Source: Acidobacteriota bacterium
GTDB taxonomy: Bacteria; Acidobacteriota; Terriglobia; Acidiferrales; UBA7541
DNA: 34,027 nt
NCBI GenBank assembly: GCA_028877145.1
Contig: JAGWOX010000011.1
Span: 1-34,027 of the forward strand
Direction: 5' to 3'
Of the stretch, positions 1 to 34,027 are shown piece after piece (the stretch's first letter is position 1; every line of letters starts with the position of its first letter). The notes under the pieces are model-generated. The model was not told the origin of the DNA and did no database searches. It saw only the letters and a program-made list of their open reading frames with translations. The translations under genes were made by a program, and so were the position numbers.

Positions 1-2
1 CC

Positions 3-293
3 GAACATTTCATTTCCGAATCGATGAAGCGGTTCGAGGAAAGCACCAAGGGGTCTGGCGTCGTCATTCGCCCGTGGCTTCAGGCCTTTGCCTGGCGCAC
101 CAAGAGCTTCTCCGTCAATTACATCTTGACGGAAATGCACGAAGCCAAACAGGACGGTGGAATCGGTTTTCTCTTCTGGAACGCGGACAACAAATACCCG
201 AAGCCCCTCGAAGCGATGACCCAAATCCGCGCTCTGGGAGGCCGCACGCCTACCCGCCCCGCGCTGCAAAAGGCGGGTGGCGCCGGCTGGTGA
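3..293 (+). CDS. Putative glycosidase, DUF4015-like, C-terminal fragment
   Basis: The frame is open to the left edge of the window, so only the last 96 codons are visible. The fragment contains IRPWLQAFAW, then a Tyr-rich stretch, then GIGFLFWNADNKYPKP. This order (PWLQ.F ... GGxGxxxWNxxNxY) is what I recall of the C-terminus of the putative glycosyl hydrolase family DUF4015, a TIM-barrel family related to GH13-type enzymes. The tail after the WNADNKY motif is short and rich in Gly, Arg and Pro. The stop lies 16 bases from the stop of the convergent aldose epimerase gene, with no room for a dedicated terminator. The substrate is unknown. The family call is from motif memory and the N-terminus is missing. 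Confidence 0.7.
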   Translation, partial: EHFISESMKRFEESTKGSGVVIRPWLQAFAWRTKSFSVNYILTEMHEAKQDGGIGFLFWNADNKYPKPLEAMTQIRALGGRTPTRPALQKAGGAGW

Positions 294-309
294 GCCTGAA
301 TCGTCGTCT

Positions 310-1461
310 CTACCGCGCCGAGAATTTGAACACGGTCGTCTGCCGGTACACCTGCCCCGGCTTCAGAACCGTTGACGGGAAATTCGGGTGGTTCGGCGAA
401 TCGGGATAGTGCTGGGTTTCGAGCGTGAATCCGTAGCGATACTTGTAGGCTTTGCCGCCCTTCCCCACCAGCGTCCCGTCCAGGAAATTCCCGCTGTAAA
501 ACTGTATCCCCGGCTCGGTGGTGTAGACGGTGAGCACGCGTCCGGTCTTCGGTGAATAGGCGCGCGCGGCGAGCACCAGCCCGGTCTTGTGGTCGCGGTT
601 CACGACCCAGTTGTGATCGTAGCCGCCCGCGATTTTCAGTTGCGGGTTGTTCTCATTGATGCGCGCTCCGATAGGCGTCGGCTTCAGAAAATCGAATGGC
701 GTCCCTTTCACGCTCACGATCTCTCCGGTGGGGATCTGGGTTTTGTCGGTCGGCGTGTATTCGTCGGCGTTGATCATCAGCACCGTGTCGAGAATGTCGC
801 CGTTGCCCTGTCCATCCAGGTTGAAGTAAGCGTGGTTGGTCAGATTGATGACCGTGGGCTTGTCGGTGGTGGCCCAATACTGGATGCGCAGGGCGTTCTG
901 GTCGGTCAGCGTGTAGATCACTCGCACGTGGAGGGTGCCGGGATAACCCTGATCGCCATTGGGGCTGGTGAGCGTCAACTCGACGGCAGGATTCGCGGAT
1001 TTCGTCAGCTCCCGCGCTTGCCATACCAGCTTGTCGAATCCCTTTGTGCCGCCGTGCAGGCTGTTCACGCCGTTGTTGATCGGCAGCTTGTAGGTGACGC
1101 CGTCGAGCGTGAAGCGTCCCTTGGCAATCCGGTTCGCGTAGCGCCCGGCGATGGCGCCGAAATACGCCGTGTCCTTCTCGTACCCCTCCACCGAGCTGTA
1201 GCCCAGAATGACGTCAGCCAGCTTGCCGTTCTTGTCGGGCACTTTTAGCGAAACCAGCCGCGCGCCGAAATTCGTGATCGCGGCCTGCACCCCGTTCTTG
1301 TTGGTCAGCACGTACAACTGAATCGGTGTTCCGTCAGCCAGTTTGCCGAATGGCAGCTTCTTGATTTTCGGTCCCGCGTCGGCCCGCAGGCGTGGTGTTG
1401 TGATTGTGACGGCCGCGACGGCCGCGAGCAGAGTGAATGCAGTGCGAATTGGGAATCCCAT
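310..1461 (-). CDS. galM: Secreted aldose 1-epimerase (mutarotase)
   Basis: A 383-residue protein of the galactose mutarotase family, which interconverts alpha and beta anomers of hexoses. Residues 1-28 form a signal peptide (hydrophobic core LLAAVAAVTITT, then RLRADA), so it likely acts in the periplasm, unlike the cytoplasmic E. coli enzyme. Family landmarks are present: GRYANRI near 107-112, NSLHGG with His136, the TNHAYFNL motif with His210 as probable general acid, and TLETQHYPDSPNHPNFP with Glu348 as probable base. Length is usual for a secreted GalM plus signal peptide. The start is an ATG at 1461. It lies downstream of the small secreted protein on the same strand, 229 bases away, so it may have its own promoter, though I could not identify one. 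Function is confident; the in vivo sugar is not known. Confidence 0.93.
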   Translation of the reverse strand: MGFPIRTAFTLLAAVAAVTITTPRLRADAGPKIKKLPFGKLADGTPIQLYVLTNKNGVQAAITNFGARLVSLKVPDKNGKLADVILGYSSVEGYEKDTAYFGAIAGRYANRIAKGRFTLDGVTYKLPINNGVNSLHGGTKGFDKLVWQARELTKSANPAVELTLTSPNGDQGYPGTLHVRVIYTLTDQNALRIQYWATTDKPTVINLTNHAYFNLDGQGNGDILDTVLMINADEYTPTDKTQIPTGEIVSVKGTPFDFLKPTPIGARINENNPQLKIAGGYDHNWVVNRDHKTGLVLAARAYSPKTGRVLTVYTTEPGIQFYSGNFLDGTLVGKGGKAYKYRYGFTLETQHYPDSPNHPNFPSTVLKPGQVYRQTTVFKFSAR

Positions 1462-1690
1462 GTCTCGTTTTTTTCTCCGATTGCTTCGGGCCCCGGGCCT
1501 TCGACGATCGCCAGCGCCCCGCCTTTTCTATCACGTTTTTGGCCCAAAGAAAACGATTTCACGGGGATATCGGATGCTCCCGGCTGAACCAGTCCGCACA
1601 TTGCGGGCGCCGGGTTGTGGTCCGGGCGCCGGTAGCTTCGCTCTCGGTCCCCGGTGCGCTGGCACCCCGACTGCCATTTTTCCGTCGCGG

Positions 1691-2149
1691 TTAACGCCGA
1701 TTATGCTTGGTGCTGGAGGGTGGTCCAGACTTGACCGGCGTGCCGGTCTCTTCCCTCACTGCCTGTTTCCACTCCTGGCATTTTTGTTGAGCCGGTCCGA
1801 CCGCCGTAAAGGTCGTGATGGGACCGATCGGAGCCCCGGTGGCCGCTGATTCCGGCCCGTGACTCGTTACCGTTCCTTCCCCCACAGCGGGGCCTTCAAA
1901 GACGCCCAGGCTCTTCTGCCAATGACGCTGGTGTTTCTCTCCGTATACCGCGAAGACGTCCAGCGACCACGCGTAACGGACCGAGGTGCCCGAAATCTGG
2001 GTCATTTCGCAGGCGTAGTTGCTGAGCTTCTCTCCGTGGTAAACAAGCGGCGGCAGTGGAAGTTTCTTGGCTTTTTTCGGTCCGGCGAGCCCGCTTACAG
2101 AAAACACCAGCGCCAGAGCCGCAATGACCCCTGCCTTTGGACTCGGCAT
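1691..2149 (-). CDS. Small secreted protein of unknown function
   Basis: A 152-residue protein. An ATG at 2149 is preceded by a GGGGAGG ribosome binding site, and this decides the start over a longer reading frame that runs into the neighbouring oxidoreductase gene. Residues 1-22 look like a signal peptide (hydrophobic VIAALALVFSVSGLAG). The mature part starts with a basic Lys-rich stretch (PKKAKK), has two cysteines (in YACEMT and QKCQEW) and ends in a Pro/Ser/Arg-rich tail. I do not recognise a domain. It lies 43 bases downstream of the oxidoreductase on the same strand, so the two are probably co-transcribed. No function is assigned. Confidence 0.72.
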   Translation of the reverse strand: MPSPKAGVIAALALVFSVSGLAGPKKAKKLPLPPLVYHGEKLSNYACEMTQISGTSVRYAWSLDVFAVYGEKHQRHWQKSLGVFEGPAVGEGTVTSHGPESAATGAPIGPITTFTAVGPAQQKCQEWKQAVREETGTPVKSGPPSSTKHNRR

Positions 2150-2192
2150 AGTGCCTCCCCTGTTTGGGACGGGGCCACCGGGACCCTGCGTG

Positions 2193-3554
2193 TTACTTCT
2201 GAACCAGGTCCGTTGCTCCGGCCTTCGCTTTCTCCTCGGCAATCGAGGCGAGCATCGTCTCGTTGTCGGCGAACTTGAACGACGGCACGCCGCGCTCGCG
2301 CGCCTGCTTCTCTTCCGCCCGCGCCAGATGGGCCAAATCCTCCTTGGGCACGGCTTCAATGCCTTTGTTCTCGAGTTGGCGCAGAATCTCGGCGGCGGTG
2401 GGAGTGGGTGTATCAACCGCGCTTTCCAGGTACTTGAGAACGTGCGTCGCGCCCTGTTCGGCGTCAAAGCGCGCCACCCCGACCAGTCCCTCGCTCGCCT
2501 TGCGCGCCCAGCCCACGACGTACGTGCCCTCGATCACTTTTCTCGTCTGCGAATCGAACACTTCGTAAGCCGCCCGTTTGGGATCGCCGTCATCCGGATT
2601 CGTCACATATCCTGCGGAAGCGTATGGCAGGCCGAAGTTGGGATCCGCGACGTCGCCGATGGCAAAAATCATCGTATCCACATCCAGTTCCGACGTGCGG
2701 TCGCTCGCCTTGGCCGACGTTCCTCCGTTGCGCGCCACCAGCATGTTTTCGGTCAGCGTGAGCCGGTCGATCCGCCCGCTCGCGTCGGCATGGATGGCCT
2801 GTGGGGAAGTGAGGAAGGAGAACCGCAGCCGTGGCCCCGGCGTTTCCTGCGCGGGCTTGGCCAGCACCGGAAACGTCGCTTCGCTCAGTTTCGAGATGTC
2901 CTGCCCCACGCTCGTCATGTTTTCCTTCACGCGATCGAGTTCCTCCTCGAACGCCTTCCGGTCTAGGAACATCTCGATGTGCTCGAATTCCTTGTGGTCG
3001 AATTTCGCCTCGAACGGGCCGCGCCGCGCCACCACGATCACCTCTTCCGTGGACCGGTCCGGGTCGTCGATCAGCAGCCAGCGCGCGATGTCCACCATCA
3101 CGTTTCCCATGCCCACGATCGCGATGCGCTTCCCGGTCGAAAAATTCTGCGACGAGAATGGCGGCAGCAGATTGTAGTGGTAGACGAAATCCTTCGCCGA
3201 ATACACGCCGAGCGAATCCTCGCCTTCCAGGCCCAGCTTCTTCGTTCCCTGCGCGCCCACCGCGCACACCAGCGCCGTCGGCCCGAGATCCCGCAGCGCC
3301 TCGAGCGTCACCGCCTGCTCGCCGCCCACGGCGACGTTGCCGATATAGTGCAGGTTCGGCTGGCTGAGCATCTTGCCGAACTGCTTGCGCAGGCCCGACT
3401 TCATCTTCTCCTTCACCGGATAAATGCCGTATTCGGCCAGCCCGCCCGGCTTGATGTCGCGGTTGAACAGCAGCACCTCATGCCCGGCCTGGGCCAGCTT
3501 ATTCGCGCCATAGAGTCCCGCCGGTCCTGCACCCACTACGAAGACAGTTTTCAC
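2193..3554 (-). CDS. FAD-dependent pyridine nucleotide oxidoreductase, FprA/adrenodoxin reductase-like
   Basis: A 453-residue flavoprotein that probably moves electrons between NADP(H) and ferredoxin. The N-terminus carries the FAD motif GAGPAG (residues 8-13). A second dinucleotide motif GMGNVMVDIAR lies at about 148-158 and should bind NADP(H). Near the C-terminus, IFAIGDVADP and VVGWARKASEGLVG match the conserved FAD-contacting region of the FprA/adrenodoxin reductase family, where GW.KRGP.G is usual. About 60 extra residues follow, helical and charged. The chosen start is a GTG at 3554 behind GGAGCGAGG. A TTG at 3608 opens a longer frame but has no ribosome site, and a TGTATA box on the plus strand (3576-3581) could be a -10 lying inside that extension. 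No Cys cluster is seen, so a GltD-type iron-sulfur subunit is less likely. Confidence 0.82.
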   Translation of the reverse strand: MKTVFVVGAGPAGLYGANKLAQAGHEVLLFNRDIKPGGLAEYGIYPVKEKMKSGLRKQFGKMLSQPNLHYIGNVAVGGEQAVTLEALRDLGPTALVCAVGAQGTKKLGLEGEDSLGVYSAKDFVYHYNLLPPFSSQNFSTGKRIAIVGMGNVMVDIARWLLIDDPDRSTEEVIVVARRGPFEAKFDHKEFEHIEMFLDRKAFEEELDRVKENMTSVGQDISKLSEATFPVLAKPAQETPGPRLRFSFLTSPQAIHADASGRIDRLTLTENMLVARNGGTSAKASDRTSELDVDTMIFAIGDVADPNFGLPYASAGYVTNPDDGDPKRAAYEVFDSQTRKVIEGTYVVGWARKASEGLVGVARFDAEQGATHVLKYLESAVDTPTPTAAEILRQLENKGIEAVPKEDLAHLARAEEKQARERGVPSFKFADNETMLASIAEEKAKAGATDLVQK

Positions 3555-3835
3555 GATTCCTCGCTCCAGGTGATTTGTATACACCCATTCGCCCATGATG
3601 CGCAGCAACTAGCTTACCGTTTTGCCGGCCCCGTGTCCGGGAGCCGCTAACCCCTTTTCTGTAAAGGTGATAGGCTCCGATTCGTAACGGCGGCAAATGC
3701 GCGCTTCCCGCAGCTCGCCGCGAGCCTTCGCGCACCGCGGCGCGCAACTCCGCTTGTTTCTTCGTCAATTTGCGATATTGTTGGCAGCGCTCCGGGACCG
3801 ATCGCTCGGAGCGAAGCGCGTCAAAGGAGCCTCTT

Positions 3836-5362
3836 GTGAACAAAATGTTGCGCCAATGGAATGTAGCGGTCGTTTTCGCCCTGATCGTGAGCGCGGCAAC
3901 CGCCGCTCGTGCCCAGCAGAAAAACGATTGGTCGTCGCTCGACCAATTCATTCACTCGTCCATGGAATCGTGGAAAGTGCCGGGCGCGGCCGTGGCCATC
4001 GTCCACGGTCAATCGGTCGTCTACATGAAAGGCTTCGGTGTGCGCGACATTCGCACCGGCGAACCCGTCACGCCCGACACGCTCTTCGACATCGGCTCCT
4101 GCACGAAAGCGTTCACCTCGGCGGCGGTCGCCATGCTCGTCGACGAGGGCAAGATGCGCTGGGACGGCCGCGTGCGCGACTACGTCCCCTTTTTCCATCT
4201 TTACGATCCACTCGCCGATGAGTACGTCACCATGCGCGATCTGCTCTCGCACCGCACCGGCGTCCCCGGCACCGATCTGCTTTGGTACGGCGCGCCCTAC
4301 ACGCGCGAGGAGATCGTGCGCCGAATGAAATACGCCAAGCCCAATGCCGGTTTCCGTGCCCGTTTCCAATACCAGAACGTCATGTTCGTGGTTGCCGGCT
4401 ACGCCGTGGGCCAGGTCACCGGCGGAACGTGGGACCAGTTCGTCGAGCGCCGCATTTTCGATCCGCTCGGCATGACCGAATCCGATACCAGCGCCGTCCA
4501 GGCCCAGCGCTCTTCCAATTTCGCCGATCCTCACCGGCAGAAGCCCGATGGCTCCGTGATCAAGATCCCCTGGCGGAATATCGACGACGCCGGCCCCGCC
4601 GGCTCGATCAATTCCAGCGTGCGCGACATGTCCAAGTGGATCACCTTCCAGTTGCATGACGGCGTCTACGAAGGCAAGCGCCTGGTCTCCGCCAAAAACA
4701 TGCGCGAAATGCACACGCCGCAGATGGTGATCCAGCCCGAAGGAGAAATTCCGGAGGTCTTCTTCCCGGATGCCAAACTGCTCAGTTATGGCCTTGGCTG
4801 GTTCATCGAGGATTATCGCGGTCACGAGCTGATCCTGCATCCTGGCGATATCGACGGATTCTCCGCCATGGTGGTCCTGATCCCCGATCTCGACACCGGC
4901 TACGTCGTGCTCGTCAATCTGGGAAACATGTACCGCCAGGTGCTCAGCTACCACATCGCTGACGAATTGCTCGGCCTCCCAGAGATCGATTGGAGCGCCC
5001 GCTACCGCAAGCTCCGCGCGCAACTCGAAACCGAAAGCCAGAAGCAAATCGCGTCCTGGGAATCGAAGCGCAAACGCGGCACCCACCCCACGCTCCCGCT
5101 CGCCGCCTACGCCGGCACGTATGACAATCAACTCTACGGCCACGCTGAGATCGCTGTGGATGCCGGCAAGCTGGTCCTCCGATTCCACGGCTCCTCCGCG
5201 CCGCTCGAACACTTCCAATACGACACCTTCATCTCCGATCTCGGCCTGATCGGCAAGAACCGCCTCACCTTCGCACTCGATGCCGACGGCAGCGCCGCCC
5301 AATTCACCATCGCCGGAATCAAATTCCGCCGCGCCGGGAAAACGGCCTCCGCATCTCGGTGA
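3836..5362 (+). CDS. Secreted serine hydrolase, class C beta-lactamase / penicillin-binding family
   Basis: A 508-residue protein of the beta-lactamase-related (PF00144) fold, a family of esterases, D-aminopeptidases, DD-peptidases and lactamases. The signal peptide is residues 1-27 (hydrophobic VAVVFALIVSAATA, cleavage after ARA). The catalytic SxxK is SCTK (Ser88, Lys91). The second motif is YQN (Tyr179, Asn181). The third motif position holds HPGDIDGF (His335), the histidine variant common in non-lactamase members. The last 100 residues form a separate beta-rich domain like DUF3471, which follows many of these hydrolases. The start is a GTG at 3836 behind AAAGGAG; an in-frame ATG nine bases later is the alternative. 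It is divergent from the flavoprotein gene. The substrate cannot be read from sequence; a true beta-lactamase role is not implied. Confidence 0.9.
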   Translation: MNKMLRQWNVAVVFALIVSAATAARAQQKNDWSSLDQFIHSSMESWKVPGAAVAIVHGQSVVYMKGFGVRDIRTGEPVTPDTLFDIGSCTKAFTSAAVAMLVDEGKMRWDGRVRDYVPFFHLYDPLADEYVTMRDLLSHRTGVPGTDLLWYGAPYTREEIVRRMKYAKPNAGFRARFQYQNVMFVVAGYAVGQVTGGTWDQFVERRIFDPLGMTESDTSAVQAQRSSNFADPHRQKPDGSVIKIPWRNIDDAGPAGSINSSVRDMSKWITFQLHDGVYEGKRLVSAKNMREMHTPQMVIQPEGEIPEVFFPDAKLLSYGLGWFIEDYRGHELILHPGDIDGFSAMVVLIPDLDTGYVVLVNLGNMYRQVLSYHIADELLGLPEIDWSARYRKLRAQLETESQKQIASWESKRKRGTHPTLPLAAYAGTYDNQLYGHAEIAVDAGKLVLRFHGSSAPLEHFQYDTFISDLGLIGKNRLTFALDADGSAAQFTIAGIKFRRAGKTASASR

Positions 5363-5707
5363 ACCGGGAACCCGATCATCTCAATCGAAGCGAGGGACTG
5401 AGGGACTCCGGAAGCGCTAGGGCCAGCTACAAAGTATCCCGCACCTCTCGCCGGAAACCGCCCTACCCGCATCTACCACTCCTGCCAGATTTGCCAACGT
5501 GCGACTGGCGGGACGCCTTAGATTCCGGCGTGCTTCCTTTCTGCGCCGTACTCCTGGCTAAGAAAGTGTTTTCCCAAATTGGGAATATCGGGTATTATGA
5601 GCCGAGCATTAGCGGTTTTCTTCCGCCCACATAGAGTTTTTCTTCAGATCGCAAGACCCCGGAAGTACCGCAGGAGAAAGATACCCCTATCTGTTCCCCC
5701 TGAAACG
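5363..5707. other. Intergenic region upstream of the MepK-like gene
   Basis: This 345-base stretch between the serine hydrolase and the endopeptidase gene has no convincing coding frame. An open frame at 5359-5634 shows no recognisable protein and no ribosome site. The right half holds a perfect palindrome at 5571-5585 and a possible -10 box at 5593-5598, listed separately. A degenerate sequence near 5375-5405 weakly resembles the dispersed GTCATCC repeat. Confidence 0.5.
5571..5598 (+). promoter_or_regulatory. Candidate promoter with operator-like palindrome
   Basis: TTCCCAA-A-TTGGGAA (5571-5585) is a perfect inverted repeat with 7-base arms around one central base. It is followed by TATTAT at 5593-5598, one mismatch from a sigma70 -10 box. 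The palindrome would cover the -35 position, where the match to TTGACA is poor. That pattern fits an activator- or repressor-controlled promoter. If the -10 is real, transcription starts near 5605 and translation must begin at the ATG at 5708. Confidence 0.35.
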
Positions 5708-6292
5708 ATGGTGAAGAGAATAGAAAGACCCGTGCTGTCAGTCTTGCTTAGCCTTTTCGCGGTTTGCGGCATGTTCTCCGCCCTCCCTTCAACCGCGAAT
5801 GCCACCTCCAACGCTTCGAAAGTAGACGCTTCAGCATCAAGGTACGAACTCCGCCTCTTTGAGACACACCGAGACCGGACGATCGACATCGTCTACCGCC
5901 AAGGGGACGAGTACATCCCTTCGGCCCTCAACAAGCTTGATCATTTCCTCCGCGACCATCTGAACAACGACACGTACGATATGGATCCCCACGTCTTCGA
6001 TCTGCTTCACGCGCTCCTTGTCAAGGTCGGCCGCCCGAACGCCGTCATCGATATTATTTGCGGCTACCGTTCCCCATCGACCAACGCCTATCTGCGCTCT
6101 CACTCTGACGGTGTTGCGAGCCACAGCCTGCACATGAAAGGCGAAGCCATTGATATTCGTGTTCCGGGCGTCCCGCTCTCGAAACTGCGCAAGGCCGCGC
6201 TGTCGCTTCATCTCGGCGGAGTGGGGTACTACCCGCATTCCGATTTCATCCACGTGGACGTCGGCCGCGTTCGTCAGTGGGTACTGAAATAG
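5708..6292 (+). CDS. mepK: MepK/YcbK-like murein endopeptidase (peptidase M15A, DUF882)
   Basis: A 194-residue exported zinc peptidase. It closely follows E. coli MepK (YcbK), which cleaves meso-DAP to meso-DAP 3-3 cross-links in peptidoglycan. Visible matches are LNKLDHFLRDH, DIICGYRSPSTN, the metal-binding HMKGEAID (His142, Asp149), SKLRKAALSLHLGGVGYYP and DFIHVDVGRVRQW (His182). Residues 1-31 are a signal peptide (VLSVLLSLFAVCGMFSALP ... ANA). The ATG at 5708 gives a sensible signal peptide and usual family length. Upstream in-frame starts at 5579 and 5597 would add a basic leader and overlap the candidate promoter. The ribosome site is weak. It is convergent, 12 bases apart, with the L,D-transpeptidase gene whose products it would cut. 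Confidence 0.88.
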   Translation: MVKRIERPVLSVLLSLFAVCGMFSALPSTANATSNASKVDASASRYELRLFETHRDRTIDIVYRQGDEYIPSALNKLDHFLRDHLNNDTYDMDPHVFDLLHALLVKVGRPNAVIDIICGYRSPSTNAYLRSHSDGVASHSLHMKGEAIDIRVPGVPLSKLRKAALSLHLGGVGYYPHSDFIHVDVGRVRQWVLK

Positions 6293-6304
6293 CCTGGCAA
6301 TAAC

Positions 6305-8101
6305 TTAGAGCCGCGAAGCGGCTGTGGCCGGCTGCGGGTAGGGACGCCTTTGCGCCAGTTCCTTTTCCAGGTCGGCATCGAGCCGGTAGACATCGCTGAA
6401 AAAATACACTCTGCCGTTATCAGCGACCACAGCGGTGCCGTAAACGATCAGGACGGGGACGGGCTTTCGGAGCTCCTCTCGGAAAGTCTTGTCCCCGTTC
6501 ATCGCTTCCAGCACGCGGTCGGCCGTCCAGTCGCCGGGATTGTCGCGCAAAGCCCACACCGCCAGCGCCACCGGGTCCTCCACGCGAATACATCCGTGGC
6601 TGAAATCCCGTCGCGACTTCGAAAATAGCGACGTCGCCGGCGTAGCGTGCATGTACACGTCGTATGGATTCGGCATATCGAATTTGACGAGGCCCAGCGA
6701 GTTCTTCGGTCCCGGCCTCTGCCGAACGTGCACCTCTCCCTCCCTGATCCTGTCCAGTAGCCCGGCGCTTACGGCTCCCTCGCTTACCACCTGCCGCCGG
6801 TCGTCCACCACCTGGTAGTTATGCTTGATCAGATAGTCGGAATTCTTCCGGATGTCGGGAACGATCTCCTTTCGCTGAATCGAGTACGGCACGTTCCAGT
6901 AAGGCCGGAAAAGCACCGAATCCATTTCTGTCGCGAAGACCGGCGTCTTGTGGCCGTATGCCTTGCCGACCACCACCTTCATCGTCAACACTTGCCGGTG
7001 GTTCTCGGACATCGCGTGCAGCCGGAACTCGGGAATGTTCACGATGATCGGCGGCCGCTCGAATTGATGCGGCAGCCAGCGCCAGCGCTCGAGCGTCAGT
7101 TCAATCTGCTCCACACGCTCGCTGAGCGGCGTGTTCAACTCCTTCAACGTTTCGCGGCCCAGAACTCCGTCGGGATCGAGGCCGTGGCGAACCTGGAATT
7201 CCCTCACGCCGTCGACCAGCGGCTGCCCGTAAACGTCACCGGCAGGAACCTGCGCATCAGCCGGCAAATCGCCGAGCAAGCGCAAGAATCGCGCCAGTTG
7301 CGGCAGCGCGCTGTAGCTCCCGCCGGGTTTGACGCTCTTTTTCGGAACGGAGAAAGGCTCGCCTTTATATTCCGCAGCCAGCTTCCGGTATTGTGCGAGA
7401 GCCTCGAGAGTGCGCTGGTAAGCGGGAAATGGAGGCTCGATCTCGGCGAGCGCCGGCTGAATGTCCGGCGCGCGCGCGATGCGCACGAGCAGGAATTGAG
7501 CGCGGTCGAATTTCGGCCGCTCCACATCGAAGCGTGAATGATAGGTTCCGGGGTCGACGCGTCCCAGGTGCAGATCGGAGATGTATCGCATCGCCGAAAC
7601 GCTCAGCGCCACATCGAAGTGAATCATCGCCGATTCAGAAAGCGCGCCCAGTCGCTGGAACTCGCCAAGGCGGCTGGGCCATTGGGGTCCGTCGTAATCC
7701 GCCGGTTCGAGGCCCTTCGTCTGGGCGGCCTCGATCGCGCGAATCATGGCGAGCGCCTGCGGCGTCGGCCGGGGCCGCTCGATCCAAGCGAGCCGGTCGC
7801 CGTTTGTGGCGTAAAGCTCACTGACACGGGTTTTGTAATTGGAAAAATCCGGCCAGCGCAGCCCGTCGAGTTTACCGGCGTCCAGGATGGAATGCAGTTC
7901 GGCCACGCCCGCGGCCGAAAGTTGTTGCGCCGGGGCGGGCGCCGCCCGGCTCTCATGTGCGGCAACCGGTGCGAGCGGCTCCTGCTTCGCACAGCCGCAC
8001 GGAAGCATAAGGGCCACGGCAACAATCCCCGCTGCCGCCAGTGCTCGCGCCGCGCGTATAGTTATCCGTTCCACACCACGACCCAGCAACATCGGGGCCA
8101 T
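6305..8101 (-). CDS. YcbB/LdtD-like L,D-transpeptidase
   Basis: A 598-residue murein L,D-transpeptidase that would form 3-3 cross-links between DAP residues of neighbouring stem peptides. The N-terminus has a hydrophobic segment (ALAAAGIVAVALML) followed by CGCAKQ, so it is membrane-anchored or possibly a lipoprotein with an atypical lipobox. A scaffold region follows, then a peptidoglycan-binding domain at about 289-323 (VREFQVRHGLDPDGVLG), then the YkuD catalytic domain from about 352. The active site SHGCIR is complete, with catalytic Cys504, plus a conserved His in YMHATP near 485. Length and order match E. coli YcbB (about 615 residues). I chose the ATG at 8101; ATG 8092 is possible, and a TTG at 8167 opens the frame further but adds a Cys-rich leader of no obvious use. 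Confidence 0.9.
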   Translation of the reverse strand: MAPMLLGRGVERITIRAARALAAAGIVAVALMLPCGCAKQEPLAPVAAHESRAAPAPAQQLSAAGVAELHSILDAGKLDGLRWPDFSNYKTRVSELYATNGDRLAWIERPRPTPQALAMIRAIEAAQTKGLEPADYDGPQWPSRLGEFQRLGALSESAMIHFDVALSVSAMRYISDLHLGRVDPGTYHSRFDVERPKFDRAQFLLVRIARAPDIQPALAEIEPPFPAYQRTLEALAQYRKLAAEYKGEPFSVPKKSVKPGGSYSALPQLARFLRLLGDLPADAQVPAGDVYGQPLVDGVREFQVRHGLDPDGVLGRETLKELNTPLSERVEQIELTLERWRWLPHQFERPPIIVNIPEFRLHAMSENHRQVLTMKVVVGKAYGHKTPVFATEMDSVLFRPYWNVPYSIQRKEIVPDIRKNSDYLIKHNYQVVDDRRQVVSEGAVSAGLLDRIREGEVHVRQRPGPKNSLGLVKFDMPNPYDVYMHATPATSLFSKSRRDFSHGCIRVEDPVALAVWALRDNPGDWTADRVLEAMNGDKTFREELRKPVPVLIVYGTAVVADNGRVYFFSDVYRLDADLEKELAQRRPYPQPATAASRL

Positions 8102-8308
8102 CTCGCCGCTTCCGCAGCCGTCGCACGCAACTGCCCCGCGCTTTTCAAACACACATTCTGTTGTCAATCAATCAGTTGCCGATCGACAGTCCCGGGAGTC
8201 GGATTTGACCTTCCGGGACGCAACGCCGCGCCGAAATGCTGCGCCAATTCACGCAGAAATACATCTGCGTCGGCGCTGCTTTGAAGCTCGTCGCCCGGCC
8301 CGCGCCAA

Positions 8309-8899
8309 CTATCCCGCCACCATGGTTTTCTTCTCGATTGGCGCTTTCTTCCGCAATATGGTGACGAACTCGCGCATCCAGGACGGGTGGTCAGGCCACG
8401 CGCGCGCCGACACCATCACGCCATCCACCACTGCCGCAGAATCGACATACTCGGCTCCTGCCCCTCGCACGTCGGGTTCGAGCGCCGGATAGGCTGCGGT
8501 GCGCCGTCCTTTGAGAACCCCCGCCGGGATGAGAGTCAGCGAAGCGTGGCAGAGATGCGCCACCGGCCTTTCCTGTTCGAAGAAATGACGGATGATCTTC
8601 TGGCAATCGGCGTCGTTCCGGATGTATTCCGGTGCCCGGCCACCGGGAATGACCAGGGCCGCATAGTCCTCGGGATGGACGTCGGAAAAGGCCACGTCGG
8701 CTTCCCAGCTATAGCCGGGCTTTTCGGTGTAGGTGTCGTAGCCGGGCTCGAAATCATGCACGACAAAGTGGAGTTTCTTCCGGCTGGGCGCGGCGATGTG
8801 GACGTCGTAGCCTTCTTCACGCAGCCGCTGATACGGATACATTACCTCGAGCGATTCCGCCGCGTCCCCGGTGAGAATCAGAATTTTTGGGTTCGCCAT
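8309..8899 (-). CDS. DJ-1/PfpI family protein
   Basis: A 196-residue cytoplasmic protein of the DJ-1/PfpI superfamily, which includes proteases, glyoxalases, deglycase-like proteins and chaperones. It starts MANPKILILTGDAAESLE, with the conserved acidic residue in AESLE. The nucleophile elbow is AHLCHASL, with Cys117 followed by His118. PGGRAPEYIR is the usual loop near 85-94. The ATG at 8899 follows a strong AGGAGGAC ribosome site; the frame extends 12 codons upstream but that extension is not needed. It lies upstream of the L,D-transpeptidase on the same strand, 207 bases away. Length is slightly above the roughly 170-190 usual for PfpI. The precise activity cannot be told from sequence. 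Confidence 0.9.
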   Translation of the reverse strand: MANPKILILTGDAAESLEVMYPYQRLREEGYDVHIAAPSRKKLHFVVHDFEPGYDTYTEKPGYSWEADVAFSDVHPEDYAALVIPGGRAPEYIRNDADCQKIIRHFFEQERPVAHLCHASLTLIPAGVLKGRRTAAYPALEPDVRGAGAEYVDSAAVVDGVMVSARAWPDHPSWMREFVTILRKKAPIEKKTMVAG

Positions 8900-9005
8900 G
8901 CTGTGTCCTCCTGAAGAAAAAACTAGTGTCTCCACCCTATCACGAAACGAAGGCCGGCGGGGCCACGCTCAAAACGCACCCCACGAATTGCGGTGCTTCA
9001 AGCCC

Positions 9006-9041
9006 TGGTAGCCACGATCAGCGCCTTGCCGACCGTGGGCC
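9006..9041 (+). repeat. Dispersed 36-base intergenic repeat, copy 1
   Basis: It starts TGGTAGC and ends ACCGTGGGCC. It aligns without gaps to 13203-13238, with 28 of 36 bases identical by my count. Both copies are intergenic and in the same orientation, suggesting a short dispersed element or a shared binding site. Confidence 0.6.
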
Positions 9042-9097
9042 ATCAGCTCCGGCCTTGCACGCGCGACAAATCCTGGGAAGAAGCCGCAATTGTTATC

Positions 9098-9126
9098 TTG
9101 GCTCAGGCCAAGCCACTTGATAAAAT
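9098..9126 (+). promoter_or_regulatory. Candidate sigma70 promoter for citrate synthase
   Basis: TTGGCT at 9098-9103 and TAAAAT at 9121-9126 are separated by exactly 17 bases. The -10 has one mismatch to consensus, and the -35 is moderate. A perfect 6-base inverted repeat, CTTGGC-TCAG-GCCAAG (9097-9112), overlaps the -35 and could be an operator. Predicted transcription start is near 9133, inside AACCGGTT. The resulting leader is about 350 bases, which is long. Confidence 0.5.
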
Positions 9127-9485
9127 AAGGACAACCGGTTCGATTTTCTCGCTCCGTTTCCGCTTCCCACGCTCCGGCAAGCCTGCGTGTACCTCGAGTC
9201 CCGCAGCGATGCCGTGAAGCTCGCTCCGGAAAGTGAGTTCTGTCCACGCGACAGCCGCCGGCTTTCCCAATCGCACTCTGTGTCGACTCCGCGCCCCGGG
9301 CCGCGGCTCCCGATGCCGCCAACGCATTCGACGGCAGTCCTGACGGAAACAAGCTTTCCCTCCGATCTTTTTTTCTTTCCCAGCACTGGAAGATGCGTCC
9401 GCCACGCACGATCCCGGCCGGTTGCCGGCAAGGGCGCGGCGGTTTGGTTCCTCAACAAAGGTTTCTCACGAAAGGAGAACGAATC

Positions 9486-10796
9486 ATGGACGATGACGCC
9501 TTGACGATAATCGACGAGCGCACAGAATCCTCCTACGACGTCCCGCTATTGGATGGCGGCGCTTTGCGCGCCATGGATCTGCGGAAGATCAAGACTCGCA
9601 GCGAAGATTTCGGGCTCATGAGCTACGACCCCGCCTTCATGAACACGGCTTCCTGCCGCAGCGCAATCACGTTCATCGACGGCGACAAAGGAATCCTTCG
9701 CTACCGCGGCTATCCCATCGAGGAGCTGGCCGAAAAGTGCGGGTTCCTCGAAGTCGCCTACCTCATCCTGTTCGGTGAATTGCCAACCGCGCAGGAGTTG
9801 GACGCGTGGGTCCGCGACATCACGCGCCACACCATGCTGCACGAGACCACGAAAAAATTCCTGGAGGGTTTCAGCCTCCAAGCGCATCCGATGGGCATGT
9901 TCATCAGCACCGTCGCCGCGCTTTCGACGATTTATCCCGACGCCAGAAACGTGTTGAACCCGGAATCGCGCCAGCTGCAGGTCCGCCGCCTGATCGGCAA
10001 GGTGCCGACCATCGCCGCCTACACCTATCGCCACAGCCTCGGCTATCCCTACGTTTATCCCGACAACGAACTGAGCTACAGCGCGAATTTCATGAACATG
10101 CTGTGGCGGATGGTCGAGCCGAGATACCAGGCCAATCCCGTCATCGCCCGCGCGCTCGATGTGCTGTTCATCCTTCACGCCGACCACGAACAGAACTGCA
10201 GCACCAATACGATGCGCGCCGTCGGCAGCTCCCAGGCCGATCCCTTCGTGTGCACGGCGGCCGCCGCGGCCGCGCTCTCCGGCCCCTTGCACGGCGGCGC
10301 GAATGAGCAGGTGCTGAAAATGCTGGACGAGATCGGATCGAAGGATCGCGTGCCCGCCTATGTCGACAAGGTCAAGGCCGGCCACGGAAAACTGATGGGA
10401 TTCGGCCATCGCGTCTACAAGAACTACGATCCTCGCGCCAGAATCATCAAGCAAACGGCCGACAGCGTCTTCAAGATTACCGGTGGAAATCCCAAGCTCG
10501 AAATCGCGCTCGAACTCGAACGCGTCGCCCTCGAAGACGAATACTTCGTCAGCCGGAAGCTCTATCCCAACGTGGATTTCTACTCCGGGATCATCTACCA
10601 GGCCATGGGAATCCCAACCGAGATGTTCACGGTGATGTTCGCGATTCCGCGCACAGTGGGTTGGCTCGCCCAGTGGCAGGAGATGATCGAGGATCCCGAA
10701 CAGAAAATCGCGCGCCCGCGCCAGATCTACGTCGGCCACGGCAAGCGCGAGTTCGTTTCAATCGAAAAGCGTTCCAGCCACGCCGTCGCCGCGTAG
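9486..10796 (+). CDS. gltA: Citrate synthase (type II, hexameric-like)
   Basis: A 436-residue cytoplasmic enzyme condensing acetyl-CoA with oxaloacetate to citrate, the entry step of the TCA cycle. Diagnostic motifs are LHADHEQNCSTNTMR (substrate His near 231-234), GPLHGGANEQV (catalytic His269), GFGHRVYKNYDPRA (His308) and YPNVDFYSG (catalytic Asp364). Length agrees with the roughly 430-residue proteobacterial GltA type rather than the shorter archaeal and Gram-positive type. The ATG at 9486 follows AAAGGAGAAC; an upstream in-frame start at 9393 lacks a ribosome site. The malic enzyme gene follows after 132 bases on the same strand, so the two may be co-regulated at the pyruvate, malate and acetyl-CoA node. 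Confidence 0.97.
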   Translation: MDDDALTIIDERTESSYDVPLLDGGALRAMDLRKIKTRSEDFGLMSYDPAFMNTASCRSAITFIDGDKGILRYRGYPIEELAEKCGFLEVAYLILFGELPTAQELDAWVRDITRHTMLHETTKKFLEGFSLQAHPMGMFISTVAALSTIYPDARNVLNPESRQLQVRRLIGKVPTIAAYTYRHSLGYPYVYPDNELSYSANFMNMLWRMVEPRYQANPVIARALDVLFILHADHEQNCSTNTMRAVGSSQADPFVCTAAAAAALSGPLHGGANEQVLKMLDEIGSKDRVPAYVDKVKAGHGKLMGFGHRVYKNYDPRARIIKQTADSVFKITGGNPKLEIALELERVALEDEYFVSRKLYPNVDFYSGIIYQAMGIPTEMFTVMFAIPRTVGWLAQWQEMIEDPEQKIARPRQIYVGHGKREFVSIEKRSSHAVAA

Positions 10797-10847
10797 CGAC
10801 AGACGTCGCCCCGGTCCTTGTGGGGCCTTTGTAACCGTGGAGCGATC

Positions 10848-10906
10848 GGAGTGGCGCGGGCAAGATGCCCACAGGCGATGCCGTGACCTGGCGCCCGCGC
10901 CACTCC
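10848..10906 (+). repeat. 14-bp perfect inverted repeat between gltA and maeB
   Basis: GGAGTGGCGCGGGC (10848-10861) pairs perfectly with GCCCGCGCCACTCC (10893-10906) across a 31-base loop. The loop can form smaller nested hairpins such as GGGC-AAGAT-GCCC. There is no U-tract after it, so it is not a standard intrinsic terminator. It ends 12 bases before the malic enzyme ribosome site, so it could be an mRNA processing, stabilising or attenuating structure, or a REP-like element. Confidence 0.75.
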
Positions 10907-10928
10907 AGGCGGAAAACGGGAGGTGTGT

Positions 10929-13181
10929 GTGATCATTTCCAAAAAGGACGCGCTCGACTATCACCGGCAGGGCCGTCACGGCAAAATCGAAGTCGTTGCG
11001 ACAAAGCCTTGCCGCACGCAATGGGATTTGAGTCTGGCCTACACGCCCGGCGTCGCCGAGCCTTGTCTCGATATCGCCCGCACGCCCGAACTCGCTTTCG
11101 AATACACCGCGCGAGGCAATCTCGTCGCGGTCGTCAGTAACGGCACCGCCGTGCTGGGTCTGGGAAATATCGGCCCCTTGGCTGCCAAACCGGTGATGGA
11201 AGGCAAAGGGGTCCTCTTCAAGCGATTCGCGGACATCGACGTTTTCGATTGCGAAGTCAATTCCCAAAATCCGGAAGACGTCATCAAATTCTGCCAACTC
11301 CTCGAGCCTACCGTCGGCGGCATCAATCTCGAGGACATCAAGGCGCCTGAGTGCTTCCACATCGAGGAAGTCCTTCGCGAAACGCTTTCGATTCCCGTCA
11401 TGCACGACGACCAGCATGGCACGGCCATCATTTCCGGCGCCGCTCTGCTGAACGCCCTCGAACTGTCCGGCAAGGACGCTGCCAAAGTGCGAGTCGTCGT
11501 CAACGGTGCCGGCGCTTCAGGAATCGCCTGCTCGGAGCATTACATCCGCCTGGGCGTGAAGCGCGAGAACGTCATCCTGTGCGACACGAAGGGCGTGATC
11601 TACCAGGGCCGCGCCGAGGGCATGAATCCCTACAAGGCGCGCCTCGCTGCAAAGACTGAAGCCCGCACGTTGGCCGATGCCTTGAAGGGAGCTGACGTTT
11701 TCGTGGGATTGTCCGGGCCGGATTGCGTCACGCCGGAGATGGTTCGTTCGATGGACGACAGGCCCATCATTTTCGCGATGGCGAATCCCGATCCCGAAAT
11801 CGGTTACGAAGACGCGAAGACCGCGCGCCCTGACGCTATCGTCGCCACGGGCCGATCGGACTTTCCCAACCAGGTCAACAACGTCCTGGGCTTTCCATTT
11901 GTGTTCCGCGGCGCGCTCGACGTGCGGGCGCGCGCCATCAACGACGAAATGAAAATCGCCGCCACGCACGCCCTCGCCGCGCTGGCCAAGGAAGACGTTC
12001 CCGACGCCGTCCTGCGCGCCTATGGCGTCGGCCGGTTGCGATTCGGCCCCGAGTACATCATCCCCAAACCATTCGACCCGCGCGTCCTGATCTGGGAGCC
12101 GGTAGCCGTGGCCAAAGCGGCCATGCGCTCGGGCGTGGCCCAGGTCCAGCTCGATCCCGACGCCTACACCGAACAACTCTCCAGCCGGCTGGGCCGCACC
12201 TACGAAGTGATGCAGGGCGTCCGTCACCGCGCCAAGGCAAGTAACAAGCAGATCGTCTTCTCCGAAGGCGAGAACGAGCGAATCATCCGCGCCAGCTTTC
12301 ATCTGGTCGAGGAGAAAATCGCCCATCCAATCCTTATCGGCCGTCGAGAAGTGATCCGGGCAAAGTTGGCTGAAATGGGCTTGCACAGCCTCGACGCGAC
12401 GATTGTCCAGCCCTCCGTTTCGCCGCGATTGCCCGACTACGTCGAGGAGTATTACCGCCTCCGCCAGCGCCGCGGCGTCACCGGCAGCGAGGCCGTCGAC
12501 CAGATGCAGAATCCCAACTATTTCGGCGCCATGATGGTCCACATGGGCGACGCCGATGGATTCATCGCCGGCGTCTCGCAGCATTATCCGGAGACCATCC
12601 GTCCCGCGCTCCAGATCATCAAGATTCGTGAGAACGTGCATCGCGTCTCCGGCCTGTACGTCATCCTGACGAAGCAGCGGGTCTACTTCTTCGCCGATAC
12701 CACGGTGAATGTCGAGCCCACGGCGGAGGACCTGGCCGAAATCGCCCTGCTCGCCGCCGAAGTCGCGCGCGATTTCGACTTCACTCCTCGTGTGGCCATG
12801 CTCTCGTTCTCGAACTTCGGCAGTACCCGGCATCCGCTCGCCGAGAAAATGCGCCGAGCCGCGGAGTTGGTGAAGCAAACGCGTCCGGGCATCGAGGTCG
12901 ACGGGGAAGTGATGGCCGATACCGCCTTGGATCCCGAGGCCATCGAAAAGGAATATCCCTTCTCCTCGCTCCGTGGTGGCGCCAACGTCCTCATCTTCCC
13001 CGATCTCGGAGCCGCCAACATCGCCTATAAACTAATGTTGCGCATCGGCGGCGCCGAAGGCCTCGGCCCCATTCTCATGGGTCTCTCGAAGCCCGTTCAC
13101 GTCCTGCAACGAGGCGCCGGCGTCGAGGAAATCATCAATATGGCCGCCATAGCCGCCGCCCACGCCCAAATCTCCCGCTGA
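10929..13181 (+). CDS. maeB: NADP-type malic enzyme fused to phosphotransacetylase-like domain
   Basis: A 750-residue cytoplasmic fusion of the MaeB type. The first part, about 1-400, is malic enzyme, converting malate to pyruvate and CO2 with reduction of NAD(P). It shows [10 protein letters not shown], the metal-binding region HDDQHGTA and the Rossmann motif [17 protein letters not shown]. The second part, from about 425 to the end, is a phosphate acetyl/butyryl transferase domain ([11 protein letters not shown] ... [10 protein letters not shown] ... [15 protein letters not shown]). In E. coli MaeB this domain is regulatory and senses acetyl-CoA rather than being clearly catalytic. The start is a GTG at 10929, placed five bases after GGGAGG (10918-10923). 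Another GTG at 10923 overlaps that ribosome site and is less likely. Length matches the family. Confidence 0.95.
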
Positions 13182-13202
13182 TCTGGTGAATCGCGCCCGC
13201 TT

Positions 13203-13238
13203 TGGTAGCGACGGTCAGTGGTTTCCTCACCGTGGGCC
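13203..13238 (+). repeat. Dispersed 36-base intergenic repeat, copy 2
   Basis: Aligned gap-free with 9006-9041, 28 of 36 identical by my count. Here the element can form a short hairpin, ACGGT paired with ACCGT around a 13-base loop. The ends TGGTAGC and ACCGTGGGCC are conserved between copies and the centre is more variable. Confidence 0.6.
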
Positions 13239-13304
13239 TGTGCTGGTGACACACTCGAACAAACGAACGGAATCGAAGCTCTGCCTTCGCGTCGGAGGCC
13301 GCCT

Positions 13305-13334
13305 GTCAACCTGAGCGAAGCGAAGGACCCCGAC
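13305..13334 (+). repeat. GTCATCC-type dispersed repeat, copy A
   Basis: GTCAACCTGAGCGAAGCGAA followed by GGACCCCGAC. It matches the copies at 15383 and 23803 (consensus GTCATCCKGAGCGAAGCGAA then GGAYCCCG). It is intergenic and short. Confidence 0.65.
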
Positions 13335-13480
13335 ACCAGATCTCCCTCCGGCTCTCCCCCCGCATACCCCAGGCTCCGGAATAGCACAGGGGCCGCCCTT
13401 TCCCGCGAATCTCCTCGAAACCCCGAGCGCAACCCCGTCGCGAGCGGTAGAGTAATGAAGCCTGTTGCTGGAGGATAAGC

Positions 13481-15268
13481 GTGCCCGATCCTCAAACCGA
13501 ATACGCCACCCGCCTCGAAGCCCGCCTCCAGGCGGTCGAGCGCCACGAGAGCGGCCACATCCGCGTCGGCAATTCGAAGCTGGCCACGCTGGTGGCCGGT
13601 CTCACTCTGGCGTGGATTTCGCTTGCCCGGCACTGGGTTTCTTCCTACTGGCTCGTGGCGCCCGCGGCGCTCTACATCGCCCTGGCCGTATGGCACGAAA
13701 GAATTCTCCGCGCGCGCACGCTGGCCGAGCGCGCCGTCGTCTTCTACCGTCAGGGCATCGCGCGGATTGAGGACCGCTGGCCGGGGCACGGAAATCCCGG
13801 CGACCGCTTCCGCGACGAGAAGCACGTGTACGCCGAAGACCTCGATCTGTTCGGTCGCGGCAGCCTTTTCGAGCTGCTCTGCACCGCGCGCACGCCCATG
13901 GGCGAAGCGCGCCTCGCACTTTGGCTCCTAGCCGCTTTGCCCGTTCCCGCCATTCTCGAGCGGCATGCAATGGTCTCCGAGCTGCGCGAGAAACTGGATC
14001 TCCGCGAGGATCTCGCTCTCGTAGGGGAAGACCTTCGCGCAAGCTTCAATCCGGAAGCGCTCGCGAAGTGGGCGGAATCGCCGCGCGTTCTCCCATCTTC
14101 TTTCTGGCGCGTAGCGGCCCTGGCGCTAGCGCTACTTGCCGTCGGCACGCTCGCCTGGGGAGCACGCACGTACGACTATCTGCCGCTCGTCATCGTGCTC
14201 GCCGTCGAGGCGCTGTTCCGCTACGCTTTGAAATCTCGCGTAGAGGCCGTCATCACAACGACAAATTCGGACGCGCAGGGACTCGCCCTCTTCGCGGCCA
14301 CGTTGAAGCGTCTCGAACGGGAATCCTTCTCCTCGCCGCGCCTGCGGGCCTTCGTCGACGCCCTGAATGAGGGTGGCACGCCCGCTTCGTCCGCCATGGC
14401 CCAACTGGCGCGGATCGCCTACTGGATCGAATCGCACGACAGCTTCATGGTCCGTCTGCTCGATATCCCGCTGCTGATCACCGTTCAGGTCGGCTTCGCG
14501 GCCGAAGCGTGGCGCGGCCATTCCGGTCGCCACGTCCGCTCGTGGATCGACGCCGTCGGTGAAATGGAAGCGCTCGTCTCGCTAGCGGCGTATTCGTACG
14601 AGCATCCCCGCGACCGCTTCCCGGAATTCGCCGATCCTTCCGCCGGCCCGCTCTTCGACGGCCAGCAACTCGGTCATCCGCTCATCGAGCAGGCGCGCTG
14701 CGTTCCGAACAGCGTCCGCCTCGATCGCGACAACCGCATCCTGATGGTTAGCGGCTCGAACATGTCGGGGAAGAGCACGTACCTGCGCGTCGCCGGCGTG
14801 AACGCGGTGCTGGCCTTGGCCGGCGCGCCCATCCGTGGCCAATCGCTGCGCCTCTCTCCCCTCGTTCTGGGCACGCGCCTCAGAACCACCGATTCGCTGC
14901 AGGAGAGCCGCTCCGGCTTCTACACGGAAATCCTGCGCATTCGCCAGGTCTTCGACCTCACCTCGGGCGAACTTCCCGTTCTATTCCTCTTCGATGAGCT
15001 TCTCGAGGGCACGAATTCGAAGGACCGCAGAATCGGCGCCGAGGGCTTGCTCCGCGCCTTCATCGAGCGCGGCGCGATCGGCATCGTCACCACACACGAT
15101 CTCGCGCTAACGGAAATCACCCACGAACTGGGCGCCGCCGTTTCCAACGCCCATCTGCAGGATTATGTCGAGAACGGCAGCATGCGCTTCGATTACAAAC
15201 TCCGCCCCGGCGTAGTAGCCCGCAGCAACGCCCTGGAGCTGATGCGCCTGGTAGGCCTGCAGGTGTAA
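13481..15268 (+). CDS. MutS-related ATPase with N-terminal membrane segments
   Basis: A 595-residue protein whose C-terminal 200 residues form a MutS-family ABC ATPase: Walker A GSNMSGKST (425-433), the signature region DSLQESRSGFYTEI, Walker B LFLFDELLEG (Asp505, Glu506) and the switch IVTTHDL. The N-terminus lacks the mismatch-recognition domain of MutS. Instead it has hydrophobic segments near 35-70 and a second pair near 208-240, so it is probably membrane-bound. The middle resembles the MutS lever/core helical region. The start is a GTG at 13481 behind GGAGG (13470-13474). Such proteins are annotated as MutS-like DNA mismatch repair proteins, but a repair role is doubtful without the recognition domain and with membrane segments. 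It is convergent with the TPR-barrel gene. Confidence 0.85.
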   Translation: MPDPQTEYATRLEARLQAVERHESGHIRVGNSKLATLVAGLTLAWISLARHWVSSYWLVAPAALYIALAVWHERILRARTLAERAVVFYRQGIARIEDRWPGHGNPGDRFRDEKHVYAEDLDLFGRGSLFELLCTARTPMGEARLALWLLAALPVPAILERHAMVSELREKLDLREDLALVGEDLRASFNPEALAKWAESPRVLPSSFWRVAALALALLAVGTLAWGARTYDYLPLVIVLAVEALFRYALKSRVEAVITTTNSDAQGLALFAATLKRLERESFSSPRLRAFVDALNEGGTPASSAMAQLARIAYWIESHDSFMVRLLDIPLLITVQVGFAAEAWRGHSGRHVRSWIDAVGEMEALVSLAAYSYEHPRDRFPEFADPSAGPLFDGQQLGHPLIEQARCVPNSVRLDRDNRILMVSGSNMSGKSTYLRVAGVNAVLALAGAPIRGQSLRLSPLVLGTRLRTTDSLQESRSGFYTEILRIRQVFDLTSGELPVLFLFDELLEGTNSKDRRIGAEGLLRAFIERGAIGIVTTHDLALTEITHELGAAVSNAHLQDYVENGSMRFDYKLRPGVVARSNALELMRLVGLQV

Positions 15269-15280
15269 ATCCCATCTCCA

Positions 15281-15350
15281 GTCATCCGGAGCGAAGTTTC
15301 TCGCGGCGAATGAGCTGAGCCCCGACGCAGTGCGTCGGGAAGGACCCCAT
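15281..15350 (+). repeat. GTCATCC-type dispersed repeat, copy B, interrupted, with hairpin
   Basis: It begins GTCATCCGGAGCGAAG (15281-15296) and ends GGAAGGACCCC like the other copies, but about 40 bases intervene. The insert contains the near-perfect palindrome CCCGACGCA-G-TGCGTCGGG (15321-15339). It lies between two convergent genes. Confidence 0.5.
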
Positions 15351-15382
15351 AGTCGCAGAGCCCCATCCCAAACCACTCTTTG

Positions 15383-15413
15383 GTCATCCTGAGCGATGCG
15401 AAGGACCCCGATA
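15383..15413 (+). repeat. GTCATCC-type dispersed repeat, copy C
   Basis: GTCATCCTGAGCGATGCGAA then GGACCCCGATA. One substitution in the core relative to copy A. It lies about 30 bases after copy B, in the same 183-base gap between convergent genes. Confidence 0.65.
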
Positions 15414-15451
15414 CTGCATGCACCGAACGTTGCTCACACCCGTCCGCGCCT

Positions 15452-17128
15452 TCATCGCGAAGTCGTCTCGTAAAACGCTCCCGACCCTGAATGCAGATCG
15501 CGCCCGTAGGACACGAGCACGACAATGTCCCCAAAGATACGGAATTTGCATTGCAGCCCCGGGTCCCACAGCCAGAACCGCGAGCCGAAAACGCCCGATG
15601 GATCGGTGTCCTTGCCGATATCGACGAACGGACCGATCTGAATGGACAAAAACGGATTCTTGTAAACGGTCTTGTCAGTTTCCCAGTTCCACAGCACGAA
15701 CTCGCGCCCGAGCGGCGCGTTCCCTTTGAATCCTTCGCGCGTGCCGCTGATCCCGCGCACCCACAGGTCGTTGTCGCGCTCGACGCCCAACTGATACAGC
15801 TCGTCGAGCGTCGCGTTGCCGAAATTTCGTCCGATGCGAAAGCGCAGCGTGGTCTGGTAATCGTCGCCGGAAGGTTTCGGAAACCAGTCGAGCTCCAGCG
15901 AACCCTCGATCCCCCCAAACGCGCCAAGCCCCGCCGCGAAATTCTTTCCGAAACTGCCCCGGACCCAGGACGTCAGCGTGAGCCGCCGGTCGGGAATGTC
16001 GATCAGCCTGTAATCGGTCCGCATGCGATATTCGAGCGATCCGGTGTTGGTGAAAAAAAAGGTATATGCGGGCAAGACGTCGCGTACGTTCCGGAACCGC
16101 CGATACGCGTAGACCAAATGAGCCTGCCACGACCATCGGCCGTTGACCACCGATCGGAATTGCGGACCGAATTCAATTCGTTCCATATTCAGATCGGTGA
16201 GCGGTGCCGTCGAGCCGCGAAACGTCCTGCTCAGGTCCCAGTTTTCATTGCGCGCGTCGGTATAGAGTCCCGCCCGCAAGCTCGGGTTATCCTCCACCGG
16301 CGTCGAAACCGAAGCCCAAACGCGGCGCTTGTTCTCGTCCCAGCGGAAATACGAGAGCAGGTTGATCCCCTTGCCGCCCAGGTTGTAATACTCGGGATCG
16401 ACCGCGATGGGTATATCCCTGAAAATCGACGCCAGCGCTTCGAATTTGTTTGATCCGAATCCGTTGCGCTCGGTGGAAACGAAATCCACGGTATAGGAGC
16501 TGTTGTCGGGCACCAGATCGAAGTGATACATCGGGAACAGGTTCAGGTTGTCGATCCGCGCCTCGGTCGTGCGAAGCTGCGACAGGCGCAGCGTGCTGAG
16601 CGGCGAGAAGGCGAACGCCCGCTGCAGGATCTCGTTTTTGAGCCGCGGCTTCGGCTCCATGGAGATGTCGGTAATGTGCGGTTTCCCGATCTTGTTCCAG
16701 TTATCGAGAGCGGCATCGAGATTTTCCGTGAGTAGGTAAATCGTCGCCAGAAAGTTGCGCGCGTATGTGTCGCCGGGATCGAGCGCGAGCGCCTGCCGCA
16801 GCTCGGACTTGGCCGAATCGTAATTTCTGGTCTTGTAATCGACGCCGGCCAGCTCCACCAGGAATCGCTCATCTCGCGGGGCCTTCGCATGTCCCGCCTC
16901 GAGCGCCGCCCGCGCCTGCGGCCAGCGTTGGAGTTTTGCCAGCGCCATTCCGAGATAGAGATCGAGTTCGGGTGGGTTCCCCGGGGAAGGAGGAACCAGC
17001 TTGACCAGTTCCTCGTAGCGGCCTGCTTCGTAGAGTTGACGGGCTTGTGCGGCGGTGGCCGGCTTCTCGCTGGCTTGCGCGGGTAGATTGCCTGGAAACA
17101 AAAGCAAAAACAACAACGGCAAAATCAC
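15452..17128 (-). CDS. Exported TPR protein with C-terminal Omp85-like outer-membrane barrel
   Basis: A 558-residue exported protein. The signal peptide is residues 1-19 (VILPLLFLLLFPGNLPAQA, GTG start). Residues about 25-150 are three to four TPR repeats (EAGRYEELVKL, LQRWPQARAALEAG, DSAKSELRQALALDPGDTYAR, LTENLDAALDNW). A linker with LRLSQLRTTEARIDNLNLF resembles the end of a POTRA unit. The remaining 350 residues are rich in alternating aromatic strands (YYNLGGKGINLLSYFRWD, REGFKGNAPLGREFVLWNWE, GPFVDIGK) and end in FYETTSR, like a surface-antigen/Omp85 barrel. The GTG start overlaps the TGA of the C39 peptidase gene as GTGA, implying translational coupling. An upstream frame to 17368 lies inside that gene and is rejected. 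The barrel class is inferred from motifs, not from an alignment. Confidence 0.75.
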   Translation of the reverse strand: MILPLLFLLLFPGNLPAQASEKPATAAQARQLYEAGRYEELVKLVPPSPGNPPELDLYLGMALAKLQRWPQARAALEAGHAKAPRDERFLVELAGVDYKTRNYDSAKSELRQALALDPGDTYARNFLATIYLLTENLDAALDNWNKIGKPHITDISMEPKPRLKNEILQRAFAFSPLSTLRLSQLRTTEARIDNLNLFPMYHFDLVPDNSSYTVDFVSTERNGFGSNKFEALASIFRDIPIAVDPEYYNLGGKGINLLSYFRWDENKRRVWASVSTPVEDNPSLRAGLYTDARNENWDLSRTFRGSTAPLTDLNMERIEFGPQFRSVVNGRWSWQAHLVYAYRRFRNVRDVLPAYTFFFTNTGSLEYRMRTDYRLIDIPDRRLTLTSWVRGSFGKNFAAGLGAFGGIEGSLELDWFPKPSGDDYQTTLRFRIGRNFGNATLDELYQLGVERDNDLWVRGISGTREGFKGNAPLGREFVLWNWETDKTVYKNPFLSIQIGPFVDIGKDTDPSGVFGSRFWLWDPGLQCKFRIFGDIVVLVSYGRDLHSGSGAFYETTSR

Positions 17129-17706
17129 ATGGGTTCTTTCGGCACCGCCAGCAGGGTCCAGTCGCCTGTCACGTTCCACTCCGTCATGAACCGCTGCCGG
17201 GTCAGGCGAAACAGCTTCCGCTGGGCCGGGTCGTTGACGAAAACGAAATCGTTCTCCCAGTCGACTCCTACGACCAGAAGGTAATGCAGCGGTCCCTTGT
17301 CCCCCCACGGCCCCACGCCGACGATCAAGGGGCGGCCCTTCAGCAGGTTCTTGCTCAAGTCCTGCCACTGCCCCGTGAAGGTGAATACGCGAAAGCCGGA
17401 ATCGCGCAGGTAGGCGGCCATGTCGGTATTCTCGATGCCGATGTCCCGAGGATCGAGTTGCCGCTCGATGGATTCCTGATCTGCGCTTGGAGAGATCGGC
17501 TTGTGCATCTGCTTCTCCCAGTAGTGCAGCACCATCGCGAGCACAGCCGCCCCGCAGGAGTTGTTCTTTTGCTGCTGGAAATAAGGCACGTCGAGCTGAA
17601 CGCCCGCAGAGGCCTCATGGGAAGGCCCCGCCATCGCTCGTGGTTCGGCCAACGCCAAAGCCGCGCAGGCAACAAGCGCCCACCCCATCGCAACTCGCTT
17701 CCGCAT
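17125..17706 (-). CDS. Exported C39-like cysteine peptidase, PA2778-type
   Basis: A 193-residue protein with a signal peptide (MGWALVACAALALA ... AMA) and a C39-like papain-fold domain. The active-site Cys is in NNSCGAAVLAMVLHYW (Cys51). The His is in PLHYLLVVGVD (His141). NDP near 158-160 provides the Asn/Asp. C39 domains process leader peptides in bacteriocin exporters, but this is a free-standing periplasmic copy. I recall the Pseudomonas PA2778 family as a similar peptidase with an attached TPR region, encoded next to PA2779. Here the TPRs are in the next gene. The ATG at 17706 sits four bases after AAGGAGG; the preceding GTG codon at 17709 is the alternative. It follows the PA2779-like gene after about 10 bases. 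The substrate is unknown. Confidence 0.82.
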   Translation of the reverse strand: MRKRVAMGWALVACAALALAEPRAMAGPSHEASAGVQLDVPYFQQQKNNSCGAAVLAMVLHYWEKQMHKPISPSADQESIERQLDPRDIGIENTDMAAYLRDSGFRVFTFTGQWQDLSKNLLKGRPLIVGVGPWGDKGPLHYLLVVGVDWENDFVFVNDPAQRKLFRLTRQRFMTEWNVTGDWTLLAVPKEPM

Positions 17707-17716
17707 CACCCCTCCT

Positions 17717-18145
17717 TCAGGCTTTGACGATGAGGATGACCACGACCGCCGTGGCCAGGGCGATGATAATGTACGTTATTTGCTGGTTCGTCAACGATCC
17801 GGCTTGAAATTCCTTTTGCGCCTTGTCGACACGCGCGGCAAGGCTGGCCAGCTCGTCCCGTGAAAGCTGCGGGATCGCGCGTTGCACCACGCTGTAATTC
17901 ATGCCCACCTTTTTCAGCTCCTGGCGGGCGCGTGGCGTCGAGAGGAATGCCTCCACTTTCGCCTCGTTGGCCCGGCGCGCCGCTGCTGCCGCGGCCACGT
18001 CTTTTTGGAGATCGGCGGTGGATACGACGTGGTGCTCGGACTGGGGCGTGGCCGTTTGCGCCAGAGCGGACGGAGAAAGCGCCGGGGGAAGGATCATCAG
18101 CGCGGTCATCAGCGAAACGAGAAGAGGTTTGCCGATCGATTTCAT
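17717..18145 (-). CDS. PA2779-like exported protein with C-terminal membrane anchor
   Basis: A 142-residue protein. Residues 1-30 are a signal peptide (LLVSLMTALMILPPALSPSALAQ). A helical, Ala-rich middle follows, containing VEAFLSTPRARQELKKVGMN and IPQLSRDELASLAARVDKAQ. The C-terminus is a single membrane segment, ITYIIIALATAVVVILIVKA. The order (signal peptide, short helical domain with a L.R.EL..LA..ID-like motif, tail anchor) is what I recall of the PA2779 family (DUF6627), found beside a C39-like peptidase gene as here. The ATG at 18145 follows AAGGAGGCTCG; an upstream frame to 18193 has no ribosome site. It is the first gene of a three-gene operon. The function of the family is not known to me. 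Confidence 0.78.
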   Translation of the reverse strand: MKSIGKPLLVSLMTALMILPPALSPSALAQTATPQSEHHVVSTADLQKDVAAAAAARRANEAKVEAFLSTPRARQELKKVGMNYSVVQRAIPQLSRDELASLAARVDKAQKEFQAGSLTNQQITYIIIALATAVVVILIVKA

Positions 18146-18148
18146 CGA

Positions 18149-18190
18149 GCCTCCTTCTAAGAAGGTGGGTTGGTGAGCCGGCGGCTCACC
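18149..18190 (-). promoter_or_regulatory. Leader hairpins over the ribosome site of the PA2779-like operon
   Basis: On the minus strand the leader holds two adjacent hairpins. The upstream one pairs GGTGAGCCG (18172-18180) with CGGCTCACC (18182-18190), a perfect 9-base arm palindrome. The second pairs CCTTCT (18153-18158) with AGAAGG (18160-18165) and overlaps the AAGGAGG ribosome site just before the ATG. No U-tract follows the first hairpin. The arrangement could control translation of the operon or stabilise the mRNA. Confidence 0.5.
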
Positions 18191-18296
18191 CAATGCACAC
18201 AGACATACTCAAAGAAAGATGCAGCGGCCTGCGGAAAGTGTTGTTTGGAAAGTTTCAGTTGAGTAAATGGCCTGTGCGCCGCATTGCCGTGAATTT

Positions 18297-20144
18297 TCAT
18301 GCGGGTTCCGAATGCGGCGCGGGAGCCAGATGCGGCGGCGCCAGGGCCTTGCCGGTCAGTAGCATGTCGAACGCGGCGCGATAGAGCCGCAGTCGCAGCT
18401 CCTCGCGCTCATCGGCCCGCGCGATGTAGCGCACCACCACGTTCAAGCCGTTGTCGGTCGGGCGAACCGTGATCACCGGAGCCGCCGTAAACGCCCCCAT
18501 GCCCGACGCGGCCATCACCCGTTTCCAATCCTGCTCGGCTTGTTTCGCATTCTCTTCGGTCTCCTTCGTCGCCACCCTCTGCAGCGCATCGAGCACCGGA
18601 TGTGGATCCACGCCCAGCGGCAGACCCACCTGCACTTCGTCCCAGAGCCATTGTCCGGTGGTCGTGAAATTGAAATAGTGACCTTCGATCGCGAAGCTGT
18701 TGATGAACGTCACCCGCCGTCCGGTCGGGTGACCGGCGTCGGTCCAGTTTCCCGTTTCGAGGATGACCGTGAAGAGCAGGCCCACTTCCAGCACCTTGCC
18801 CTGCACGCCGTTGATTTCCACCCAATCCCCGGCCCGCATGCCGTTCCGGCCCATCAGCACGAACCAGCCGAGGAATGCCACGATGAAGTCCTTCAACGCC
18901 ACAGTGAGGCCGGCGCCGGCGAGCGCGAGCATCGTCCCCAATTGCCGCGGCGGTCCGAAAATCACGATCAGAATCAGCACGGTGGCGACGGCGCGAGTGG
19001 TGAAATGCAGCACCGACCGAACTGTGTGGAGTCGCTTGCGGTCGAAAGACAGGCCCCAGAACAGGTGCGAGATGAGCAGGTCCCCGACAACCGCGAGAAA
19101 CAGGAACAGCAAGACCCAGAAAATCGAGCGAATCAACCTGTGCAGTTTCGCCTGCGCGTCCACCTGTGCCGCCGCCAGCCATTGCCCGTAAACGTCCGCC
19201 AGCTCCTGCGCCGTCTCGATCCGTTTGTCGAACGAGGAGAGATTCTGCTGGTCGCGGCGCAACTGCTCGACCGAAGTGATCGCCGAAGCCGTGGCGGCGG
19301 CACTTTCGTTGGCGGCGCCCGCGGCGGGCGTGCCGGCCTGTTCCGCCTGCACCTTGCTCTCCAGGCTGTTGTGGGCTTTCGAAAGAGATGCGGCCTTCAC
19401 CAGCGCGGCGCCGCGGGCCGCGGCGAGCATCTGTTCCTCGCTGCGCGCGGCCTCCCATGCGCTCAGCCGGGCCAGCAGGCTGCGGGGATTCGGAGCGGGG
19501 CTCGATGCGTTGGTCGTGCCGCCGCCTGCGCCCGCCGCGCCGCCGTTCTCGCTTTCGTGCGTTTGTGATTTTTCGTGCTCGTTCAGCAGTTGCTGAAGCT
19601 GGGCTTCCTGGTCGCCGCCCGACCGCTGCAAGTCGCGATGCGCGTCCGCCAGCTCATCCTGATCGAGCGAAAGTTGCGCCTTGGCCAATTCGAGCTGCGC
19701 CAAGGCCCGTGTCTGCGCCGCTCCCCGCGCCTGTTTCGAGAGTTGCGTCAACCGCGCAATCGACGCCTGGTCGGCATCGACGCGCGATTGCGCGTCATTC
19801 ACCCGGAGTTCCAGACTGCCATCGGCCGCCGTTTGCGGCGGCGGCGAGTTGGCCGCGTCGCGCAGCGCCTGCGCGAATTCCAGATCGACCTCTTGATCGG
19901 CCAACTGCAGCGCTTCAGCCGCGAGCGATTGTTCCTGTTCGGTGGCGGCGAAAGGAGCGAGATTGCGCGCGCGTTTGAGCGGTGTCTCGTCCACGGGACC
20001 CGTGGAAGAAGCCGTCCCCGCCCGCAGTTTCCCGCCGAGCAGGGAAGACCCGGTGGGGGCGCGGGTAAGGAACAGGACCGCAAGCGTCAGCGACCCGAGC
20101 ACCAGCAGCAGAACCGCGACCGCCCATCGAATCGTTCGCCGCAT
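18297..20144 (-). CDS. MscS-family mechanosensitive channel with long extracytoplasmic helical region
   Basis: A 615-residue membrane protein. It has an N-terminal membrane segment or signal (8-27), then about 300 residues rich in Ala, Gln, Glu and Leu that are mostly coiled coil (70-330), broken by a Gly/Ala/Ser linker near 200-215. Membrane segments follow at about 337-363 and 384-403. The pore helix region (405-431) contains LALAGAGLTVALKDF, the Gly/Ala-rich MscS TM3 pattern. The soluble MscS domain follows (GDWVEINGVQGKVLEVGL; VTFINSFAIEGHYFNF) with an alpha/beta C-terminus. MscS channels release solutes on osmotic downshock. The extended N-terminus recalls MscK/YnaI-type relatives. The ATG at 20144 has only a weak ribosome site. 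The PA2779-like operon lies downstream on the same strand. Confidence 0.88.
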   Translation of the reverse strand: MRRTIRWAVAVLLLVLGSLTLAVLFLTRAPTGSSLLGGKLRAGTASSTGPVDETPLKRARNLAPFAATEQEQSLAAEALQLADQEVDLEFAQALRDAANSPPPQTAADGSLELRVNDAQSRVDADQASIARLTQLSKQARGAAQTRALAQLELAKAQLSLDQDELADAHRDLQRSGGDQEAQLQQLLNEHEKSQTHESENGGAAGAGGGTTNASSPAPNPRSLLARLSAWEAARSEEQMLAAARGAALVKAASLSKAHNSLESKVQAEQAGTPAAGAANESAAATASAITSVEQLRRDQQNLSSFDKRIETAQELADVYGQWLAAAQVDAQAKLHRLIRSIFWVLLFLFLAVVGDLLISHLFWGLSFDRKRLHTVRSVLHFTTRAVATVLILIVIFGPPRQLGTMLALAGAGLTVALKDFIVAFLGWFVLMGRNGMRAGDWVEINGVQGKVLEVGLLFTVILETGNWTDAGHPTGRRVTFINSFAIEGHYFNFTTTGQWLWDEVQVGLPLGVDPHPVLDALQRVATKETEENAKQAEQDWKRVMAASGMGAFTAAPVITVRPTDNGLNVVVRYIARADEREELRLRLYRAAFDMLLTGKALAPPHLAPAPHSEPA

Positions 20145-20419
20145 GTGTACCGTCAGATGTCGGTTCCCGCCTTCCGGGCTGCCCGGCTTCCGCCGGCAGG
20201 GGAGGGAAATTGTACCCGGAAATTTCTTCTCTTTGCTCCTTGCCCCCGGAGCCTGAGTGCAGGAAGATACGCACGCCCAAATGATTGGAGCCCCGATTCA
20301 TGCGGGAACCACGGGCGGGCGTTTCCGTCAACGGTGAACGATCCGGGCTCTTCCGCCCTCTCGCGAGCCCGGCGCGATCTCACCCGGCGTCGCCGATTTC
20401 TGAATAGAGGTGCCAGGTT

Positions 20420-23400
20420 ATGAACGATCGATTGAGGCGCGTATTCAAGTGGAGTGGGTTTTCACTGCTTTTGTTCGCAATGCTTATGTTTTCTTCCCTC
20501 GCCGGACGCGGCCAGAACGATAAAGGGAACGCCAAGGAAACGAATCCTCTCGCCGCGCTCCATTTCCGTTTCGTCGGCCCAATGGGCAATCGCGTCGCCA
20601 CGGTCATCGGCGATCCGGGCAATCCCAATGTGATCTATGCCGGCGCCGCCGATGGAGGCGTCTGGAAAACGGAAGACGGCGGCACGAACTGGAAGCCGAT
20701 TTTCGACAAGGAGGATGTTTCGCCGATCGGCGCCCTTGCCATGGCCCCCTCCGAGCACAACATCGTCTGGGCCGGCACCGGGGAGCCCTGGCTCATTCGG
20801 CCGTTCTGGGCGCTCGGTGACGGCGTCTACAAATCCACCGACGCCGGCCGCACCTGGAATCACATGGGCCTCGACGCCACCGGCCATATCGCGCGCATCA
20901 TCATCGATCCCCAGAATCCCGACCGCCTCTTCGTCTGCGCCATCGGCCAGGCTTTCCGCCCGCAGCACGAACGCGGCATCTTCCGCACTACTGACGGCGG
21001 CAAGACGTGGCAGCAGGTCCTCTTCGTGAATGACAACACCGGCTGCTCCGACCTGGCGATGGATCCCCAGGATCCGAATACGCTCGTCGCCGGCATGTGG
21101 CAGGTCTCGATTCACACCTGGGACATCGATAGCGGTGGCACCTCCGGCGGCGTGTACATGACCCACGACGGTGGCGCGACCTGGCAGAAGATCTCCGGCC
21201 ACGGCCTGCCCGCCGCCGATCATCCGGTGGGCAAGGTGGCCGTCGCCATCGCCCGCAGCAATCCGAATTGCATCTATGCGCTGATCCAGGACACGAACCC
21301 CGGCCTCTATCGCTCCGACGATCGCGGCAACACGTGGACGCTCGTCAATCAGTCCCACGTTACTGACGAGCGCTCGCCTTATTACACGCGCTTCACCGTC
21401 TCGCCGAACAACGAGAATCTGCTCTACTTCGTCTCCGTCGCCTACAGTCTTTCCACCGACGGCGGCAAGACGCTCATCGTTCCTTCCTATCGCGGCGCGA
21501 CGCTCGGCCAATCGGCGGGCGGCGGCGACAATCACGACGTCTGGATCGATCCCGCGAATCCGAGCCGCATCCTCATCGCCAACGACGAAGGCGTTAGCAT
21601 CAGCAATAATCACGGCCACTCGTTCGCGCACATCAGATTGCCCATTTCGCAGGTCTATCACGTCGCCGTTGATAACGACGTCCCCTATCACGTCATGGGC
21701 AACCTGCAGGACGAGGATTCCTTCCGCGGTCCCAGCCGCACGCTTTCCGGCGGCTTCTTCGGCAGCCCCATCACGCCCGCTTATTTCACCCCCACGGGCG
21801 GCTGCGAGGACGGCTTCGCCGTGCCCGATCCGAAGGACCCGAACATCGTCTGGGGCGGCTGCGACAACGGCCACCTCGATCGCATGGACTGGCGCACCCG
21901 CACGGCTCGCGACGTCACGCCCTGGCCCGTCTCCGGCCTCGGCTGGGCGCCCAAAGATATGCAGTACCGCTGGCACTGGTCGTTCCCGATCGCGATCGAT
22001 CCGCTCGATCACAATCGCGTCTACGCCGGCGCTCAGGACGTTTTCATGACGACCGATGGCGGCCAGTCCTGGAAAGTGATCAGTCCCGATCTCACGAGGA
22101 ACGACAAGAGCCATGAAGGCAATTCAGGCGGCGTCAGCTCCGACAACCTGGTTACGTTTGACGGCGCAACGCTTTATGCCATCGCTCCCTCACCGAAGAG
22201 GGAAGGCGTGATCTGGGTCGGCTCGAACGACGGCGAAGTCCACGTCACCGAAGACGGCGGCGCGCACTGGACCAACGTCACCCAAAACATTCCCAACCTG
22301 CCATCCTGGGGCACCGTGACGAACATCGAGCCGTCGCACTTCGATCCCGCCACGGCCTACGTCGCCATCAATCTCCAACTCGTCGGCGACTACAACCCCT
22401 ACGTCTACAAGACCACCGACTATGGCAAGACGTGGAAGCTGATCAGCGCCTCGGTGCCGAAATCCGTGAACAGCTCGGCAAACTGCATCATCGAGGATCC
22501 CGTGCGCCAGGGCATGCTCTACCTCGGCACGGAAAACGCCATCTTCGTCTCCTGGAATGACGGTGACACCTGGACGCGCCTGCACAACAATTTCCCGCCC
22601 ACGCCCGTGCAGTGGCTCGTCGTTCAGCCCACGTTCAACGACCTTGTCGTCGGCACGTACGGCCGCGGCGTATGGATTCTTGACGACATCACGCCCCTGC
22701 GCGCCTACGACACCGCAAGCCAGAAGGACGTCTTCCTCTTCAAGCCGCGCCCGGCCTACCGTTTCCGCAACACCGCCGATGCGCGCGAGGTGGAACCCGG
22801 AGGCCATGTCGTCGGCCAGAATCCGCCCTACGGCGCCGACCTGGATTTCTGGCTGAAAGCACCGGAGAAAAATGTGGAGATCACCGTCTCCGGCCCCGAC
22901 AAGCAGCCCATCCGCACGATCAAGGTGGAGAAAACGCAAGCCGGCATCAATCGCATCTGGTGGGACCTGCGCTACGATTCCGGAGATAAGATCCAATTCC
23001 AGACGACGCCGCCCGATGCGCCCTGGGTCGATCCGCACCGGAAATACAGTGCCTACGGCACCGGCATCCCGCCGGCCGGCCCGATCGTTTCGCCCGGCAC
23101 GTACACCGTCCAGCTCAAAGCCGGCGGCCAGACGTTCACTGAGCCGATCGAAGTCCTGCCCGATCCGCACTCAGGGGGCACCGCGCAAACCATCGGTGAG
23201 CAGGTGAAATTCCTCCTCGAGGCGCGCGGAGAAGCGAACGAAGTAGCCGGGATGATCAACCACCTCGAATGGACGCGGAAACAGCTCAACGACCTCCAGG
23301 ACATGCTCGCCGCTCAAGGCACGAAGTACGCTTCGGTGGTTCAGGCAGTGAAACAGTTCGATCAGAAAGCCATCGACCTCGAAGGCCATCTGATCGATAT

Positions 23401-23674
23401 TCACAACACCGGCCGCAGCGAGGATGTCTTCCGCCATCCCATCGAGCTCTACGGCAGAATCTGCTGGCTGATCACCCCGCTGAACAACGGTCCGGGCGCC
23501 GGCTCAGGCGGCAGCGACTTGCCTCCCACCGCGCAAGACGTAGCCGTGAACGATGAGTTCATAAAAGACATCGCCCAGTATCAAGGCGATTACAAGCAGC
23601 TCGTCTCGTCCGAAGCGCCCGCATTCAACAAGCTGCTTAAACAAAACCACATGACGGTGGCCATAGAGCCGTAG
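20420..23674 (+). CDS. Exported Asp-box (BNR) beta-propeller protein
   Basis: A 1084-residue exported protein. A signal peptide spans residues 1-31 (FSLLLFAMLMFSSLAGRG). Residues about 45-780 carry many Asp-box turns of the form S/T-x-D-x-G-x-x-W: TEDGGTNW (84-91), STDAGRTW, TTDGGKTW, THDGGATW, SDDRGNTW, TTDGGQSW, TEDGGAHW, TTDYGKTW. These mark beta-propeller blades as in sortilin/VPS10 and sialidase-like proteins. A FlgD-like beta domain (VEITVSGPDKQPIRTI) follows, then a helical C-terminus of about 180 residues. Proteins of this layout are usually annotated as glycosyl hydrolase BNR-repeat or VPS10-domain proteins, but Asp boxes alone do not prove catalysis. The ATG at 20420 follows AGAGGTGCCAGG. 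It is monocistronic, ending at an intrinsic terminator. Confidence 0.85.
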   Translation: MNDRLRRVFKWSGFSLLLFAMLMFSSLAGRGQNDKGNAKETNPLAALHFRFVGPMGNRVATVIGDPGNPNVIYAGAADGGVWKTEDGGTNWKPIFDKEDVSPIGALAMAPSEHNIVWAGTGEPWLIRPFWALGDGVYKSTDAGRTWNHMGLDATGHIARIIIDPQNPDRLFVCAIGQAFRPQHERGIFRTTDGGKTWQQVLFVNDNTGCSDLAMDPQDPNTLVAGMWQVSIHTWDIDSGGTSGGVYMTHDGGATWQKISGHGLPAADHPVGKVAVAIARSNPNCIYALIQDTNPGLYRSDDRGNTWTLVNQSHVTDERSPYYTRFTVSPNNENLLYFVSVAYSLSTDGGKTLIVPSYRGATLGQSAGGGDNHDVWIDPANPSRILIANDEGVSISNNHGHSFAHIRLPISQVYHVAVDNDVPYHVMGNLQDEDSFRGPSRTLSGGFFGSPITPAYFTPTGGCEDGFAVPDPKDPNIVWGGCDNGHLDRMDWRTRTARDVTPWPVSGLGWAPKDMQYRWHWSFPIAIDPLDHNRVYAGAQDVFMTTDGGQSWKVISPDLTRNDKSHEGNSGGVSSDNLVTFDGATLYAIAPSPKREGVIWVGSNDGEVHVTEDGGAHWTNVTQNIPNLPSWGTVTNIEPSHFDPATAYVAINLQLVGDYNPYVYKTTDYGKTWKLISASVPKSVNSSANCIIEDPVRQGMLYLGTENAIFVSWNDGDTWTRLHNNFPPTPVQWLVVQPTFNDLVVGTYGRGVWILDDITPLRAYDTASQKDVFLFKPRPAYRFRNTADAREVEPGGHVVGQNPPYGADLDFWLKAPEKNVEITVSGPDKQPIRTIKVEKTQAGINRIWWDLRYDSGDKIQFQTTPPDAPWVDPHRKYSAYGTGIPPAGPIVSPGTYTVQLKAGGQTFTEPIEVLPDPHSGGTAQTIGEQVKFLLEARGEANEVAGMINHLEWTRKQLNDLQDMLAAQGTKYASVVQAVKQFDQKAIDLEGHLIDIHNTGRSEDVFRHPIELYGRICWLITPLNNGPGAGSGGSDLPPTAQDVAVNDEFIKDIAQYQGDYKQLVSSEAPAFNKLLKQNHMTVAIEP

Positions 23675-23710
23675 CGCCAACCCCATCGCCAGGCACCAAG
23701 TCTCACCATC

Positions 23711-23752
23711 CGGAGGGCCTCGACCAGTTCGCGGCCCTCCGCTTCATTTTTG
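23711..23752 (+). terminator. Intrinsic terminator of the Asp-box protein gene
   Basis: CGGAGGGCC (23711-23719) pairs perfectly with GGCCCTCCG (23733-23741) around a 13-base loop. It is followed by CTTCATTTTT, a T-rich tract. It lies about 37 bases after the stop codon. Confidence 0.75.
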
Positions 23753-23802
23753 GACCGGGCGCATTTTCATAATGCGTTCCCCAGCCGCCGTGCGAAAGAG
23801 TT

Positions 23803-23830
23803 GTCATCCGGAGCGAAGCGAAGGATCCCG
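23803..23830 (+). repeat. GTCATCC-type dispersed repeat, copy D
   Basis: GTCATCCGGAGCGAAGCGAA then GGATCCCG. This is an intact copy of the same family as 13305 and 15383, again in an intergenic gap. Confidence 0.65.
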
Positions 23831-23958
23831 AAAGCTCCGAGCCATAGTCACCCACGAATCCGAATCAAACACACAGGCGAGGGAGCCCGGGCAACAAAGG
23901 CAAAAGGAAAACGATTCCGAAGTCTCAGAGGAGCCGTATCGCCGAGGGCAACCGGATG

Positions 23959-23985
23959 CCCCAGGCGCCGTAGTTGCGCCTGGGG
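23959..23985. repeat. 10-bp perfect stem-loop in intergenic DNA
   Basis: CCCCAGGCGC (23959-23968) pairs perfectly with GCGCCTGGGG (23976-23985) around a 7-base loop. There is no T-tract on either side, so it is not a classical terminator. It may be a REP-like element or a transcription barrier between convergent units. Confidence 0.6.
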
Positions 23986-24019
23986 ATGTCGCTTCACATC
24001 CCACATCCACGCCGTAACC

Positions 24020-24059
24020 AAAAAGGTCCCGCCCTGAACACCCGACCCAGTAGGGCAGG
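24020..24059 (-). terminator. Intrinsic terminator of the PadR-ADOP-SnoaL unit
   Basis: On the minus strand CCTGCCCT pairs with AGGGCGGG (8 bp with one G-U) around a 16-base loop and is followed by ACC and five T residues (A-run 24020-24024 on the plus strand). It lies about 28 bases after the stop of the SnoaL-like gene. Confidence 0.6.
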
Positions 24060-24087
24060 GAACCCCAGCAGGTGCAGATTCATTCCT

Positions 24088-24654
24088 CTATTTCCCACGA
24101 GGAAAATACCGCTTCGGCACCATCTGTCCCGGCGACTGATTTTTCCAAGTGACGGCAATAATCCACCACCGCGTCCCATCCCAATTCAGCGCAATGCTGT
24201 TAATCCCATACCCGGCCGGCTTCGGGTCGCCGACTGTCCCGTACTTGTTCGTGCTCCAAACCTGCACCAGGTTCCCGTACGTCTCCGTCCGCCGCGAAAT
24301 TTCCCGCTCGTACCGCCGAGGCCCGTTCGCCGTCACCTTCGACACCGCATCTACGAACTCCTGTATTGTGCGCACCACCATCGCCGGTTTCCCATTCCGG
24401 TAGCTCACGTCGATCAGCCGCGCCTCGGGCGTGAAGAGCGACTGGAACCGATTGAGATCCGGTCCGTGGCTGCCGGTGCTCGAAATTGCGTCGTACGTCG
24501 CCAGAACGATGGAGTTGACCGTGCGCACATCCGCCGGCCGCGCCTCCGGCCAAGCCGGTTTCTCCTGCGCCGCCGCGCCAACCGCGAGCCCCAGCGCGCC
24601 GGCGACAACCAGCATCCGCACCAACCCAGTCCACACCTGTCGCCAGTTCATCAT
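24088..24654 (-). CDS. Exported SnoaL/NTF2-like protein
   Basis: A 188-residue protein with a signal peptide (WTGLVRMLVVAGALGLAVGAAAQ). It has an NTF2-like/SnoaL-type fold, as judged by VRTVNSIVLATYDAISS, then DLNRFQSLFTPEARLIDVSY, then VQEF-type helix residues (TIQEFVDAVSK), then the terminal strands NSIALNWDGTRWWIIAVTWKN. The family includes enzymes and many non-catalytic ligand-binding proteins. An exported version is common in acidobacteria as far as I recall. Two adjacent ATG codons follow GGAGGAGAG; I chose the first. It starts 57 bases downstream of the ADOP permease gene on the same strand and probably shares its transcript. The ligand is unknown. Confidence 0.75.
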   Translation of the reverse strand: MMNWRQVWTGLVRMLVVAGALGLAVGAAAQEKPAWPEARPADVRTVNSIVLATYDAISSTGSHGPDLNRFQSLFTPEARLIDVSYRNGKPAMVVRTIQEFVDAVSKVTANGPRRYEREISRRTETYGNLVQVWSTNKYGTVGDPKPAGYGINSIALNWDGTRWWIIAVTWKNQSPGQMVPKRYFPRGK

Positions 24655-24710
24655 GAATCTCTCCTCCGCCGCGAGCCCGCCCTATTGAGCCCCCGAATCC
24701 GTCTCGAGGC

Positions 24711-27377
24711 CTATTCGCATCTGAGCGCCACCATGGGATCGCTGCGCGACGCGCGCCAAGCCGGCAAAACGCACGCGCCAATCGTGGCGAACATCATGAT
24801 GACGAATGCCAATGCGAACGAGAGCGGGTCTCGCGGGCTGACGTGGTAAAGCATATTCGCCGCAAACCGCACGGAGGCGAATGCTACCACCGCACCGGCC
24901 AAGATGCCTGTCAGAGTCAACACGATGGTGCGCGACAACACGTGCCAGAGAAGATTCCCAGAAGTCGCGCCGAGAGCCATGCGCAACCCGAGTTCGCGTC
25001 TGCTCTGCGAAACTGCGTAGGAGATCATGCCGTAGAGCCCCACCGTGGCGAGCAGAAGCGCCAAGCCGCCCAGCACAGTCAGCAGGCCGACACCGGCTTT
25101 TTGCGCCGAAGTTGATCGATCCAATTGATCCTGCATCGTAATGACCGGATAGGTTGCAAGGCCGGGATCCAGCGCACGGATCTCGTTCGAAAGGACGGGT
25201 GCCATGACTTGGGCTGGCATGGAAGTGCGGATAATCAGGCTGGCGCGCACCGACGGATTCTGGAGCAGAGGCACGTAAAAAAACGGTTTGGGCGCTTCGG
25301 AAACCGAATCATACTTCGAAACTTTCGCCACGCCGACCACCCGCATCCATCGGCCATTTACCTGCAGGCGCTGCCCAACGGGATTTTTGCCGTTCCAAAA
25401 TTGCGTGGCCATTCGAGCGTTGACGACGGCTACAAGTGCTGCGGTCTTGTCGTCGGCCCGGGTGAAGTCACGTCCGGAGACAAGGGGTATGCCCGCTGTG
25501 GCAACGTAGCCGGGGCCAACCTCGTTGTAATCGACCTCAGGCTGTTCGTTTGGCGGCGGCACATAGCCTTCGACTGCGATCAGAGCTGAGGAGGGAGGAA
25601 CCAAGCCCAACGGAATGTATCCCACGAAGGCCGCTCCTCCTACGCCAGGAATTGACCGGACACGTGCGGTCAATTGCTTCTGAAAATTTTCGGCGCGCAC
25701 CACATCGTACCCGGAACCGAACAAGTCCACCGGAGCTACCAGAACATCCCGGGTCGAAAAACCGGGGCTGGTGTTCTGCATGGCGCGCAGACTCCGAAGA
25801 AGCAGAAAGGCGCCGAAGAGAAGGACGAAGCTCAACGAAACCTGAACGAGAACCAGGCCGGAGCGCAGCCAGGATCTACTCTGGCCGCTGACAACTCCCC
25901 CCATTTCGGTCTTGAGCGCCGCGGCCAAGTCGAGCTTGCTGGCCTGACTTGCGGGTGCCAGGCCAAACAGGATTGTCGCGAGCACACACACGCCGGCGCT
26001 CAGAGCCAGCACGCGCCAGTCGATTTCACCCGGTAAATAAGGAACGACCGACGTCCGCGGGAAAAACAGCACGAGCGCATGGCGGGACCAGTGAGTGACA
26101 AGGAGTCCGCCGCCAGTCGCCAAGGCCGATAAGATCAAGCCTTCCGTTAGAAGCTGCCGGACCAGACGCCCGCGAGCCGCGCCAAGCGCCAACCGCACGG
26201 TCATCTCATGACGGCGCAAGAATAAACGGACCAGTAACAGATTGCCAACGTTTGCGCAGGCGATCACGAGCACGAAAAGCACGACGACGAGCATCATCTC
26301 GAGGGTGGGGCGCAATTCCCCGGCTTTGTTGAAAGGAGTGAGCCACAGCGGGAGGAGCTTGACGTCGCGGCCGCGGTCGATTTCCGGGTAGGTAGCCGCA
26401 AGCCGCGCGGCAACAGAAGAAATTTCCGCCTGCGCCTGCGCGCGGCTCACTCCGGGCTTCAGTTTTGCGAAGCCTTCCACCCAACGCGCGCTCCGGTCCT
26501 CGAGTTTGTAGCCGCCGCGCTCAAAAACTTCCTGCATGGAAGCCGGAACCCAGAATTCGATGGCCCAGCCAACGAAAGTTCCGTAGAAGCCCTCCGGCGC
26601 GACGCCAATGATGGTGTGCTGCACGCCGTTGAAACTCTGCGTCTTTCCGACGATTGCCGGATCGCCCTTGAAACGGTCTTGCCACATTCGATAGCTGATC
26701 ACCACCACGGGGTGGCTGTTGCGTCCCGCGTCTTCACCGCGCTCGAACCCGCGGCCGAGAATGGGACGCACTCCGAGAGCGGAGAAATAATTTGCGGAGA
26801 CCATGCTGCCAATCGCGCGGTCGGCGCGCCCACCGACGTTGAGCGAGGCGCTCATGATCTTGTCGCCGATGAAGGAATCCACCAGCTTGCAGTTTTTCTG
26901 CAAATCCAGGAAATCGGGCCACGAAAGGTCGCTATCGCCAGGAACGCCGCGTGATTCGCCGATGAGGGCGAACATCCGGTCCTGATGGGCGACCGCCGGA
27001 AATGGCCGGAGAAGAAGGCCTTCGATCCAACTGAATACGGCGGTGTTGGCGCCGATGCCGAGCGCCAGAGTCAGCACGGCGACAATCGTAAATGCGGGAT
27101 TCTTCCGCAGCATGCGGAGGGCATAACGAATGTCTTGCAGCAGAGTTTCGAAGAAGAGCATTCGTCGCTCGGCCCGAAAGTCCTCCTTGATCGCCTCTAC
27201 AGCGCCAAATTTCAGGATAGCCCGGCGCCGGGCCTCGTCAGGCGATAAACCGGCGCGAAGATTCTCGGCGGTTTGCAGGGCGAGATGTTCCTCGATCTCC
27301 TCCCGCAATCGTTTATCTTCCCGCCACCAGAGTGCCGAGTTGGCCAGGCGCGCGAGGAACCGCCTCAGGAATCTCAA
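24711..27377 (-). CDS. ADOP-type duplicated MacB/FtsX permease
   Basis: An 888-residue integral membrane protein of the ADOP family (acidobacterial duplicated orphan permease). The N-terminal 70 residues are the charged helical leader typical of the family (REDKRLREEIEEHLALQTAENL ... SPDEARRRAILKFG). Next comes LLQDIRYALRMLRKNPAFT and the first membrane segment (IVAVLTLALGIGANTAVF), a MacB-like periplasmic domain, three membrane segments, and then a second periplasmic domain and membrane set ending near MVALRCE. No ATP-binding domain is present; orphan refers to the missing ATPase partner. The start is a TTG at 27377 behind GGAGG, overlapping the PadR stop as TTGA. The frame extends 20 codons upstream, inside padR, and is not needed. 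The transported substrate is unknown. Confidence 0.9.
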   Translation of the reverse strand: MRFLRRFLARLANSALWWREDKRLREEIEEHLALQTAENLRAGLSPDEARRRAILKFGAVEAIKEDFRAERRMLFFETLLQDIRYALRMLRKNPAFTIVAVLTLALGIGANTAVFSWIEGLLLRPFPAVAHQDRMFALIGESRGVPGDSDLSWPDFLDLQKNCKLVDSFIGDKIMSASLNVGGRADRAIGSMVSANYFSALGVRPILGRGFERGEDAGRNSHPVVVISYRMWQDRFKGDPAIVGKTQSFNGVQHTIIGVAPEGFYGTFVGWAIEFWVPASMQEVFERGGYKLEDRSARWVEGFAKLKPGVSRAQAQAEISSVAARLAATYPEIDRGRDVKLLPLWLTPFNKAGELRPTLEMMLVVVLFVLVIACANVGNLLLVRLFLRRHEMTVRLALGAARGRLVRQLLTEGLILSALATGGGLLVTHWSRHALVLFFPRTSVVPYLPGEIDWRVLALSAGVCVLATILFGLAPASQASKLDLAAALKTEMGGVVSGQSRSWLRSGLVLVQVSLSFVLLFGAFLLLRSLRAMQNTSPGFSTRDVLVAPVDLFGSGYDVVRAENFQKQLTARVRSIPGVGGAAFVGYIPLGLVPPSSALIAVEGYVPPPNEQPEVDYNEVGPGYVATAGIPLVSGRDFTRADDKTAALVAVVNARMATQFWNGKNPVGQRLQVNGRWMRVVGVAKVSKYDSVSEAPKPFFYVPLLQNPSVRASLIIRTSMPAQVMAPVLSNEIRALDPGLATYPVITMQDQLDRSTSAQKAGVGLLTVLGGLALLLATVGLYGMISYAVSQSRRELGLRMALGATSGNLLWHVLSRTIVLTLTGILAGAVVAFASVRFAANMLYHVSPRDPLSFALAFVIMMFATIGACVLPAWRASRSDPMVALRCE

Positions 27378-27721
27378 CGCGAATCCTCCGCTTTCAATTC
27401 GAAGAACCGTTCGATGATCTCCGCCGTTTGCTCCCAATCCCGGGTCTCCGCCTGCAACTGCTTTCGTCCCTCACGGGTCAGCCGGTAGAACCGTGCCCGG
27501 CGATTATTCTCCGACGCGCCCCATTCCGATGCGATCGCGCCTTCCTGCTCCAGCTTCAACAGCACGGGATAGAGGGTGCCTTGATTCACCGAGAGCAGAT
27601 CTCCACTGATCTGCTCGATTCGCCGCGCGATTCCGTACCCGTGCAGAGGCCCCTGGACATCCAGAGTCTTCAGGACCATCAGTGCCAACGTGCCTTGTCG
27701 AACGTCCGTTCTCTGTTTCAT
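27374..27721 (-). CDS. PadR-family transcriptional regulator
   Basis: A 115-residue winged-helix regulator. It shows the PadR core VRQGTLALMVLKTLDVQGPLHGYGIARRIEQ, then the wing region LSVNQGTLYPVLLKLEQEGAI and SEWGASENNRRARFYRLTREGRKQL, with a C-terminal dimerising helix. The ATG at 27721 is the standard start for this subfamily, about 50 codons inside the longest frame. It is translationally coupled to the ADOP permease by a TTGA overlap, a pairing I know to be frequent in acidobacteria. It is divergent from the adaptor genes, so it may act on both sides of the 263-base gap. No palindromic PadR site (ATGT-ACAT type) was evident to me. Confidence 0.92.
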   Translation of the reverse strand: MKQRTDVRQGTLALMVLKTLDVQGPLHGYGIARRIEQISGDLLSVNQGTLYPVLLKLEQEGAIASEWGASENNRRARFYRLTREGRKQLQAETRDWEQTAEIIERFFELKAEDSR

Positions 27722-27916
27722 CGCTCCGCCATTTTGGTTTCCAACAGGGAGACTACCACTCCTTCTCTGGGAAAACAACAGGGCGGTGCGCGCCCAAGCT
27801 CGATCCACAATCTCCACGCCTGCAGAAAGATACAAGGGGCGACCTGCGGTGCCTATCCGCTGCGAATCCCCGCGCACTCACACTTGCAAGCGTTTCCGTG
27901 TACGCAATCTTTCCGC

Positions 27917-27945
27917 TTCCCTCACGCATCTGTAAGTCATAGAAT
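27917..27945 (+). promoter_or_regulatory. Possible promoter of the efflux operon
   Basis: TAGAAT at 27940-27945 has one mismatch to the -10 consensus. TTCCCT lies 17 bases upstream (27917-27922) and matches TTGACA in only three positions. It is placed about 40 bases before the first adaptor start. This is weak evidence. Confidence 0.3.
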
Positions 27946-27984
27946 TCAACGCATCCACGGTCGGGCGGCTGGCGGGTGGCTGGT

Positions 27985-29340
27985 ATGAATTTTGAATCCG
28001 AAAAGAACGCGACATTAGCTGGGAATCCGGCTGCCCCTCGGCAGGGCAGTTCCCGTCTCCAGAGACCCACGACACGCGCTCAATCGGGTTTTTCCACCGC
28101 TGGTGTAATCGCGATTGTTTTCGTTCTGCTTTCTGCGGCATTCCTTTTCTACATTCTCAGCCGCCCCGCGCGTTCCGTTTCCGGAAAAGAAAACGTTTCC
28201 ACCGTGACCGCCCGGCGCGCGGATTTCCTTCGCGTCCTCCGCATCAACGGCACCACCGAAGCCCTCCACTCGCGCCCTGTCCTGGCTCCAAGACTCGCCG
28301 GCGCACATCTCGGCTCGATGGTCATCACCGCGATCGCGCCCGCCGGCGCCCACGTAAGGAAAGGCGATCTGCTCGTCGAATTCGATCGCCAGCAGCAATA
28401 CCAGGATTTTCTCGACAAGAAGGCAAGTTATCTCTCCTTCGCCGGCCAAGTGGCCCAGAAAGTCGCCGCCGAGCAGGCCGCCCGCGCCCAGGATGACGCC
28501 GGGCTGAAGCAGGCCGAGGATGCTCTCGCAACCGCGCGCCTCGAAGTGAAGAAGAACGAGATCCTTTCCCGCATCGACGCCGAAATCAACGACGAGAAGC
28601 TCCAGGAAGCCGAGGCCACGCTCAAACAGTTGCGCAACACCTACAATCTTAAGCGCCAGTCTGCCGCCGCTGAAATTCGCAGCCTCCAGATTCAGCAGGA
28701 CCGCGCGCGGCAGACCATGCTCTACGCGCAGGCCAACGCCCAGAAAATGGTGATCCACTCGCCGATGGACGGCATCGTCGTGCTGAACAACATCTGGCTG
28801 AACGGCAGAATGGGCCACGTGCAGGAGGGCACGGAAGTCCGGCCGGGCGTGGCGTTCATGCGCGTGGTCGATACTTCCCAAATGGACGTGCGCGCGAAAA
28901 TCAATCAGGAAGACCTGCCGTTTCTGCGTGTGGGCCAGACCGCTGCCGTTCACCTCGACGCCTATCCCGGCTTGTCGTTTTCCGGCACGCTCGAACAGCT
29001 CGCCCCGCTCGGCGATGCCGGCGAGTTCTCCAAGAAAGTCAGGACGTTCGACGGAATTTTCTCCATCCAGGGCAGCGATCCCAGGCTGATGCCCGATCTC
29101 TCCGCCGCGGTCGACGTCCGATTGCATAGCGAGAAGAACGCGCTCATCGTGCCCGTCGAGAGCGTCGCGACGGGCAAGGATGGTCCATACGTCTGGCTCA
29201 AGAGCGGCAAGGGGTTCGTGAAGCAGCCGGTGCGCACCGGCGAGGAAAACGATCTGGACATCGTCATCGAATCCGGCCTTTCGCCCGGCGCGATCATCCG
29301 TAAATACGCCGGCGAATCTGAAGGTGCCTCCGGAACATGA
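27985..29340 (+). CDS. Membrane-fusion (HlyD/AcrA-type) adaptor 1
   Basis: A 451-residue periplasmic adaptor. A cytoplasmic tail of about 35 residues is followed by one membrane helix (VIAIVFVLLSAAFLFYIL). The lipoyl-like half-motif is near VITAIAPAGAHVRKGDLLVEFD. A long coiled-coil hairpin follows (about 130-250, with EVKKNEILSRIDAEI), then the second lipoyl half (MVIHSPMDGIVVLN), and then beta-barrel and membrane-proximal domains. Adaptors connect an inner-membrane transporter to a TolC channel. The ATG at 27985 is preceded by GGTGG; a GTG at 27976 is the alternative. It overlaps the next adaptor by ATGA. It is the first gene of the operon. Confidence 0.88.
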   Translation: MNFESEKNATLAGNPAAPRQGSSRLQRPTTRAQSGFSTAGVIAIVFVLLSAAFLFYILSRPARSVSGKENVSTVTARRADFLRVLRINGTTEALHSRPVLAPRLAGAHLGSMVITAIAPAGAHVRKGDLLVEFDRQQQYQDFLDKKASYLSFAGQVAQKVAAEQAARAQDDAGLKQAEDALATARLEVKKNEILSRIDAEINDEKLQEAEATLKQLRNTYNLKRQSAAAEIRSLQIQQDRARQTMLYAQANAQKMVIHSPMDGIVVLNNIWLNGRMGHVQEGTEVRPGVAFMRVVDTSQMDVRAKINQEDLPFLRVGQTAAVHLDAYPGLSFSGTLEQLAPLGDAGEFSKKVRTFDGIFSIQGSDPRLMPDLSAAVDVRLHSEKNALIVPVESVATGKDGPYVWLKSGKGFVKQPVRTGEENDLDIVIESGLSPGAIIRKYAGESEGASGT

Positions 29341-30590
29341 GCGAGCGCGACCACAAACGGCGTAGGAAGCGCGTCACCATCGCGGCGATTGCCGTCGTGC
29401 TGACCGGGTCGGCAGGCTTCTGGGGCCTGCGCCTGGCGCACTCCGCCCCCTCGATTCCCACGGCCGTCGTGCGCCGCGGAGCCTTTACAGGCTGGCTCGA
29501 TCTGCGCGGCCAGATCGTGGCGCGTCAATCGGTCATCATCGCGGCGCCATACCGGATCGACAATATGCGGATTTTGAAGCTGCTGCCCAACGGCACGCGC
29601 GTGAAAAAGGGCGACATGCTCGTCGAGTTCGACTCCACGCAGCTTCACAGCGATCTCGCGCAGAATCGCGTCGGCTTGAAATCGGCGCAGGCGGACGTGG
29701 AACAGCAGCGCGCCAAGGGACGCCTGACGGAAGAAAAGGACCTGACCGACGTCATGAAAGCGCGCTACGACGTGCAATCCGCCGAACTCGACGCGAGCAA
29801 GGCCGAAATCCTCTCCCAGATTGAGGGAGACGAGGCGAAACTGAAGCTCGCCGATGCGCGCCAGAAACTGGCCGCCGCCGAAGCCAAGCTCAAGGCCGAT
29901 CACGCTTCCGATGGCGCAGCGGTCAAGGACAAGGAGCAGGTGCGCGACAAGTCCCTCTACCAGGTCCAGCTGGACGAGCACAGCCTCACCCAGCTCACCT
30001 TGCGCGCCCCCGCCGCTGGCATGTTCGCTCTTCTGAGTACGCATTGGACCTCGCCGACCTCCGGGCCGCAGCCCTTTCGCCAGGGCGATCAGGTTTGGCC
30101 CGGCGCCGCCATCGCCGAATTGCCGGATCTCTCCACGCTCGAAGTCACCGCGCGAGTCGACGAAGTCGAGCGCGGCCGATTGCAGGTGGGCCAAAAAGCG
30201 AACCTGCGTTTCAGCGCCATTCCGGACCGCGCGTTCAAGGGCCACATAAAGTCGATCAGCACGCTTGCCAGCGTGGATTTTTCCGAAGGCTGGCCGCCTC
30301 CGCGGAATTTCACCGTGTACATCGCTCTCGACCAGAGCGATGAGCGGCTGCGTCCCTCCATGAGCGGCACCGTGCGCGTCGCCGTCGATCGCGTCGAGAG
30401 CGGCATTCTCATTCCCTCCGAGGCGCTATTCCACAAGAACGGCGAGACCGTGGCCTACGTTCTCCATGGTTCAAAATTCGAAGGGCGCAAGATTGCCGTC
30501 GAGCAGCAGAGCGGCGGTCAGGTTCTGGTGGCGAAGGGATTGCAAGTCGGAGAGCGGGTGGCTCTGAAAAATCCTGAGCCTTCTCGCTAG
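29337..30590 (+). CDS. Membrane-fusion (HlyD/AcrA-type) adaptor 2
   Basis: A 417-residue adaptor, paralogous to its neighbours. Its basic N-terminus (HKRRRKR) is followed by one membrane helix (IAAIAVVLTGSAGFWGL). The lipoyl half-motif is LKLLPNGTRVKKGDMLVEFD. A coiled-coil hairpin of about 150 residues contains DASKAEILSQIEGDE, the same local pattern as adaptor 1. The second half (LTLRAPAAGMFALL) and the barrel region follow. The ATG overlaps the previous stop as ATGA, indicating coupled translation. It carries no enzyme signature. It probably works with the permease and outer-membrane protein encoded downstream. Confidence 0.88.
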   Translation: MSERDHKRRRKRVTIAAIAVVLTGSAGFWGLRLAHSAPSIPTAVVRRGAFTGWLDLRGQIVARQSVIIAAPYRIDNMRILKLLPNGTRVKKGDMLVEFDSTQLHSDLAQNRVGLKSAQADVEQQRAKGRLTEEKDLTDVMKARYDVQSAELDASKAEILSQIEGDEAKLKLADARQKLAAAEAKLKADHASDGAAVKDKEQVRDKSLYQVQLDEHSLTQLTLRAPAAGMFALLSTHWTSPTSGPQPFRQGDQVWPGAAIAELPDLSTLEVTARVDEVERGRLQVGQKANLRFSAIPDRAFKGHIKSISTLASVDFSEGWPPPRNFTVYIALDQSDERLRPSMSGTVRVAVDRVESGILIPSEALFHKNGETVAYVLHGSKFEGRKIAVEQQSGGQVLVAKGLQVGERVALKNPEPSR

Positions 30591-30599
30591 AAGCCGGCG

Positions 30600-31949
30600 A
30601 TGGAAACACGAACAAGCGGAAGACCGAAAGCGAAATCGGCTGTCACGCTGCTCCTTCTGGCGGGCGGCTTGATGGCGGCCGCTCTGTTGTCCGCCAGTCT
30701 GGCCGGTTGCACGCTTCGCGGCGCCGTCCAGCCGGGCGATGCGCCCATCCCCGTCGCGCAGGTCAAGCGCGTCGATTTCCGGCTCCAAGTGCATGCCACC
30801 GGCGAGTTGCGTTCCACGCATACGATCCCTCTAACCGCGCCTCCCATCGGCGGCGGCGCGCTGCAAATCATTCGCCTGCTTCCCACGGGTACCGCGGTGA
30901 AGGCCGGCGACGTCGTCGTCGATTTCGACCCGAGCGAGCAGGAATATAACCTGGCGCAGAGCCAGTCCGATATCAATGAGGCCCAGCAGGAGATCTCCAA
31001 GGCGAAAGACGATGCCGCGGTTCAGTCCGCCGAGGATCAGACCGCGCTGCTGACCGACCAGTTCGCCGTTCGTCAGGCGCAACTCAAGGTCGGCGAGAAC
31101 GAGCTGGTAAGCGCGATTGACGCCAAGAAGAATATCCTCGCCTTGGACGAGGCGAAACGCGCCCTCGCCCAGCTCCAGCAGGATATGCACTCTCACCTCG
31201 CTTCGAATCAGGCCGCCATCACGCTTGCCCAGCAGAAGCTCGACAAGGCGCGCCTCTCGATCAGCGAGGCCCGAAAAAATATCGCCAGCATGGAGGTTCG
31301 CGCGCCCATCGCCGGCCTTGTCGTCGTGAGCGAAAACTGGGAAGCGAGCGGCGGAATCTTTTTCAGCGGCATGACCCTGCCCCAATACCAGATTGGCGAT
31401 CAGGTGGGGCCGGGCTCTCAGGTGGCGGAGCTGATCGATCTCGACCGCCTCGAAATCGCCGGCCAGGTCGCGCAGGCCGACCGGACGAATGTTCAGGAAG
31501 GAGACCCGGTCGAAATCCGCGTCGATGCGATTCCCGGCGCCACGTTCACCGGCAAAGTGGCTAGAGTGGCAGGCATCGCTGCGGGCGGTTTTTTCGGTCC
31601 TGGTGTGAATGCCAAGGTGGATATGACCGTTCGCTTCGATCGCCCGGATCCTCGGCTGCGGCCCGGATTTTCCGCGCAGCTCGTGGTCCTGGGCAAGCAT
31701 CTCCAAAACGTTCTGACCGTGCCGCGCGAGGCGATCTTCGATCTCACCGGCACGCCGAAGGTGTACGTGAAAAGCGGAAGCGGCTTCGAGTCGCGCGACG
31801 TGAAGATTCGCTATCTCACCGAAGCCACCGCCATCATAGACGGCCTCGCGCCACGAACGGAGGTCGCCCTGGTCAATCCCGAGCAGCAGAACGCCGGACC
31901 GGCAAAGCCGGCCGCCTCGGCTCCCGTACTCGGCCCGGGAGGACGCTGA
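30600..31949 (+). CDS. Membrane-fusion (HlyD/AcrA-type) adaptor 3, lipoprotein
   Basis: A 449-residue adaptor. Unlike the other two, it has a lipoprotein signal peptide (LLLLAGGLMAAALLSASLAGC) with a good lipobox LAGC, so it is probably lipid-anchored. It repeats the adaptor layout: IRLLPTGTAVKAGDVVVDFD, then a long coiled coil with GENELVSAIDAKKN matching the EILSxIxxE position of the others, then MEVRAPIAGLVVVSENW, and then the barrel and C-terminal domains. It follows adaptor 2 after 9 bases with no strong ribosome site, and the permease start is 2 bases after its stop. Three consecutive adaptors in one operon is unusual. Confidence 0.88.
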   Translation: METRTSGRPKAKSAVTLLLLAGGLMAAALLSASLAGCTLRGAVQPGDAPIPVAQVKRVDFRLQVHATGELRSTHTIPLTAPPIGGGALQIIRLLPTGTAVKAGDVVVDFDPSEQEYNLAQSQSDINEAQQEISKAKDDAAVQSAEDQTALLTDQFAVRQAQLKVGENELVSAIDAKKNILALDEAKRALAQLQQDMHSHLASNQAAITLAQQKLDKARLSISEARKNIASMEVRAPIAGLVVVSENWEASGGIFFSGMTLPQYQIGDQVGPGSQVAELIDLDRLEIAGQVAQADRTNVQEGDPVEIRVDAIPGATFTGKVARVAGIAAGGFFGPGVNAKVDMTVRFDRPDPRLRPGFSAQLVVLGKHLQNVLTVPREAIFDLTGTPKVYVKSGSGFESRDVKIRYLTEATAIIDGLAPRTEVALVNPEQQNAGPAKPAASAPVLGPGGR

Positions 31950-31951
31950 TC

Positions 31952-33247
31952 TTGATTTCCCGATCGCTCCCGGCTGAATCGCGTTCCCTCCGCCGCACGC
32001 TCGCGCAGTGGCAGCCCGATCTGCGGCTCGGGTTCGATAACCTCCTGCTCCACAAGCTGCGCTCGCTGCTCACGATGCTCGGCATGATTTTCGGCGTGGC
32101 CGCGGTCGTTTCCATGCTCTCGATCGGCGCGGGCGCGCAGCAGAAAGCGATGGCGTTCATCGAGCAGCTCGGCGTGCGCAATCTCATCGTCGAGGCCCGC
32201 GAAGCCAAGGACGAACAGGATCTCCAGAAGGTCCGCCGCATCTCACCCGGTCTCACGCTCGAAGACTATCGCGTTCTGAGCGGGCACGTTTCCGGAATCG
32301 CCGCCTCCTCTCCCCGCAAGCGTTTCACACCCACCAAGCTGATACCGAAGCCGCAGGGCGCCGCTCCGGTCGTCTACGGCGTCAATCCGAGCTATCCCGA
32401 AATCGAGGGCCTGAGCGAGGTCGAGGGACGCTTCTTCGATTCCGCCGAAAACGCCCGCGGCGCGCCGGTCTGCGTTCTCGGCTCCGGCGCCAAGGCCGCG
32501 CTCTTCGGCGCGGAGCCGGCCGTGGGTCGTTATGTCAAGGTCGACGACCAGTGGTTCCACGTGATCGGCGTCGCCGCGCCGCAGCTCTCCGCCGAAGGCG
32601 GCGTCGAAGGCGTGCCCCAGGAAGACCTGAACAATCTCATCTACGCGCCGGTGAACTCGGTGTTGTTCCGCCTCCAGGATTCGCAGAGCGAGTTGCACGA
32701 CGAGATCGACGGCATCTATCTCCGCCTCGCCTCGGCCACGCAAAGCCCCGAGGTCGCCGCCGTCGTCCGCGGCGTTCTCAATACCTCTCATCACGACGCC
32801 GGCGATTTCGACGTGATCGTTCCCGCCGAATTGCTCGCCCAGCAGCAGCGCACCGAGCGCCTGTTCAACACCATCATGGTCGCGATCGCCTCGATCTCGC
32901 TGCTCGTCGGCGGCATCGGCATCATGAACATCATGCTGGCGAGCATTCTCGAGCGGACGCGCGAAATCGGCGTGCGCCGCGCGGTCGGCGCCCGGCAGAG
33001 CGATATCGTCCGGCAGTTCGTCATCGAAGCGGTGCTGATCTCCTTTGCCGGCGGCCTGCTTGGCATCTTTTTCGGCTTTGGCATGTCGCGTCTGATCGCC
33101 TGGGTGGCCGGCTGGTCGACGATCGTCACGATCAGCTCGATCCTGCTCGCCTTCCTCGTGTCGATTTCCGTGGGTGTGATCTTCGGGGCGTATCCGGCGG
33201 TGAAGGCCTCGCGACTCGATCCGGTGGAAGCCATCCGTTACGAATAA
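31952..33247 (+). CDS. MacB-type ABC transporter permease without ATPase domain
   Basis: A 431-residue inner-membrane permease of the MacB/FtsX type. It has four membrane segments: SLLTMLGMIFGVAAVVSMLSIG near the N-terminus and three near the C-terminus (AIASISLLVGGIGIMNIML, AVLISFAGGLLGIFFGFG, ILLAFLVSISVGVIFGAYPA). A large periplasmic domain lies between. It ends in the family motif KASRLDPVEAIRYE. MacB itself carries an N-terminal ATPase; here it is absent, so a separate ATPase is expected, perhaps downstream beyond the window. The start is a TTG at 31952, eight bases after GGGAGGA (31937-31943). A MacAB-TolC-like export function is likely; the substrate is unknown. Confidence 0.92.
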   Translation: MISRSLPAESRSLRRTLAQWQPDLRLGFDNLLLHKLRSLLTMLGMIFGVAAVVSMLSIGAGAQQKAMAFIEQLGVRNLIVEAREAKDEQDLQKVRRISPGLTLEDYRVLSGHVSGIAASSPRKRFTPTKLIPKPQGAAPVVYGVNPSYPEIEGLSEVEGRFFDSAENARGAPVCVLGSGAKAALFGAEPAVGRYVKVDDQWFHVIGVAAPQLSAEGGVEGVPQEDLNNLIYAPVNSVLFRLQDSQSELHDEIDGIYLRLASATQSPEVAAVVRGVLNTSHHDAGDFDVIVPAELLAQQQRTERLFNTIMVAIASISLLVGGIGIMNIMLASILERTREIGVRRAVGARQSDIVRQFVIEAVLISFAGGLLGIFFGFGMSRLIAWVAGWSTIVTISSILLAFLVSISVGVIFGAYPAVKASRLDPVEAIRYE

Positions 33248-33290
33248 TCGTCCGTGAGGCGGCAATAGCTCCGTCTCGGGAGGGGGACAG

Positions 33291-34027
33291 ATGAAACTTG
33301 CACGCGAGTGGTTTGCCTGCGGCATTTTGCTTGTGCTGGCCGCGACGCAACTTTGGGCCCAGAGCGGCATCCCGCTGTTACATCACATGCCGGCCCAACT
33401 CGCGCTCCAAAGCCGCTCGCAGGCCACGCTGCCGGCGCCGCAGGGGTTCCGCGCCTACATCGTCGACGGCAAGCTGCGCCTTTCCGTCGAGGACGCGATT
33501 CGCCTCGCTCTCGCCAATAACACGGCCGTTCAGCTCAATCGCTCGCCCATCGGCACCGCGAAAGACGCGATCGAGCGCGCCCATTCCCCCTTCGATCCTG
33601 GTGTCAGTGCCGGCTTCAACTCGACGCGCGCCACTTCGCCTTCCTTCAGCCAGCTCCAGGGCGCGCCAACGCTCAGCACCCTCACCCAGCAAGCAGGACT
33701 CGGCTGGAGCCAGACGTTCGAAACCGGAACAAATATCCAGCTCGGCCTTTCCGCCGACAAGCTCTCGACGAACAGCACGTTCAATTTCTTCAATCCGTCC
33801 GTCAACGGCAATTTTTCCTTCAATTTTTCCCAGCCGCTCCTGCGCAATCGCGGCCTGTTCCCGAATCGCGCGCCCATCGTCATCGCCCAGCGCAATCTCT
33901 CCGAGGCGCGCGACAATTTCGAGGCCGAGGTTAACAACATCATCCAGTCGGTGGTGGCGCTGTATTGGAACGTGGTGCAGGCGCGCGAAAATCTCGCGGT
34001 GCAGAAGAAATCGGTGGCCCAGGCGCA
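33291..34027 (+). CDS. TolC-family outer-membrane efflux protein, N-terminal part
   Basis: The frame runs off the right edge, with 245 codons visible. The ATG at 33291 follows GGGAGGGGG. A signal peptide is present (FACGILLVLAATQLWAQ). The sequence LSVEDAIRLALANNTAVQLNR is the classic TolC-family entry helix. Beta-barrel segments follow (VSAGFNSTRATSP, FNFSQPLLRN), then the periplasmic helix EVNNIIQSVVALYWNVVQARENL. The NNIIQSVVALYWNVVQARENL region is typical of TolC/OprM-type duct proteins. It completes a tripartite export system with the adaptors and permease upstream, 43 bases after the permease stop. The second half of the protein is not visible. Confidence 0.9.
   Translation, partial: MKLAREWFACGILLVLAATQLWAQSGIPLLHHMPAQLALQSRSQATLPAPQGFRAYIVDGKLRLSVEDAIRLALANNTAVQLNRSPIGTAKDAIERAHSPFDPGVSAGFNSTRATSPSFSQLQGAPTLSTLTQQAGLGWSQTFETGTNIQLGLSADKLSTNSTFNFFNPSVNGNFSFNFSQPLLRNRGLFPNRAPIVIAQRNLSEARDNFEAEVNNIIQSVVALYWNVVQARENLAVQKKSVAQA

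Follow-up and report, generated by a model that had tools for sequence, protein, structure and literature searches.

A conserved gene trio in Acidobacteriota, joining a PA2779-like protein, a C39 peptidase and a TPR-POTRA-Omp85-type protein, that looks like an envelope protein-processing or export device

The window, a stretch of 34,027 nucleotides, carries three tightly coupled minus-strand genes (15452-18145) that encode a PA2779-like protein, a C39-family cysteine peptidase and a TPR-barrel protein. The trio is conserved across the phylum and, judged by sequence, looks like an undescribed protein-processing or export device. Our proposal, held with about even confidence, is that it forms a dedicated envelope processing device, wherein the C39 peptidase would free the PA2779-like protein, and the TPR-Omp85 partner would receive, insert or export it, or be gated by it. 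New here is an [A/G]-G motif that stands ahead of the membrane helix of the PA2779-like proteins and tracks the presence of the C39 peptidase.

Architecture of the three-gene operon

The locus belongs to an Acidobacteriota genome (G000, contig C96), and its features are collected in Table 1. A first, sequence-only reading had described a minus-strand trio with a gap of about 10 bases and a GTGA overlap, and those coordinates are exact: 10 bases lie between the stop of the PA2779-like gene and the C39 ATG, and the overlap joins the C39 and TPR-barrel genes. An AGGAGG is found upstream of the PA2779-like ATG.

Table 1 Positions of the trio genes and their features in the window.
Feature	Position	Strand	Details and basis
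PA2779/DUF6627-like gene	17717..18145	-	142 aa; ATG at 18145, stop end 17717
Predicted Sec signal peptide, residues 1-30	18056..18145	-	Sequence MKSIGKPLLVSLMTALMILPPALSPSALAQ, judged by eye
Ala115-Gly116, proposed C39 cleavage motif ahead of membrane helix	17798..17803	-	Homologue alignment
C-terminal hydrophobic helix, residues 123-140, then basic residue	17726..17779	-	Sequence ITYIIIALATAVVVILIVKA; hydrophobic in all homologues
C39-family cysteine peptidase gene, secreted	17125..17706	-	193 aa; ATG at 17706, stop end 17125
C39 catalytic Cys51	17554-17556	-	Homologue alignment
C39 catalytic His141	17284-17286	-	Homologue alignment
C39 catalytic Asp159	17230-17232	-	Homologue alignment
GTGA overlap, C39 stop and TPR-barrel start	17125..17128	-	Sequence; identical overlap in loci L002 and L003
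TPR-POTRA-Omp85-type barrel gene	15452..17128	-	558 aa; GTG start at 17128, stop end 15452
TPR domain, residues ~26-146	16691..17053	-	Pfam TPR_19 1.7e-8, over cut-off; helices in model
Single POTRA, residues ~150-222	16463..16681	-	Beta-alpha-alpha-beta-beta in low-confidence model; profile comparison
Omp85-type beta-barrel, residues 226-558	15455..16453	-	14 strands predicted; profile comparison, top PDB matches BamA/TamA
WVRGISG, counterpart of Omp85 loop-6 [VIL]RG[FY] motif	15743..15763	-	Alignments and position relative to last five strands

The PA2779-like protein consists of a signal peptide, a helical domain and a C-terminal membrane helix, the anatomy expected of the tail-anchored periplasmic protein that had been suspected at this position. 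It scores 37.4 bits (E 2.4e-9) against the NCBIfam family PA2779_fam (NF033919), so missing the curated cut-off of 40; relatives in the same set pass this cut-off, and the window protein is a near member only. Pfam DUF6627 is matched by 21 of the 32 aligned family members.

The second protein had been read as a free-standing C39-like peptidase with Cys51 and His141. It exceeds the cut-offs of both Pfam Peptidase_C39_2 (53 bits, cut-off 24, E 7.1e-14) and Pfam Peptidase_C39 (42.7 bits, cut-off 22, E 6.3e-11), and the two catalytic residues are present in 39/39 homologues, which bears this assignment out. Asp159 is found in 33/39, all six exceptions being of the barrel-less C39-TPR type, and the oxyanion Gln45 is conserved, being invariant in 17 aligned sequences and visible in the alignment of 39, one column ahead of the position counted there. 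Against the NCBIfam model for PA2778-type C39 proteins (NF033920) the window peptidase scores 42.7 bits, below the cut-off of 150. That model describes a single C39-TPR protein, and the C39 and TPR parts of the window cover it jointly, split over two proteins. The NCBIfam search also gave a weak FapD match, and a plasmid search with the C39 peptidase returned only three distant C39s.

For the third protein, Pfam gives no barrel match, PF01103 included, which leaves about 410 residues after the TPRs unrecognised; searches of the barrel against Pfam, NCBIfam and PDB sequences returned TPRs or chance matches and nothing else. An hhalign comparison of its profile against 30 aligned Omp85 (PF01103) proteins of Acidobacteriota gave a probability of 97.2% (E 4.6e-11) over 365 collinear columns, against 0.1% for TonB-dependent-receptor barrels and 0.4% for a reversed profile, used as controls. 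Taken separately, the POTRA reached 93.6% and the barrel 84.2%. The alignment of 17 relatives contains a POTRA-like segment, and an L/V-R-G/A loop ahead of the last five strands that is followed by GPFxDTG. Searched over the genomes, the family profile finds weak matches to known Omp85 proteins at the places that PF01103 detects, and the fused relatives described below give sub-threshold Pfam Omp85 and POTRA matches at the expected places.

Two AlphaFold models of the TPR-barrel protein, built from six sequences only, reach modest confidence (mean pLDDT 58 and 59.5; pTM 0.40 and 0.58). The second has a beta-alpha-alpha-beta-beta POTRA, at low pLDDT, and 14 barrel strands. With the same modest confidence, nine strands are predicted ahead of the long loop and five behind it, five being the number in Omp85, and a poorly modelled stretch sits where the one or two extra strands needed for 16 would fall. 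In a PDB fold search with both models, Omp85 proteins, BamA and TamA among them, made up nearly all of the best matches, at TM-scores that are low overall, as expected of partial models. Profiles and fold search together support the TPR, POTRA and Omp85-like barrel first proposed for this gene, and indicate that the predicted barrel is a divergent Omp85 relative and no Pfam member. As the window protein has no PF01103 match, we use the wording 'Omp85-type' only.

Some further features of the window lie around the trio. A perfect hairpin, GGTGAGCC-GCC-GGCTCACC (~18172-18190), separates an MscS-like gene from the PA2779-like gene; the 151-base gap that contains it folds better than shuffles (z -3.0), and there is no T run behind the hairpin. 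The short element TCGCTCAGGATGAC is present at 15383-15396 and at seven further places, mostly on the minus strand, giving eight observed against 0.5 expected with at most two mismatches. On the plus strand, a MutS-like protein (13481-15268) has domain V, a weak match to domain III and an N-terminal half with hydrophobic stretches. Also on the plus strand, three HlyD/CusB-type membrane-fusion paralogues stand in a row and are followed by a MacB-like permease (27976-33247); this adaptor-gene triple is unusual, and a further MacB/FtsX protein is encoded at 24711-27437 on the minus strand.

Conservation, fusion and co-occurrence

The order PA2779-like, C39, TPR-POTRA-Omp85 recurs at 16 loci, with identities falling to about 30% (the window, L002-L006, G141, G188, G112, G257, G203, G273, G007, G026, G400 and G333). 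This recurrence is far beyond chance, and the conserved gene order anticipated from the window alone is thereby confirmed. The PA2779-like gene is non-adjacent but present elsewhere in the same genome in G242, G024, G050 and G221. Among the loci compared, no neighbours other than the trio itself are conserved, and one cyanobacterium and one archaeal MAG searched for the system gave no match.

Joint action of peptidase, TPR and barrel had been suggested from their linkage, and this linkage proves tighter than was proposed, as C39, TPR, POTRA and Omp85 parts are fused in a single frame in 11 genomes, each time adjoining a PA2779-like gene (G143, G285, G175, G014, G245, G231, G269, G360, G367, G374 and G385). 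The three fused proteins placed in a tree form one group (100/99).

We see the full barrel in 21/297 genomes. The PA2779 family is present in 20 of these 21 compared to 12 of the 276 others, with a Fisher p of 7e-22 that is descriptive, since related genomes are not independent. Most of the PA2779-positive, barrel-less genomes examined have C39 and TPR in one protein beside PA2779, so that the TPR-peptidase fusion of the Pseudomonas version also holds in this phylum. Because C39-TPR and PA2779 are found without any barrel, the barrel would appear to be dispensable for the core reaction. The TPR and the PA2779-like protein are the parts common to most layouts, which suggests that the TPR binds the PA2779-like protein.

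The [A/G]-G motif and its link to the peptidase

Of the 25 PA2779-like proteins aligned, 24 have a glycine just ahead of the C-terminal helix. The [A/G]-G pair is invariant in those with a C39-bearing locus: the split clade has A-G with a variable next residue, and the fused clade has a true Gly-Gly. C39 peptidases are known to cut after double-glycine-type motifs, with G-G/A/S as canonical sites. The motif-less exception is G005 (L155 9195-11191, G005:C164), in which the PA2779-like/TPR-Omp85 pair is kept and C39 is absent, and the correlation of motif loss with peptidase loss is drawn from this one genome. A genome-wide search of G005 for relatives of the trio C39 gave just one marginal 32-residue match (E 9e-4) in an 1803-aa frame, and one other genome in the class, searched for further C39-less relatives near G005, gave no match. 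The G005 locus is a natural loss case.

Other layouts vary around the same motif. G289 (L186 4830-5672, G289:C2) has a stand-alone C39 and a short PA2779-like protein whose helix is preceded by VVGG, with TPR and barrel absent nearby, and could be a minimal enzyme-substrate pair. At a locus of G334 (L173 12193-13773, G334:C21) the Omp85 part is present with its N-terminal TPR and C39 apparently missing or degraded, through either a degraded gene or an assembly gap; the nearby PA2779-like genes keep AG despite this apparent loss. In G064, PTG stands ahead of the helix and C39 lies on another contig.

Taken together, the alignments make it likely that the C-terminal [A/G]-G and membrane helix of the PA2779-like protein are the C39 target. 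A look for short double-glycine-leader proteins nearby had been proposed; no separate cargo of this kind was found, and the sole conserved neighbour is the PA2779-like protein. The original idea of a peptidase feeding a barrel holds for anatomy and linkage, but its target has shifted to a membrane-held PA2779-like partner, beside the barrel.

On the reading we prefer, the PA2779-like protein would be exported by Sec and then anchored in the inner membrane via its C-terminal helix. At the membrane surface, the secreted C39 would cut behind the conserved [A/G]-G, setting the helical periplasmic domain free; we infer this release because of the motif-C39 correlation, the double-glycine specificity of such enzymes and the FapD precedent. 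Docking of the domain would be provided by the TPR of the Omp85 (or fused) protein, and the POTRA-Omp85 barrel may then insert the domain in the outer membrane, pass it across or be gated by it; a signalling role of the freed domain is a further possibility. That the domain is exported is likewise a conjecture from sequence, and least certain is that, once freed, it is the cargo.

The PA2779-like protein may instead be an inner-membrane tether or regulator, whose cutting switches the barrel or releases a C39-TPR-barrel complex, the true substrates being envelope proteins encoded elsewhere. We consider this unlikely, although PA2779-like proteins are small and helical, lack obvious cargo-like features and are found with the TPR whether or not barrel and C39 are there; for the analogous FapD, too, the target is unsettled (PMC5557850). 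The genomes of one genus have 2-4 PA2779-like copies each, a many-to-one pattern that would be expected if a single enzyme acted on several substrates, and this suits a substrate better than a regulator. Substrates elsewhere are also disfavoured by a search of nine genomes for other proteins with the C-terminal signal, which gave weak, unconvincing matches only and no second protein class; most genomes tested have one such signal per genome.

Less probable still is a reaction of reverse polarity, in which the 25-residue hydrophobic C-terminal peptide would be the product, cut like a double-glycine peptide and sent outward via the Omp85 protein, and the helical part would act as its leader. C39 enzymes normally liberate the C-terminal part, the fused clade has GG, and upstream of the site there is an LSxxELxxL stretch reminiscent of double-glycine leaders, for which the consensus is LSxxELxxIxGG. 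However, this stretch is about 11 residues too distant from the site. In its length and basic end the C-terminal part resembles a membrane anchor, its conservation is among the lowest in the protein, and a Sec signal is present instead of an ABC exporter.

Very improbable is a polysaccharide exporter built of TPR and barrel, like PgaA, BcsC or PelB, that has a peptidase as its neighbour. The TPR and barrel layout, a weak TPR match to PgaA, and BcsC among the fold matches of the first model speak for it. Against it, both the POTRA and the barrel resemble Omp85 in profile comparison and fold search, the lack of any conserved neighbour outside the trio means that there is no conserved glycosyltransferase, and a C39 fusion has no role in such exporters.

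Comparison with known systems

The trio can be set against four described systems. The first is the PA2778/PA2779 pair of Pseudomonas and others (NF033920/NF033919; DUF6627), in which C39 and TPR likewise adjoin a small protein with a signal peptide and a C-terminal helix. Here, by contrast, the peptidase has a gene of its own, the TPR belongs to a protein with a POTRA-Omp85 barrel, and the scores fall under the curated cut-offs. The pair is already named in NCBIfam, where the curators' notes may already suggest a substrate relation, and we found no functional paper on it in the open literature. This unexplained pair now gains a concrete, testable candidate substrate and cleavage site.

With the Omp85/TpsB superfamily (BamA, TamA, FhaC, PlpD) the third protein shares the succession of POTRA and Omp85-type barrel, as well as an FxDxG-like strand and an RG-like motif in loop 6. 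It differs in having one POTRA with a TPR ahead of it, a tie to a C39 peptidase and a barrel undetected by Pfam. Ten Omp85 subfamilies were described by Heinz and Lithgow 2014, in whose main text neither TPR nor C39 appears (PMC4104836), and we found no description in the open literature of the C39/PA2779 pair united with an Omp85 barrel. The superfamily would thus gain a C39-TPR architecture.

GlyGly-CTERM proteins, which a partner protease cleaves (PMC3237569, PMC6219818), resemble the PA2779-like protein in their C-terminal Gly motif, membrane helix and basic end. That partner, rhombosortase, is an intramembrane serine protease, whereas the candidate here is a soluble cysteine peptidase.

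The Fap functional-amyloid system offers a parallel for the peptidase, as FapD is a Sec-exported periplasmic C39 that works with the outer-membrane barrel FapF and is required for secretion through it (PMC5557850). The FapF barrel is trimeric, 12-stranded and autotransporter-like, whereas that of the window is Omp85-like; its profile and fold matches to Omp85 do not fit a FapF-type trimeric barrel. After Fap, the trio would be the second case in which a periplasmic C39 peptidase is linked with an outer-membrane barrel, and if cleavage does feed the barrel, it would represent a new way of coupling proteolysis to outer-membrane transport.
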